DNA from: a virus
IMG/VR virus record: IMGVR_UViG_3300008266_000102
Location: 1 to 45,523 of that record
Length of the DNA stretch: 45,523 bases
Reading direction: 5' to 3' (one strand)
The notes beneath the pieces were generated by a model, which saw only the letters and a program-made list of their open reading frames with translations, was not told where the DNA came from and searched no databases. Both the position numbers and the translations under genes were made by a program. Position 1 is the stretch's first letter; each line of letters begins with the position of its first letter. Shown here one piece after another: positions 1 through 45,523 of this stretch.

Positions 1-359
1 TCAAATCCAATTACAACAAAAAAATCATGAGTTTTTTCTTCTTGCCATAATTTTTTGGTTAATCGACTTGTAAAATAATCTGTAAAAAAATGAAATATAA
101 AAGTTAAAACAAAAACATCAATTGCATTTATTTTACCGGCAGGTATATTAGCAATCAAAGGGAAAGCCAGAACACAATCGAATAAAAAAACCCAACAAAT
201 TGTTGTAAGAAGAGAGTAGTTAAATACATGTTCTGCAAGATATTTATTACTTGTACTTTTATTTGTTGCTTGATCTTGTGTTTGCAAGATAAAATCTGAA
301 ACAAAATGAACCGAAAGTATTGAAAATATTATTTGAAGATTGAAAATTTGATCATTCAT
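1..359 (-). CDS. DUF3307-family membrane protein (C-terminus cut by window edge)
   Basis: An open frame begins at the ATG at 359 and runs without a stop off the left edge, giving about 119 residues. The protein is rich in hydrophobic helices. It has the paired motifs HFVSDFILQTQ near the start, AEHVFNYSLL in the middle and HFFTDYFTSRLTKKLW further on. This is the spacing of His/Asp motifs recalled for the DUF3307 family of small membrane proteins, found in bacteria and phages with no established function. Its ATG overlaps the stop of the upstream gene (ATGAATGA), implying translational coupling. The C-terminus is not seen. Confidence 0.75.
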   Translation of the reverse strand, partial: MNDQIFNLQIIFSILSVHFVSDFILQTQDQATNKSTSNKYLAEHVFNYSLLTTICWVFLFDCVLAFPLIANIPAGKINAIDVFVLTFIFHFFTDYFTSRLTKKLWQEEKTHDFFVVIGF

Positions 360-663
360 TTTTCGACTCTTTTAAATCATTTCCTTTATTAAAATACTTT
401 TCCCAATAGATATCAAAAAAATAATCAAAGCTGTTTCTTAATTCTTTGTATTTCTCTTCGTTTCCTTCTTCAAAAATTTTATCTGATATTTTATTAAGTA
501 TTGAATGCGAAAGTTTCAATTCCTTAAGGTAAGTTTCACAATAGTGGCCTTCCGGACTTTGTTTACATACTGTTGCAGAACAACATCCATCTTCGCCACA
601 ACCACTACAAACTGGACAATATGGAGAATGTTCTTTTTCTATATTTTGTAAATCTAAATTCAT
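352..663 (-). CDS. Small cysteine-rich phage protein, probable zinc binder
   Basis: This is a 103-residue protein whose N-terminal third carries a dense cysteine cluster (YCPVCSGCGEDGCC, then a further C and HYC), which looks like a metal-binding knuckle. The rest is charged and helical. Similar CPxCxGCGxxGCC proteins occur as unannotated orphans in large phages, from memory. It overlaps the DUF3307 gene downstream and touches the 660-911 gene upstream, so the three probably form one transcript. Function unknown. Confidence 0.7.
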   Translation of the reverse strand: MNLDLQNIEKEHSPYCPVCSGCGEDGCCSATVCKQSPEGHYCETYLKELKLSHSILNKISDKIFEEGNEEKYKELRNSFDYFFDIYWEKYFNKGNDLKESKNE

Positions 664-911
664 ACTAATCTATCACATATTTTGAGTAAAATATTTTCTT
701 CTTCAACAGTAAGTTGGTGTCTATTAATTTTCAATTTATCTAAAGAATTTTCCCATTCATTATCTTTAGTTGATTTTTTGTTATCAATAACGTTCTGATC
801 TAAATGTCCATCCTCTCTCAAACATTGTATAATGTAATCAACATCCCTTTTACTGCAATTCGATAAAAACTCATCAATATCAATGTCAACATCTAAGGTG
901 ATCCAGCTCAT
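660..911 (-). CDS. Hypothetical acidic protein, 83 aa
   Basis: A small acidic orphan beginning MSWITLDVDIDIDEF. Its stop overlaps the start of the following gene, and it lies 11 nt downstream of the adenylosuccinate synthetase stop. It has no signal peptide or recognisable motif. It is accepted as a gene for its packing in the minus-strand operon rather than for any family match. Confidence 0.6.
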   Translation of the reverse strand: MSWITLDVDIDIDEFLSNCSKRDVDYIIQCLREDGHLDQNVIDNKKSTKDNEWENSLDKLKINRHQLTVEEENILLKICDRLV

Positions 912-922
912 ATTATTTTTTT

Positions 923-1921
923 TTATACTGTTAAGGGACTTTTACTAAACTCTATTTTAATTCCTTCACCTTCTAATTCAGAAATTAAATACATACAGAA
1001 ATCTTCTGAAGAGGCAAATTTTTTCAAACTACCTTTGTAATTTAGTTTAAAGATACCTATTTCCTCTAATATATCTAATTTGTTTATTATTAAATGATTT
1101 ACTCCATTAATTTTCATCCCCATTTTAACAACATCAAGATCCATCCAATTTATTTGTCTTGGTCTTCCGGTTGTTGCACCATATTCATTGCCCAATTCTC
1201 TAATATTTTCAAATATTTCTTCATCACCTTCAAAGTTTTTGCTTCCAACATATGTTGCATAAACTTTAGCAATTCCTATTGTGTTGCGTATGTATTTAGG
1301 TGGAACTCCATTTAATATTGCACCTCCAACAGTACAATGAGAACTAGTTACATAAGGATAATCCCCCCAATCAATATCTAATTCAAAACCTTGAGCTCCT
1401 TCAAAAAGAATTTTTACTTCCTTATCTCCGTAAAATTCTTTATAAGTATCAATCACAAATTCTTGAAGTTCGGGGATATCTCCAGCCCTTGTTCCTTTGC
1501 GAGAATACTTATCACGATATGCAGGACCATTTCCTTTTTTGGTGGTTCCTATTTTATTTTCAGATAATTCTTCAAACAAATGTTCATCAGTAATTACATG
1601 TGTCCTTTTGTCAATACGAAGATATTTTCTTACTTCCAATCCTTTTGATTCTATTTCTTGAATTTCTTTAAATAGGTCTTTGACATTTACTACACATCCA
1701 ACCCCTATAACACTTTTTAAACCATATGCAAATCCAATAGGAATATAATGTGTTACAATTTTTTGGCCTTTATGGTAAACTGTATGTCCAGCATTTCCTC
1801 CTCCGTTATATCTAACAACGTGAGTGTATTCATCTTCTTTTGAAGCAAGAAAATGTGCAACTTTTCCTTTACCAGTATCACCAGCTTGAAGGTCTACAAT
1901 AATATCTGCGTATTTTATCAT
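923..1921 (-). CDS. purA: Adenylosuccinate synthetase (PurA-like; PurZ-type activity not excluded)
   Basis: The 332-residue protein matches the PurA/PurZ superfamily, which joins aspartate to IMP (or, in PurZ, to dGMP) using a nucleoside triphosphate. The P-loop-like GDTGKGK lies at residues 14-20 and GNAGHT at 42-47. The TTGRPRQ motif and an NKLDIL nucleobase-specificity motif follow. The catalytic Asp (D15) and His (H46) of PurA are both present. My recollection is that classical phage PurZ replaces that Asp, so simple PurA activity is favoured. The usual bacterial Trp-Gly before the Asp is Ala-Gly here, and Glu is Thr. The length is about 100 residues below bacterial PurA and close to archaeal PurA, PurZ and the PurZ0 group. 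No mazZ- or datZ-like gene is visible in this window. Confidence 0.85.
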   Translation of the reverse strand: MIKYADIIVDLQAGDTGKGKVAHFLASKEDEYTHVVRYNGGGNAGHTVYHKGQKIVTHYIPIGFAYGLKSVIGVGCVVNVKDLFKEIQEIESKGLEVRKYLRIDKRTHVITDEHLFEELSENKIGTTKKGNGPAYRDKYSRKGTRAGDIPELQEFVIDTYKEFYGDKEVKILFEGAQGFELDIDWGDYPYVTSSHCTVGGAILNGVPPKYIRNTIGIAKVYATYVGSKNFEGDEEIFENIRELGNEYGATTGRPRQINWMDLDVVKMGMKINGVNHLIINKLDILEEIGIFKLNYKGSLKKFASSEDFCMYLISELEGEGIKIEFSKSPLTV

Positions 1922-1927
1922 ATTTTT

Positions 1928-2626
1928 TTAATTATATTCTTCGTAAAATTCATCTATATCTAGAAGAATGTGTTTAGTATCGTTTATGTATTCGGTATTA
2001 GGAAAATGAAAATGACCATACAAATGTAATTTTATTTTGTTTCCATTTTCATTTAATTGTTTCCACATGAGATCAACAAAATTTCGCTCCTTATCTAACT
2101 CTTCAATCAACGTATCATCTTTCATAGCATATGAATAAACTAAGCCATTGAAAAAAGTTGGTTTGTTGAAGCTCATGCATGTATGAGTTACAAGAACATC
2201 TATTTCATTTATGTTTTTTAATTTTTCTTCATCATAAATAAAAATTTCATCTTTCCAATAACTTATTCCTTCTTGTCTGAGTTTCCTATCAATGCTTACG
2301 GCACCACCAACAAATAAGTGATTATAACCATTTAGATTCATGGTGGTATAATCCGGTAAGAATTTAATATTATCATAATCGTGATTACCATCAAAATAAT
2401 CTGGATTATCATGATTGCCTCTTATGACTAATATTGTATGATTTTTCTTTTTTAATTTTTTACTTATGTTTTTTAATTCATGGTGTTCGTAGTTAGGTTT
2501 AAATCCAATTCCAAAATCACCAACTTGAATTATGTTACAATTTTCACGATCTTTATTGTGATGCATCCAACCAATCAATTGATTGAAATTGCCATGTATG
2601 TCCCCTAAGTAAATTGTATCTTTCAT
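1928..2626 (-). CDS. Calcineurin-like metallophosphoesterase
   Basis: The 232-residue protein has the full metallophosphatase signature: GDIHG at residues 8-12, VGDFG around 35-39, RGNHD at 69-73, a THT histidine motif near 147 and the terminal YGHFH. These supply the two-metal centre of the family. Such enzymes hydrolyse phosphomono- or diesters on proteins, nucleotides or nucleic acids, and the substrate here cannot be told. The gene sits 6 nt from the adenylosuccinate synthetase gene in the same operon, which may point to nucleotide metabolism. Confidence 0.88.
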   Translation of the reverse strand: MKDTIYLGDIHGNFNQLIGWMHHNKDRENCNIIQVGDFGIGFKPNYEHHELKNISKKLKKKNHTILVIRGNHDNPDYFDGNHDYDNIKFLPDYTTMNLNGYNHLFVGGAVSIDRKLRQEGISYWKDEIFIYDEEKLKNINEIDVLVTHTCMSFNKPTFFNGLVYSYAMKDDTLIEELDKERNFVDLMWKQLNENGNKIKLHLYGHFHFPNTEYINDTKHILLDIDEFYEEYN

Positions 2627-2655
2627 AATAAGTTTTTGTAAAAATATAAAAAAAA

Positions 2656-3222
2656 TTATAATATCTCGTCAATTACGGATAATTTAAGAGCTTCCTCGGC
2701 AGTCATAAACCAGTCAATTTTCTTTTCATAAACTTCTTTCAATCTTTCTTTAGATATTTTTGTTTTTTCTAAAGTAATTTTTTCAATTAATTTCTGTAAT
2801 CTTTTTGTTTCTTGGACATCCTCTTCAATACTTTTAATTGTACCCATGGTAATGCTACTGGCTTGATGATAAAGAGGTGTAGAATATTTATAAGCAAATC
2901 TTTTATGTCCGGAAATCAAAATTATAAAACCACAAGACATTGCAGCACCCATACAAATTGTGTGAATTGGAATCTCTGATTTCTCCATTACAGAAATTAA
3001 ACTCATACATTGGTAAATACTTCCACCATAAGAATCTATGTATAATTTAATTGGTTGTGGATCGTATTTAAAACCGAAATATTCAGCTTGTTTAACTAGA
3101 AATTGATCGTCCTCATTTATTTCTATAATTTTTTTTGTCAATGAAGAAACTGAAGATTGATCAACCTGTTCTGAAAAAAATAAATTTCTATCCTTGGGCA
3201 ATCTTAAAACGCTATTTTCCAT
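2656..3222 (-). CDS. ClpP-family serine protease
   Basis: The 188-residue protein follows the ClpP fold. It has YIDSYGGS (residues 61-68), the nucleophile motif GAAMSCG with S96, the histidine in LYHQ (H119), and an acidic residue (D170) just before FMTAEEAL. The catalytic triad is therefore complete. Host ClpP forms a degradation chamber with a Clp ATPase, whereas phages also use ClpP-like proteases to mature proheads. With a large virion-type gene immediately upstream in transcription, the prohead-protease role is possible but unproven. It follows a terminator and probably has its own promoter in the AT-rich gap upstream. Confidence 0.88.
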   Translation of the reverse strand: MENSVLRLPKDRNLFFSEQVDQSSVSSLTKKIIEINEDDQFLVKQAEYFGFKYDPQPIKLYIDSYGGSIYQCMSLISVMEKSEIPIHTICMGAAMSCGFIILISGHKRFAYKYSTPLYHQASSITMGTIKSIEEDVQETKRLQKLIEKITLEKTKISKERLKEVYEKKIDWFMTAEEALKLSVIDEIL

Positions 3223-3269
3223 ATATTTTTTTATTTAATTATAAAATTAGAAAAAAAATATGTTAAATC

Positions 3270-3300
3270 AAAAAGGCCCCAAAAAAATGGAGCCTTTTTA
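3270..3300 (-). terminator. Rho-independent terminator after the 3322-5130 gene
   Basis: On the minus strand AAAAAGGCTCC pairs with GGGGCCTTTTT over 11 base pairs (one G-T wobble) around a T-rich loop, and the run of five Ts completes a classic intrinsic terminator. It lies 22 nt after the stop of the 602-residue protein gene and separates it from the clpP-like gene. Confidence 0.85.
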
Positions 3301-3321
3301 TTATAGATTAATCTAAATTAA

Positions 3322-5130
3322 TTAAATTAAATTTCTTTTATGAAGTTGATTAAATAAAACTTTAAAAGCTTCATTTAGATTTCTATTAAAACCTATTCTA
3401 TTTCTTTTGTAATCTGTTCCAGTAGTTTCCTCTCCGGGTTTTGCAGTTACTACTTTTTGTTTAGATCCAGTTTGTGCAGCCATTTCAGGTTCCTTTTTTG
3501 CTGTTTTTTTAGATGCAGGTTTCTTCTTAGTTACTTTTGCACCTGTAGAAGTGGCTTTCTTAGCTTTTGTTGGCTCTGCTTTTGCTGTTTGTTGTGTTGT
3601 AGTTGCATCAGCATTTCCAAATGTTGGAACATTTCCTGATACAGTATAACTTGATGTGGATTTATCTGAGCCGGGCTGAGTGTAATTAATTTGAGTTTCC
3701 CCTTTTTTATTTTTAGTTACTTTACTCTTTTTAGTGTCAGCTACTGGTTCTTCTTTTGTTTTAGTTTTTTTGACTGTTTTTGGAACTGCTAAATCATTCA
3801 TACTAACCAGTAAATCTTTTAAAGTCTTCATTCTAGAAGATTTTAAACCTTTATATCTAAGACCTTTTACCAAAGCTCCGGCAGCTACGAGTCCTATTCC
3901 TAATGGACCCAAAACACCACCTAAACCTTTAGCAGCTGCATAGCCAGCACCAGTTTTTATAACTGTCATCATAGCAATTTTTGGAACCATACTAGTAATT
4001 GCTCCTACAATAACACCTCCGGGTTTTGTAACTAAAACATCTCCTATTTCTTTTCCAGTTCCTGCTATTTTACCTTTAAAAATTTCTCCTAAAGTGTCAC
4101 CTTGACCATGAGGATTTTTTACAATGTCTGTCAAAGCCATTTTTGCTCCAGCAGCATCAGGAAACAAACCGCCTTTTTGTGTCAAAAGATCAATACCTTT
4201 TTGAGCGTTACCATTTCCAAGTTTTTCTAATCCTTTTATAAAATCTTCTGGTGAAGAAGCAGCAGTTAATTTGCTACCTAGAGTAGCATTCAAAGTCTGT
4301 GTTAATCCATTTCCCGGTTGAACTGAACCTAATACTTTTGTGGTATCTTGGGACATCCAATCAGTAACTGGAACTTGGGATTTAGCAGCAAAAAGATTTT
4401 TGAACCAATCTGTATTAACTAACCAACTAAATGCACCTAAAGCTGTTCCAATACCTAAAAGAGTTAAAGGTGCTTTATTGCTCTTGTATACTTTTTCTGT
4501 TTCCGTCTCTTTAGAACCAGTTAATGGACCTGCTACTGCTTTAGCTTCTAGTAAAATGTGTTGATTTTCTTGATAAAATTTTTCATCATTCTCATTAAAC
4601 ATTCTATAAACTGAAGCCAAATCATAATCTACAGTCTTTTGAATATACATTCTCAAAGATTTGATTATGTTATTTGCTTTTTTTGGACTTAAATAACCTT
4701 TGGAATCTGGTGGTAATTTTGTTGCTGCTACTACACTCTCATAAACTTGTCCTATGGCTTGAACTCCTGCAATGAATTGTTCTTTGTCTTTGACGTTAGG
4801 AAAACCCGGAAATTGGGATTTTAAGGTTTTATCTAAATCTCTAATCATTTTGTTGCCTCTTTTACTCATTTCTGAGTCAATCTGAGTTTGAGCTGCTGCT
4901 TTAGCTTTACTTTGACCAAAATATTTTCCCCCTGCAGTTATTGTTCCTAATTTACTTGCACCATATTTAGCTTTTGTAAATAAATTTGACAAACCTTGTT
5001 TTATTTTACTAAAAAGCCCTTCGTTTAACATTTTTTCTGCTTCTTGTTGGTCAGAGGCAATTTTATTATTAATAAGATAATTAACAATATTTTGTCTTAA
5101 TTGTATTTCGCTTAATAATTTATTTTCCAT
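3322..5130 (-). CDS. Large putative virion (internal head) protein, Lys/Ala-rich tail
   Basis: The 602-residue protein has no recognised enzyme motif. The N-terminal 45 residues are helical, with a motif (EIQLRQNIVNYLINNK) resembling short N-terminal peptides on other proteins in this window. A central Gly/Ala-rich hydrophobic stretch (about residues 370-420) could insert in membranes. It is followed by a long Lys/Thr/Ala/Pro-rich low-complexity segment with many KK and TKK repeats up to about residue 570, suited to binding DNA. That pattern resembles internal head or DNA-ejection proteins. The gene is divergent from 5205-6698, with which it probably shares a promoter region, and it ends in a strong terminator. 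Confidence 0.7.
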   Translation of the reverse strand: MENKLLSEIQLRQNIVNYLINNKIASDQQEAEKMLNEGLFSKIKQGLSNLFTKAKYGASKLGTITAGGKYFGQSKAKAAAQTQIDSEMSKRGNKMIRDLDKTLKSQFPGFPNVKDKEQFIAGVQAIGQVYESVVAATKLPPDSKGYLSPKKANNIIKSLRMYIQKTVDYDLASVYRMFNENDEKFYQENQHILLEAKAVAGPLTGSKETETEKVYKSNKAPLTLLGIGTALGAFSWLVNTDWFKNLFAAKSQVPVTDWMSQDTTKVLGSVQPGNGLTQTLNATLGSKLTAASSPEDFIKGLEKLGNGNAQKGIDLLTQKGGLFPDAAGAKMALTDIVKNPHGQGDTLGEIFKGKIAGTGKEIGDVLVTKPGGVIVGAITSMVPKIAMMTVIKTGAGYAAAKGLGGVLGPLGIGLVAAGALVKGLRYKGLKSSRMKTLKDLLVSMNDLAVPKTVKKTKTKEEPVADTKKSKVTKNKKGETQINYTQPGSDKSTSSYTVSGNVPTFGNADATTTQQTAKAEPTKAKKATSTGAKVTKKKPASKKTAKKEPEMAAQTGSKQKVVTAKPGEETTGTDYKRNRIGFNRNLNEAFKVLFNQLHKRNLI

Positions 5131-5204
5131 TTAAAAGAGTGTATAATATATCAAATAAATAGTATAAAATCTTAAAAATTATTCTATTTATTTTAAAAAA
5201 TAAG
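5131..5204. promoter_or_regulatory. Divergent intergenic promoter region
   Basis: This 74-nt, almost pure AT gap separates two large divergently transcribed genes. It contains TATAAT (within gtgtataatatatc) and TATACT-like hexamers on opposite strands. It must hold the start signals for one or both genes, but no convincing -35 element can be assigned by eye. Confidence 0.4.
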
Positions 5205-6698
5205 ATGTTAAGGGATTTAGTAAGAAAAATATTAATTAATGAGGTTTTTGATAGTTTATTACTTGAAGGACCAGAGGAAATTCAAAAAATAAAGGATACA
5301 TATTATCCTAATTTGAAAATTAAGGAAGATACTATTAACTCCATATATAATTCACTGAAAGACAATCAAATACTTAAAAAAAGTTATATTAATTGGATTT
5401 TCTTACTTATTAAAAATAGAGTCCCTAGAGTTGTCGAAGACCTTGACACAATAGCAAAAAATTTAAAAATTTTTAATTCAAAATCCTCTCAGATTGCAGC
5501 TGACGGTATTCCCACAATGCTTTATAAACAGAATGGGGATTTGGTTTATTCTAAACAACAAGATCTTTATGATGTTGTAGCAAAATATGCTAAAACAGAG
5601 GAGGGTGGCGAAAAAAACCTGATAACAAAAGGTGAATATTTAGTTTCTAAAGGTCAAGCAAGAAAAATTTATGAAGATTCAAATTATGTAGTCTTTTCAC
5701 CTGATACATACGATGCTTCAAAGGAATTGGCTTGTCTTTCTCAATGGTGTACAAGATTTCCTGATATGTATAAACATTATTCTAGTCAAGGGCCTTTATA
5801 TATTATTTTAGATAAAAATACATTAGGTACTCAGGATAAGAATAGAATGATTCAATTCCATATCCCTTCAAAACAATTTAAGGATGTTAATGATAGGGAA
5901 GTTCCAAATAGAAGAGAATTTATGAATAATCTAAAAGGATTATTTAATACGATGTTTCCATCTGCCTTGAAAGAATTTCAACTAGTTCAAGATGGAAAGA
6001 GAGAGATTGATGATTTGACAGATTCAACAAAACAATCAAGGTATATAATGCCTTCAGAATATTGGGATGAATTAGATATACCTTGTGATGAAATACAAGA
6101 AAAAGTTGCAAGAGAATTAGGGGTGGACTGTAAAGATGTTGAAGAAGGTGATTATGGATATGTAGTAGATGATAAGGTTTATAGAGTGGAATCAGTATCA
6201 GATGCTACTGATGGTGCAATAGATTCAATGTTAAATTCTGGAATGGAAGATGAATGGTTTATTGATTGGGTATTATCTGATTATACTTGGGAAAATGTGT
6301 ATCCAAAAGGAGAAATAGACATATCTAGAGCAGTGGAGAATGAATTTGGTGATGATTGGAAAAATGTTTATAATACTTTTGAAAATGGTCTCAAAGATCG
6401 TGATTTAGAGTACACAGAAGAACAAATAGAAAATGGTGATTTCATTGAAGATATAACCTACAATATGTTCTTAGATGTCATGGAAGCATATCGTGGAGAT
6501 AATCCCGTAAAATATTATACCTCTGAGATGGGAATGAAATTAAGTGATTTGAATTTCATTGATCTAGATGAAGATGCCAAAAGATATTTTGAAAATTGTT
6601 ATGATGATTGCTTGGCAAGTTGGGTGAGTGGATATGACGGCTCTGCTTATTATTTTGATATAGATGGAGTTGATCACATAATGTACAGAACTGATTAA
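5205..6698 (+). CDS. Large phage protein with WCTR / QGPLYIIL domain
   Basis: This 497-residue protein is one of the few plus-strand genes. It starts with a short amphipathic peptide (LRDLVRKILINEVF) similar to those on other proteins here. Around residues 175-215 it has LSQWCTRFPDMYKHY followed by QGPLYIILDK. I recall this pair of motifs from long unannotated proteins of marine and jumbo phages, but no function is known to me. The C-terminal half is very acidic, with many Asp, Glu and Tyr residues. It could be a virion-packaged protein. It converges on the 6695-7054 gene with a 4-nt overlap of the ends. Confidence 0.7.
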   Translation: MLRDLVRKILINEVFDSLLLEGPEEIQKIKDTYYPNLKIKEDTINSIYNSLKDNQILKKSYINWIFLLIKNRVPRVVEDLDTIAKNLKIFNSKSSQIAADGIPTMLYKQNGDLVYSKQQDLYDVVAKYAKTEEGGEKNLITKGEYLVSKGQARKIYEDSNYVVFSPDTYDASKELACLSQWCTRFPDMYKHYSSQGPLYIILDKNTLGTQDKNRMIQFHIPSKQFKDVNDREVPNRREFMNNLKGLFNTMFPSALKEFQLVQDGKREIDDLTDSTKQSRYIMPSEYWDELDIPCDEIQEKVARELGVDCKDVEEGDYGYVVDDKVYRVESVSDATDGAIDSMLNSGMEDEWFIDWVLSDYTWENVYPKGEIDISRAVENEFGDDWKNVYNTFENGLKDRDLEYTEEQIENGDFIEDITYNMFLDVMEAYRGDNPVKYYTSEMGMKLSDLNFIDLDEDAKRYFENCYDDCLASWVSGYDGSAYYFDIDGVDHIMYRTD

Positions 6699-7054
6699 AA
6701 TAAATCATTATCGTTCTCTACATCTTTTAAAAATTCCAACATATATTCTTTTAATTCTTCTAATTGACTTTCTTTAAGTTTTATGGGTTTTTTCTTTATT
6801 TTTTTTTCAGATAGAGACAATTCACCATCTTTTCCAACATAATAATTTGAATTAATAATTATTTCGTGTTCTAAAGAATAATGTAGTCTAACCCTGTCAA
6901 TACAAGAATCAATATCTTCTTTTATTTCTGTATATGTAAATCTTAATCCATCGAAATCGCATATTTCAAAAATTTGATCATCTTTATAAACATCTCCAGA
7001 CTCTGAAGACCAGAATGTATACCAGTAGGAGCTAAACCAACGAGAATAACTCAT
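6695..7054 (-). CDS. Hypothetical protein with aromatic N-terminus, 119 aa
   Basis: The protein opens with an unusual Ser/Trp/Tyr-rich stretch (MSYSRWFSSYWYTFWSSES) and ends in an acidic helix. The N-terminus resembles small phage orphans I have seen, but no function is known. It converges with the large plus-strand gene and starts 4 nt after the stop of the 7058-7321 gene in the minus-strand operon. Confidence 0.65.
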   Translation of the reverse strand: MSYSRWFSSYWYTFWSSESGDVYKDDQIFEICDFDGLRFTYTEIKEDIDSCIDRVRLHYSLEHEIIINSNYYVGKDGELSLSEKKIKKKPIKLKESQLEELKEYMLEFLKDVENDNDLF

Positions 7055-7057
7055 AAA

Positions 7058-7321
7058 TTATTTTTTTTGGATACCTATGATTTTTCTTAAAAAACTTTTT
7101 ACTTTTTTATCGTCCATTTTTACCCAGATTTGATTACCAATCAATTGAATTCTGTTTGTTATAAACCAATTATAAACCGTGGGATTTCTTCCAATAAAAG
7201 CTAAATTATCATTTGATACAGAATCTAACATTTCAGTATCCGGCATTTGATTAAAAGGAGTCATAAAATTCTCCTTAATTAAATCTCTAATTATTTCTCT
7301 TATTTTTTTTCGGTCAGACAT
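7058..7321 (-). CDS. Small protein with LIKEN-type N-terminal peptide, 87 aa
   Basis: The start is set at the ATG at 7321, since the codon before it is TTG. The N-terminus (KKIREIIRDLIKENFM) is an amphipathic helix of the same pattern as the N-termini of the 5205-6698 and 20939-21250 products. The remainder, about 65 residues, is basic and unrecognised. A shared leader on otherwise unrelated proteins suggests a targeting or packaging tag. Confidence 0.65.
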   Translation of the reverse strand: MSDRKKIREIIRDLIKENFMTPFNQMPDTEMLDSVSNDNLAFIGRNPTVYNWFITNRIQLIGNQIWVKMDDKKVKSFLRKIIGIQKK

Positions 7322-7335
7322 CAAAAGTAAATAGT

Positions 7336-7659
7336 TTACATTTTATCTTTTTTGTCTATGAATTTCAAATACGGAATTTTTGAATGAGGTGTAAGCCTAC
7401 TATATTTTTCATCCTTTTCATAAAATGTTCCTATTTCATTTGGGTGAAATAAGATTATTTTGAGATTTATATTTGGAATATCGTTTTCTTCTGAGTCTAT
7501 AGGTTCTACTAACAATCCAGTCAAAACAACATCTCCTATTTCTATTTTTTGTCCACTAGTGTATTTCTTGTTTCCTAATTTTTTATGACGATCATGATCT
7601 AATGGTATGGATTTTTTCACCATATCAAATAACCAATCGGGTATCATTTCATTTATCAT
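7336..7659 (-). CDS. Hypothetical protein, 107 aa
   Basis: An orphan beginning MINEMIPDWLFDMVKKSIPLD. A central segment (KIEIGDVVLTGLLVEPIDSE) looks like a small beta barrel. It has no catalytic motif, signal peptide or membrane segment. It sits in the minus-strand run with short gaps on both sides. Confidence 0.6.
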   Translation of the reverse strand: MINEMIPDWLFDMVKKSIPLDHDRHKKLGNKKYTSGQKIEIGDVVLTGLLVEPIDSEENDIPNINLKIILFHPNEIGTFYEKDEKYSRLTPHSKIPYLKFIDKKDKM

Positions 7660-7666
7660 GTTTGTT

Positions 7667-7924
7667 CTAAATTATAAGATCATCAACATTAATGTTTTGG
7701 TCATTATATAATTCTGAAATTTGCTCAAAAATAATTTCAAATGCTTCCCAAGGATCAATTTGATCGTCTTTCTCCGTTTTCGCTTCAATTATATGTTCAC
7801 ACTTTTTCTTTAAGTTAGTTTGTATTTCCCATAAAACAATTGCCATGTCAGTAGATTTAACACATCTAAGATGCTCTCTTCTGTCATCTGGATCATTAAG
7901 ATTAAATTCTAATGTTGCTTTCAT
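7667..7924 (-). CDS. Small phage protein, KATLEFNL family, 85 aa
   Basis: The start is placed at the internal Met (MKATLEFNLNDPDDRREHL) because this N-terminus, followed by VLWEI, is typical of a widespread small phage/Bacteroidetes protein. The longer frame to 7945 would add seven residues of AT-rich leader. The family is predicted as a small beta-alpha domain of unknown function. Confidence 0.7.
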   Translation of the reverse strand: MKATLEFNLNDPDDRREHLRCVKSTDMAIVLWEIQTNLKKKCEHIIEAKTEKDDQIDPWEAFEIIFEQISELYNDQNINVDDLII

Positions 7925-7968
7925 AAAATAAATATTTTTTTTCAAATATAGTTATTTTTTAAAAAATA

Positions 7969-7996
7969 AAAAAGGGAAGATATTTCTTCCCTTTTA
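7969..7996 (-). terminator. Intrinsic terminator after 8019-8480
   Basis: On the minus strand AAAAGGGAAGA pairs with TCTTCCCTTTT around a short ATA-type loop and is followed by further Ts. It closes the transcript of the exported protein at 8019-8480. Confidence 0.8.
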
Positions 7997-8018
7997 ATTT
8001 TTTATTTATTTGTTTTTT

Positions 8019-8480
8019 TTATAATCCTTGGTCCAATCTACCAATCATTTCTTGGACAAACAGAATGCCTTTGATTATCTCAGATTTATCAGAATAGGGG
8101 ATAATTTCATTAAGATTTTCATTTACTGTGCTGTTGTAGTTCTCTGCTTTCTCAGACACCCTGTTTCTCTTTGCATTTGTGTACTTGCTTTTTGGAATAT
8201 CAATTTGTTTTACTCCGGAAGCTTGACCCTTAATGTTAAATGAAGCATAAGGAAGAATGTTGTTTAATGACTGGACTTGTTCAAGATAAATTTTTGTCAA
8301 ATCCAATTTATTCATTTTTGACAAAGAGTCTTGCGAGTAAACTACACGACCATTTTGATTGTTTGCTAGTTTTGAAAACGAGCCAAGATTTGAAGTTTGA
8401 CCAAAACACGCAGAAGATATGGTCAAAATTGCGATGAGTGAAAGGATTTTGTTTTTCATTTTGTTTTTAGGTTTGTTCAT
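8019..8480 (-). CDS. Exported protein of unknown function
   Basis: The 153-residue product has a signal peptide (KNKILSLIAILTISSACFGQ); the internal Met at residue 8 gives the more usual signal length, and either start is possible. The mature part is Asn/Ser/Lys-rich and mostly helical with no recognised motif. Cleavage after CFGQ is typical of Bacteroidetes. It is followed by its own terminator. It is one of several phage products addressed to the periplasm or beyond. Confidence 0.68.
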   Translation of the reverse strand: MNKPKNKMKNKILSLIAILTISSACFGQTSNLGSFSKLANNQNGRVVYSQDSLSKMNKLDLTKIYLEQVQSLNNILPYASFNIKGQASGVKQIDIPKSKYTNAKRNRVSEKAENYNSTVNENLNEIIPYSDKSEIIKGILFVQEMIGRLDQGL

Positions 8481-8490
8481 TTTTAAAGTT

Positions 8491-8910
8491 TTAATTATTG
8501 TTTATTGAATTTAAGTTGTTGTATGTTGCTTTGGGATAAAAATAAAAATTATAGTATCCCTCTTTGAAATCTGATTTTACAATATTATCGAGACTCTCCC
8601 AATTATTATTATTAATTTTCGTAAAATGCTTATCAATTAATTTTTTTAGTGGTTTTACCTTTTTTGGGTTCAGAACAGTAATTTTATAAAGATAACACAC
8701 GTTAAATTCAACATACCACCTTTTAATATAATCTTTTTCATTATGGATAAAAACTGTATTGGATTTAACATTATATTGAACAGTATAATCTATATCATTT
8801 TCTTTGAGAGTTTCTTTAAGCTCTTCTAAAGGGCAATAATTACAAATTTGTGCATTAGCCTCAAAATTAAGGCAAAACAGCGTAAATATAAGAAATTTAA
8901 CAATATCCAT
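8491..8910 (-). CDS. Exported protein with CNYC motif, 139 aa
   Basis: An N-terminal signal peptide (VKFLIFTLFCLNFEANA) precedes a Cys pair (ICNYC) and a mixed alpha/beta domain with many aromatic residues. The exported protein at 25056-25445 also has a CNLC pair, a similar length and a similar aromatic C-terminus, so the two may be distant relatives. Function unknown. It lies 10 nt upstream of the next exported protein gene. Confidence 0.65.
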   Translation of the reverse strand: MDIVKFLIFTLFCLNFEANAQICNYCPLEELKETLKENDIDYTVQYNVKSNTVFIHNEKDYIKRWYVEFNVCYLYKITVLNPKKVKPLKKLIDKHFTKINNNNWESLDNIVKSDFKEGYYNFYFYPKATYNNLNSINNN

Positions 8911-8964
8911 ATCGCTAATTTTCGAATTTAAACGAAATTAATTATAAAAAGTTACAATTTTAAA

Positions 8965-11076
8965 TTAAAAATCGATATCCAGTTGCAAAGTAAGCCATCT
9001 AATGTTACTTTTCAGTATGGGATAGGTAGGTTTTCCGGCTGCTACAACGTTGCCTAATTCGTCTAAAACCGCTATTTCTGTTATGTAGGTTGCAGTGTCG
9101 ATTTCTGGGTCAAAAGTTGGATTGTTTGAGCCATTCAGTTCAGAATCATCTAAATATGCTTGAATCCTTGTTTTATAAACGACTGCAGCAATTCCAGTTT
9201 TGATTGTTCCGTAAACAAAACATTCATCACCAAAATTTAAATAACTCTGATTTGCTGTCAATCCTGAATTTATTGTATATGTAGACCCTGTATTAAAATC
9301 TTCTTCAGAAATAACAAATTCATATGAATTAAAAACTTTTGGATCGATTGTGTTTAATCCATAATCTGATGCCCTATAAACTCCGTTCCCACCAACTGAG
9401 GAATCAGATACTCTTTTCCAATCTTGGTAAGGGACATTTCCAATATCATAATTTTTATAACTTAACTGTTTGTTTACCAAAAGTTGAACAGTGTTTGCAT
9501 TCCAACCAGTACCATTATATAAGATATTAAGTAATTCTGAGTCATCTCTCATATATGGAAATGAATTTGAATTTGGAAATCTAACTTTTAAATATTGTTT
9601 GTTTCCATTAGAATCTGTAAAGCCTGTTATTTTTTTTATATATCCACATGGAAGTGCAGGAGCATGTCCCATACTGACTGAGCTACTATATGTGCTATTT
9701 TCAGCTATATAAGTTACAAAATAATCATAACCATTTTCAACCAAACCATTCGCTGTATATCCAGACATTGTTGTTGCAGAATAACCATTAGCAGGATATA
9801 AACCTATTTGTGGAGTTCTACTTAAACTAACTTCAAAATCAGGCAAAGTGTAGTTCCTGTTAGATTTATAAGTAAGGGCAGTTAAAAGTTCTTGATCAGT
9901 GACCACAATCAATTGTAATTTGTGATATACTCTACCGACAGAAAATGAATTAATACTTCTTCCATCTCTTAATTCTCTATAAGTAGATTTTACAACTGGA
10001 TCATAATAAGTATCACCTGCGAAATCAGATAAATATAAACCCCAAGTTTCTCCTGACGAATTAAAAGATGTAAAACTTGAACTTAAAATATTGTTATAAT
10101 AAGCATTCAAATTATGATGCCACATGATCCCGGGCAAATTCATTTCAAATGTTTTCTCTACGAATTGTTCTCCGTAGGTATTTCCAGTCCATTTGTTTGT
10201 ATAGTGAATCACTCCAAAAATTGGTAAATTATCACTGAAGCCAAAATACTTTTTTGTACCATTGTATTCTATGGAACCATAAGTTGTATAGCCAGAAACT
10301 TTATTAGGAACACTAAGTTGAGTTCCCATAACAGTTTTTGTTCTGACTATATTCATATTCCAAACACCCGGATCAGATGTTTTACCAGAACCATAAAAAG
10401 ATTCAATCATGTTGTCTCTGAAAAATTGACAAGTTAAAGTGGGAAAAGCACCCGTTGCAAAATTGGGAATTGGTCTATCTACTAAATATACTGAACCTGC
10501 CGTAACTGCTGAAATTATTTTGTAAAAAGAAAGAACACAAGGATCATTTTGTGGCATTGTTGTGGGATTATAAGAACCTGATGAATAATCAGGAGAAACC
10601 CAAGGTATTGTAACAACATCATTGACAACAGGCGAATAGCCACCACCAGCAAACGTTATTTTGTTTGTTCCCCAGTTTGAAGAATTGGAACTATAAGCTA
10701 AAGTTTTTGTTCCTTTAACAAAATTTGAAATTGTAGTGCTAGAACTTGATCCAGTTATGGTTATTTTTTCAGTCCCGACATTAAAATTGGTAGTTGCATT
10801 GTAAATTAAACCATCACCTTGAGGTTGGAAAACAGTGCTTGTTGGAGGAATATTGCCAAAATTTTCACCCGGAACATCTGGATAGAATTCAGATAAATCC
10901 AATACTCTATTATTGAAAATATTGTAATTTCCATCCCTATCAATCGAATAATCGATTTCTCTATCACTCAAAATTATTTTGCTAAAGGTAATTTTACCTT
11001 GTGAAGCAGCCCTTCTACCATGATCGGTAAATTTAATATTGAAAAAAGTAAATGGTTCGGGTTGTATAAACGGCAT
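8965..11076 (-). CDS. Tail/baseplate structural protein (fibre-type)
   Basis: This 703-residue protein begins with a region (residues 10-45, FFNIKFTDHGRRAASQGKIT then FSKIILSDREIDY) that matches my memory of the conserved N-terminus of phage tail, baseplate or fibre proteins. The remainder is rich in Gly, Ser, Thr, Asn and Tyr, poor in helix formers, and typical of long beta-structured appendages. No pectate-lyase, peptidase or chaperone motif is visible. It may attach to the baseplate by its N-terminus and contact the host surface with the C-terminus. Both neighbours are orphans. Confidence 0.7.
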   Translation of the reverse strand: MPFIQPEPFTFFNIKFTDHGRRAASQGKITFSKIILSDREIDYSIDRDGNYNIFNNRVLDLSEFYPDVPGENFGNIPPTSTVFQPQGDGLIYNATTNFNVGTEKITITGSSSSTTISNFVKGTKTLAYSSNSSNWGTNKITFAGGGYSPVVNDVVTIPWVSPDYSSGSYNPTTMPQNDPCVLSFYKIISAVTAGSVYLVDRPIPNFATGAFPTLTCQFFRDNMIESFYGSGKTSDPGVWNMNIVRTKTVMGTQLSVPNKVSGYTTYGSIEYNGTKKYFGFSDNLPIFGVIHYTNKWTGNTYGEQFVEKTFEMNLPGIMWHHNLNAYYNNILSSSFTSFNSSGETWGLYLSDFAGDTYYDPVVKSTYRELRDGRSINSFSVGRVYHKLQLIVVTDQELLTALTYKSNRNYTLPDFEVSLSRTPQIGLYPANGYSATTMSGYTANGLVENGYDYFVTYIAENSTYSSSVSMGHAPALPCGYIKKITGFTDSNGNKQYLKVRFPNSNSFPYMRDDSELLNILYNGTGWNANTVQLLVNKQLSYKNYDIGNVPYQDWKRVSDSSVGGNGVYRASDYGLNTIDPKVFNSYEFVISEEDFNTGSTYTINSGLTANQSYLNFGDECFVYGTIKTGIAAVVYKTRIQAYLDDSELNGSNNPTFDPEIDTATYITEIAVLDELGNVVAAGKPTYPILKSNIRWLTLQLDIDF

Positions 11077-11135
11077 TATATTTATTTATTCTTCTAAATC
11101 ATAAATATATGACGTTTATTTTTTTTATGAATAAT

Positions 11136-11888
11136 TCAATCCCACCAAGCCTCAATTTTTTGGGTTAATATCAAAAATAGTATTTTTATTGCTTTTTGAT
11201 GTCTCATGGTGGACATCACAACGCAAATTGAACTTCTACTTTCTTCATTTTCTGCATAATCAGAAACATCGCAATTTCTGTATTTTTTTAAATAATTAAT
11301 CGCTTTATCTCTGTCTAATGGATATTTATTTATAAAATCTACTCTATTATCAGTGATGTACTCTGTTTCCATTCTGTAAAGTTTTTTACTTTCAGAATTT
11401 GAAATTATTTCATGATAATCAGATTCATTTTCTTCAGTGATTTCTACGAAATCGTGTTTGGAATCTTGGTATTCAAAATATTCTACCTCATAATGACTCT
11501 TTTGTATTCTCTCGATTAAATTTAAACAAACTGTCATCCAATGATTGTCCTGTGGAATATTTGTGTGTCTATTATTTCTAACTAGATAATTCCTCTGTTG
11601 TAGAATTTTTTGTTTTAAAATTTCAAAAATAAAATAATCATCATAATCTCTGTCTTTCCAAATTATTGGTATCCATACATATAATTTCTTAAAAAAACTG
11701 AAAAAGTTTATAAGCCAATTTTTTAAGTTAAAGTATGGATCAAAAAAATATTTCTCTAACCATTGGGGATATTCTTTTTCTTTATCTTTTAAATGATATA
11801 GCCATCTAATTGGATCATAATGTTTTTTATCCCATGCATTTTTTTCTGGCATTGGATATTTTTTAAATTCTTTTATCTCAGACCACAT
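11136..11888 (-). CDS. Conserved phage hypothetical, IWKDRDYDDYF family, 250 aa
   Basis: The middle of the protein (about residues 77-125) has IWKDRDYDDYFIFEILKQK followed by QRNYLVRNNRH and MTVCLNLIERI, a helical signature I recall from many large-phage orphans. The C-terminal part carries YLKKYRNCDVSD. There are no membrane segments, though residues 57-75 are aromatic and hydrophobic. Its stop lies 59 nt from the start of the tail protein gene. No function is known. Confidence 0.7.
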   Translation of the reverse strand: MWSEIKEFKKYPMPEKNAWDKKHYDPIRWLYHLKDKEKEYPQWLEKYFFDPYFNLKNWLINFFSFFKKLYVWIPIIWKDRDYDDYFIFEILKQKILQQRNYLVRNNRHTNIPQDNHWMTVCLNLIERIQKSHYEVEYFEYQDSKHDFVEITEENESDYHEIISNSESKKLYRMETEYITDNRVDFINKYPLDRDKAINYLKKYRNCDVSDYAENEESRSSICVVMSTMRHQKAIKILFLILTQKIEAWWD

Positions 11889-11890
11889 AA

Positions 11891-12253
11891 CTAAATTCCT
11901 TTATTACGTAATAATAATTTTTTTATTAATTCATCTTGCTCCTCTTGATCTATTTCGTCTTGGGATTTGACAAGATTATTTGCAATTTTGTTTTTATCAC
12001 TATTTTCTTTCATGAATACTGATATTTTTTGATCGGAAATAATATCCCTAAAGTCTTTGACTTTTAAAATGGGACCTTCATTCATCTCATCATATTCACT
12101 ACCATCAGTTGCAACAATTATATCGACATCAAGATTGATGTGATTTTTCAAATCAACAACAACTCTTTTTTTAATGTGATCTACTCTAGAAATGATTACT
12201 TCACCATCTTTTTTTTTCAAAAAGAAGAAATCATCAGGTTCTAATTTTGACAT
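11891..12253 (-). CDS. Hypothetical acidic protein, 120 aa
   Basis: The N-terminal two thirds look like a small beta barrel (FFFLKKKDGEVIISRVDHIK). The C-terminus is a Glu/Gln-rich helix ending KKLLLRNKGI. Unrecognised. It is the first gene after the structured RNA candidate and starts 2 nt after, or overlaps, the upstream signals of the 11136-11888 gene. Confidence 0.58.
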   Translation of the reverse strand: MSKLEPDDFFFLKKKDGEVIISRVDHIKKRVVVDLKNHINLDVDIIVATDGSEYDEMNEGPILKVKDFRDIISDQKISVFMKENSDKNKIANNLVKSQDEIDQEEQDELIKKLLLRNKGI

Positions 12254-12270
12254 ATTCTTATTTTTTATTT

Positions 12271-12506
12271 TAAATAAACCGAACTCACAGCACTAATCTT
12301 AAGTTCAGAAGGTCATCTAGATATTCCACATTAGTATATTACAATTGGTAGAAATTTTACGACATTGTAGTTTCGTGTTTTATGCTCGGACTTATACACG
12401 TTATCAACCATTAAAGAAGCAGGTCTATCGTAAACTCTTACTCAAAGGATGGACTTCTCCGGAGCCTAATCCCCAGTGGGTTTAACCATGAGCCGGTTTT
12501 GAATAC
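12271..12506 (-). ncRNA. Candidate structured RNA, ~236 nt, unknown class
   Basis: This gene-free stretch is richer in G and C than its surroundings and follows the TonB receptor stop by about 25 nt. On the minus strand AAACCG-G-CTC near the 5' end pairs with GAG-TT-CGGTTT near the 3' end. AGAAG-TC-CATC pairs with GATG-AC-CTTCT nested inside. CGTGT/ACACG forms a hairpin with a 17-nt loop, GTAA/TTAC a small hairpin and TACAAT/ATTGTA another. The nested architecture suggests a folded RNA. Some pieces recall RNase P (AGAAGTCC, GTAAGAG, TAGATGA in order), but the universal P4 bulge and ACAGAA box are missing, so the class is left open. Confidence 0.5.
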
Positions 12507-12530
12507 AAAAATAACTTAAATAATTTAAAA

Positions 12531-14978
12531 TCAAAATTTATACCTTAAGTTAACTGAAAAATCTTGACCCAACCTATAGTAGTTTGAAACAACATAACCA
12601 GAATCAGAATTTTGAATAAATTCATATTTTGCATTTAATAAATTATTGATTCTCAATGAAATAGAGTACTTATTTTTTTCAATATTATAGATTAAATTTA
12701 AAAAGTTTTGTGGTATTTGATAAATATCACCGAGTCCAAAAACACCTACTGCGTTAAGTTTTTTACCTATGAAATTATAAGTTATTCCAATGTTGTTGTT
12801 TTCATTAATTGAATAAAATAAATCAGCATTAGATAGTATTGGCGAAGATCCTTGCAATGGTCTTTTTAAATTACTTACAACAACTGTAGAATTACCTTCA
12901 TTAGAAATAATTATTTGAGACCATAAGACGGATAAATTATAGTCTATTATAAACTTATTAATTCTCTTTTTTATTTCAATTTCTCCACCAAAAACATTTG
13001 ATCTTTCACTATTTTGAAAAGTTTCCAATCTACCACTTGCGGTAGCGATATTAACTCTTTCTATTGGATTATCTATTGTTTTACTAAATAAAGCTATTGA
13101 ATAAATTTGGTTATTAGATGGATAAAACTCATAACCTAAATCAAAATTAATGACTTTAGAAACTGTAAGATTTGGATTGCCTTGAATTTTAGAACCTGCA
13201 AAAACTTCAGTATATATAAAAGGAACAGTTTCTCTAAATCTTGGTCTTATATTAGTGATTGAAGCGACAAACTTTAATTGTTTTTTGTCATTTATTCTAT
13301 ATTTTATTGATAAGAATGGAAGTAAATCTAAATTATCTATTTTATTATTTTTCAAAAATACTGGTGAAAGTTGATCTCTGTAATTTACTACTTGTTCTAC
13401 ATCTTCAACTCTTAATCCATAACTTAAATCAGTTTTATTACTGTTAAAATTAGATTTAATAAAAAAACCATTAATATTTGTGTATCCTTCTGTTTTTGAA
13501 GCTGGATTATTAACCCATAATTCTGTAGTTTGATCACTATTAAGATATTGATTTGGATTGGAAGGATCAATGTATCCATAAATTGAATTTATTTTTCCTA
13601 AATCATAATATTTTTGTTTATAATCAAATAAATTTCTAGAACTTAAATAACTGTATCCAAAATAGTGATCTAATTTTTTTCCTTTATGAGAAATTGTAAA
13701 ATTAAAATTTATCGTGTTTTCTCTGTTTGTGTTCCAGAAAATGTGATTGTCGAGTTTATCTATGTTATTAAATGAATATTGACCATCATATAGGTAAACA
13801 AACTGTTCTCTTGCACTTTCTCCACTTTCCACTAAAGAAAATCCTCCTATACCATCTATTGTCCAATTTCCTAATCTATAATTTGCATTTATTTGATCGG
13901 TAAATAAAGAATGTGAAAATGGTGTGTTTCTGGTTGTAAAAATATCTTTACTATAATCAAAATGAGTTCCAAATGTTTCTCTGTAAAGTGTGTTTTTTTG
14001 ATTTATATATAATGAGGTATTTTTTATACTAAAATTTTTTGATTCATGGTGTAAAACAAAAATACCAGAGGGAGTAAATTGGTTTATCCTGTCTTTAAAT
14101 TTATAGTCGAGAACATAATTTCCTTGTTTATTTATTAATCTTAGTATTCCATCTAAATTTTGATTATCATTTATTAAGTTTAAATTGAGATAGTAGCTTA
14201 ATTTTTTGTTTTCTTTTCCTATCTGAAAATTAAAATTGTAATTAGGGGTGGGTGTCAATGAGTTTAAAGAACCCCTTAAAGAAACACTTTTTATTGTTTT
14301 TATTTCACTAGTTAAAATATCAATTTGAGCACCACAAACATTTCCCCATTGATCTGAAGAATATGTTTTCCTAATCTTCATATTATCCATAATTCCAACA
14401 GGTAAAATATTTAAATCAATATTCTTTTTATCTGCATTGTTGGATGGAATTGGAATTCCATTAAGGGTTACTTGATTATATCTATCGTCAAGACCCCTAA
14501 TATTTAATTTAGAATTTGTAAATGATATGCCCGACACCTTTTTTAACCCATCTTCTGCATTTGAAATCCCTTTTCTGGTCATTTCTGAAGATCCTATTGA
14601 AGACTCAATGCCATTAGCATTTTTTTTATCCATTAAAAGTATAGTTTCTGAAGAATTATTCTTTTTAGCTGATATCTCAACTTCATTCATAGAAACAGAT
14701 TTCGATTTTAATATAATATTAAATTGATTGTTGTTTGCATTTATTTTCTGTTCTTCAAACCCAAGACAATAAAAAACAATCAAAGATTCATTTGATTTTA
14801 TTTTCAAATAAAAATTACCATCGAAATCTGTTTGAGTTCCGTTTTGAGTATTTTCTTCAATTATAGAAACAAAAGGTAGTGGTTGATTTGATTCATCCAC
14901 TACCTTTCCTTTTATTTCTTGACTAAATGCTTGAGTAAAACTTACAAATAAGTAAATTAATATGATTATTGCTCTCAT
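12531..14978 (-). CDS. TonB-dependent outer-membrane receptor
   Basis: The start is placed at MRAIIILIYLFVSFTQAFSQ, a good signal peptide, one base after the lipoprotein stop. The longer frame to 14996 adds six charged residues. The mature protein opens with a CarboxypepD-regulatory-like domain (about residues 21-100, with KGKVVDESNQPLPFVSI). A plug domain follows (about 120-220, with NIRGLDDRYNQVTLNGIPI), then a long beta barrel ending in a strand with terminal Phe (NLRYKF). The total of 815 residues is usual for Bacteroidetes receptors, which import large substrates with TonB/ExbBD energy. It is paired with the upstream surface lipoprotein. A complete receptor is very unusual in a phage. 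The substrate is unknown. Confidence 0.92.
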   Translation of the reverse strand: MRAIIILIYLFVSFTQAFSQEIKGKVVDESNQPLPFVSIIEENTQNGTQTDFDGNFYLKIKSNESLIVFYCLGFEEQKINANNNQFNIILKSKSVSMNEVEISAKKNNSSETILLMDKKNANGIESSIGSSEMTRKGISNAEDGLKKVSGISFTNSKLNIRGLDDRYNQVTLNGIPIPSNNADKKNIDLNILPVGIMDNMKIRKTYSSDQWGNVCGAQIDILTSEIKTIKSVSLRGSLNSLTPTPNYNFNFQIGKENKKLSYYLNLNLINDNQNLDGILRLINKQGNYVLDYKFKDRINQFTPSGIFVLHHESKNFSIKNTSLYINQKNTLYRETFGTHFDYSKDIFTTRNTPFSHSLFTDQINANYRLGNWTIDGIGGFSLVESGESAREQFVYLYDGQYSFNNIDKLDNHIFWNTNRENTINFNFTISHKGKKLDHYFGYSYLSSRNLFDYKQKYYDLGKINSIYGYIDPSNPNQYLNSDQTTELWVNNPASKTEGYTNINGFFIKSNFNSNKTDLSYGLRVEDVEQVVNYRDQLSPVFLKNNKIDNLDLLPFLSIKYRINDKKQLKFVASITNIRPRFRETVPFIYTEVFAGSKIQGNPNLTVSKVINFDLGYEFYPSNNQIYSIALFSKTIDNPIERVNIATASGRLETFQNSERSNVFGGEIEIKKRINKFIIDYNLSVLWSQIIISNEGNSTVVVSNLKRPLQGSSPILSNADLFYSINENNNIGITYNFIGKKLNAVGVFGLGDIYQIPQNFLNLIYNIEKNKYSISLRINNLLNAKYEFIQNSDSGYVVSNYYRLGQDFSVNLRYKF

Positions 14979-14979
14979 T

Positions 14980-16131
14980 CTATTTCGTCCAACCATTCAT
15001 CCAAGCATTACCTGATCCAACATTTGAATCTTGAATGAACCAAGAATCGTTTAAAGTGGCTGTTAAACCAGCAAAAGAATTACAATCTTTAAAATCAGTA
15101 CCATTTCCTGATATGATAGAATTTGCAACAAATAATTCACCAGTTGTAATGTGATTAAGGGTTGTTTGCTCGCTAACTCTTACTCCATATTTAGCAAAAC
15201 CAGTAACATTTGCATAAAATATTTTACCCTTTGTTCCTTCTCTTAGTCTAATTCCTTCATTTAATCCATCTCCATCATTAACACCATTTAATGTTATATT
15301 TGATAATGTTGGTTCTGAATAAGGAGAAGCTGTATTATCATCTCCATTATTATCCGCTTCAATACCTCTATCACCACCATCTATACCTTGTTGCACAAAC
15401 CAATATTGACCTTTTCCTCTCCATCCATGAGTCCAATCAAAAGAATCATCTTGATTCTCCGTTGAAACTGCATATCTTATATTTAATGTTCCTCCAAACA
15501 ATTCGATTCCATCATCAGAACCCCTATATGCCTGTATGTATTCAACAATTGTACTTGATCCAACCCCATTAAAAGAAAATCCATTTAATTCATTATCTGT
15601 TCCAAGTATTTTACCAGCATATTCGACTCTTATATATTTTAAAATTCCGGAATTGTCTTGATCGTTACTTCCTCCATAAACACCTGTACCCCCTTCGCCT
15701 TCTGCAGTTAGACCAGTGTTTATGTCAGCATATCCATTGACAATTATTCCTCCCCAATCACCATAGGTAGGATTGCTTTTTAATGGTGTGAAAATTATAG
15801 GATTAGTACTAGAACCTTCTGCGAAAATTTTTGCACCTTGTTTTATTGATAAAAAGGTTGTTACAGATGGATCAGCGTATATTGTTTGTCCACCATTTAT
15901 ATAAAGTGAATAACCCTCTTCAATAAATACACCACCAGAAAGAAGCCATTTTTTAGACGAATCCAAAGTAAAATTTTCATTTATGACACCCTCTATTTTT
16001 TGAAATAAATCTCCATTTATATTTACTTCTGTAACTATAAATGATTTATTTTCTGGAATTTGATTATCGTCTTTTTTGCAAGACGTAACAAGTACAGCGA
16101 ATGCTGTAATAATAAATAATAGTTTTTTCAT
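14980..16131 (-). CDS. Surface lipoprotein with right-handed beta-helix, receptor partner
   Basis: The signal peptide ends in a lipobox with Cys18, followed by KKDD, an acidic start resembling the lipoprotein export signal that sends Bacteroidetes lipoproteins to the cell surface. The remaining 360 residues show repeated Gly/Asn/Asp turns and short strands (IYADPSVTTFLSIKQGAKI, then GDWGGIIVNG, FDWTHGWRGK) of the parallel beta-helix family that commonly accompanies TonB-dependent receptors in flavobacteria. It is first in the operon; its TAG is followed by one base and the receptor ATG. It probably sits over or near the receptor and helps to capture substrate. A host origin is likely. Confidence 0.88.
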   Translation of the reverse strand: MKKLLFIITAFAVLVTSCKKDDNQIPENKSFIVTEVNINGDLFQKIEGVINENFTLDSSKKWLLSGGVFIEEGYSLYINGGQTIYADPSVTTFLSIKQGAKIFAEGSSTNPIIFTPLKSNPTYGDWGGIIVNGYADINTGLTAEGEGGTGVYGGSNDQDNSGILKYIRVEYAGKILGTDNELNGFSFNGVGSSTIVEYIQAYRGSDDGIELFGGTLNIRYAVSTENQDDSFDWTHGWRGKGQYWFVQQGIDGGDRGIEADNNGDDNTASPYSEPTLSNITLNGVNDGDGLNEGIRLREGTKGKIFYANVTGFAKYGVRVSEQTTLNHITTGELFVANSIISGNGTDFKDCNSFAGLTATLNDSWFIQDSNVGSGNAWMNGWTK

Positions 16132-16250
16132 CTTATTGTTTTTGCCAATAATTAGAAGTCAAAAAAGACAAAAACAAAAATTAACTATTTGTTACTAAAA
16201 AGTTAACAAAAACATAATAACTTAAATTTAAAGCTATTTTAAATAAAAAT

Positions 16251-16394
16251 GGGATCGGGACGGGATTCGAACCCGCATACCAACACTTGTTATGATACTG
16301 GAATTTTCATCTTCCGTTGGGGGGGAATCCCGATACAAGTATAAGGGACCCCATTGCCGACGATGAGAGCCTACCAATTCAGCCACACCGATCC
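16251..16394 (-). tRNA. 144-nt tRNA-like gene with a large internal insertion
   Basis: The ends are those of a tRNA: minus-strand GGATCGG pairs with CCGATCC, a D-arm-like GGCTGAATTGGTAGGCT follows, and a T arm GCGGG-TTCGAAT-CCCG closes the 3' side. The length is about 60 nt too great, and no ordinary anticodon arm can be placed; CTCAT/ATGGG closes an 8-nt loop. The extra part forms GGGG-TCCC-ATAC / GTAT-GGGA-CCCC and CCAAC/GTTGG helices, plus a GGAA/TTCC hairpin with a GATGAAAA loop. It could be an interrupted tRNA, a tRNA-mimic or a degenerate Leu/Ser-type gene. It lies upstream of the receptor operon. Confidence 0.5.
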
Positions 16395-16427
16395 TTAATA
16401 ATAAATATATAATATTTTAACGAAATA

Positions 16428-16697
16428 TCAACCAACAAAATCAGTACGATAAACAATAAATCTTTCTATGTATTTATTGCCATCATCAGTTGTTATCTCA
16501 TAATTATATGAGCCCAAAAGTTCTTCTGATTGTTCTAGTGTATTTGGTTGAAAACCTATGAATTCGACTAATTCATCTTCTTCGTACAAACCAGTCAAAT
16601 CGTCTAACATACTTTTTAGTGTTTCTAGATCAGTTGAAGATGCCACTGGTTTATGTTCCAATTCACTAACTGCTATATTTATTGAGCTGTAAATCAT
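16428..16697 (-). CDS. Hypothetical acidic protein, 89 aa
   Basis: A Glu/Asp/Leu-rich orphan (MIYSSINIAVSELEHKP, ending ERFIVYRTDFVG). No motif or signal. It lies 4 nt after a small membrane protein gene, so it is probably the distal gene of the SPFH lipoprotein operon. Confidence 0.6.
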   Translation of the reverse strand: MIYSSINIAVSELEHKPVASSTDLETLKSMLDDLTGLYEEDELVEFIGFQPNTLEQSEELLGSYNYEITTDDGNKYIERFIVYRTDFVG

Positions 16698-16701
16698 TTT
16701 T

Positions 16702-16953
16702 TTAATTTGACAATTCTTTTATATGATTTAGATAATTTTCTTTTATGAATTTTCCAAGATAACAAATTGCCACGTATGCAACTGGTCCAATAATAAGCCA
16801 GATCCCAAATACTTTCCATAGCCAAATCCCAAGACCAATTGCAGCAATGATCATTGAACCAACAAATATGTTGTTGAGATTCGTGATTGTTGATTTGAAT
16901 TCTTCTTTGTTGAGGTTGTATTTCATGTTTTGTTTTTTTTCTGGATTTATCAT
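16702..16953 (-). CDS. Small membrane protein, two TM segments
   Basis: The 83-residue product has two hydrophobic helices (about residues 30-47 and 50-66; GSMIIAAIGLGIWLWKVFGI and WLIIGPVAYVAICYLG) flanked by Lys/Glu-rich tails. A later Met at residue 10 (MKYNLNKEEF) may be the true start. It lies 6 nt downstream of the SPFH-like lipoprotein, suggesting joint action in the envelope. Confidence 0.68.
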   Translation of the reverse strand: MINPEKKQNMKYNLNKEEFKSTITNLNNIFVGSMIIAAIGLGIWLWKVFGIWLIIGPVAYVAICYLGKFIKENYLNHIKELSN

Positions 16954-16959
16954 TTTTTT

Positions 16960-17772
16960 TTATTTTATGGACTTCATGAGAGTTACCGGAACCTGATTAC
17001 CATAAAGAGCAGTTTTTCCATCCCACTTATCAATGAACTGTTTTGTTAGAATTTGCTCAGTGAGTCCTTCAGAAATAATTTTATTGTATTCAGTTTGTAG
17101 ACGTGCCAATTCATTCTTTTTCTTTTGCTCGATTATTTGTTGATCAAGAACAGAAACGTTTGTGTTGACTTCATTTCTTGTATCAATTTTCTGTTTTACT
17201 TTGTCTGAGAAATCTAGGTTTGCACTAAATGTAAGAAGCTCAAGTCCTTTTTCTTCGAATGCTTTCCTTACGAGTTGCTCTATTGTCTTCTCAAATTTAA
17301 GTGAACCACCAGATGCCATGAGAGTATCAGTAATATATTTTCTTGATTCTTCTTTGATCAAATCATAAATGTGAGGTTCAAGAACATTGTCTTCCAATGC
17401 AGTCATGAAATTATCAGCATTTCCCAAACGAGCATTTTGAAATACAAGATCTACAACACGGTTTTCGATTGCTTTATAAGAATAAAGTGGCTTTGCTGTG
17501 AACTCAGTGTTATCTGCAGCCTTGAGGTGTAAAACTTGTTCACCAAAATTTGCTCTTTGTTCATACAACGGAACTTGAAACAATTCTGTTCCCGGACCCA
17601 TTGTGTTTACTCTACCTTGAACACGAGAATAATCGGATTTACCGTCTTTTCCATAATTTTCCATCAATACTCCAGCAAAATTAGGTGCAACCCTTTCACA
17701 TGAAGTCATTGTGGTCATTGTTGTAATAATTGCAAGTGCTGCAATCAAATACGATAATTTGTTTTTTTTCAT
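16960..17772 (-). CDS. SPFH/Band 7-like lipoprotein
   Basis: The signal peptide ends at a lipobox (TSC, Cys25), so the 270-residue product should be lipid-anchored. Residues 30-180 follow the SPFH (prohibitin/stomatin) pattern: a beta-rich stretch with RVNTMGPGTELFQVPLY and LKAADNTEFTAKPLYSYK. A helical region with ELLTFSANLDFSDKVKQKID and a coiled coil (VLDQQIIEQKKKNELARLQ) come next. SPFH proteins form ring or cage scaffolds on membranes and often modulate proteases. A phage copy could wall off envelope regions or protect against host proteolysis. Two small membrane-protein genes flank it. Confidence 0.82.
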   Translation of the reverse strand: MKKNKLSYLIAALAIITTMTTMTSCERVAPNFAGVLMENYGKDGKSDYSRVQGRVNTMGPGTELFQVPLYEQRANFGEQVLHLKAADNTEFTAKPLYSYKAIENRVVDLVFQNARLGNADNFMTALEDNVLEPHIYDLIKEESRKYITDTLMASGGSLKFEKTIEQLVRKAFEEKGLELLTFSANLDFSDKVKQKIDTRNEVNTNVSVLDQQIIEQKKKNELARLQTEYNKIISEGLTEQILTKQFIDKWDGKTALYGNQVPVTLMKSIK

Positions 17773-17784
17773 TTTTTTTGATTT

Positions 17785-17946
17785 TTATTTTTTATAGATT
17801 TTTTCAATTATAACTAGACTAAAATAACCAATCATGAAAGTTGCAAATATTGCAATCCAAGGATTTATGTGGTTAAATGTCCAAATACATCCGTATATCA
17901 AAACGGAATATATTAGAATGTAAATTAAAATTTTAGATGGTTTCAT
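17785..17946 (-). CDS. Small membrane protein, two TM segments, 53 aa
   Basis: Read directly from the sequence: ATG at 17946, stop TAA at 17785-17787. The product begins MKPSKILIYILIYSVLIYG and has a second hydrophobic helix (WIAIFATFMIGYFSLVII) ending in IYKK. It fills the gap between the AEP-like gene and the SPFH lipoprotein, and probably acts with the latter. Too small to classify. Confidence 0.62.
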   Translation of the reverse strand: MKPSKILIYILIYSVLIYGCIWTFNHINPWIAIFATFMIGYFSLVIIEKIYKK

Positions 17947-17957
17947 TTTATAATTTA

Positions 17958-18533
17958 TTAAGGTATGTACAGAATTGTAGGATTGTTTTTATGTATATCA
18001 ATTTCAGGAAATTTAAATTCCCTGAGGTCGAATGGTAAAGATATTAAATGATAACCATTTTTCGTAGGAATTTGACAAATTATTTTCATTCCTTCTGGTG
18101 GACAGTTATTAATATTACGTTCAACATCTTCAATGAATTCTTCATCGATTGTATCAATATCAATAACCCAAGATTTATTTTTTCCTGCACCAAACTCTCC
18201 ACAAACAGAATCATAAGCTGACATTACGGATTTGAAATCTCTGTTCATTATTATATCAGATATTTTCTTCATTGTATGAAATGCAGTTTTCTCAAAAGAT
18301 CTTACATTTAAATTTATACAAGCCCTTGCATTGTGAAAATTACAAATAGCAATTATCTCCGGCATCAAGAACTCTAATTGATCTTGTGAACGAATGTAAT
18401 ACGTTTTAATAACTATTGAATTGCTACCTACTTCTGGATTATCTTTTTTTCTTTTTATAATTTGAAGAAAATAAAAATCATCTGTAGAATCAAATTTTAA
18501 AATTGGATTAATTGCGTAAATGTTATTTATCAT
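17958..18533 (-). CDS. Primase-like (AEP-type) protein, putative
   Basis: The 191-residue protein has three motifs in the order and spacing of archaeo-eukaryotic primases: hhDhD (WVIDID, D125 and D127), a Gly-Tyr-His motif (TKNGYHLI, H162) and a third acidic residue (D179 in PEIDI). The upstream region with ARACINLNVR is predicted alpha/beta. AEP enzymes polymerise nucleotides from two-metal centres built by these residues. It is shorter than full PrimPol proteins and lacks a visible zinc or helicase module, so it may be a minimal or divergent member. Its start overlaps the stop of the neighbouring gene. Confidence 0.55.
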   Translation of the reverse strand: MINNIYAINPILKFDSTDDFYFLQIIKRKKDNPEVGSNSIVIKTYYIRSQDQLEFLMPEIIAICNFHNARACINLNVRSFEKTAFHTMKKISDIIMNRDFKSVMSAYDSVCGEFGAGKNKSWVIDIDTIDEEFIEDVERNINNCPPEGMKIICQIPTKNGYHLISLPFDLREFKFPEIDIHKNNPTILYIP

Positions 18534-18876
18534 TTTGTTTTTTTTCTAAATCGTCAAGTTCTTCTTTTAATCTTCTCAAGAAACTTTCTTCTCCGTCATC
18601 CCCCGACACAAGCCAATCAATGCGTTGGGCATATATCTCTGCTTTGCGAAGAATTACAATTGCTTCTTTGAATTTTTCTATTACTTCATCAGGATACTTG
18701 TGATGATGTAACTCTTCCGGAAACCTTTCATACCAATCATTGCCGTACCAACGCATGTTTTCCTTCATTAGCTCCTCAGATATTTTCTGCCCGTTTTTTT
18801 CAACGAGCTTTTCTATCTGGTCTGCTATTTGACCGATTTTGTATTGATTGTAATCAAAAAATCCTCCACTACACAT
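18523..18876 (-). CDS. Conserved phage hypothetical, MCSGGFF family, 117 aa
   Basis: The protein starts MCSGGFFDYNQYKIGQIAD and ends with a helix carrying AQRIDWLVSGDDGEESFLRRL, both hallmarks of a well-conserved but uncharacterised phage/bacterial family. It looks all-helical and cytoplasmic. Its 3' end overlaps the AEP-like gene, implying coupled translation. Confidence 0.78.
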   Translation of the reverse strand: MCSGGFFDYNQYKIGQIADQIEKLVEKNGQKISEELMKENMRWYGNDWYERFPEELHHHKYPDEVIEKFKEAIVILRKAEIYAQRIDWLVSGDDGEESFLRRLKEELDDLEKKQNDK

Positions 18877-18885
18877 AATTTTTTT

Positions 18886-19599
18886 TTATTTTTTAGTTTT
18901 TATATAATTATCATCATTAATGATTCTACAAATATGAGATTGATGGACATTGAAAATTTTTGCAATTTCTGATTTTGATAAACCTGAATTATGTAATTCT
19001 TTTATTTTATCATAATCTGAAATCTCTAATTTTACATATAATTTTTGGCTTTTACTGAGATTAATATCCTTTCCTATTGAACTATAAGTTTTACCTATAT
19101 TAATGTTGTTGATTATTTTTCTTGATACACCATATAAATCACCAATTTGTTTTTGAGTTAATTCGTTTTCAATTAATAAATTTTTTATTTCTACAACTTC
19201 TTTTATGGTCAATTTTTTTAATTTTGATTCATAAAAATTGTGTTTTTTTCCTATATTTTTAATTTTATTGCTTTCTCCAATTTTTCTTTTTGTTTCCTCT
19301 GACATATAAATATAGTGTTCACCTGATTTTGGCAATCTACAATTTAATCCCTTTTTTTTGTCTAAAACTTCAAATAAAATGCCATAATATAGTTCTCTTT
19401 CAAGTAAAATTTTTACATCACACTCTTCAATGATTTCAAATTTATGTTCTTCAAATCCATATTTTTTTAATGAGTTGAATAATTTGGATTGGTTTTCGCA
19501 TTTTAAATTTTTATATTTACAAAAACGATTTTCGATGTCATTTGAAGAACCAATGTAGATTTTACCATTAGGTGAAGTTATTTTGTATATGCCAATCAT
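18886..19599 (-). CDS. GIY-YIG homing endonuclease (Seg-like)
   Basis: The start is placed at MIGIYKITSPNGKIYIGSS, where the GIY-YIG domain begins, rather than eight residues upstream. The nuclease half has GIYKI...KIYIG, an Arg (NRFCKYK) and a Glu (LLERELYYG). The C-terminal half holds a NUMOD3-like segment (MSEETKRKIGESNK) and two helix-turn-helix motifs (LTQKQIGDLYGVSRK and LSKSEIAKIFNVHQ) for DNA recognition. Free-standing enzymes of this type spread between phage genomes by cutting homologous sites. The gene is AT-richer than its neighbours, fitting recent arrival. Confidence 0.9.
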   Translation of the reverse strand: MIGIYKITSPNGKIYIGSSNDIENRFCKYKNLKCENQSKLFNSLKKYGFEEHKFEIIEECDVKILLERELYYGILFEVLDKKKGLNCRLPKSGEHYIYMSEETKRKIGESNKIKNIGKKHNFYESKLKKLTIKEVVEIKNLLIENELTQKQIGDLYGVSRKIINNINIGKTYSSIGKDINLSKSQKLYVKLEISDYDKIKELHNSGLSKSEIAKIFNVHQSHICRIINDDNYIKTKK

Positions 19600-19638
19600 A
19601 CATATAAATATGTAGATTTTCATTAAAATGTCCTCCGC

Positions 19639-20016
19639 TCATATTTTATTTTTATTTTTTACAAATTCGATCAATTTTTTAATACAAGCAAGTTCTGCTT
19701 CTTCGTAGGTATTATATCCTTGTTTAAAATGTCTTTCTTCATACACTCCATATTCATGTAATATATCCCATCTGTATGAATAGCCACCATCAGCTACTCC
19801 ATGTCTGCATACACTACCATCGCATAATTTCTTTTCTCTAAACCAACGGAATGCTTGTTGGTTTAGAATGGCAGGTATTGTTTTGCCTTCTTTGATTGAA
19901 TCATTATCATAAACTCTGGTTTGATCATATTCAGAATAAACTGCATAACATGGTTCGTTAAAACCCAATTCCTCACAAAGGATAAAAGATTCTTGATATG
20001 GTAAAAAATCGCTCAT
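19639..20016 (-). CDS. Conserved phage hypothetical, QAFRWFREK family, 125 aa
   Basis: A 125-residue protein with ILNQQAFRWFREK in the centre and YNTYEEAELACIKKLIEFV at the C-terminus, a pattern found in many Bacteroidetes phage and prophage orphans. It has no catalytic signature. It sits 3 nt from the next gene in the minus-strand operon. Confidence 0.72.
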   Translation of the reverse strand: MSDFLPYQESFILCEELGFNEPCYAVYSEYDQTRVYDNDSIKEGKTIPAILNQQAFRWFREKKLCDGSVCRHGVADGGYSYRWDILHEYGVYEERHFKQGYNTYEEAELACIKKLIEFVKNKNKI

Positions 20017-20019
20017 ATT

Positions 20020-20262
20020 TTATTTGTTATTAAACTCTTCAAAAAATGGATTTTCTAATTCTTTAAAACCTTCTTCTCTGTTATCGTACATATAAGCCAA
20101 GGTTACAATGCACTGACGCATAACTTCCATATTACCTTCAATATCGTAAGTTTCAACCGTTGTAGTGGTTTTATCTTCTGACAATCCTTTATTAAGTTTT
20201 CTGGTGAGTGCATTATAATTACTTAATAGTTGCAATCTCAAGCCATCCATCGATACTTTCAT
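20020..20262 (-). CDS. Hypothetical protein, 80 aa
   Basis: A small helical protein (MKVSMDGLRLQLLSNYNALT), possibly starting at the second Met. Part of the same operon as the QAFRWFREK protein and its first gene, next to a divergent promoter gap at 20263-20353. No recognised motif. Confidence 0.65.
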   Translation of the reverse strand: MKVSMDGLRLQLLSNYNALTRKLNKGLSEDKTTTTVETYDIEGNMEVMRQCIVTLAYMYDNREEGFKELENPFFEEFNNK

Positions 20263-20353
20263 ATTTGGTTTTTTGTATTTAAACGTAAAATTCCACTTTT
20301 AAGTTACATATTTATTTAAAAGAACAATTTCTAATATAAAGAAAATCAAAAAA

Positions 20354-20908
20354 TTGACACAAGGGCTTGAAAATAATGAAAAAAGTCATAAAAATTTAGA
20401 AATCAATGACTTAAATGAGCAAATCTGGGTTAAAAGACTAGATATGGTTTTTGATTTGTCTAATTTTAAAGGACTAAAATTAAATGAAAAAGAAATTTCT
20501 GAATATGTCAATTTTAATAAAAAATATCTGGATAAAATAGAAAAATTGTTAGATAACGTAAAAAAACTAGGTTACTTATTTGTTTGCGAACCTCAACAAA
20601 TTGTTTTTGAAAGTGAAAGTTTTTATGAAGAAAAAACTTTTAAATCTGATATTATTTTGACCAAATTAAATAAAATAGATTTTCTTGATGTAAACATCTT
20701 AAATTATGGATACGGTGATCCAAATAAAATTCATGACATTTACGAATTAGAGTTAACCTCTAATAAAGGAAAAGTTTATAACTATGAATTTACTGGCACT
20801 GACATGGTGAGATTCTATCATCAAGGTTCAATTATTGATAAGAATGGAGACATAATTGCAATCAATGTTCAAAAAGTCATGGATGCGTTGAATAAATATT
20901 ATTCATGA
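20354..20908 (+). CDS. Hypothetical protein, 184 aa, TTG start
   Basis: A plus-strand orphan. The frame opens with TTG at 20354; the first in-frame ATG lies 36 codons in (before VFDLSNFKGLKL), so the exact start is uncertain. The sequence is Lys/Asn/Asp-rich with predicted alpha/beta content (LGYLFVCEPQQIVFESE, YNYEFTGTDMVRFYHQGS). No family recognised. With the following gene it makes a short rightward unit among leftward genes. Confidence 0.6.
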   Translation: MTQGLENNEKSHKNLEINDLNEQIWVKRLDMVFDLSNFKGLKLNEKEISEYVNFNKKYLDKIEKLLDNVKKLGYLFVCEPQQIVFESESFYEEKTFKSDIILTKLNKIDFLDVNILNYGYGDPNKIHDIYELELTSNKGKVYNYEFTGTDMVRFYHQGSIIDKNGDIIAINVQKVMDALNKYYS

Positions 20909-20938
20909 AAATTTTCATATTTATATACAAAAACTAAA

Positions 20939-21250
20939 ATGGCAAAAAATAAACTAAACATCAACGAATTAAGAAATCTTGTAAATAAAATCATAAATGA
21001 AAATGATATGTTTGTTCGTCCAAAGCGTTTAGATATTTATTCTTTACTTGAGGATCATCTTAAGAATAAAGGTGGAGAATTTGCAATTGTATATCAAATC
21101 CTTACTACAAGTGACGGTTGGAAAGAGTATAGGAATTTGACTGAAGAACAATATCAAGAAATATTAAACGAGTTAAGGGAAGATCATCGAAAAAATCATG
21201 ATGTTGATATTGTAAGAAAAGAGGGATCCGAGATTGTTTTAGGTTTTTAA
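20939..21250 (+). CDS. Small protein with LIxxIIxEN N-terminal peptide, 103 aa
   Basis: The N-terminus NINELRNLVNKIINEND is the third clear example of the amphipathic leader seen at 5205 and 7321. The rest (SLLEDHLKNKGGEFAIVYQIL) looks like a small alpha/beta domain without catalytic residues. It follows a short gap containing CATATTTATATAC, which resembles the sequence in front of the plus-strand gene at 30919. Confidence 0.65.
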   Translation: MAKNKLNINELRNLVNKIINENDMFVRPKRLDIYSLLEDHLKNKGGEFAIVYQILTTSDGWKEYRNLTEEQYQEILNELREDHRKNHDVDIVRKEGSEIVLGF

Positions 21251-21323
21251 TTACCCTATAACTTTTTTTATATCATTTTAGTCAGGTTGAAGCTGACTAC
21301 TTAACTATAAAACATAGTTTTTG

Positions 21324-21400
21324 TACTCCCAAAGGGAATCGAACCCTTATGTGACCAATTACCCTTTCTACTGTGTATAAGACAGAGGGGATATGGGAGC
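21324..21400 (-). tRNA. tRNA-Ile(TAT), unusual D-arm arrangement
   Basis: The acceptor (GCTCCCA/TGGGAGT, one G-T pair) and T arm (AAGGG-TTCGATT-CCCTT) are clear, with A73 and 77 nt in total. The only anticodon-like hairpin, CTGT-CTTATAC-ACAG, has a canonical loop with TAT, but it starts only about ten bases after position 9. A D-loop-like GGTAATTGGTCAC lies after it, in the variable-loop position. The tRNA-Ile(GAT) in the array has the same layout. The 5' 33 nt are also the end of the 21368-22054 coding region. Confidence 0.65.
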
Positions 21401-22054
21401 AATTATGTTTTCAATTAATTTATCATCAAAATTTTTACCTCTTATAAAAATCAAATTTATTTTATTTTGAGATGTGACTAAGTTCAATTTTATTTTATCT
21501 TCATCGCTAAAATATCCTTTAATTTCTAAATATCTGTTAAAATCCGGTAAATAAAAATCAGGAGTATAAGTCTTTTTAACCCCGTTATTATCAACATAAG
21601 AAATATATATTTTTCTTTTCCAAATTATTTTATTCTCATTTAAAATATTTGCTACTTTCAATTCCCACGTACCCCTAACAATAAATTTTTCATTATTTAT
21701 ATTGCTAACTTTATACCATTTTATATTTTTAAATCCACCTACACCTAATTCTTCCAAGTTTTTAGACCTAGCCAAAGAAAGTTTTTCTTTTTGTTCATTG
21801 GAAATTTTTTTACCCTTATGCTTTAATCCTATTTTTTTCTTAATTTCATCAGTTAAAATATAATCGACTCCTTTTTTTCTTGTTTTATCCCATTGGTTTA
21901 CTGGTTTTTTTATTATTCCATCTTTTACTTTTTGATTATAAATTTCAAAATTACTTTTACGAATTACTCTATTTGGGTTTAATTTACATGTTTTTTGGTG
22001 TGAAATTAAAGAACCTTTATTCGTTATTTCTCTATCACAAAAAATACAATTCAT
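21368..22054 (-). CDS. Homing endonuclease with zinc finger, NUMOD3 and PD-(D/E)XK domain
   Basis: The N-terminus is a C2H2-type knuckle (CIFCDREITNKGSLISHQKTC). The centre has a NUMOD3-type DNA-binding motif (KIGLKHKGKKISNEQKEKL). The C-terminal part carries a PD-(D/E)XK nuclease core: YTPDFYLP, then YLEIKG. The combination is typical of mobile phage endonucleases. The last residues (APISPLSYTQ) are read from the 5' half of the tRNA-Ile(TAT) gene, so the element lies immediately upstream of, and overlaps, a tRNA, a usual kind of insertion site. Gly/Trp-containing core KNIKWYKVSN precedes the nuclease. Confidence 0.85.
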   Translation of the reverse strand: MNCIFCDREITNKGSLISHQKTCKLNPNRVIRKSNFEIYNQKVKDGIIKKPVNQWDKTRKKGVDYILTDEIKKKIGLKHKGKKISNEQKEKLSLARSKNLEELGVGGFKNIKWYKVSNINNEKFIVRGTWELKVANILNENKIIWKRKIYISYVDNNGVKKTYTPDFYLPDFNRYLEIKGYFSDEDKIKLNLVTSQNKINLIFIRGKNFDDKLIENIIAPISPLSYTQ

Positions 22055-22092
22055 CTTTTTTAATTATAAATATTTTATATAATTAAATTTTG

Positions 22093-22172
22093 AGCCGATG
22101 GAGGGACTCGAACCCCCGGTGTTTGTGTTCCAGTTTACAAAACTGGTGCTGTCGCCACTGAGCCACATCGGC
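22093..22172 (-). tRNA. tRNA-Thr(TGT)
   Basis: Acceptor GCCGATG/CATCGGC, D arm GCTC...GAC-AGC, anticodon arm CCAGT-TTTGTAA-ACTGG with TGT, and T loop TTCGAGT. The variable region is long (about a dozen bases, ACACAAACACC) without a clear stem. It is the last gene of the array in the direction of transcription. Confidence 0.9.
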
Positions 22173-22181
22173 AATAATAAG

Positions 22182-22253
22182 TTCATCCAGAGGAAGTCGA
22201 ATTCCCATCTTCTGGTTCGTAGCCAGATATTCTCTCCGTTAAACTACAGGTGA
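22182..22253 (-). tRNA. tRNA-Arg(ACG)
   Basis: Anticodon arm TCTGG-CTACGAA-CCAGA with ACG, T8-A9 and a D arm with AGTTTAACGG. The acceptor TCACCTG/TGGATGA contains one mismatch and wobbles, and the T stem has one A-C mismatch, but the overall cloverleaf is clear. Confidence 0.85.
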
Positions 22254-22260
22254 ATTTTTG

Positions 22261-22334
22261 TACCCCCAGTGGAAGTCGAATCCACAAACACCAGATCCTA
22301 AGTCTAGCCGCTTTGCCAGTTTGCGTACAGGGGC
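22261..22334 (-). tRNA. tRNA-Leu(TAG), short variable loop
   Basis: Acceptor GCCCCTG/TGGGGGT, D arm CGC...GCG, anticodon arm CTAGA-CTTAGGA-TCTGG with TAG (reads CUA), and T arm GTGGA-TTCGACT-TCCAC. The variable loop is only TGTTT, whereas bacterial leucine tRNAs normally have a long variable arm, so the amino acid identity deserves a check. Confidence 0.85.
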
Positions 22335-22343
22335 ATTTTATGG

Positions 22344-22414
22344 AGGTAGGAGATGGGATCAAACCATCGTAGAAGGTTTTGCAGACCTCCACCTAGTCAC
22401 TCGGTCATCCTACC
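22344..22414 (-). tRNA. tRNA-Cys(GCA)
   Basis: Perfect acceptor GGTAGGA/TCCTACC with discriminator T73 as expected for cysteine, anticodon loop CTGCAAA, and T arm GATGG-TTTGATC-CCATC. Length 71 nt. Confidence 0.92.
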
Positions 22415-22425
22415 TTACATTATTG

Positions 22426-22502
22426 TTGGGATGGAGGGGATCGAACCCACATGTCACCAATTACTCTTTCAACACGTTATCAGCGTGAGGAGATACAACC
22501 CA
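22426..22502 (-). tRNA. tRNA-Ile(GAT), unusual D-arm arrangement
   Basis: Acceptor TGGGTTG/CATCCCA (one mismatch) and T loop TTCGATC are present. The hairpin CACG-CTGATAA-CGTG has a canonical loop with GAT but begins about ten bases after T8-A9, leaving no room for a D arm. A D-loop-like GAGTAATTGGTGAC follows it, ahead of the T arm. At 77 nt it is organised exactly like tRNA-Ile(TAT) at 21324-21400. Confidence 0.7.
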
Positions 22503-22563
22503 ATAAAGAAATATTTTGCGTAAAGTATCAGAAATTAATACTTTCTGCAAAAAATTTATTTTG

Positions 22564-22636
22564 ATGTCCCAGCTGGAATCGAACCAACATCATCAGAGTC
22601 AAATTCTGATATAATTAACCGTTATACTATAGGACA
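22564..22636 (-). tRNA. tRNA-Gln(TTG)
   Basis: Acceptor TGTCCTA/TGGGACA with one wobble, D arm AGTATAACGGTTAATT, anticodon arm TCAGA-ATTTGAC-TCTGA with TTG, T loop TTCGATT. The discriminator appears to be T rather than the G usual for glutamine. Confidence 0.88.
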
Positions 22637-22650
22637 ATATAATATTAGAG

Positions 22651-22720
22651 TGGGATAGGAAGTAATCGAAACTTCGCACCTATGATTTACAGTCATTGTG
22701 AACTCCCCGGTCTCTATCCC
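22651..22720 (-). tRNA. tRNA-Tyr(GTA), short variable loop
   Basis: Perfect acceptor GGGATAG/CTATCCC with A73, anticodon arm ATGA-CTGTAAA-TCAT with GTA, and T arm GAAGT-TTCGATT-ACTTC. The variable region is short, whereas bacterial tyrosine tRNAs are normally class II, and position 8 is A instead of T. The D arm GACCGGGGAGTTC is atypical. Length 70 nt. Confidence 0.82.
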
Positions 22721-22729
22721 AGATATTTG

Positions 22730-22804
22730 TACTCCCGACGGGACTCGAACCCGCAATGACCACCTTGAAAGGGTGGTGACTTAAACCAATTTGTCCACAG
22801 GAGC
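22730..22804 (-). tRNA. tRNA-Glu(TTC)
   Basis: Acceptor GCTCCTG/CGGGAGT with A73, anticodon arm CCACC-CTTTCAA-GGTGG with TTC, T arm GCGGG-TTCGAGT-CCCGT. Length 75 nt. Confidence 0.9.
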
Positions 22805-22810
22805 ATTAAG

Positions 22811-22891
22811 AGCGAGTAGAGAGAATCGAACTCTCATCTCTGGTTTGGAAGACCAGCATAATTTACTTTCGTTCCACTATACGATACTCGC
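22811..22891 (-). tRNA. tRNA-Gly(TCC)
   Basis: Perfect acceptor GCGAGTA/TACTCGC with T73, anticodon arm CTGGT-CTTCCAA-ACCAG with TCC, and T arm GAGAG-TTCGATT-CTCTC. The D region is long for a tRNA (ACGAAAGTAAATTATG), giving 81 nt in all. Confidence 0.9.
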
Positions 22892-22943
22892 AATTGTGCC
22901 AACATGTCAAAGAACAACAACAGATACTCATGTTGTTTTATTG

Positions 22944-23018
22944 TTGCGGGAATGGGAATCGAACCCATGTGATTCAGCTTATGAGACTGAGCTGGAACCA
23001 TCTCCAGTCCATCCCGCA
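22944..23018 (-). tRNA. tRNA-Met(CAT) or lysidine-type tRNA-Ile2
   Basis: Perfect acceptor TGCGGGA/TCCCGCA with A73, D arm with CTGG/CCAG, anticodon arm TCAGT-CTCATAA-GCTGA with CAT, T arm ATGGG-TTCGATT-CCCAT. The three GC pairs of initiator tRNA are absent, so elongator Met or an Ile2 type is likely. Confidence 0.9.
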
Positions 23019-23027
23019 ATTTTTAGG

Positions 23028-23100
23028 AGGAGCTACCGAGCTTTGAACTCGGGACTTAACATTGCAAATGTTATGTGTTCGCCATCTATACCATAGCCCC
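23028..23100 (-). tRNA. tRNA-Ala(TGC)
   Basis: Acceptor GGGGCTA/TAGCTCC with one G-T wobble, anticodon arm TAACA-TTTGCAA-TGTTA with TGC, T arm CCGAG-TTCAAAG-CTCGG. The G3-U70 alanine identity pair is present (G3 opposite T). Length 73 nt. Confidence 0.9.
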
Positions 23101-23104
23101 ATTG

Positions 23105-23180
23105 TCTGGTAAGCCGGACTCGAACCGACATCAGCTCCTACTTCCAAGGTAGGCGAGGCAACCAATTCCTCCATTACCAG
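23105..23180 (-). tRNA. tRNA-Pro(TGG)
   Basis: Perfect acceptor CTGGTAA/TTACCAG with A73, anticodon arm CCTAC-CTTGGAA-GTAGG with TGG, T loop TTCGAGT. Length 76 nt. Confidence 0.92.
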
Positions 23181-23185
23181 TTTAG

Positions 23186-23258
23186 CGGTCTATGAGAGAA
23201 TCGAACTCTCACCACCCGATAGACAGTCGGGTATCCTTAGCCGTTGGACCAATAGACC
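23186..23258 (-). tRNA. tRNA-Asp(GTC)
   Basis: Perfect acceptor GGTCTAT/ATAGACC with G73 as expected, anticodon arm CCCGA-CTGTCTA-TCGGG with GTC, T arm GAGAG-TTCGATT-CTCTC. Length 73 nt. Confidence 0.93.
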
Positions 23259-23270
23259 TTTTTTACTTTG

Positions 23271-23345
23271 TGTACCCGGAGAGATTCGAACTCTCGACTC
23301 CTGCATTAAAAGTGCAGTACTCTAATCCAGCTGAGTTACGGATAC
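23271..23345 (-). tRNA. tRNA-Lys(TTT)
   Basis: Acceptor GTATCCG/CGGGTAC with one wobble and A73, T8-A9, D arm ACTCAGCTGGATTAGAGT, anticodon arm CTGCA-CTTTTAA-TGCAG with TTT, T arm GAGAG-TTCGAAT-CTCTC. Length 75 nt. Confidence 0.93.
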
Positions 23346-23485
23346 ATTTTGAATGCACCCGTAGGCACATTCAGTTATTTACGTTTTCGTTTTAATTTAT
23401 TTTTTGTTTTCATTTCATTTCCAGTTTTCTGGGGACTGAGCCCAGCAGGTATTTGACTCAGCCCCCAACATCATCATTTTTTTTG
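23346..23485 (-). other. Structured spacer in tRNA array
   Basis: This 140-nt gap between tRNA-Lys and tRNA-Asn, far longer than the other spacers, contains no tRNA. On the minus strand it shows GGGG-G-CTGAG paired with CTCAG-T-CCCC, a small CCAG-TTTT-CTGG hairpin, and GAATGTGCC-TACG-GGTGCATTC, a 9-bp stem with a UNCG-type tetraloop at 23351-23372. Between them a 12-codon frame (MKTKNKLKRKRK, ATG to TAA) could be read. It may be processing structure, a relic tRNA or a small RNA. Confidence 0.4.
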
Positions 23486-23558
23486 CGGGGAATGTGGGCA
23501 ACGATCCCACACCCTTCTGCTTAACAGGCAGTTGCTCTTCCACTTGAGCTTCTTCCCC
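23486..23558 (-). tRNA. tRNA-Asn(GTT)
   Basis: Acceptor GGGGAAG/ATTCCCC (last pair mismatched) with G73, D arm GCTC...GAGC, anticodon arm CTGC-CTGTTAA-GCAG with GTT, T stem GTGGG/CCCAC. The T loop ATCGTTG departs from the usual TTCRANY. Confidence 0.87.
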
Positions 23559-23564
23559 CCTTTG

Positions 23565-23637
23565 TGGAACCGGAGGCTTTCGAGTCCTCGACCTTTGGAT
23601 TTTCAGTCCAACGCTCTTCCATCTGAGCTACGGTTCC
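23565..23637 (-). tRNA. tRNA-Phe(GAA)
   Basis: Perfect acceptor GGAACCG/CGGTTCC with A73, D arm GCTC...GAGC, anticodon arm TTGGA-CTGAAAA-TCCAA with GAA. The T loop CTCGAAA departs slightly from consensus. It is the first gene of the array, directly after the leader terminator. Confidence 0.9.
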
Positions 23638-23744
23638 AAAACAAAAAACCCCTGAACTTTTTGGGTTCAGGGGCTTCCTTTATTTTTTTGGTTTTGTGTT
23701 TTTTACATCACCTTATTTTTAAAGTTATTTGTTCCCCTGAACCC
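23638..23744 (-). promoter_or_regulatory. Leader with competing hairpins (possible attenuator) before the tRNA array
   Basis: Three segments on the minus strand, in order: A, GGGTTCAGGGG (23744-23734); B, CCCCTGAACCC (23673-23663); C, GTTCAGGGG (23657-23649), followed by TTTTTTGTTTT. B with C makes a standard intrinsic terminator just 5' of tRNA-Phe. A with B makes a perfect 11-bp helix that would prevent it. This is the layout of an attenuator, in which choosing A:B lets the polymerase enter the array. The stretch from 23638 to 24040 carries no coding gene. Confidence 0.6.
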
Positions 23745-23758
23745 GGTTGGTTTCTCGC

Positions 23759-23775
23759 TTTGTGTATTATACCCA
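23759..23775 (-). promoter_or_regulatory. Candidate promoter for the tRNA array
   Basis: On the minus strand a TATAAT hexamer (23771-23766, within GGGTATAATACAC) lies about 22 nt upstream of hairpin arm A. A start near 23759 would give a short leader into the attenuator-like structure. No good -35 element is visible at the normal distance, so the call is tentative. Confidence 0.35.
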
Positions 23776-23779
23776 AAAT

Positions 23780-24040
23780 CAAATGAACGAGAATCCACTA
23801 CGGGTAGACATATTGACGCAATAGGCGTACTTATGGCTGCCTGCCAGTTATTCTTGTTAATATGATTATGAAGCGTGTTCATTTTTGAAGACTTTATAAC
23901 TTTTTTTATTCTTGTTTATTAAATAGTAAGAAATTTTATTTTTTCTTGAATGCAAATTTAGTCATTATTTATTTAAAAACAAATTTCTATATTAATAAAT
24001 TCATAAGTAATTGAAAATCAATTTAAAAAATTATATATAA
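23780..24040. other. Gene-free region upstream of the array promoter
   Basis: About 260 nt with no plausible gene. The left part contains a small ACGC-CTATT-GCGT hairpin on the minus strand and is less AT-rich than the rest; the right part is nearly pure AT. No tRNA T arm is present. It may belong to an RNA leader, but nothing specific is seen. Confidence 0.4.
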
Positions 24041-24490
24041 TTAGAAAAATTGATTATTACTTTTTGCCAAAAATATATTAGAGTATTTTTTTTGGCCTGT
24101 AATTTCTTCTCCGCAGTAATCAGGAATATCATTTAAAAATTCATCAAACTCTATTTCAACAATACTTAGACCAGAAGGATAAATGTCAATATCCACTTTA
24201 TGATTATTAAAGACAGTAACAAAACGATTTTTTTCGAGTTTGAATTCTGAAAGATCATATAATTTAAACCCTTCTTCTTTTGGTATTAAGTATTCGAATT
24301 CATATTTAGAATAATTATTAATTTTCTGTTTATAACAAATGTGGCAATAAAAATTATTAGTAATTCTAATTCTTAATTGTTTCTTCTTATCAAGAATTAA
24401 ATATCCCTGCTTGATCAATTTTGGTTCATTAAAATATGAGCCTAGATCCGGCATATATTTTAAAAGAAATTTTCTTTCTTTTTCAATCAT
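24041..24490 (-). CDS. CYTH-domain protein (triphosphatase-like)
   Basis: The 149-residue protein starts with the ExExK signature (E3, E5, K7 in MIEKERKFLL), followed by IKQGYL, LRIRI, EFEYLIP, EKNRFV and the acidic strand IVEIEFDEF. These are the successive strands of the CYTH tunnel fold that binds a triphosphate with metal ions. Family members hydrolyse thiamine triphosphate, tripolyphosphate or RNA 5'-triphosphates, or make cAMP. The single-domain size suits a small triphosphatase. It overlaps the upstream gene by 4 nt. The phage role is unknown. Confidence 0.8.
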   Translation of the reverse strand: MIEKERKFLLKYMPDLGSYFNEPKLIKQGYLILDKKKQLRIRITNNFYCHICYKQKINNYSKYEFEYLIPKEEGFKLYDLSEFKLEKNRFVTVFNNHKVDIDIYPSGLSIVEIEFDEFLNDIPDYCGEEITGQKKYSNIFLAKSNNQFF

Positions 24491-24735
24491 GTTAAATAAT
24501 CAAACTTTTCTCCTAAGGAATTAAATTTTTCGTGTATCTCTAAATTTTTATCAATATTTGAAATCAGGAATTTGAGAGTAAAATTTTTCCCTGTTTCTTT
24601 ACTTTCAAAATATAATTCTTCATGTAGAAGTGGTATCTGTCCTTGGTATTTTCTAAGAACAATTATATCACCTTTTTTTAAATTATCATTGTGTTTTTTT
24701 ACAATGAATGATTTGATTAATTTAATGTTGTCCAT
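24487..24735 (-). CDS. Hypothetical protein, 82 aa
   Basis: A Lys-rich orphan with a small beta-barrel-like middle (KKGDIIVLRKYQGQIPLLHEE). Its stop overlaps the start of the CYTH gene (ATGA), so the two are co-translated. No recognised domain. Confidence 0.65.
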   Translation of the reverse strand: MDNIKLIKSFIVKKHNDNLKKGDIIVLRKYQGQIPLLHEELYFESKETGKNFTLKFLISNIDKNLEIHEKFNSLGEKFDYLT

Positions 24736-24794
24736 TTTAATTAATTTTATTTATTGATTGTTTATGACAAATCTATAAAAAAAAATAATAACTA

Positions 24795-25052
24795 TCAATC
24801 AAAAAATCTTTTATAAAGTATATATGGTAAGACTAAAGGCCAAAAAATACATGCAAACATGCTCAATAATAAATAAACTAATTGTAAATTATCAGTGTTG
24901 AAATTACCTAAAACTTCGTGAAGTTCATCGATTGAATTTTTGGTTCCATCATCTAATTTATTATAAACACTCTCTTCGAAAACTAGAAATGCTAAAATTC
25001 CCCACCATATTATCATTAAAATCAGACCAATTAAATATATATAATATAGCAT
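24795..25052 (-). CDS. Small membrane protein, two TM segments, 85 aa
   Basis: Hydrophobic helices occur at about residues 3-27 (YYIYLIGLILMIIWWGILAF) and 57-80, separated by an acidic loop (SVYNKLDDGTKNSIDELHE). No family recognised. It is 3 nt downstream of an exported protein gene in the same operon. Confidence 0.65.
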   Translation of the reverse strand: MLYYIYLIGLILMIIWWGILAFLVFEESVYNKLDDGTKNSIDELHEVLGNFNTDNLQLVYLLLSMFACIFWPLVLPYILYKRFFD

Positions 25053-25055
25053 AAT

Positions 25056-25445
25056 TTATAGATTAAAAACAAAAGTAGGAGTGCCATTTATTTCTACAAG
25101 TGAAATATAAATTATACCTCCATTACCTGTATAATATTTCCATTTAGTATCATCAATAACAACATATTGTTTATTGAATATTTCTACCATATAATTTAGG
25201 GTGCCACTATTTAGTGGAGTTGCAGAGCATAAATTACATACACCCTTTGAATCGAAGAAATACATTGAAATGATTCTTTCGTCTTTAAAATAAATGTATT
25301 TTGCTCCTTGTTCAGTTTTTCCAGTGTAGAAATATTCTTTTGAAAAATCTTTTCTTATTTCGTACTCCGTGTAACCTAATCTAGATTGACTAAAACCACA
25401 TAAAGAAAATAAGATAAATAATAGAGATAATATTGTTTTTTTCAT
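25056..25445 (-). CDS. Exported protein with CNLC pair, 129 aa
   Basis: A signal peptide (KKTILSLLFILFSLCGFSQ) precedes a beta-rich domain with GVCNLCSATP, which resembles the CNYC pair of the exported 8491-8910 product. The FSQ cleavage site is typical for Bacteroidetes. Related exported orphans are common in that phylum; no function is known. Confidence 0.68.
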   Translation of the reverse strand: MKKTILSLLFILFSLCGFSQSRLGYTEYEIRKDFSKEYFYTGKTEQGAKYIYFKDERIISMYFFDSKGVCNLCSATPLNSGTLNYMVEIFNKQYVVIDDTKWKYYTGNGGIIYISLVEINGTPTFVFNL

Positions 25446-25488
25446 TCTATTAAATTAGAAAAATAAAATGAAAAAGAAAAGTATAATT

Positions 25489-25803
25489 TTATTTATCGTC
25501 TATCAATTCGGCATTGAAAATGAAATTTTCTACATATAATTCCATAGTATCGCATCCTCTGGAATAAACAATGTTACCATCATCTTTTATGTCAATGACT
25601 TTTACATAATATTCTACAGAAACTTCTGGCTCAGGATGATTATTATCAAACGGAATAACGTTTTGTCTAATGATCCACGTTTGTCCAATATGAACCGGAA
25701 AGGGTTTTCTAGAAGAATTAAATGAATAGATTAAAATTACAAGTAAAATGAAACCTATTATTATAAAATATTTTTTTCTTTTTGAATCTTTGATGTTGAT
25801 CAT
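25489..25803 (-). CDS. Membrane-anchored small protein, 104 aa
   Basis: A single N-terminal TM helix (KKYFIIIGFILLVILIYSF), preceded by positive residues, anchors a beta-rich domain (HIGQTWIIRQNVIP...VEYYVKVIDI) presumably in the periplasm. Its start overlaps the upstream gene's stop. Not recognised. Confidence 0.65.
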   Translation of the reverse strand: MINIKDSKRKKYFIIIGFILLVILIYSFNSSRKPFPVHIGQTWIIRQNVIPFDNNHPEPEVSVEYYVKVIDIKDDGNIVYSRGCDTMELYVENFIFNAELIDDK

Positions 25804-26054
25804 GATTTCAAAGAATTAATAAATTCAAGAACAAATTTTTCTTTTTCATACGAAGTTGTGAGATCCCTACTTAAATTTATCAAAAGAGATTGAATTTTAT
25901 CTGCGTCACTTTTTACGTCAAGTTTTTCAATATCCTCTATTGTGTTTTTTCTCTTTTCATTTCGAGAAACCTCTTCTTCTTGAACAAGTTTTGCTAAGCA
26001 CTCATTCATGTGTTCATAGGATGAAGCACCTATCAATCTATAAAAATATTTCAT
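25800..26054 (-). CDS. Hypothetical helical protein, 84 aa
   Basis: Mostly helical and charged, with N-terminal MKYFYRLIGASSYEHMNECL. Stop overlaps the start of the anchored protein gene (ATGA-type), so translation is coupled. No recognised family. Confidence 0.62.
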   Translation of the reverse strand: MKYFYRLIGASSYEHMNECLAKLVQEEEVSRNEKRKNTIEDIEKLDVKSDADKIQSLLINLSRDLTTSYEKEKFVLEFINSLKS

Positions 26055-26061
26055 ATGTAAA

Positions 26062-26406
26062 TTATTTAAGTGTATATACAGTTTGAATTTCTTTTTTCAT
26101 TAGTCCTTTTTCAACCCAATATTCTGCCCAATAAGATTCCGGACTTTCGAAAGGAGTTCTGTTTTTGTAGTTCACATACCACTCAAAAGCAATTAATGAT
26201 AGATCGTGAAAACTCTCTATTTCATCAACTGTTTCATATCTTGTTTCACAAATTATTTTCCCTTTGCTGATATATAATGTGGCAATACCAGATTTAGAGA
26301 AACCGCTAACTTCATAACAAATCTTACCTGAACTATCTTTTGTTATAGAAACAGGAATGTTGTGTTTGACACAATCTTCAATGATTTGATCGATTATTTT
26401 TTTCAT
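26062..26406 (-). CDS. Hypothetical protein, 114 aa
   Basis: An alpha/beta protein (MKKIIDQIIEDCVKHNIPVS), ending WVEKGLMKKEIQTVYTLK. A perfect small hairpin (ATTGCT/AGCAAT) lies directly before its ATG, which could modulate translation. Not recognised. Confidence 0.62.
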   Translation of the reverse strand: MKKIIDQIIEDCVKHNIPVSITKDSSGKICYEVSGFSKSGIATLYISKGKIICETRYETVDEIESFHDLSLIAFEWYVNYKNRTPFESPESYWAEYWVEKGLMKKEIQTVYTLK

Positions 26407-26471
26407 GATTGCTAAATTTCAGCAATTATAACGAAAAAAAATAATAAAAGTTACAATTTTAAATTTAAAAA

Positions 26472-26750
26472 TTAATTAACGGGGGTTTCTATCAAATCTT
26501 TTACAAAGTGATTCCACTTATCCTCAGCGAATTGCTGAGCAGAATCTATGGACAAAAAAGTACCCAAATTTTTAGAATTTGTTGAATTATTGAAGGTTTC
26601 ATTTCTGAATGCCCAACTTTGTAGGATCCATTGACCTGAATTTTTTCCAACAGGTTTTATTGTAAAAACTTCTTGACCCTCAAAAACTCCTTGTATCTCA
26701 GTAGGAAATTCGGAGTGGTTTTTCCAAAGTATGTTTTTTATTTTATACAT
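26472..26750 (-). CDS. Hypothetical protein, 92 aa
   Basis: A small protein rich in Trp, Asn and Phe (KNILWKNHSEFPTEIQGVFE), with a helical C-terminus (AQQFAEDKWNHFVKDLI). No signal or motif. It follows a 44-residue membrane protein in the same operon. Confidence 0.6.
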   Translation of the reverse strand: MYKIKNILWKNHSEFPTEIQGVFEGQEVFTIKPVGKNSGQWILQSWAFRNETFNNSTNSKNLGTFLSIDSAQQFAEDKWNHFVKDLIETPVN

Positions 26751-26754
26751 TTTT

Positions 26755-26889
26755 TTATATTATTTTAGACACTAAGTACACTATTAATTTATTCAATAAA
26801 GAAAAAAAAGTTGCCATTAAACTAAATGCTATAAAAAGCATTAGCGTAAAATTGAAACAATAATTAAATTTTTCTTTAATCTTATTCAT
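26755..26889 (-). CDS. Single-TM small protein, 44 aa
   Basis: Read directly from the sequence: the ATG at 26889 overlaps the TGA of the upstream gene, and the stop is at 26755-26757. The product MNKIKEKFNYCFNFTLMLF continues as one long hydrophobic segment to LIVYLVSKII. The ATGA coupling argues that it is real. Function unknown. Confidence 0.6.
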   Translation of the reverse strand: MNKIKEKFNYCFNFTLMLFIAFSLMATFFSLLNKLIVYLVSKII

Positions 26890-27614
26890 TTTCTAAACCA
26901 CCAAATTTTACCATCATTAAGTGCATCACCCCAATTAATCATATCATTATCGTAATACTCTTTAGTGTTTTCTTGGAACAATTCATAATCAGCTTCATAT
27001 TCTTCTTGATCTAACTCATCCTCAAATTCTTCAAAACTTTTCTCTTCATGATTCGAGTTGAAAAAATCATATCTCTTCCACCATAATTCTTTGCTAATAG
27101 ATGAATAATCCGGTTCAATTTTGATTTCACCAACTTCATAGCCTCTATGTACAAAAGCAGGTAAGCCACAAAAAAATATTTTTCTCCCATCATCTTTTTC
27201 CGGTTCAAGTAGATTGTATGGATGAGATATTATTTCACCAACTAATGTTTGAACACGAGCCATTGCGTACATAAGATCTGATGTGTGAAATTTATATACA
27301 TCCCTTCCATTTGCTTTTAAATTACAAACACCAGAATCCCTTATATCAGCTTCATCCCACTTATATTTAATTCTATTCGTTTGTTTGTAATTTATTTCCC
27401 AGCAAATCCTATGAACACCCCTATCAATATATGGTATAAGATTAGGATTTTCATCCATTTCATTGAGAAATTTTATTGAACTGGTATCTTCTTCATAATG
27501 CAACCACCAATTTGCAGGACATCCATTGTTAATACCTAAACTGTGTTCCTTACCTTCTATACTATAGACAGTATATGGTTTATCGTTGATTAAAATATCA
27601 AATACCTTTCTCAT
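26886..27614 (-). CDS. Hypothetical protein with acidic tail, 242 aa
   Basis: The N-terminal part (MRKVFDILINDKPYTVYSIEG, NNGCPANWWLHYEED) and a middle with KFHTSDLMYAMARVQTLVGEI look like a folded alpha/beta domain. The C-terminus is strongly acidic (FEEFEDELDQEEYEADYELF) and ends in WWFRK. No catalytic signature recognised. It is translationally coupled to the small TM protein after it. Confidence 0.68.
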   Translation of the reverse strand: MRKVFDILINDKPYTVYSIEGKEHSLGINNGCPANWWLHYEEDTSSIKFLNEMDENPNLIPYIDRGVHRICWEINYKQTNRIKYKWDEADIRDSGVCNLKANGRDVYKFHTSDLMYAMARVQTLVGEIISHPYNLLEPEKDDGRKIFFCGLPAFVHRGYEVGEIKIEPDYSSISKELWWKRYDFFNSNHEEKSFEEFEDELDQEEYEADYELFQENTKEYYDNDMINWGDALNDGKIWWFRK

Positions 27615-27616
27615 TT

Positions 27617-27820
27617 TTAAATAATCGATAATACAGTATTCTCAACAGGAAAAAAAACTTGTTTAATTTTTAATTTATGATGTTCATCAATATCGAAAAC
27701 ATATCTATTTTCAACAATTGAAAACATTTTAACTTTAAAAGTAACTCTATCGATTATTGTAGTCAAATTGTCTCGATAATGAAGTTCTTTTTTTTCTCTA
27801 TCAAATGTTATAAATTCCAT
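27617..27820 (-). CDS. Hypothetical beta-rich protein, 67 aa
   Basis: A short protein (MEFITFDREKKELHYRDNLTT) predicted to be mainly strands. It is first in the leftward operon and lies opposite the divergent kinase-like gene, with 75 nt of AT-rich promoter region between them. Not recognised. Confidence 0.6.
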   Translation of the reverse strand: MEFITFDREKKELHYRDNLTTIIDRVTFKVKMFSIVENRYVFDIDEHHKLKIKQVFFPVENTVLSII

Positions 27821-27895
27821 AAATTAAATATTTATTACTATTCTCTATAAATTTAATAAATTAAAATTATATTTACAAACATATTAAGAATAAAA

Positions 27896-28516
27896 ATGAA
27901 AGAAGAGGAACTGCTTTTTGAATTAAATAAATTAGAGAATTTCACAAAAAAAATAAATTTTTTGAATGATCATTTGAAAAGATTGTCTTATGGATCAGCT
28001 AGGATTGTATATATTCTAGATAATTCAAGAGTTTTAAAACTAGCAAAAAATAAAAAAGGTTTGGTCCAAAATAGAAAAGAATATGATTTATACGATAATG
28101 GTAACGAAATTCTAGCTAAAATACTAAGGAGTGATGAAAAATATTTTTGGATTATAGTGGAAAAAGCTGATGTAATAAATGAATCTGAATTTGAAAAAAT
28201 AACTGGATTGAATTACGAATGTTATTGTGATTATTTGACTTACATTAGGAGAAAAATTGATCCAAGAAAATATATGAACTTAGGTAATAAATTAGATGAA
28301 ATAATTATTACTCAGATGATAAATCATACTTTTGTGAGTAAGCTCGTTGATTTTATTAAAGTCAGTGATATTGATATAAAAGACTTATACAAAGTAAGTT
28401 CATATGGTTTAACATATAGAGAAAATGAAGAAAAAATAGTATTAATAGATTATGGAATTACTAATGAAATATATTTTAAATACTATAAAAACTATGAAAA
28501 AAGATTATTAAGATGA
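27896..28516 (+). CDS. Protein-kinase-like fold protein
   Basis: The 206-residue product has an N-lobe pattern: a glycine loop (LSYGSARIVYIL), an invariant-type Lys (VLKLAK, K48) and a Glu on the next helix (QNRKEYDLY, E62). Near the C-terminus IVLIDYGIT resembles the metal-binding DFG motif. The activation segment and the HRD catalytic loop are not recognisable, so it may be a minimal kinase, a pseudokinase or an aminoglycoside-kinase relative. The LAKNKKGLVQNRKE segment is typical of a phage orphan family I have seen repeatedly. It is transcribed rightward and its end overlaps the DUF4326 gene. Confidence 0.6.
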   Translation: MKEEELLFELNKLENFTKKINFLNDHLKRLSYGSARIVYILDNSRVLKLAKNKKGLVQNRKEYDLYDNGNEILAKILRSDEKYFWIIVEKADVINESEFEKITGLNYECYCDYLTYIRRKIDPRKYMNLGNKLDEIIITQMINHTFVSKLVDFIKVSDIDIKDLYKVSSYGLTYRENEEKIVLIDYGITNEIYFKYYKNYEKRLLR

Positions 28517-28842
28517 TTTAATTTTTCATCTAAAATTCTTTTTATTATATCTCCGTGACAACTTTTTGGTTTGCAAAAACAAACTAGATTTATATCTTGT
28601 TTAAGTGCTAAATAAAAAATTCTATTTAATTCTTTGCAAATTTCTTGATCTTTATTTTCTATTTTAGAAATTATATATTTTTCATAAGAAAATATGGATT
28701 CTTCTCTTGAAGAACAATGGAATTCTGCTTTTGTTTTATCTATTTCCAAATGAGTAAACGGATTTCCTAAAACAGACCCTCTACCGATATATATATCGTT
28801 TTTTTCTGGTTTTGATTTGCGTTTGTTTTTTACTCTAATCAT
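28492..28842 (-). CDS. DUF4326 protein
   Basis: The 116-residue protein carries the DUF4326 signature: IYIGRGSVLGNPF at residues 17-29 and LVCFCKPKSCHGDII near the C-terminus. The conserved Cys/His residues and Arg suggest a nucleotide- or metal-binding enzyme, but no activity is established. Its tail overlaps the convergent kinase-like gene by about 25 nt. Confidence 0.85.
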   Translation of the reverse strand: MIRVKNKRKSKPEKNDIYIGRGSVLGNPFTHLEIDKTKAEFHCSSREESIFSYEKYIISKIENKDQEICKELNRIFYLALKQDINLVCFCKPKSCHGDIIKRILDEKLNHLNNLFS

Positions 28843-28978
28843 TTTTTAAAGCAAACATTATCATATTAGCTTTATATAAACTGTCATAATCCGCAACATT
28901 GATCCATTTAAAAAATAGAAATCTTCTTTGCACGAAATACTTATTTTTTGATTTTTTGATTCTGTATTTTGTAAACAT
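28835..28978 (-). CDS. Small phage protein, 47 aa (KYRIKK...FKWI family)
   Basis: Read directly from the sequence: ATG at 28978, TAG at 28835-28837, overlapping the DUF4326 start by 8 nt. The product MFTKYRIKKSKNKYFVQRRF with FLFFKWINV and YDSLYKANM matches a common pattern of tiny Bacteroidetes phage proteins. No function is known. Confidence 0.68.
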   Translation of the reverse strand: MFTKYRIKKSKNKYFVQRRFLFFKWINVADYDSLYKANMIMFALKND

Positions 28979-28983
28979 ATCTT

Positions 28984-29409
28984 TTAGTAATGTAGGTCAA
29001 GATATAGGTTTTTATCTCCTTCATAAACTACAGGACACCATATTGGATGATATTGTTCTTTTGAATTTTCCATTTCTTCCTCACTTATTTTATTTAAAAA
29101 AGGTTCATCTCCTTTTATTTTAGGATATTGTTCTTTGTTCAAATAATGACCATCTTCTATTTTATTATTATGGTTTAAACAATAGTGATAATGCTCACCT
29201 TCTTTTTTAACAACACCCCATCCATTTTTTTCAAAATAAACATCTTCTATCCTTTGGGATAAGACCAAAGAATCATGAGTCAATTCACCGGAGGCAATTT
29301 TTGTTTGAATGTACTCTAGTAATTGACCAACAGTATAATAGCCATTAAAAGCGTATCTTTTTAAATCTTCCTGATTTATTTCTTCCGGTTTATTTTTTAA
29401 GATATCCAT
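28984..29409 (-). CDS. Conserved phage hypothetical, 141 aa
   Basis: Residues 20-60 (YAFNGYYTVGQLLEYIQ, LVLSQRIEDVYF) and the C-terminus (ISEEEMENSKEQYHPIWCP, LYLDLHY) match a family of phage orphans that I recall but that has no named function. It is cytoplasmic by composition and lies directly upstream of the 47-residue gene. Confidence 0.75.
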   Translation of the reverse strand: MDILKNKPEEINQEDLKRYAFNGYYTVGQLLEYIQTKIASGELTHDSLVLSQRIEDVYFEKNGWGVVKKEGEHYHYCLNHNNKIEDGHYLNKEQYPKIKGDEPFLNKISEEEMENSKEQYHPIWCPVVYEGDKNLYLDLHY

Positions 29410-29410
29410 A

Positions 29411-29698
29411 TTATTTTTTATTATTATATCTTGATGAACCGAATAAAATACCTGAACCTAAAACAAATCCAAAGTCATACCAGCCACCATTGTTATTTAA
29501 TGCATACATTGCAATATCATCCCATATAAGACTCCCAATAAAGGACCAAGGAGAAATAAACCCATGCCATAAACCACCCCAAAAACCATATGGTTCATCT
29601 TTTATACATTCGTTTACGATTGTTACATCTGCACAAGACGATAATGCAAATATAATAATAAATAAAATAAATAATTTTATGTTCATTGCTTTTTTCAT
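29411..29698 (-). CDS. Small lipoprotein, GFWGGLWHGF family
   Basis: A signal peptide ends at the lipobox LSSC. The 70-residue mature part has GFWGGLWHGFISPWSFIGSL and DFGFVLGSGILFG, an aromatic/Gly-rich pattern widespread in Bacteroidetes and their phages. It could form small membrane-associated structures. The start is ambiguous between MKKAMNIK and MNIKLF. It overlaps the aminotransferase stop. Confidence 0.78.
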   Translation of the reverse strand: MKKAMNIKLFILFIIIFALSSCADVTIVNECIKDEPYGFWGGLWHGFISPWSFIGSLIWDDIAMYALNNNGGWYDFGFVLGSGILFGSSRYNNKK

Positions 29699-30804
29699 AT
29701 TTTATCTAAGAATTTTGTAAATTTTTCATAGGGTACAGATACACATATTCTAGAGTAAGAAGACCATATATCTTTATCGTGATAAACAAATTTATCTAAA
29801 CCGACAGCACCAATTTTATTTTGAAATAGAAAATCTTCCGATTTGTTTATAACAGCAAATATTCCTAAAGGCTTTTCAATCTCTCCATAAATTTCTTTAA
29901 CCAACAAGCCTCTATCATATAAATAATTAATATTCATTTCTATGTGTTTTGTTGTTTCATTTCTGAAATCATCCAAAACTTGTCTTCCTCCTTTAGTTTC
30001 TAATATTCTTTCAATAATCAATTGGGGTGGAGATGAAACAGCATTAAATTCATAAAGCAATCTAATGTTTAATTCAGCATTAAAATCTTTATTGTTACAA
30101 AAAATGAAACCCATTCTAAGTCCGGATAATCCTATCCATTTTGAAAAAGATTCAGTTATAATTACATTATCTAAACTTGACAATATATTAAACATTCTAT
30201 CATCAGAAAAAAGTTTTCTATACGGACTATCAAATATAATTATCGCACCTGTTGAGTTTATTTTATAGATACTCTCATAAAGAAAATCATCTTCTAATTT
30301 TATTCCTGTAGGATTATTTGGATCGCAAATAAAAATACAGGACGATTCATTTAATTTTGAAATATCTAAATCATTTAAAGAGTCATAGAATGAAAATTTT
30401 TTATTTCTTATAGTGGCCATTTTTGAGTAAGAACCCCAATAGAATTTTGGAAAATAAATATTTTCTACATTTAAAATTTGAATTGCTAAGTCTATTGCTG
30501 GCATTCCACCGGGAGTAATAGCAATTTTATTTAAAATATCTTCTTCCCTGTATCTGGTAGGAAAATATTCTTTTGCTATGGCCTGTCTAAAAGATTCAAT
30601 TCCTAAATTAGGTGCATACACTTGAAATTCTTTTGAATTATAATTTATTGTAGGATATATACATGATAAATTAATTTCTGTTACTGCATTAACACCACGA
30701 TTAAGCTCCAAATATTCTTTCCCTGAATCCTTAGATGCTTTTTTAACTTTTTGACCAATACCCACTATTGAAGAAAATGTAGCATTTGAGATGTTAATTT
30801 TCAT
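29695..30804 (-). CDS. PLP-dependent aminotransferase, class I/II fold
   Basis: The 369-residue enzyme shows class I/II aminotransferase hallmarks: ITPGGMPAI for the cofactor phosphate, CDPNNPTG (residues 160-167), the cofactor-ring Asp with FDSPY (D192, Y195), and SFSKWIGLSGLRMGF with the Schiff-base Lys222 and a phosphate-binding Arg230. A C-terminal Arg (YSRICVSVP) would bind the substrate carboxylate. Such enzymes transfer amino groups between amino and keto acids, but the substrate cannot be told. They are rare in phages. No biosynthetic partner is adjacent; a lipoprotein gene follows directly. Confidence 0.85.
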   Translation of the reverse strand: MKINISNATFSSIVGIGQKVKKASKDSGKEYLELNRGVNAVTEINLSCIYPTINYNSKEFQVYAPNLGIESFRQAIAKEYFPTRYREEDILNKIAITPGGMPAIDLAIQILNVENIYFPKFYWGSYSKMATIRNKKFSFYDSLNDLDISKLNESSCIFICDPNNPTGIKLEDDFLYESIYKINSTGAIIIFDSPYRKLFSDDRMFNILSSLDNVIITESFSKWIGLSGLRMGFIFCNNKDFNAELNIRLLYEFNAVSSPPQLIIERILETKGGRQVLDDFRNETTKHIEMNINYLYDRGLLVKEIYGEIEKPLGIFAVINKSEDFLFQNKIGAVGLDKFVYHDKDIWSSYSRICVSVPYEKFTKFLDKI

Positions 30805-30918
30805 AATTTTATGAAATCATATGTTAATGAAACAAAGATATAAAAATATTTTAAAATTTAAAAAATTAAATTTATAAAAAGTGTGCTATATTTATACAAA
30901 ATTTAAAAATTTATAAAA

Positions 30919-31965
30919 ATGAAAAAAATTTTTTCTACTATCTTACTCGTCTTTATTATGAGTATTAATTTATTGGCTCAAAACCATAACAATGTAAAAA
31001 TTTTACCAAAACAAGATACGGTTTGTTTTGGGACTACAGCAAGTCTTTGGACTGCCGGAAACAGTTTTATCCCCATCAGTTATTTTTGGAGTAATGGAGA
31101 AACTACACCTACTATTTCAATTAATTCTAGTGGTACATATACTTTAACGGTTACAGGTTATTTAGGTCAGTCAAATCAACAAGTAATTATTAATAAATCA
31201 AAAAATTTTATAGTTCTAGATAAACCTAAAATAAACCCTTTGACACCTATTTGGGTTTGTAAATTTGATACTGTTAAACTTGAAGCAGATGCAGGATATA
31301 ATAATTACTTATGGATGAATGGAACAACAAATCAAATATTCAGTAGACAAATGACTGGATCTGGTGGTGGTCCTATATTAGATACAGTTTCAGTTTGGTA
31401 TACTGCATCTATTAACAATCTTTGTCAAGTAAATTCTGATACTGTTGTCATAAGAGGAATTAGATTGCCAAATGGTGTTGGTGTAAATTATGAAGGAAGA
31501 ACAAATTTAAATTTGAGTGATTCTGTTCCAGCTGGTTTGGTATTAACTTACATATATCCTCCCCAGTATGAAATGGAATTTACAAAAGTAAATGATCCTA
31601 ATTACGTTGTGACTTGGATTACCCCAACAACCTCGAGAAAGGCACCTTTAAATATTTTGGATCCGGGTAACAATTACTATGTTAGAACTAGACCAATAAT
31701 TAATGGTATAACATATTGCTGGGGTAGTAATTCTTTAATTGGTATTTTACCTAGTCCATCCAATAGAATTTCATTAGATAATGTTGATAACGATAATTCA
31801 ATAAAAAACTTTCAATTTTATGATTTAAGTGGAAGGCTGATTTTTGAAAAACAAGATTTTCAATTTAATGATCAATGGTTAAATGATTATCCTAATCAAA
31901 CTTTTATTGTAATTGATAAAAACAATATTCAAGGAGGATATAAATTAAAAATGAATTTAAGATAA
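30919..31965 (+). CDS. Secreted protein with Ig/PKD-like repeats and T9SS-type C-terminus
   Basis: The 348-residue product has a signal peptide (KKIFSTILLVFIMSINLLAQ) and repeated beta domains. These include the PKD/Ig-like pattern YFWSNGETTPTISINSSGTY and ILDPGNNYYVRTRP. The last 70 residues (FQFYDLSGRLIFEKQDFQF, then IQGGYKLKMNLR) resemble the type-A sorting domain of the type IX secretion system: a DLSGR motif followed by a terminal strand. It should therefore be carried across the outer membrane by the host T9SS and attached to the surface or released. The gene is monocistronic, with a rightward promoter region and its own terminator. Confidence 0.82.
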   Translation: MKKIFSTILLVFIMSINLLAQNHNNVKILPKQDTVCFGTTASLWTAGNSFIPISYFWSNGETTPTISINSSGTYTLTVTGYLGQSNQQVIINKSKNFIVLDKPKINPLTPIWVCKFDTVKLEADAGYNNYLWMNGTTNQIFSRQMTGSGGGPILDTVSVWYTASINNLCQVNSDTVVIRGIRLPNGVGVNYEGRTNLNLSDSVPAGLVLTYIYPPQYEMEFTKVNDPNYVVTWITPTTSRKAPLNILDPGNNYYVRTRPIINGITYCWGSNSLIGILPSPSNRISLDNVDNDNSIKNFQFYDLSGRLIFEKQDFQFNDQWLNDYPNQTFIVIDKNNIQGGYKLKMNLR

Positions 31966-31986
31966 AAAAAATTATTATTAATGTAG

Positions 31987-32014
31987 AAAGGCATCTTAAT
32001 GATGCCTTTTTAAT
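31987..32014. terminator. Bidirectional terminator
   Basis: AAAGGCATC pairs with GATGCCTTT around TTAAT, followed by Ts on the plus strand and preceded by As that read as Ts on the minus strand side. It ends the T9SS-type gene and the convergent P-loop gene (stop at 32010). Confidence 0.85.
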
Positions 32015-32648
32015 TTTTAATAAATTCTCCTTTTAATTCAGTTAATTCTCTTTCTATGTCTGGAAAATAACTTACATTTTCTAAATTAAATATTCTTTCG
32101 TTATAGAAAAATTTATCATGAATAATTTTAGTTTCAGGATCAGTCAAATAATTATAGTAAAGATCCCAAATTTCATTGTGTAATTGAGCTGATGTTTTTA
32201 TTTTTAAATCATTTATCTCAATTAATAATTGATTTTTAGACATATACTCTTCAACTATTAAAATCCTTTTATCTTTCTTTACTTGAGTAACAAAGTCTAA
32301 AACATTTTTATCATATAGTTTACTGGGTGTTGAAAAACAATAAATTTTCTCCACATTAGCTGCATGTATATTAATATCTATTTCACTTCTAAATTCAGTA
32401 TTTGTTAGAAGATAATCATCGAAAATCACTATTTTGAAACTTCTACCCATTATTTTTGAGCTAAAATTTTCATAGTGAAAAATCCTATCCAAAAACTTAT
32501 CAGGAATTACCTTTTTATCTAAAATATTTTTTATTTGTTTATTATCATAAACAATTAAGAGGCTATTATCTGGATCTTTCATAAACTCATAAATTGCCAA
32601 ATGAGTTTTTCCAGATTGTCTATTGCTTATAAAAAAATATTTTTTCAT
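32010..32648 (-). CDS. P-loop NTPase, possible terminase-like or packaging ATPase fragment
   Basis: The 212-residue protein has a Walker A at the start (SNRQSGKTHLA, with Ser for the first Gly) and a Walker B in KIVIFDDYLL. An STPSK-type sensor follows. The RQSGKTH form occurs in phage packaging ATPases, but the protein is far too short for a large terminase, so it may be a small related ATPase. It lies in an operon with HAD and metalloprotease genes. Confidence 0.68.
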   Translation of the reverse strand: MKKYFFISNRQSGKTHLAIYEFMKDPDNSLLIVYDNKQIKNILDKKVIPDKFLDRIFHYENFSSKIMGRSFKIVIFDDYLLTNTEFRSEIDINIHAANVEKIYCFSTPSKLYDKNVLDFVTQVKKDKRILIVEEYMSKNQLLIEINDLKIKTSAQLHNEIWDLYYNYLTDPETKIIHDKFFYNERIFNLENVSYFPDIERELTELKGEFIKN

Positions 32649-32652
32649 TTTT

Positions 32653-33213
32653 TTAATTACGTGTCAAAAAATCAATTATTTTATTCTTGATACTGCATTG
32701 TTTTATGCCTTCATTGTATTTTGAAGTCCAAACAAAATTTTCTAAACCCCAATCTCTTACTTCGATTATTTCAGATTTTTTATTAGATAAGAACTTTCTT
32801 AAATCCATATCATCAACTGCAACCCAATTCTTAATTATTGGATTAGAATTTAAATATTGAATTATTTCAAGACTTCTTGTTTGTTCGGACTCAAATTTTG
32901 ATTGCCAATTAAAATTATCTGGTATTTCTAATCCGTCGATGGTTGTGTAATCAAAAGGTAATTTTAAAATGCCTCTTTTTAAGTACAATTCTTGCATGAG
33001 ATCTATTTTGCAATGAAATCTCCAGTCTGAACTAATTACAATCTCACAATTTGTTTTCTCTATTATTTCATTTAAAATTTTAATTGATTTTTTATCGAAT
33101 TTATCAAAATATTTATCAATTTCTAATGAACCTTCACTTCTTCTACCCCATTGATCGGGAAGACAAATTACTCCATCATGATCTAAAAATAGTACATTTA
33201 TCTTTTCACCCAT
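32653..33213 (-). CDS. HAD-family phosphatase (Swiss Army Knife RNA-repair-type HAD)
   Basis: The start is placed at MGEKINVLFLDHDGV; ten Lys/Arg-rich residues upstream lie within the neighbouring gene. The HAD motif I (FLDHDGV, D11 and D13), SSDWR with its Ser, and the DD pair near VAVDDMD are in place. The spacing resembles the HAD domain of Swiss Army Knife RNA-repair proteins (PF18143). That class removes phosphates from RNA ends or nucleotides. It overlaps the upstream HExxH gene by 16 nt. Confidence 0.75.
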   Translation of the reverse strand: MGEKINVLFLDHDGVICLPDQWGRRSEGSLEIDKYFDKFDKKSIKILNEIIEKTNCEIVISSDWRFHCKIDLMQELYLKRGILKLPFDYTTIDGLEIPDNFNWQSKFESEQTRSLEIIQYLNSNPIIKNWVAVDDMDLRKFLSNKKSEIIEVRDWGLENFVWTSKYNEGIKQCSIKNKIIDFLTRN

Positions 33214-33617
33214 TTTAATTCTTTTTTTAGATCGTTGTAACAATCTTTTTTTCTTTCCTGTGCTATTCTTTCAGCTTCAGCCTCATATGGGTGGTCATAA
33301 TAATTTCTATGTCTAGGTAATTTTATTTCTATCTCTTCATATTTTGAAAAATCTTGTTGAAAATGTATATATTCATGAATTATAGTAACAACCAAATCAA
33401 GATGATTCTTGATCTTATTTGGATTTATAAAAATGCAATTTTTTTCTATATCAAAAACACCAACAAAATAATTTAAGTTGGATTGAAATCTTATTTGAAG
33501 ACTCCTTATTGAAAAGTACTTTGACCTTCCTATGTTTTTTTTACACCAGCCAAGAATTGCGATTAAATCTTTTCTTGTTATTTGCTTTCCATTTTCCAGA
33601 CTATATTTTTTTGACAT
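33198..33617 (-). CDS. Zinc metalloprotease-like protein (HExxH)
   Basis: The 139-residue protein has HEYIH at residues 81-85, with an acidic third ligand likely in DHPYEAEAERIA. N-terminal helices precede a small beta sheet (FDIEKNCIFINPNKI), as in SprT- or IrrE-like minimal gluzincins. Partners or substrates are unknown. It is the first gene of a short run with the HAD phosphatase and P-loop genes. Confidence 0.78.
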   Translation of the reverse strand: MSKKYSLENGKQITRKDLIAILGWCKKNIGRSKYFSIRSLQIRFQSNLNYFVGVFDIEKNCIFINPNKIKNHLDLVVTIIHEYIHFQQDFSKYEEIEIKLPRHRNYYDHPYEAEAERIAQERKKDCYNDLKKELKWVKR

Positions 33618-33628
33618 TTTAATTAAAA

Positions 33629-33871
33629 TTATTTACTGTTGTTTTCGAGTATAATACTCTCGATTATTTTTTTAATAAATAATAATCCATTTTTTTCTTT
33701 CTCAACAATTTTACAAAATTCTAATAAATTAATCAAATTATTGTTATAATCTCTTTTTATTTCATTAATGATAGAACTCCTTAATTGTTCTTTGAGTGGA
33801 GTTGAATTGAGGCCAAATGTTTTAAAATTATCATCTAATAATTTTTCAATTTTAAATTCTAAATTTTTCAT
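33629..33871 (-). CDS. Hypothetical helical protein, 80 aa
   Basis: A Lys/Asn/Ile-rich helical orphan (MKNLEFKIEKLLDDNFKTFG). Its start overlaps the stop of the lipoprotein gene upstream (ATGA-type). No recognised motif. Confidence 0.62.
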   Translation of the reverse strand: MKNLEFKIEKLLDDNFKTFGLNSTPLKEQLRSSIINEIKRDYNNNLINLLEFCKIVEKEKNGLLFIKKIIESIILENNSK

Positions 33872-34086
33872 CTTAATTTATTACAACGACAGTGTCCTGC
33901 GTGGGTTAAACTGATATTATTTTTACTTTTAAGTATTATATAAGTATGGTTTTTGTAAACCCATTCATAAGTAGATATCTTTTCATAATAGCCATCAATG
34001 TTTATTTCCTGATTTATACTTTTAACATTGGGCTCTTTACACCCGAAACAACTAAGGATAAAAATAAAAGATAATATTTTTTTCAT
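33868..34086 (-). CDS. Small lipoprotein with HCRC tail
   Basis: The signal peptide ends at FGC, so a 55-residue lipoprotein is expected. The C-terminus (YKNHTYIILKSK, then THAGHCRCN) resembles a family of short phage/Bacteroidetes proteins that end in a His and Cys pair. It may bind a metal. Function unknown. Confidence 0.7.
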   Translation of the reverse strand: MKKILSFIFILSCFGCKEPNVKSINQEINIDGYYEKISTYEWVYKNHTYIILKSKNNISLTHAGHCRCNKLR

Positions 34087-34114
34087 TTTTTAAAAGTGAA
34101 TTGAAGAAATATAA

Positions 34115-34140
34115 AAACCGGTTTTATAAAAAACCGGTTT
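34115..34140 (-). terminator. Terminator/palindromic hairpin
   Basis: On the minus strand AAACCGGTTTT pairs with AAAACCGGTTT around a TTAT-type loop and is followed by TTTTTAT. It would end the transcript of the cysteine-rich gene at 34179-34379. Each arm contains a palindromic ACCGGT. Confidence 0.75.
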
Positions 34141-34178
34141 GTGAATTTTGTTTTTTAAATTAATATTACAAAATAACG

Positions 34179-34379
34179 TTAACAAGTTCCATCACACTTT
34201 CCAGATTCTCTACAGTATTCAGAACAATGACCTGTTATATCACCTCTAGTGTTTATGTATTCAGAACATTTACAACAAACATTATTGTAAATCCTGTTAA
34301 ACTTTTTAGAAACTTTATCAGCAGGAAATTTTTGTTCGCAACACTCACATTTAACAGAGTTAATCTCTTTGTTTTCCAT
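34179..34379 (-). CDS. Cysteine-rich small protein, probable zinc binder
   Basis: The 66-residue product has twelve cysteines in CxxC-type pairs (CECCEQKF, VCCKCSE, HCSEYCRESGKCDGTC). Such density is typical of a small zinc-finger or metallothionein-like protein. No close family can be named. It is monocistronic between a gene-free stretch and a terminator. Confidence 0.72.
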   Translation of the reverse strand: MENKEINSVKCECCEQKFPADKVSKKFNRIYNNVCCKCSEYINTRGDITGHCSEYCRESGKCDGTC

Positions 34380-34530
34380 TTTTAGATTTAATTAATTTTA
34401 TTAGTTCTGATTTTAGTTTTTTTTATAATGATAATATGTTTACAAAACGAAAATATTGAAAAAAAATAGTTATTGATATCAAACCAAGATCAAATTTATT
34501 AACAATCAAATGTTAATTAATTTAAGAAGA

Positions 34531-34773
34531 CTAAAGATTTTGTTTTGATCTTTGAGCATTCTCAATAATTTCTTGTTTTTTATCTTCCATCTCTTGTTTG
34601 ATTTTATCAACTTCAGGAAATAAACTTTCTTCAATTTTGAAAGCTAAGTTAGCTAATTCGTCTAATTGCTCATCAGTTAAGTTATCAACATTATCCTCTA
34701 AAAATTTTATTCTATCATCTATCCTTTTTTGTAATTCGATAGCATTTTTTAATTTTTCTTCAAGATTATCCAT
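34531..34773 (-). CDS. Coiled-coil protein, 80 aa
   Basis: An almost completely helical, charged protein (MDNLEEKLKNAIELQKRIDD) with strong heptads and a Glu/Lys-rich second helix. It may self-assemble or bind a partner. It starts 5 nt after the stop of the 182-residue gene. Confidence 0.66.
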   Translation of the reverse strand: MDNLEEKLKNAIELQKRIDDRIKFLEDNVDNLTDEQLDELANLAFKIEESLFPEVDKIKQEMEDKKQEIIENAQRSKQNL

Positions 34774-34777
34774 AATG

Positions 34778-35326
34778 TTATTTTTTTATATTAAAGTGAA
34801 ATTTAAAATTATTTTTATTATTTAGAAATTTAAAGAGTTTTTCATAACCATAAAACAACATGTAAACTTTAAATTGATTAATTAATTTGCTAGGCTTACT
34901 TTTTTTATTTCCACCTAATATATTAAACCAATAATTTAGAAACATTCTAAGATTTCTTTTTGAAATCATCCCGGATTCAGCCAAGATGATAAATTCAGTT
35001 AACTTATCAAAATATTCATCAAATGAATTTCTTAAGAAAATTTCAGTTTTATCAAATTTGTGCTTTATATCATGTGTTTGTAATGCTTCAAATAAAATAT
35101 CATCATCTATTAAATAATTTTCTTGACCGTCATTTATTTTTATTTTATTCCAATCAAGAACTAATTGAATGTTCTTGGTATTTGTATCATTAAAAAAAAC
35201 CTCAAGTCTGTCAATCAAAAATTTATTTTTTTCCCAATTTAATTTATTTGAGTATTCATAAACCCATTTAATGCTAGTGATGATAGCTGTTATGTATAAA
35301 AAATTATCTTTAATAAATTCTATCAT
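34778..35326 (-). CDS. Membrane-associated helical protein, 182 aa
   Basis: The N-terminus has one hydrophobic segment (FLYITAIITSIKWVYEY). The rest is helical and basic, ending in KFKFH-type sequences. No enzyme motif. Its start overlaps the upstream KAHC-motif gene stop. Confidence 0.6.
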   Translation of the reverse strand: MIEFIKDNFLYITAIITSIKWVYEYSNKLNWEKNKFLIDRLEVFFNDTNTKNIQLVLDWNKIKINDGQENYLIDDDILFEALQTHDIKHKFDKTEIFLRNSFDEYFDKLTEFIILAESGMISKRNLRMFLNYWFNILGGNKKSKPSKLINQFKVYMLFYGYEKLFKFLNNKNNFKFHFNIKK

Positions 35327-35538
35327 TTAAATGGTGATTTGGATTTTGTTTCTTCACCTCTTTGTCTTTTTTTTCTTGCAGCACAATGTGCTTTCTGGGA
35401 AAAACCTTTTGGATTTGAACAATTTATTGTTTTCTTATAATTTTTAGACCATTTTTCATCTAAAATATCTTCTTCATTTTTAAAAACAATAGATATTTGA
35501 TCTCTCACTATTTGCAATAAATCTAAATTATTTTCCAT
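35323..35538 (-). CDS. Small basic phage protein with NPKGFSQKAHC motif
   Basis: The 71-residue product has the motif KWSKNYKKTINCSNPKGFSQ, then KAHCAARKKR, which I recall from many marine and T4-like phage proteins. The C-terminus is strongly basic. This points to nucleic-acid binding or virion association. Confidence 0.75.
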   Translation of the reverse strand: MENNLDLLQIVRDQISIVFKNEEDILDEKWSKNYKKTINCSNPKGFSQKAHCAARKKRQRGEETKSKSPFK

Positions 35539-35563
35539 GATAATAAATATATCTATAAAAACA

Positions 35564-36271
35564 TTAATTTTCTAAAGCTTTTATCAAATTTTCAGTGTTG
35601 TCGACATTTATTATTTCATCAAAACCTTCATCAGATGTTACTTCACGATAAGAAGCAAACATTTTATCAAATACTTCTGGACCTATTGTTTTTGATTTTC
35701 CCTCTGATTTAGCAATTTCAGCTCTCTTAGCAGCAACTCTTTTAATTAATTCTTCTATACCTTCAAAATTAAAAACAACTGCTATTTTTTTATATTCGCT
35801 CTCTCTTCCAGAAATTGCATCAAGAGCTCTCTTTCTAGAATTTGCATTCATGTTAGTCATGTCAACTACAATATTATCTTGACCCTTTGCTTTTTGAACC
35901 CTACTACTAAATATATTTTGAACTTTATTATTAGCTTCTAGAACTTTTGAATATGAAAGTGGTTGCCACGTCATAAATGACGGTGATTTTACTACTTCGC
36001 CATATTTTGAATTAAAATCACCTAGTGAAGAACCTACGGGCGGTGACATAAACATATCGTCATAAGTCCAACCATATTGAGATGCAACACTTTCAGCGAT
36101 GTCATCTCTATTTATGATAAAAGGACTAACATCACTAAAAAAATTATTAATCCAAGTGGATTTACCGACAGAAGGGGGACCTATAAGTACAAATATTTTT
36201 TTTGTTTTAATGGTTTCATCGTCGTTTGACAAACCAGCAAGTTCTTTCATTCTTTTTAATTCTTCTTTCAT
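35564..36271 (-). CDS. Polynucleotide-kinase-like P-loop protein
   Basis: The 235-residue protein starts with the peptide MKEELKRMKELAGL, a leader I recall from large-phage proteins. A Walker A follows (GPPSVGKST, residues 31-39), then an INRDD acidic motif, VVDMTN, and an Arg-rich lid (RVAAKRAEI). This is the layout of the AAA_33/polynucleotide kinase family, which phosphorylates the 5' end of RNA or DNA or related substrates. With the cREC and HAD proteins it could take part in RNA-end repair. The leader could also mean that it is virion-packaged. Confidence 0.78.
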   Translation of the reverse strand: MKEELKRMKELAGLSNDDETIKTKKIFVLIGPPSVGKSTWINNFFSDVSPFIINRDDIAESVASQYGWTYDDMFMSPPVGSSLGDFNSKYGEVVKSPSFMTWQPLSYSKVLEANNKVQNIFSSRVQKAKGQDNIVVDMTNMNANSRKRALDAISGRESEYKKIAVVFNFEGIEELIKRVAAKRAEIAKSEGKSKTIGPEVFDKMFASYREVTSDEGFDEIINVDNTENLIKALEN

Positions 36272-36295
36272 AATTATATTTTATAATAAATAGTT

Positions 36296-36493
36296 TCATT
36301 TACTTTCAGGCTTCCAATTTAAAGACCATTTTGCTGAAGTGCTAAAAACATAATCATATTTTTCTTTTTCCAGATCTTTTATAATTGATTCTGCCCTTCC
36401 AAGAATCTGTTGAAGAGTGTCTATTACGACTAGCATTTCTGTTCTCTCTGTACTGAGATTTTTAATTTCTTTTCTTAATTCTTTTTCTTCCAT
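36296..36493 (-). CDS. Small helical protein, 65 aa
   Basis: A charged coiled-coil-like orphan (MEEKELRKEIKNLSTERTEM), lying directly upstream of the kinase-like gene and probably co-transcribed with it. No recognised family. Confidence 0.6.
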   Translation of the reverse strand: MEEKELRKEIKNLSTERTEMLVVIDTLQQILGRAESIIKDLEKEKYDYVFSTSAKWSLNWKPESK

Positions 36494-36590
36494 TTTATAA
36501 TTTTTTATAAAATTAACTAAAATTAACTTAATTTATAGTTTTTTTAAAAAAGATTCATTAAATTTGGATTTAATATGAATAATTATATGT

Positions 36591-36986
36591 ATGGTCAACT
36601 ATAACTCTATAGATTATTATGAAAATTTTGATAAAAATATCAGAGTTTCTGACTGTGAATCAATATTATTAAAAAGATTACCTGACAACACGGTTATGAT
36701 TTCCTATTTAGACGCACTTGTAGGATCAACCACCAAACTAGCATTCTACAATTCTGGAAGATGGTCTGGGTATAATTCTGTAAACTTCAATAAGTTATTT
36801 GTGCTATTCAGAAGACACAAAAACCTGAAACCTAATTTAATTAGATTTCTTACACCAAACGATCATTTGCCCGAAATAAAAAGATTCGAGAGAGTGATAG
36901 TTTGTTTCAGAAAAAGATTCCATATTACAATTAGAAAAACAAAGAAAAATTTAGATAATCTAGATATCCTTAATAAGTTTACCTAG
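36591..36986 (+). CDS. Hypothetical basic protein, 131 aa
   Basis: A plus-strand orphan (MVNYNSIDYYENFDKNIRVS) with a basic C-terminal half (RVIVCFRKRFHITIRKTKK). It is divergent from 36296-36493 and convergent with 37008-37574. No recognised family; its charge may indicate RNA or DNA binding. Confidence 0.6.
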   Translation: MVNYNSIDYYENFDKNIRVSDCESILLKRLPDNTVMISYLDALVGSTTKLAFYNSGRWSGYNSVNFNKLFVLFRRHKNLKPNLIRFLTPNDHLPEIKRFERVIVCFRKRFHITIRKTKKNLDNLDILNKFT

Positions 36987-37007
36987 CTGCTTTTTTATAG
37001 ATGTGTA

Positions 37008-37574
37008 TTAAAAAGGATAAATCATTACTTTTCCACTCTTTAATATAACTTTTGTTTTTCCTTCACCCCATGCTACATTTTGATATTCTTCAGGATTTGT
37101 GAACTCATCTTTACACAGAACATAACAGTCACCTTTACTAGATAATATTTTGTTTAAGAAAAAATGTCTATCATCATCAAAAATATCAAAACACTTTTTT
37201 TGCTCAACTTTATAATTCAAATGAGAATCTTTTTCTGTTAGTGCTATTTGATCCGGTGTGGCTACTATCATTTTTACATTTTCAATTTCATGGCCAAGTA
37301 AATCATCAAAATTTGCAGCAACAGGCTCACTACCGTTGTTGAAATCGAACAGAAATAAACTGTCTACTTCAGATTCAAAATTATCATACTCATCAACTAG
37401 GTACGGTAAAACAGGTTGGTGTTGATTGGATTTATTTGAAAGGTCTAAAGCTTCTGTCAACCTATAATAGTCAGTTGGATTTTCCCCATCTCTATTAGGA
37501 TAACAAATCATTCCCGGTAATAATTTCTCAGGATGGTCTTTTACAAAAACCAATTTAACTTTTTTTAAAATCAT
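37008..37574 (-). CDS. Hypothetical protein, 188 aa
   Basis: A mixed alpha/beta protein (MILKKVKLVFVKDHPEKLLP) with acidic and aromatic segments (SEVDSLFLFDFNNGSEPV) and a basic C-terminus. No motif recognised. It follows the 37577-37858 gene by 2 nt. Confidence 0.66.
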   Translation of the reverse strand: MILKKVKLVFVKDHPEKLLPGMICYPNRDGENPTDYYRLTEALDLSNKSNQHQPVLPYLVDEYDNFESEVDSLFLFDFNNGSEPVAANFDDLLGHEIENVKMIVATPDQIALTEKDSHLNYKVEQKKCFDIFDDDRHFFLNKILSSKGDCYVLCKDEFTNPEEYQNVAWGEGKTKVILKSGKVMIYPF

Positions 37575-37576
37575 AA

Positions 37577-37858
37577 TTACATTTCTTTCATAAATTCTTC
37601 GTTGAAATAATCATCAAAATTGTTATAAGTCAATGTTTCGTTATTGAAAATATCGTCCCATACTTTACTAGCTGTTAAGTATCTTTCCTGACCAATCAAA
37701 AAATCAAACATTAAATCAATTGTTCCAACTTCATTAAGCAATACTTCTGTAGTATCGCCATCTAAATTGAGATATTTTAATTTCTCAACTATCTCTTCAA
37801 ATATTTTTGCTTTTTCTTCACAGTCTAATTGCGGTGATAAGTTAAGGTATTTGCTCAT
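37577..37858 (-). CDS. Hypothetical acidic protein, 93 aa
   Basis: The start is placed at MSKYLNLSPQLDCEEKAKIF, because the longer frame to 37939 would overlap the upstream gene by 74 nt and encode an odd hydrophobic leader. The product is helical and acidic (NNFDDYFNEEFMKEM). No family recognised. The start is preceded by an AT motif TATAAATATATT. Confidence 0.62.
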   Translation of the reverse strand: MSKYLNLSPQLDCEEKAKIFEEIVEKLKYLNLDGDTTEVLLNEVGTIDLMFDFLIGQERYLTASKVWDDIFNNETLTYNNFDDYFNEEFMKEM

Positions 37859-37865
37859 AATATAT

Positions 37866-38180
37866 TTATATTTTATATTCTCTAATTTTTTTGCCACAAT
37901 CATTGCATTTATCGCTGTAAAAATCATAATGAGAGTCATTTCCAGTTAAAATGTCTTCAGTTATTGATGTGTGTTCGCAATGAACGTATTTTTCTAATTC
38001 ATAAATTTCTTGAACCAGAACATCTTTGATTAGTCTAGCTTTACTAGACAACTGATAGAGATCAAAATCATCAATGTGGAATTCCTGATCACATATATCC
38101 ATTATTTGATCCAGTTTATTAATTTTGACCTTATACTGTAATTTTTTAATAGATAATAATTCTAAATCTTCCTTTGCCAT
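37866..38180 (-). CDS. Protein with C-terminal zinc ribbon, 104 aa
   Basis: The N-terminal two thirds are helical. The C-terminus has CEHT and CNDCGKKIRE, giving a Cys/His pair and a Cys pair suitable for one zinc. Similar ribbons occur in nucleic-acid-binding phage proteins. No specific family recognised. Confidence 0.68.
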   Translation of the reverse strand: MAKEDLELLSIKKLQYKVKINKLDQIMDICDQEFHIDDFDLYQLSSKARLIKDVLVQEIYELEKYVHCEHTSITEDILTGNDSHYDFYSDKCNDCGKKIREYKI

Positions 38181-38182
38181 AT

Positions 38183-38428
38183 TTATAAAGTATAATATTT
38201 AATTGAAGGATATTCCTTTATCATAACAGCATCTAAACTTAGTCCATAATGTTGTTTTACAACATCCTCCAATAATATTTTTTTGTCCTTATTAAAATAA
38301 TTGTTTTTTTGAATTTGACCTTGAATCTCAAATGTCATTTGAATGTATTCCCATCCAAACATGGTTTTTGTCTGAATATAGAAACCACCAGATCTTTCAA
38401 TAAATCTAATTTTGATTAACTTACTCAT
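38183..38428 (-). CDS. Hypothetical protein, 81 aa
   Basis: A small basic beta-rich protein (IKIRFIERSGGFYIQTKTMF then GWEYIQ). It overlaps the next gene's stop by 8 nt. The pattern is seen among phage orphans, without function. Confidence 0.65.
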   Translation of the reverse strand: MSKLIKIRFIERSGGFYIQTKTMFGWEYIQMTFEIQGQIQKNNYFNKDKKILLEDVVKQHYGLSLDAVMIKEYPSIKYYTL

Positions 38429-38612
38429 TTTTACTTATTGAAATTATTGAAGTCATGTTGGCAGGGAATCCACAAATCAATTCACCTTCTGAGTCATAAA
38501 AGAATAGATAGTTGCTGGTTAAATTAAAACTAGCTGCAACTATTGATGTGTTTATATTCCCGTTCGATGAGAATATTGTGAGACTGTATTTTTTCATATT
38601 TTTTATATCCAA
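38421..38612 (-). CDS. Hypothetical protein, 63 aa
   Basis: A short beta-rich orphan; the likely start is MKKYSLTIFSSNGNINTS, five residues inside the longest frame (38597). It overlaps both neighbours. No motif. Confidence 0.58.
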   Translation of the reverse strand: MDIKNMKKYSLTIFSSNGNINTSIVAASFNLTSNYLFFYDSEGELICGFPANMTSIISISKNE

Positions 38613-38821
38613 TCTGGAGGATCTGAGTCAAAGTATGCGTATAAGTATAAAATTATTATTAATAGAATAGTTATTCCCAATGTAATCCAAGAACCAAAAG
38701 ATAATAACAAGCAGATTACTACCCAAAACCAAGAATTACTATATACTTTATTTCTTATATAGATCAATAGAATAGAACTTAAAACAACACCAATAAAATA
38801 AATTATAATTTTAGAGATCAT
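38603..38821 (-). CDS. Small membrane protein (holin-like size), 72 aa
   Basis: Two or three hydrophobic helices (KIIIYFIGVVLSSILLIYI; WVVICLLLSFGSWITLG; ITILLIIILYLYAYF) with an acidic tail (DSDPPDWI). Size and topology fit a holin-type or small accessory membrane protein, but neither is proven. The gene overlaps the lipoprotein gene upstream. Confidence 0.6.
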   Translation of the reverse strand: MISKIIIYFIGVVLSSILLIYIRNKVYSNSWFWVVICLLLSFGSWITLGITILLIIILYLYAYFDSDPPDWI

Positions 38822-38996
38822 AATTAATTAATAAACTATCTAAAGAATCATTTTCATGTTTTATTTCCTCCTCCAATATTTTAATTTTTTTATCTATTGA
38901 ATCTAATATTTTTTTCTCATCTTCTAATTGCTTATACTCTTCATTTAGACAAGAACAAAATATCAATAAAAATAAAAAAAAATAATTCTTTTTCAC
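38811..38996 (-). CDS. Small coiled-coil lipoprotein
   Basis: The signal peptide ends at FCSC and the 40-residue mature part is a charged coiled coil (EDEKKILDSIDKKIKILEEE). A short outer-membrane lipoprotein with a coiled coil is what an o-spanin-like protein would look like, but this is only shape similarity. It overlaps the small membrane protein gene by 11 nt. Confidence 0.66.
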   Translation of the reverse strand: MKKNYFFLFLLIFCSCLNEEYKQLEDEKKILDSIDKKIKILEEEIKHENDSLDSLLINYDL

Positions 38997-39022
38997 AAAA
39001 ACAAATATAATAAAAATTTTAA

Positions 39023-39391
39023 TTATTGTGTAAAAGAAATAAAAATAATTGAAACTGATAGACTTATTGATAAAATGACATTTTTTAACTTTAATTTTTT
39101 AGTTTCCTTTTTTCTTTTGTCCTCTATGTAATTAAATTTATCCAACATAGAATAAACTATACTATCTCGTAATATTTGACTGTTTTTTCTATACATTTTC
39201 AGCTCTACATTCTTGAGACTGTCAATCTTGAATTGACTAACTATAAACCTGTCTTTCATTTCATTAAGGGATTTATAGAAGTTCAAATCCCTTTCATAAG
39301 ATTTATCTAAAGATATAGAATCATTATCCAGAGAATACACCATTAATGGCAATGTATTAATTACGATGAATAAAAACATAATTTTTCTCAT
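39023..39391 (-). CDS. Envelope protein with N-terminal signal and C-terminal TM
   Basis: An N-terminal hydrophobic segment (KIMFLFIVINTLPLMVYS) is followed by a helical periplasmic region (residues 30-95, with many Lys, Asp and Leu) and a C-terminal TM helix (NVILSISLSVSIIFISF). The layout could bridge the periplasm as part of an envelope or lysis cluster with the lipoprotein and holin-like protein that follow. No sequence family recognised. Confidence 0.62.
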   Translation of the reverse strand: MRKIMFLFIVINTLPLMVYSLDNDSISLDKSYERDLNFYKSLNEMKDRFIVSQFKIDSLKNVELKMYRKNSQILRDSIVYSMLDKFNYIEDKRKKETKKLKLKNVILSISLSVSIIFISFTQ

Positions 39392-39428
39392 GCTATAAAT
39401 TTAAAATAAAAATCAATAAAAAACAAAA

Positions 39429-39459
39429 ACCACCCCCTGAATACAGAAGGTGGTCTTTT
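39429..39459 (-). terminator. Intrinsic terminator after 39474-40211
   Basis: On the minus strand GACCACC(TTCTG...CAGGG)GGTGGT forms a long hairpin followed by TTTTTGTTTT. It lies directly after the stop of the upstream gene. Confidence 0.82.
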
Positions 39460-39473
39460 ACATGAGATATTAT

Positions 39474-40211
39474 TTATAAGCTTAAATCTCTGTTATTTTT
39501 ATAGATGAATTTGAATATCTTTTTCAGATCTCTGGAAAAGGTTGTTTTGTTCACTTTGGAATCATGGTCGATATCACACGAATCCATTATATGATAAATA
39601 AAATTTGATATGTGTTCATAAAAAATGTCAAAATCCATCTCTGAATCTGGATCAATTATTTCCTGAAGATACATAGACCCTCCAATGAAACTCAATGCGT
39701 CTATGTTGGACATTATCCAGTCCTTGTAAACCGCTAATTTTTTTCCTTGGTGAATTGCAGGATTGTACTTGTAAAAATTTGAGAACTCTTTACTGAACAC
39801 ATCAATGTCAAGGGAATGAAAATGCATCCCTGACAATCCGTCCAAACTACAAGCTAACTCATCCCTAAGTGATAGGACGGCATCCATCTCGTTATATATG
39901 CCGTCACAAGCAATGAAGTTAAAAATGTCTTCTGGATCAGGTGAAAATTTTATACTATCTGAAGCACAATCCATAAATTCATTGAATTCGCTCATAATAA
40001 TTTCTGTAATTTCACCCATTGGTATTTTTTCGCTAATGGGCTTACCTTCGTATTTTACTCTCAAATAAAATGCATTTGCATAAATAAATCTTGTTACCTC
40101 ATCATCCGTAGAGAAAGCCTCCACGAAATCTTTAATAAATTTTTTGTTTTTGTAGAATTTGTAAAGTCTTCTACTGCTCCAAGCCGTCGATGTTTCTACT
40201 ATAATTTCCAT
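39474..40211 (-). CDS. Hypothetical acidic protein, 245 aa
   Basis: The start is placed at MEIIVETSTAWSSRRLYKFY. The longer frame to 40292 would run backwards through the upstream terminator hairpin. The protein is rich in Phe, Asp and Ser, with Ser/Arg at the N-terminus and segments like DPEDIFNFIACDGIYNEMD. No motif recognised. It forms a one-gene unit between two terminators. Confidence 0.68.
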   Translation of the reverse strand: MEIIVETSTAWSSRRLYKFYKNKKFIKDFVEAFSTDDEVTRFIYANAFYLRVKYEGKPISEKIPMGEITEIIMSEFNEFMDCASDSIKFSPDPEDIFNFIACDGIYNEMDAVLSLRDELACSLDGLSGMHFHSLDIDVFSKEFSNFYKYNPAIHQGKKLAVYKDWIMSNIDALSFIGGSMYLQEIIDPDSEMDFDIFYEHISNFIYHIMDSCDIDHDSKVNKTTFSRDLKKIFKFIYKNNRDLSL

Positions 40212-40246
40212 ATTTACAAATTTAAAGAATGAATCATATAAAACGT

Positions 40247-40277
40247 AAAAACCCGCGTTCAAGTTACACGGGCTTTT
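40247..40277 (-). terminator. Intrinsic terminator after 40296-40478
   Basis: On the minus strand AAAAGCCCG pairs with CGGGTTTTT (one G-T) around a 13-nt loop and is followed by Ts. It ends the transcript of the cREC/small-protein operon before the 39474-40211 gene. Confidence 0.78.
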
Positions 40278-40295
40278 CAACATACTGTTCAAATG

Positions 40296-40478
40296 TTAGT
40301 ATCTTAATATATTATAATGAACGGTAAGTATCCATCCATTATTGTTAGCAACCATGTGTGAGTTAATAATGTCTATACTATTGTTACCGAAACTTTTTTT
40401 CCAATCTTCGATCTGTTGATTTAATTCATTTGCAGCATTTTCAGCTACAACTGAAGAGGAGCCAAATATTTTAATCAT
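40296..40478 (-). CDS. Small conserved phage protein, 60 aa
   Basis: The product MIKIFGSSSVVAENAANELN with a DIINSHMVANNNGWILTV C-terminus matches a short, widely distributed phage family of unknown function. It lies 5 nt after the cREC gene and ends just before a terminator. Confidence 0.72.
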   Translation of the reverse strand: MIKIFGSSSVVAENAANELNQQIEDWKKSFGNNSIDIINSHMVANNNGWILTVHYNILRY

Positions 40479-40483
40479 ATTTT

Positions 40484-40870
40484 TTATTTGAATAAATTAA
40501 TAATGTTCTGTGTTCCAGCAGGATTCATCGAATGTACAAACATTTGTGGATAATCAATATGATTTGTATCATAAAGTTGTTTCATAAACTTGGCAGCATC
40601 ATAACCTGTCTTTGAGGATCCTTCTATAGCGTTGTAGTATGCTTCAATGGACTCATACATTTCTCCAACATAATGTTCTTCAGCAAGATCGTGGTCATAA
40701 GAAATGTGGGTAATTTGTTTAATGTTTTTTTCTAAAACTTCAACAAATTGTTCGTAATTCCTTACAACAATCCATTCCTTCAAATATATTTCCTGTAAGT
40801 TACCTATTCTGGCAAACATATATCCAAAACAATCTTTTGGTTCTCTAACATCATCTAAAAATAACTTCAT
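40484..40870 (-). CDS. Cyclic-phosphate-processing receiver-domain protein (cREC)
   Basis: The 128-residue protein has LFLDDVREP (residues 3-11), ISYDHDLA, GYDAAKFM and a C-terminal VHSMNPAGTQNI. These match the cREC/PF20274-type receiver domain that comparative genomics has linked to RNA-end repair by cyclic-phosphate handling. The Asp cluster and the two His are retained. It is one of three possible RNA-repair genes here. Its start overlaps the upstream exported-protein gene by 4 nt. Confidence 0.82.
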   Translation of the reverse strand: MKLFLDDVREPKDCFGYMFARIGNLQEIYLKEWIVVRNYEQFVEVLEKNIKQITHISYDHDLAEEHYVGEMYESIEAYYNAIEGSSKTGYDAAKFMKQLYDTNHIDYPQMFVHSMNPAGTQNIINLFK

Positions 40871-41220
40871 AATTTTTTGCTTCTTTTTGTTTTGGGGTCA
40901 ATTATATTACCCACATGAGCAGGGTAGTGTCCAATAAGTTTAAGATTATCTGTAAACAAAACAAAATGTTCTGCCTCCTCTCTTTTGTCTGTATAATAAA
41001 TTACAGTGTCAGCATTAGAAATATGATCCACAAAGTACCAGTGATGCGGTTCACTTCTTTTTTGGTAATCATTTGTTTTCTTTATGACCCAATCTGCTTC
41101 ACTAAAATATCGCACTTTATAAACTAAAAAATGAGCGTATTTTTTATTGTCAGCGACAAATATTTTTTGTCCTAATCCCAAACTAGGAATCAGTAACAAA
41201 ATAAAAAATATCTTATTCAT
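40867..41220 (-). CDS. Exported protein with DUF6150-like repeats
   Basis: A signal peptide (KIFFILLLIPSLGLGQ) precedes a domain with repeating YF/ADWV/YYT units (KIFVADNKKYAHFLVYKV, then ADTVIYYTDKREEAEHFVL), reminiscent of DUF6150 proteins. The tail is basic (DPKTKRSKKL). Its location is periplasm or beyond, and function is unknown. It is coupled to the short upstream gene by an ATGA overlap. Confidence 0.65.
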   Translation of the reverse strand: MNKIFFILLLIPSLGLGQKIFVADNKKYAHFLVYKVRYFSEADWVIKKTNDYQKRSEPHHWYFVDHISNADTVIYYTDKREEAEHFVLFTDNLKLIGHYPAHVGNIIDPKTKRSKKL

Positions 41221-41396
41221 TTTTTTGTTTTCTTAGAAGCTTTGAAATTATCTAAAATTTCTTTTACTGTCCACGGATGAGCTAAATAATCGTTTTTGAA
41301 AGGTATCAAATTAAAATTTTTTTTAATTAAAAAACTTCTTAACTCCTCCTCCTTCAATGAATTTTGTCTGGCAACAGTTTTAATACTCCTGAGCAT
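41217..41396 (-). CDS. Small basic protein, 59 aa
   Basis: Read directly from the sequence: ATG at 41396, TGA overlapping the next start (ATGA). The product MLRSIKTVARQNSLKEEELR ends in KASKKTKK and carries AHPWTVKEIL. It is highly charged, with no recognised family. The coupling with the exported protein supports it. Confidence 0.6.
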   Translation of the reverse strand: MLRSIKTVARQNSLKEEELRSFLIKKNFNLIPFKNDYLAHPWTVKEILDNFKASKKTKK

Positions 41397-41398
41397 TT

Positions 41399-41560
41399 TT
41401 ATTTTTTAGGTTTCATTTGCTTGGTAGGCTTTTTTCTAACACGGTGACTGGTGTTTTTTGGATTGGTATCGAAATTCTCCTCGACCCATTCATCTTTACC
41501 CAACTTTTTGTTCGGTCTTGATCCAAGCGAATCTTTTTCTGAGTGAATGTTATTTGACAT
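41399..41560 (-). CDS. Small basic protein, 53 aa
   Basis: Read directly from the sequence: ATG at 41560, TAA at 41399-41401. The product MSNNIHSEKDSLGSRPNKKL has DEWVEENFDTNP and ends in KKPTKQMKPKK. Highly hydrophilic, no recognised family. It lies 9 nt after the DHFR stop. Confidence 0.58.
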   Translation of the reverse strand: MSNNIHSEKDSLGSRPNKKLGKDEWVEENFDTNPKNTSHRVRKKPTKQMKPKK

Positions 41561-41569
41561 TTTTTTAAT

Positions 41570-41935
41570 TTAAAATCTATAATTAAATATTTTACAAAAC
41601 TTATTTAGATTGGTTAGATCCGGAAAAGTCACGTTTCCTATACTATTATCATCAATATGTGATATGTGAAGTTCAGTAAACATATGACAGTATTTTTCAT
41701 AGGTTTTTTTGCCACCAATACACCAATCAACATCAGTAATAAATTCACCTCTGATGTCCTGAATAAGCTGTCTGCCTTTTAACGTAGGTAGACTTTGAAA
41801 AGTTACATATCCGGCCAGTAATCTGCTATTGTAAGTTAAATTCTTAAAATGTTTTAGGTCTTCACTGTTATGCCATAACAATTTATCATCAATTCCGATG
41901 AATCCTAAATTATTAATCGCTAGGATGGCTTTCAT
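41570..41935 (-). CDS. Dihydrofolate reductase (short phage form)
   Basis: The 121-residue protein matches the DHFR fold: MKAILAINNLGFIGIDDKLLW at the N-terminus, an SEDLKHFK motif with the catalytic Asp, a Gly-Tyr-based cofactor region (LLAGYVTFQSLP) and a C-terminal IGGKKTYEKY glycine pair. It lacks the ~40-60 residues that full-length enzymes have, and the GR of the usual MGRxTW is GY. It would reduce dihydrofolate for thymidylate supply, but activity of this short form is not certain. It overlaps the upstream gene by 4 nt. Confidence 0.85.
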   Translation of the reverse strand: MKAILAINNLGFIGIDDKLLWHNSEDLKHFKNLTYNSRLLAGYVTFQSLPTLKGRQLIQDIRGEFITDVDWCIGGKKTYEKYCHMFTELHISHIDDNSIGNVTFPDLTNLNKFCKIFNYRF

Positions 41936-42327
41936 ACTATTTCTATACAGATTTTTTTTTCTTCGGTTAAATTTAATTTAGGTCTAAAATCATCAAGAAC
42001 CATGACAATTAATGCATCACGAAAATCTGGTTCCATATCTTTCCAATACAAACAATGTTGAGTTCTGTAAAATACTATTCTTTTTTCAGATAATTTTAAG
42101 TCAAGAATTTCTGCACAGTCTTTAATCGTACAAATATCAAAAAACTCTTTATTAAACATTTTTTTAAGAGAATTTATTACACCCTCTATTTTTAAATTTG
42201 GAGGTATGTTTCCCTCAGATATCATGAATTTTTCAATTAGGATATCTACTTCCTCATAAAGAGTTTTGAACTCTTTATTTTTATTTGAACCTCCTAAGTG
42301 TTTTAGAAAAATATTTAATAATGACAT
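41932..42327 (-). CDS. Hypothetical protein, 131 aa
   Basis: A helical protein (MSLLNIFLKHLGGSNKNKEF) with a Cys/Asp-rich middle (DICTIKDCAEIL). It is coupled to DHFR by an overlap. No recognised family. Confidence 0.63.
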   Translation of the reverse strand: MSLLNIFLKHLGGSNKNKEFKTLYEEVDILIEKFMISEGNIPPNLKIEGVINSLKKMFNKEFFDICTIKDCAEILDLKLSEKRIVFYRTQHCLYWKDMEPDFRDALIVMVLDDFRPKLNLTEEKKICIEIV

Positions 42328-42333
42328 ATATAA

Positions 42334-42891
42334 TTAAATTATTTTTTTTAATTGTTCTATGTTGTTGAAATGTATCAAATGCTCAAAACCATAGAATCCT
42401 GTTTTGGTTCCTCTTTCTCTTAGTTTAGGATCCATGATCAAATCATCTGATTGATACTTATTTAATATTTCTTTTTTTGCTAAACCACACACATAAACAT
42501 ATCTACTCTGCCATCTTATCATAATTATTTCATGATTGTAACTCTTCTTGAATATTACTGGAAACTGCCCATATCTCACGGTTTTTATTCCAACATTTAA
42601 ACCTATTTTCTTCAAATCAGATTTATGAAAATCTTTAGAATCTCCAACATCCCAATTAACTATTCCCTCTACTCCAAGAAACTTCTCTAAAGCCAATTCA
42701 CCCAAAGTGCCGGTGAAAAATCTTTGATATAAAGATGAATTATCTATCTTGTGATTATTTTCTGATGGTTTAACTCGCTTGATTTCTTTTATAAAACGGT
42801 CTATTTTTTTTATGTCTTCCAAATCAATTTTAATTAATTTAAAATTTGAAGAATAAGGTTTTATAAAATTATCATAATTAATTTCAATCAT
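42334..42891 (-). CDS. Nuclease-like protein (possible PD-(D/E)XK fold)
   Basis: The 185-residue protein has GTLGELALEKFLGVEG around residues 61-76, an Asp pair (VGDSKDFHKSD), and LKKIGLNVGIKTVRYG. A Glu on a helix, a following Asp, and a Gly-Ile-Lys-Thr strand suggest a divergent restriction-endonuclease core, but the motif is weak. Similar sequences are common among phage orphans. It could be a DNA-processing enzyme. Confidence 0.58.
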   Translation of the reverse strand: MIEINYDNFIKPYSSNFKLIKIDLEDIKKIDRFIKEIKRVKPSENNHKIDNSSLYQRFFTGTLGELALEKFLGVEGIVNWDVGDSKDFHKSDLKKIGLNVGIKTVRYGQFPVIFKKSYNHEIIMIRWQSRYVYVCGLAKKEILNKYQSDDLIMDPKLRERGTKTGFYGFEHLIHFNNIEQLKKII

Positions 42892-42902
42892 ATAAAATAC
42901 TA

Positions 42903-43115
42903 TTAATCTATTAATTCGTAAAAAGAATTTTTTGTTTCTGCTAATTTAGTTTCAAAATCAATTCTAATTATTCTTGAAGTTATCAACACTTCACCTTCAT
43001 AAAAACCCTCTCTTTTTCCAATTAGTTTTCCCATTAAACAATAACTTGTTCCAATGTCATTTAATTTCCAATCAACCAATTGATATTTTGGTTTATTAAT
43101 TATTTCATCTATCAT
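42903..43115 (-). CDS. Hypothetical protein, 70 aa
   Basis: A small beta-rich protein (MIDEIINKPKYQLVDWKLND). No signal or motif. It sits between the nuclease-like gene and the 43129-43890 gene with short gaps. Confidence 0.62.
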   Translation of the reverse strand: MIDEIINKPKYQLVDWKLNDIGTSYCLMGKLIGKREGFYEGEVLITSRIIRIDFETKLAETKNSFYELID

Positions 43116-43128
43116 TTTTTTAAAACTA

Positions 43129-43890
43129 TTAATAATTATTTTTGTATATGTGTATAGAGTTAAAGATATTAAAAATAGTAAATTCTATTTTGAATGATGG
43201 TGTATGTTCTGAAACAAATCTATCCCAGTTTATATCGAAATTAAAAAATGTAATTCCATCCTTGAAGCTTCTTACTATTGCGAATAATTGAATTTCCCAA
43301 AAAATTCTTTTTTTATTAGAAATTGCACCATTTCTGCAAAGTCCCAATCTTAAATTTAATTCATTTCCACCTGTCTCTTCAAAATCAAATTCTGGCATTG
43401 AAAGGTTCTCTATATTTTCATAATCATAGAGGTCTGTAAAATAAACAAAAACAACTTGTTCTTCGACACCTTGGTCTTCTACTACCTCAGAATAAACTAT
43501 TTTACCGATCAATTGACTTCCGTCATCTTGATCTGATTCTTCCCAAGAAATTCTCTTGGAGGAATTGTTGTATTTATCACAGGCTCCAAAATAATTATCT
43601 GTAGCTTTTAATAAATTTGTAATATTAGAAGCAGATACAATTGGATTGTTTTCCCATACTGAAACATAAACTACCTTATTTTTATTCATTTTTATTTTTT
43701 TTATTTCTTTAAAATTATTATCATTATAAATGTTGTAAAGTTTCTCTGTAATTTTTGACATTTGTTCAAGAAAAAACTTTTGCTGTTCCTTCTCATCAAA
43801 AATTTCTATAATAAGTCCCTTGTCTGAATTTTTTTTGTGCTTTTCAAACAAAGAATCTATTTTATAATAATTATCTCTTATTGTGCTCAT
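43129..43890 (-). CDS. Hypothetical protein, 253 aa
   Basis: The start is placed at MSTIRDNYYKIDSLFEKHKK; the longer frame to 43911 only adds seven residues. It has a helical N-terminus and a beta-rich C-terminal half (QVVFVYFTDLYDYENIE, LRLGLCRNGAIS, FNFDINWDRF). No known family. It overlaps the end of the small membrane protein gene by 20 nt. Confidence 0.66.
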   Translation of the reverse strand: MSTIRDNYYKIDSLFEKHKKNSDKGLIIEIFDEKEQQKFFLEQMSKITEKLYNIYNDNNFKEIKKIKMNKNKVVYVSVWENNPIVSASNITNLLKATDNYFGACDKYNNSSKRISWEESDQDDGSQLIGKIVYSEVVEDQGVEEQVVFVYFTDLYDYENIENLSMPEFDFEETGGNELNLRLGLCRNGAISNKKRIFWEIQLFAIVRSFKDGITFFNFDINWDRFVSEHTPSFKIEFTIFNIFNSIHIYKNNY

Positions 43891-44023
43891 TCCTTTTAAA
43901 TAAAAACACAATAAAATCTACAGTGAAAAGAAATATATATATAAAAACAGAGGACACAAGAGCACATATTACAAATATTACAATAAACAAAAAATATAGA
44001 GATGATTTTATTTTTTCTAACAT
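43871..44023 (-). CDS. Small membrane protein, 50 aa
   Basis: Read directly from the sequence: ATG at 44023, TAA at 43871-43873. The product MLEKIKSSLYFLFIVIFVIC continues hydrophobic to FLFTVDFIVF and ends in KRNEHNKR. One or two TM helices. Overlaps the next start by 20 nt. Confidence 0.6.
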   Translation of the reverse strand: MLEKIKSSLYFLFIVIFVICALVSSVFIYIFLFTVDFIVFLFKRNEHNKR

Positions 44024-44026
44024 ATT

Positions 44027-44233
44027 CTATTGCCATTTAAAAGGATTTCTTTTTCCTCTGATATCCATTTCATCTGATAATCCACGTATCCCGTAATACA
44101 AAAGACCTGAAATAAATGCTAATAACAAATATAGATAACTTAATGGATTATACGGATTTATCCTATGTCTTAAAAATCCGTTTTCATTTTTCTTTTCTTG
44201 AAGTATGTAAATTTTTGTCAGAATTTTTCTCAT
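44027..44233 (-). CDS. Small membrane protein, 68 aa
   Basis: A central hydrophobic helix (YLYLLLAFISGLLYYGI) flanked by basic sequence (MRKILTKIYILQEKKNENGF; RGKRNPFKWQ). It follows the PEP synthase gene by 3 nt in the same direction, so it is co-transcribed with it. No recognised family. Confidence 0.62.
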   Translation of the reverse strand: MRKILTKIYILQEKKNENGFLRHRINPYNPLSYLYLLLAFISGLLYYGIRGLSDEMDIRGKRNPFKWQ

Positions 44234-44236
44234 ATT

Positions 44237-45523
44237 TTATTTACTTAATATTTTTAAAACTTTTAATATTGAATCTGGTGTCACAGAAATACTATCTATA
44301 CCCTCTTCAACCAGAAACTTTGCAAATTCAGGAAAATCAGATGGTGCTTGACCGCAAATTCCAACTTTAGTGCCGGTTTTTTTACCAACTTTTATAAGAT
44401 GAGATATAGCTCTTTTTACTGCAATATTCCTTTCATCATAAATGTGAGCGACTAATGCAGAATCCCTATCCAACCCTAAAATTAATTGAGTTAAATCATT
44501 AGACCCTATTGAAAAACCATCTATATGTTCGGCAAATTCCTCAGCCATAAATATATTAGATGGAAGTTCAGCCATTAAATAAATCTCTAGACCCCTTTCA
44601 CCTCTTTTAAGCCCATACGATTCCATTACCTTATAAACTTTTAGTAATTCCTCTACTGTTCTACAAAATGGGATCATAATTACAACATTGGTTAAACCCA
44701 TTTTTTCCCTTACTCTTTTTAGGGCTTTTAATTCCATACCAAATGCCTCTTTGTATTCAGTGGAATAGTATCTTGAAGCACCTCTCCAACCTATCATAGG
44801 GTTTTCTTCTTTCGGCTCAAAATAAGTACCTCCTAATAAGTTTTCATATTCATTGGATTTAAAATCTGATAATCTTACAATTACTTTATTCGGATAAAAT
44901 GCTGTAGCAATTTTTGCTATACCATAAGATAATCTTTTAACAAAAAAAGTTTCTTCATCATCATACCCCCTTATTGTTTTTTCAATTTCATTTGTAAGAT
45001 TTTCATCACCAATTTGCTTATGTTTTAGAAGAGCAAGTGGATGTACCTTTATATAATTATTAATTATAAATTCTTCTCTGGCAAGTCCTACACCTGAATT
45101 TGGTAGATGTGAAAATTTAAAAGCTATATCCGGAGATGCAACATTTAGCATTATGGGTGTCTTAACCTTGGGCAGATCATCAAGGTTTGTTTCTATTTTT
45201 TCATAATCTAAAAACCCTTCGTAAACAAATCCAGTATCACCCTCACTACATGATACAGTGACCTTTTGATTATTTTTAATTATATCTGTGGCATTTCTAC
45301 ACCCTACTATTGCAGGCAAACCTAACTCTCTTGCAACTATTGCAGCGTGACAAGTTCTACCACCTTTATTGGTAATGATTGCAGAAGCTTTTTTCATGAT
45401 TGGCTCCCAATCAGGATCTGTCATATCTGTTACTAACACTGAACCATCAACAAATTCAGAAGCATCAAAAGAACCATCCCTTCCATCTAAAGAGAACATA
45501 ATTGTTGCTTCTCCAGATGCAAC
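44237..45523 (-). CDS. ppsA: Phosphoenolpyruvate synthase, C-terminal half (N-terminus beyond the window)
   Basis: The frame is open through the right edge, so the 429 visible residues are the C-terminal part of a longer protein. GSVLVTDMTDPDWEPIMKKA and GGRTCHAAIVAREL form the phosphohistidine domain, with the phosphoryl-carrying His in TCHAA. The PEP-binding barrel follows with MIPFCRTVEELLKV, SIGSNDLTQLILGLDRDS and GICGQAPSD, which carries the catalytic Cys. PpsA converts pyruvate, ATP and water to PEP, AMP and phosphate. The TDPDWEP motif favours PpsA over pyruvate phosphate dikinase. All catalytic residues in this half are intact. PpsA is very unusual in a phage. Confidence 0.9.
   Translation of the reverse strand, partial: VASGEATIMFSLDGRDGSFDASEFVDGSVLVTDMTDPDWEPIMKKASAIITNKGGRTCHAAIVARELGLPAIVGCRNATDIIKNNQKVTVSCSEGDTGFVYEGFLDYEKIETNLDDLPKVKTPIMLNVASPDIAFKFSHLPNSGVGLAREEFIINNYIKVHPLALLKHKQIGDENLTNEIEKTIRGYDDEETFFVKRLSYGIAKIATAFYPNKVIVRLSDFKSNEYENLLGGTYFEPKEENPMIGWRGASRYYSTEYKEAFGMELKALKRVREKMGLTNVVIMIPFCRTVEELLKVYKVMESYGLKRGERGLEIYLMAELPSNIFMAEEFAEHIDGFSIGSNDLTQLILGLDRDSALVAHIYDERNIAVKRAISHLIKVGKKTGTKVGICGQAPSDFPEFAKFLVEEGIDSISVTPDSILKVLKILSK

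Follow-up and report, generated by a model that had tools for sequence, protein, structure and literature searches.

Among described systems, those closest to the gene pair analyzed here come from F. johnsoniae, Caulobacter, and the cyanophages. The available portion of PMC8115612 describes F. johnsoniae loci PUSIV and PUSIII, which join the TonB-dependent receptor (TBDT) Fjoh_0545 to lipoprotein FII (Fjoh_0546) in the phoBR cluster and TBDT Fjoh_3857 to lipoprotein FI (Fjoh_3856). According to the same paper, expression of Fjoh_0545 and Fjoh_0546 rises when Pi is depleted, the related lipoprotein FI makes up 18.7% of the F. johnsoniae exoproteome, and FI-FIII are 31-36% identical to the Caulobacter protein (PMC8115612). 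In the available sections of PMC2996285, Caulobacter ElpS is a phosphate-starvation surface lipoprotein that co-occurs with the TonB receptor Cc0171. ElpS overexpression is reported to have raised phosphatase activity, although the purified protein had none. Cyanophages carry pstS, and phages carry other phosphorus genes, some of them under host PhoBR, according to the available portions of PMC10976474 and PMC10987575. The genes listed in the latter portion are ABC transporter parts, permeases, enzymes, and regulators (pstSCAB, pit, phoD, ppa, phoBR, and others), and the term TonB is absent from the main text of PMC10987575. Nor do PMC7162821 and PMC12619734 use it in their main texts, and PMC10013915 mentions it once, about the bacterium; the open-access literature searched gave no report of phage-borne TonB receptors.

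The pair lies in a 45,523-nt viral stretch (IMG/VR record IMGVR_UViG_3300008266_000102), here called the window, which is real phage DNA from a large virus. Its full length is collinear, end to end, with a separate 216.7-kb contig, G002, at 99.97% identity (13 mismatches, 0 gaps); the 3,601-base gene pair matches G002 without a mismatch, and 22,463 bases of the window are identical to part of a third contig. Genes on G002 include terminase, a T4-like portal, and a baseplate wedge. Collinearity with G002 and these phage genes rule out misassembly or host chromosome, the two faults that the first-pass annotation had named as fatal to its reading and that the contig comparison did not reveal. PhoH is present in both G002 and the 634,780-base huge-phage record LR745206.1, and G002 also encodes an OmpA-like outer-membrane protein (130048-131193). 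A tblastn search with one 602-aa ORF of the window and an 8-kb blastn search returned no phage matches or short ones only. The hosts of these phages are probably Bacteroidota.

The upstream gene of the pair (16131..14980, minus strand) is an intact ORF for a 383-aa surface-type lipoprotein with a right-handed beta-helix. The N-terminus resembles a signal peptide and is followed by Cys18-Lys-Lys-Asp-Asp; neither Pfam nor PHROG yields a match to the protein. Its AlphaFold model is a beta-helix, as had been predicted from the letters alone, with mean pLDDT 92.6, and comes closest to AlgG/AlgE epimerases (Z 23.5 over 262 residues, 3.1 A) and phage tailspikes. Fold neighbors include alginate epimerases and lyases, polysaccharide-acting enzymes, a likeness that says nothing about phosphorus; no chain among the matches listed by VIA-align and Foldseek points to phosphorus. 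The first-pass annotation took the CKKDD start as a cue for surface export. The motif is present, but other phage relatives have CDKEI, CTPEI, CKKPE, CEKIN, CKKPD, or CHKEK in its place, and for this reason we regard surface export as no more than plausible.

The second gene (14996..12531, minus strand) is an intact ORF of 821 aa, counted from the first ATG, for a TonB-dependent receptor with CarbopepD_reg_2 (residues 28-106, 7e-18), Plug (124-218, 2e-9), a barrel of about 22 strands by eye in a structure model, and a final Phe. The earlier description of a full-length receptor with regulatory-like domain, plug, barrel, and terminal Phe holds. The same receptor sequence occurs, identical, in two other IMG/VR contigs. 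Counted from the first ATG, the receptor gene overlaps the lipoprotein gene by 17 bases. The true start, however, is probably Met7, at position 14978, because 27 of the 29 receptors in the alignment have Met there and the lipoprotein stop codon (TAG, 14982-14980) ends a single base before it; the one-base spacing claimed earlier holds with this start. A gene pair of TonB receptor and surface lipoprotein recalls SusCD and PusCD. Unlike the lipoproteins of SusCD, RagAB, and PusCD, the phage lipoprotein is a beta-helix with no SusD-like or other Pfam match, and the receptor scores 75.1 bits against the SusC/RagA model TIGR04056, below the required 368.25, so that a SusCD system is ruled out.

Relatives of the pair are widespread in cells, with the family present in 289 of 395 genomes of class Bacteroidia, and they present the same Pfam picture, a CarbopepD_reg_2/plug receptor with a Pfam-less lipoprotein. 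Frequent neighbors are PhoB/PhoR-like regulators, OprP-type porins, and phosphate permeases. Twenty wider regions were fetched, the lipoprotein was located in 17 of these, and Pho-type neighbors appear in 10 of the 17 and in none of the other seven. For the neighboring response regulators, PhoB model TIGR02154 is the top NCBIfam match in all four tested, each time under its cut-off, and two neighboring kinases tested are PhoR/PnpS-like, also under cut-off. A Na/Pi symporter scores above its NCBIfam cut-off, and PhoU, PHO4, and Porin_O_P exceed their Pfam cut-offs. The closest cellular relatives, among them L033 (60%) and L058 (54%, lipoprotein), adjoin PhoB-like regulators. A more distant locus, L105 (lipoprotein 36% and receptor 27% against the phage pair), contains Glyco_tran_28_C, Porin_O_P, kinase, regulator, receptor, and lipoprotein genes, an order and Pfam content that match those listed for the Fjoh_0541-0546 phoBR cluster in the available portion of PMC8115612. 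By sequence comparison, then, the phage pair is homologous to a bacterial pair often sited in Pho-type clusters. From the neighborhoods of cellular homologs, together with that portion of PMC8115612, the lipoprotein is an apparent relative of the Pho-regulon lipoproteins of FI/FII/ElpS type. Compared by Pfams and gene order, the phage pair resembles PUSIV and PUSIII of PMC8115612 in having a plug and CarbopepD_reg_2 receptor adjoining a Pfam-less lipoprotein of pectin-lyase-like type. It differs in being phage-borne and having no adjoining phoBR; in the window's phage group, moreover, the lipoprotein gene comes first, followed by that of the receptor, and most of the proteins are shorter. The likeness to ElpS and Cc0171 is one of description, and that system, in the available sections of PMC2996285, is chromosomal, with a constitutive receptor and T2SS-dependent release.

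Homologous pairs were also found in many IMG/VR contigs, several of them otherwise dissimilar, and in LR745206.1 (lipoprotein 54.5%, receptor 34.8%). A single scan of viral contigs gave 166 lipoprotein relatives, and a receptor ORF accompanies 68 of the 80 retained. The earlier statement that such pairs lie outside known phage gene sets was therefore too narrow, although the papers searched gave no report of such pairs. Two human faecal records labeled as phage, MT837092 and MT838075, were left out of the phage count despite having both genes; they are unannotated, have lengths of 7.7 and 5.7 kb, and are possibly of bacterial origin. Differences fall on third codon positions 1.4-3.8 times as often as on first or second ones, the pattern expected of proteins that are being maintained. 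Monophyly of the phage sequences is supported in a careful lipoprotein tree (95/90), and more weakly in a quick receptor tree (SH-aLRT 89); a FastTree extended by 18 rows and rooted at its midpoint did not recover it. PstS (PF12849) was found in none of eight phage records, most of them fragments. LR745206 has, separately, a receptor in an apparent NMN uptake operon.

Upstream of the lipoprotein gene, 46-78 bases before its start, lies a predicted Pho-box-like array of three 11-bp units, TTGTTAACTTT TTAGTAACAAA TAGTTAATTTT (16177..16209, minus strand). The motif consists of ATGTTAA repeats every 11 bp, and the period of 11 stands out. It was trained solely on 23 cellular upstreams, although the phage upstreams had been inspected before fitting, and the three-unit model was adopted after a 22-bp model had given the window a low score (34 of 283 ORF upstreams score as high; shuffle p 0.17). 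A two-unit model gives p 0.066 for the window alone. With three units, the site before the phage pair is the best of 277 ORF upstreams in G002 and ranks 8 among 433,342 G002 positions, the sole intergenic site in the top 11. For eight phages combined, the two-unit model gives a Fisher value of 4.7e-7 upstream of the pair and 0.40 in the control upstream of the second gene, the three-unit model 3.5e-7 and 1.00; for 16 held-out cellular upstreams the two models give 6e-11 and 8e-9. Individual phage boxes can be weak (L032 0.37 and L009 0.14 with two units; L005 0.15 with three), and in an independent check a strong box was missing from 6 of 7 Na/Pi symporter upstreams at cellular loci. In second-type viral contigs, receptor upstreams (43 distinct) are modestly enriched: at p<0.05, two units give 12/43 with period 11 vs 10/43 with period 14, and three units 9/43 vs 3/43. 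Cellular lipoprotein genes have boxes of their own at p<0.05 in 13 of 20 upstreams (two units) or 9 of 20 (three units), where none had been expected beforehand. This finding does not support the idea that the box moved along with a change in gene order, and it implies that the phage box may have arrived with the lipoprotein gene. The phage promoter thus carries predicted repeats that look like a host phosphate-starvation switch.

In our view the pair is probably a cassette for phosphorus acquisition, controlled by host PhoB and taken from the hosts' phosphate-starvation (Pho) regulon by large phages, probably of Bacteroidota. On infection of a phosphate-starved cell, host phospho-PhoB would bind the 11-bp repeats, and the lipoprotein and receptor genes would be transcribed together. 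The lipoprotein would travel to the outer membrane, probably facing outward, and capture a phosphorus-containing ligand, for which an organic or polymeric compound is a likelier candidate than inorganic phosphate. Powered by TonB, the receptor would then pass this ligand to the periplasm for further handling by host enzymes and permeases, and the phage would gain phosphorus with which to build the nucleotides of a genome exceeding 200 kb. PstS serves an inner-membrane ABC system as its binding protein. The pair resembles cyanophage pstS as a putative phage-borne phosphorus-acquisition gene set with a predicted host Pho box, differs in that it combines a TonB receptor of the outer membrane with a lipoprotein, and is best read, by analogy, as the outer-membrane counterpart of pstS. 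The first-pass annotation had proposed host-type uptake genes on a phage, with which the phage genes of G002 and the bacterial relatives agree, and had suggested nutrient supply as in cyanophages, a reading that Pho-type neighborhoods and the predicted box support and narrow to phosphorus.

TonB receptors are common phage receptors, and the pair might instead take the place of a host surface receptor, cover it, or titrate it, and so keep out other phages or bacteriocins (superinfection exclusion), with transport incidental; the OmpA-like protein on G002 suggests that the phage may alter the outer membrane in other ways too. We judge this unlikely, since among seven phage receptors the plug and the non-strand barrel parts (inner and outer loops pooled) are the best conserved, at 0.49 each against 0.34 for strands. 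A decoy could do without its plug, and under an arms race at the surface the outer loops would be expected to diverge. The predicted nutrient-type control motif in the promoter also speaks against it, and this analysis found no positive evidence of receptor replacement or masking against rival phages.

Import of another scarce ligand, such as a metal, siderophore, vitamin, or polysaccharide, would leave the cellular Pho neighborhoods uninformative about the phage substrate. Receptors for siderophores, haem, and vitamins make up most fold neighbors of the modeled receptor, those of the lipoprotein are alginate epimerases and lyases, the family is large, with the seven Pho-free regions noted above, and the receptor in the apparent NMN operon suggests that phage-borne receptors may serve other ligands. 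Still, the closest cellular relatives adjoin PhoB-like regulators and the same 11-bp repeats recur at phage promoters, and we give this explanation a small share of the probability. That the lipoprotein is an enzyme acting on a surface polymer (e.g. capsule or extracellular nucleic acid) and aiding release or spread of progeny, with the receptor importing the products, seems very improbable. The modeled similarity to epimerases and tailspikes and the ElpS phosphatase result, obtained on overexpression though the purified protein was inactive, are consistent with it, but the beta-helix fold is common to many proteins of other function.

Beyond the proposed phosphorus cassette of a single phage, we lean toward a complete outer-membrane phosphorus-capture system in large Bacteroidota phages, acquired more than once or exchanged, and read out by host PhoB. 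In Bacteroidota, TonB-driven receptors are believed to carry many phosphorus compounds across the outer membrane, so a phage bringing that step would change the uptake of the infected cell. The cellular FI/FII/ElpS family is abundant, phosphate-induced, and described as being of unknown function, and the compact phage cassette offers a natural minimal version in which to find its substrate. If this reading is true, host PhoB should drive transcription of the phage genes, and phage-borne TonB-dependent nutrient uptake, recurrent in viromes, would tie the infection programme to the phosphate status of the host.

The pair lies on the minus strand, with the lipoprotein gene at 16131-14980 (383 residues) and the TonB-dependent receptor gene at 14996-12531, the latter taken as an open reading frame from its first ATG. 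In the column of receptor residue Met7, 27 of 29 aligned receptors have Met, and Met7 falls one base past the lipoprotein stop; by this alignment, Met7 is most likely the receptor start. The receptor matches the Pfam models CarbopepD_reg_2 (7e-18) and Plug (2e-9), the lipoprotein has no Pfam match, and neither protein matches PHROGs. AlphaFold models show the lipoprotein as a confident beta-helix (mean pLDDT 92.6) and the receptor as a plugged barrel (86.6). The closest solved folds to the lipoprotein are the alginate epimerases AlgG/AlgE (Z 23.5, 262 residues, 3.1 A), with Foldseek TM at most 0.38, and those closest to the receptor are siderophore, haem, and vitamin receptors; these matches are uninformative on ligand. 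Just upstream of the lipoprotein gene, at 16250-16394 (minus strand), is a tRNA-like element of about 145 bases whose acceptor ends and T arm match by eye; it is absent from the ARAGORN list, and Rfam gives a sub-threshold tRNA-Sec match only.

The pair is carried by a phage. The window, itself an IMG/VR record, aligns without gaps over all 45,523 bases, at 99.97%, to a separate 216.7-kb IMG/VR contig, G002, in which the pair is identical. A 108.7-kb contig contains 22,463 bases of the window without a mismatch; judging by their names, this contig and G002 come from different metagenomes. G002 encodes a terminase large subunit, a T4-like portal, a baseplate wedge, and PhoH; its portal and terminase large subunit (G002:71119-77063) both match intein domains. 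Immediately left of the window, G002:130048-131193 (minus) encodes an OmpA-like outer-membrane protein with a beta-barrel domain. The window itself carries an adenylosuccinate synthetase (923-1921; PHROG "2-aminooxy adenylosuccinate synthetase"), 13 clustered tRNA genes found by ARAGORN (22092-23637) with one extra from Rfam (23565-23637), and the C-terminal part of a PEP-utilising enzyme (44237-45523) that is a 799 aa ORF in G002. GC content (receptor 26%, lipoprotein 33%, G002 28.6%) gives no clear sign of recent import. Cellular relatives of the pair are Bacteroidota, and for its own genomes above 634 kb the huge-phage paper predicts hosts among Bacteroidetes; from these we infer a Bacteroidota host.

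In the initial scans, seven IMG/VR contigs proved to carry homologous pairs; two of these contigs are identical to the window, and another two, L005 and L007, have similar ORF layouts. A homologous pair also occurs in LR745206.1, whose 634,780 bases agree in size with one of the complete genomes in the huge-phage paper. A plug protein is present in all eight records, and a further scan added two contigs at 73% identity. These contigs share 2 to 6 ORFs with G002 (278 ORFs), the pair counted, in comparisons covering 12-77 kb per record (41 of 635 kb for LR745206). Viral markers include terminase, portal, and clamp loader in one contig (G006) and tail fibre, endolysin, and thymidylate synthase in another (G005); L006 gave only ribonucleotide reductase and QueC, and L064 and L096, with one ORF each tested, gave no viral marker match or a weak one.

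A scan with 36 aligned lipoproteins found a relative encoded in 166 viral-contig stretches, of which the best 80 were kept. A receptor ORF, whole or partial, occurs in 68 of these 80. In ten of the remaining twelve, the lipoprotein lies no more than 250 bases from a contig end, and in two (L176, L178) the receptor is missing from the stretch examined. A second type, 33-41% identical to the window lipoprotein, makes up 72 of the 80 (collapsing to 18 at 85% identity), mostly with receptor then lipoprotein and a 4-base overlap. Among 50 of the 80 tested (48 second type, 2 first type), many of them short fragments, 15 have a T4-like portal; the others are classed as viral by their place in IMG/VR.

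Within class Bacteroidia, to which a Crocinitomix genome belongs, 289 of 395 genomes have a family member (E<=1e-30). A divergent OmpR-type regulator adjoins the receptor in seven of eight cellular loci picked for gene listing from 32 loci of closest relatives; in a comparison of 41 loci that took in the phage ones, 15 have a regulator of this family. The regulator's top NCBIfam match is PhoB in all four tested, and that of two kinases is PhoR or PnpS, all below cut-off (equivalog cut-off for the regulators). A Na/Pi symporter family is nearby in seven loci, the single one tested exceeding its cut-off, and a PhoU near pair homologues exceeds the Pfam cut-off. In a wider sample of 20 regions, BLAST found the lipoprotein in 17; Pho-type neighbours (regulator plus kinase, Porin_O_P, PHO4, or Na/Pi) are present in ten of these and none of them in seven.

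One cellular locus, L105, reads Glyco_tran_28_C, Porin_O_P, kinase, regulator, receptor, lipoprotein. Judged by locus tags and Pfam list, its order and Pfams are those of Flavobacterium johnsoniae Fjoh_0541 to Fjoh_0546, PhoB Pfams excepted. Phosphate depletion is reported to induce both receptor Fjoh_0545 and lipoprotein Fjoh_0546, and uncharacterised low-Pi loci including Fjoh_0546 to be repressed under N and Fe limitation (PMC8115612). The same paper gives FI, related to Fjoh_0546, as the most abundant exoprotein (18.7%), and relates these lipoproteins to Caulobacter ElpS, described as a surface lipoprotein of phosphate starvation that co-occurs with a TonB receptor. The window's lipoprotein is an apparent relative of these, the link running through the neighbourhoods of cellular homologues and published descriptions.

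A motif search seeded exclusively with cellular sequence, upstream of 23 receptors, returned an ATGTTAA direct repeat with 11 bp spacing; cyanobacterial Pho boxes have the similar published consensus PyTTAAPyPyT/A. Among tied-repeat models of periods 8 to 15, period 11 stands out: its log-likelihood is 99.7 with two units and 119.1 with three, where the other periods reach no more than 45.8 and 43.1, respectively. Under the cell-fitted model, eight phage upstream regions, viewed before the fit and partly non-independent among related phages, give a combined Fisher p of 4.7e-7 with two units and 3.5e-7 with three. The control upstream of the second gene gives 0.40 and 1.00, and 16 cellular upstream regions outside the fit give 6e-11 and 8e-9. 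In the window, a three-unit site is predicted at 16209-16177 (minus). It ranks 8 of 433,342 positions in G002, the sole intergenic one among the top 11, and the window's score is first of 277 ORF upstreams, under a three-unit model devised after the window had done poorly with a 22-bp model (shuffle p 0.17); the two-unit model gives p 0.066 for the window by itself. L032 and L009 score weakly, enrichment in second-type viral contigs is modest, and upstream regions of Na/Pi symporters are mostly negative.

In a careful lipoprotein tree (59 rows), seven phage lipoproteins, that of L032 being one of them, form one clade among Bacteroidota (ultrafast bootstrap 95, SH-aLRT 90), and a quick receptor tree (51 rows) concurs (SH-aLRT 89). 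An eighth, L009, is placed outside. With 18 viral rows added, the seven no longer form one clade under FastTree, which needs four label changes for 26 phage rows in a total of 77. By these trees, the pair probably entered phages a few times. L032 is contig QCKH01000014.1 of the single-cell genome "Prochlorococcus sp. AG-409-L21", where the pair of the phage type has a tmRNA immediately before it; L032 is perhaps a Bacteroidota phage co-sorted into a cyanobacterial genome. L009, too, has a tmRNA gene (L009:12081-12471), about 1 kb past the lipoprotein. The window's phage group has lipoprotein then receptor, with proteins mostly shorter than the cellular ones; cellular loci with both genes have receptor then lipoprotein. 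Compared with three relatives, the window differs at the third position in 47-58% of codons, at the first in 21-38%, and at the second in 13-29%, a pattern expected from purifying selection. Across seven phage receptors, conservation is 0.49 in the plug, 0.49 in non-strand parts of the barrel, and 0.34 in the strands, which suits retained ligand handling over a mere decoy, short of proof.

Phage phosphorus genes are already known (PMC10987575), as is host-PhoB control of phage genes in cyanophages. In an open-access library with few subscription papers, no paper came up that describes a TonB receptor and surface lipoprotein carried by a phage. A second TonB-dependent receptor in LR745206.1 (about 135,188-138,704; L030:8189-11705, minus), 84% identical to a receptor in two IMG/VR contigs, has directly behind it the genes of an NMN transporter of the PnuC type (PF04973, 7e-48) and of a NadR-like protein, apparently an operon for uptake of NAD precursors. 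Since this receptor sits with those two genes, phages may carry further uptake systems. For the pair itself, the most likely reading is that the phage supplies a starved cell with outer-membrane uptake of the Pho regulon: host PhoB would switch on the pair through the predicted box, the products would add to the infected cell's uptake, and the phosphorus so gained would serve the phage's large genome.
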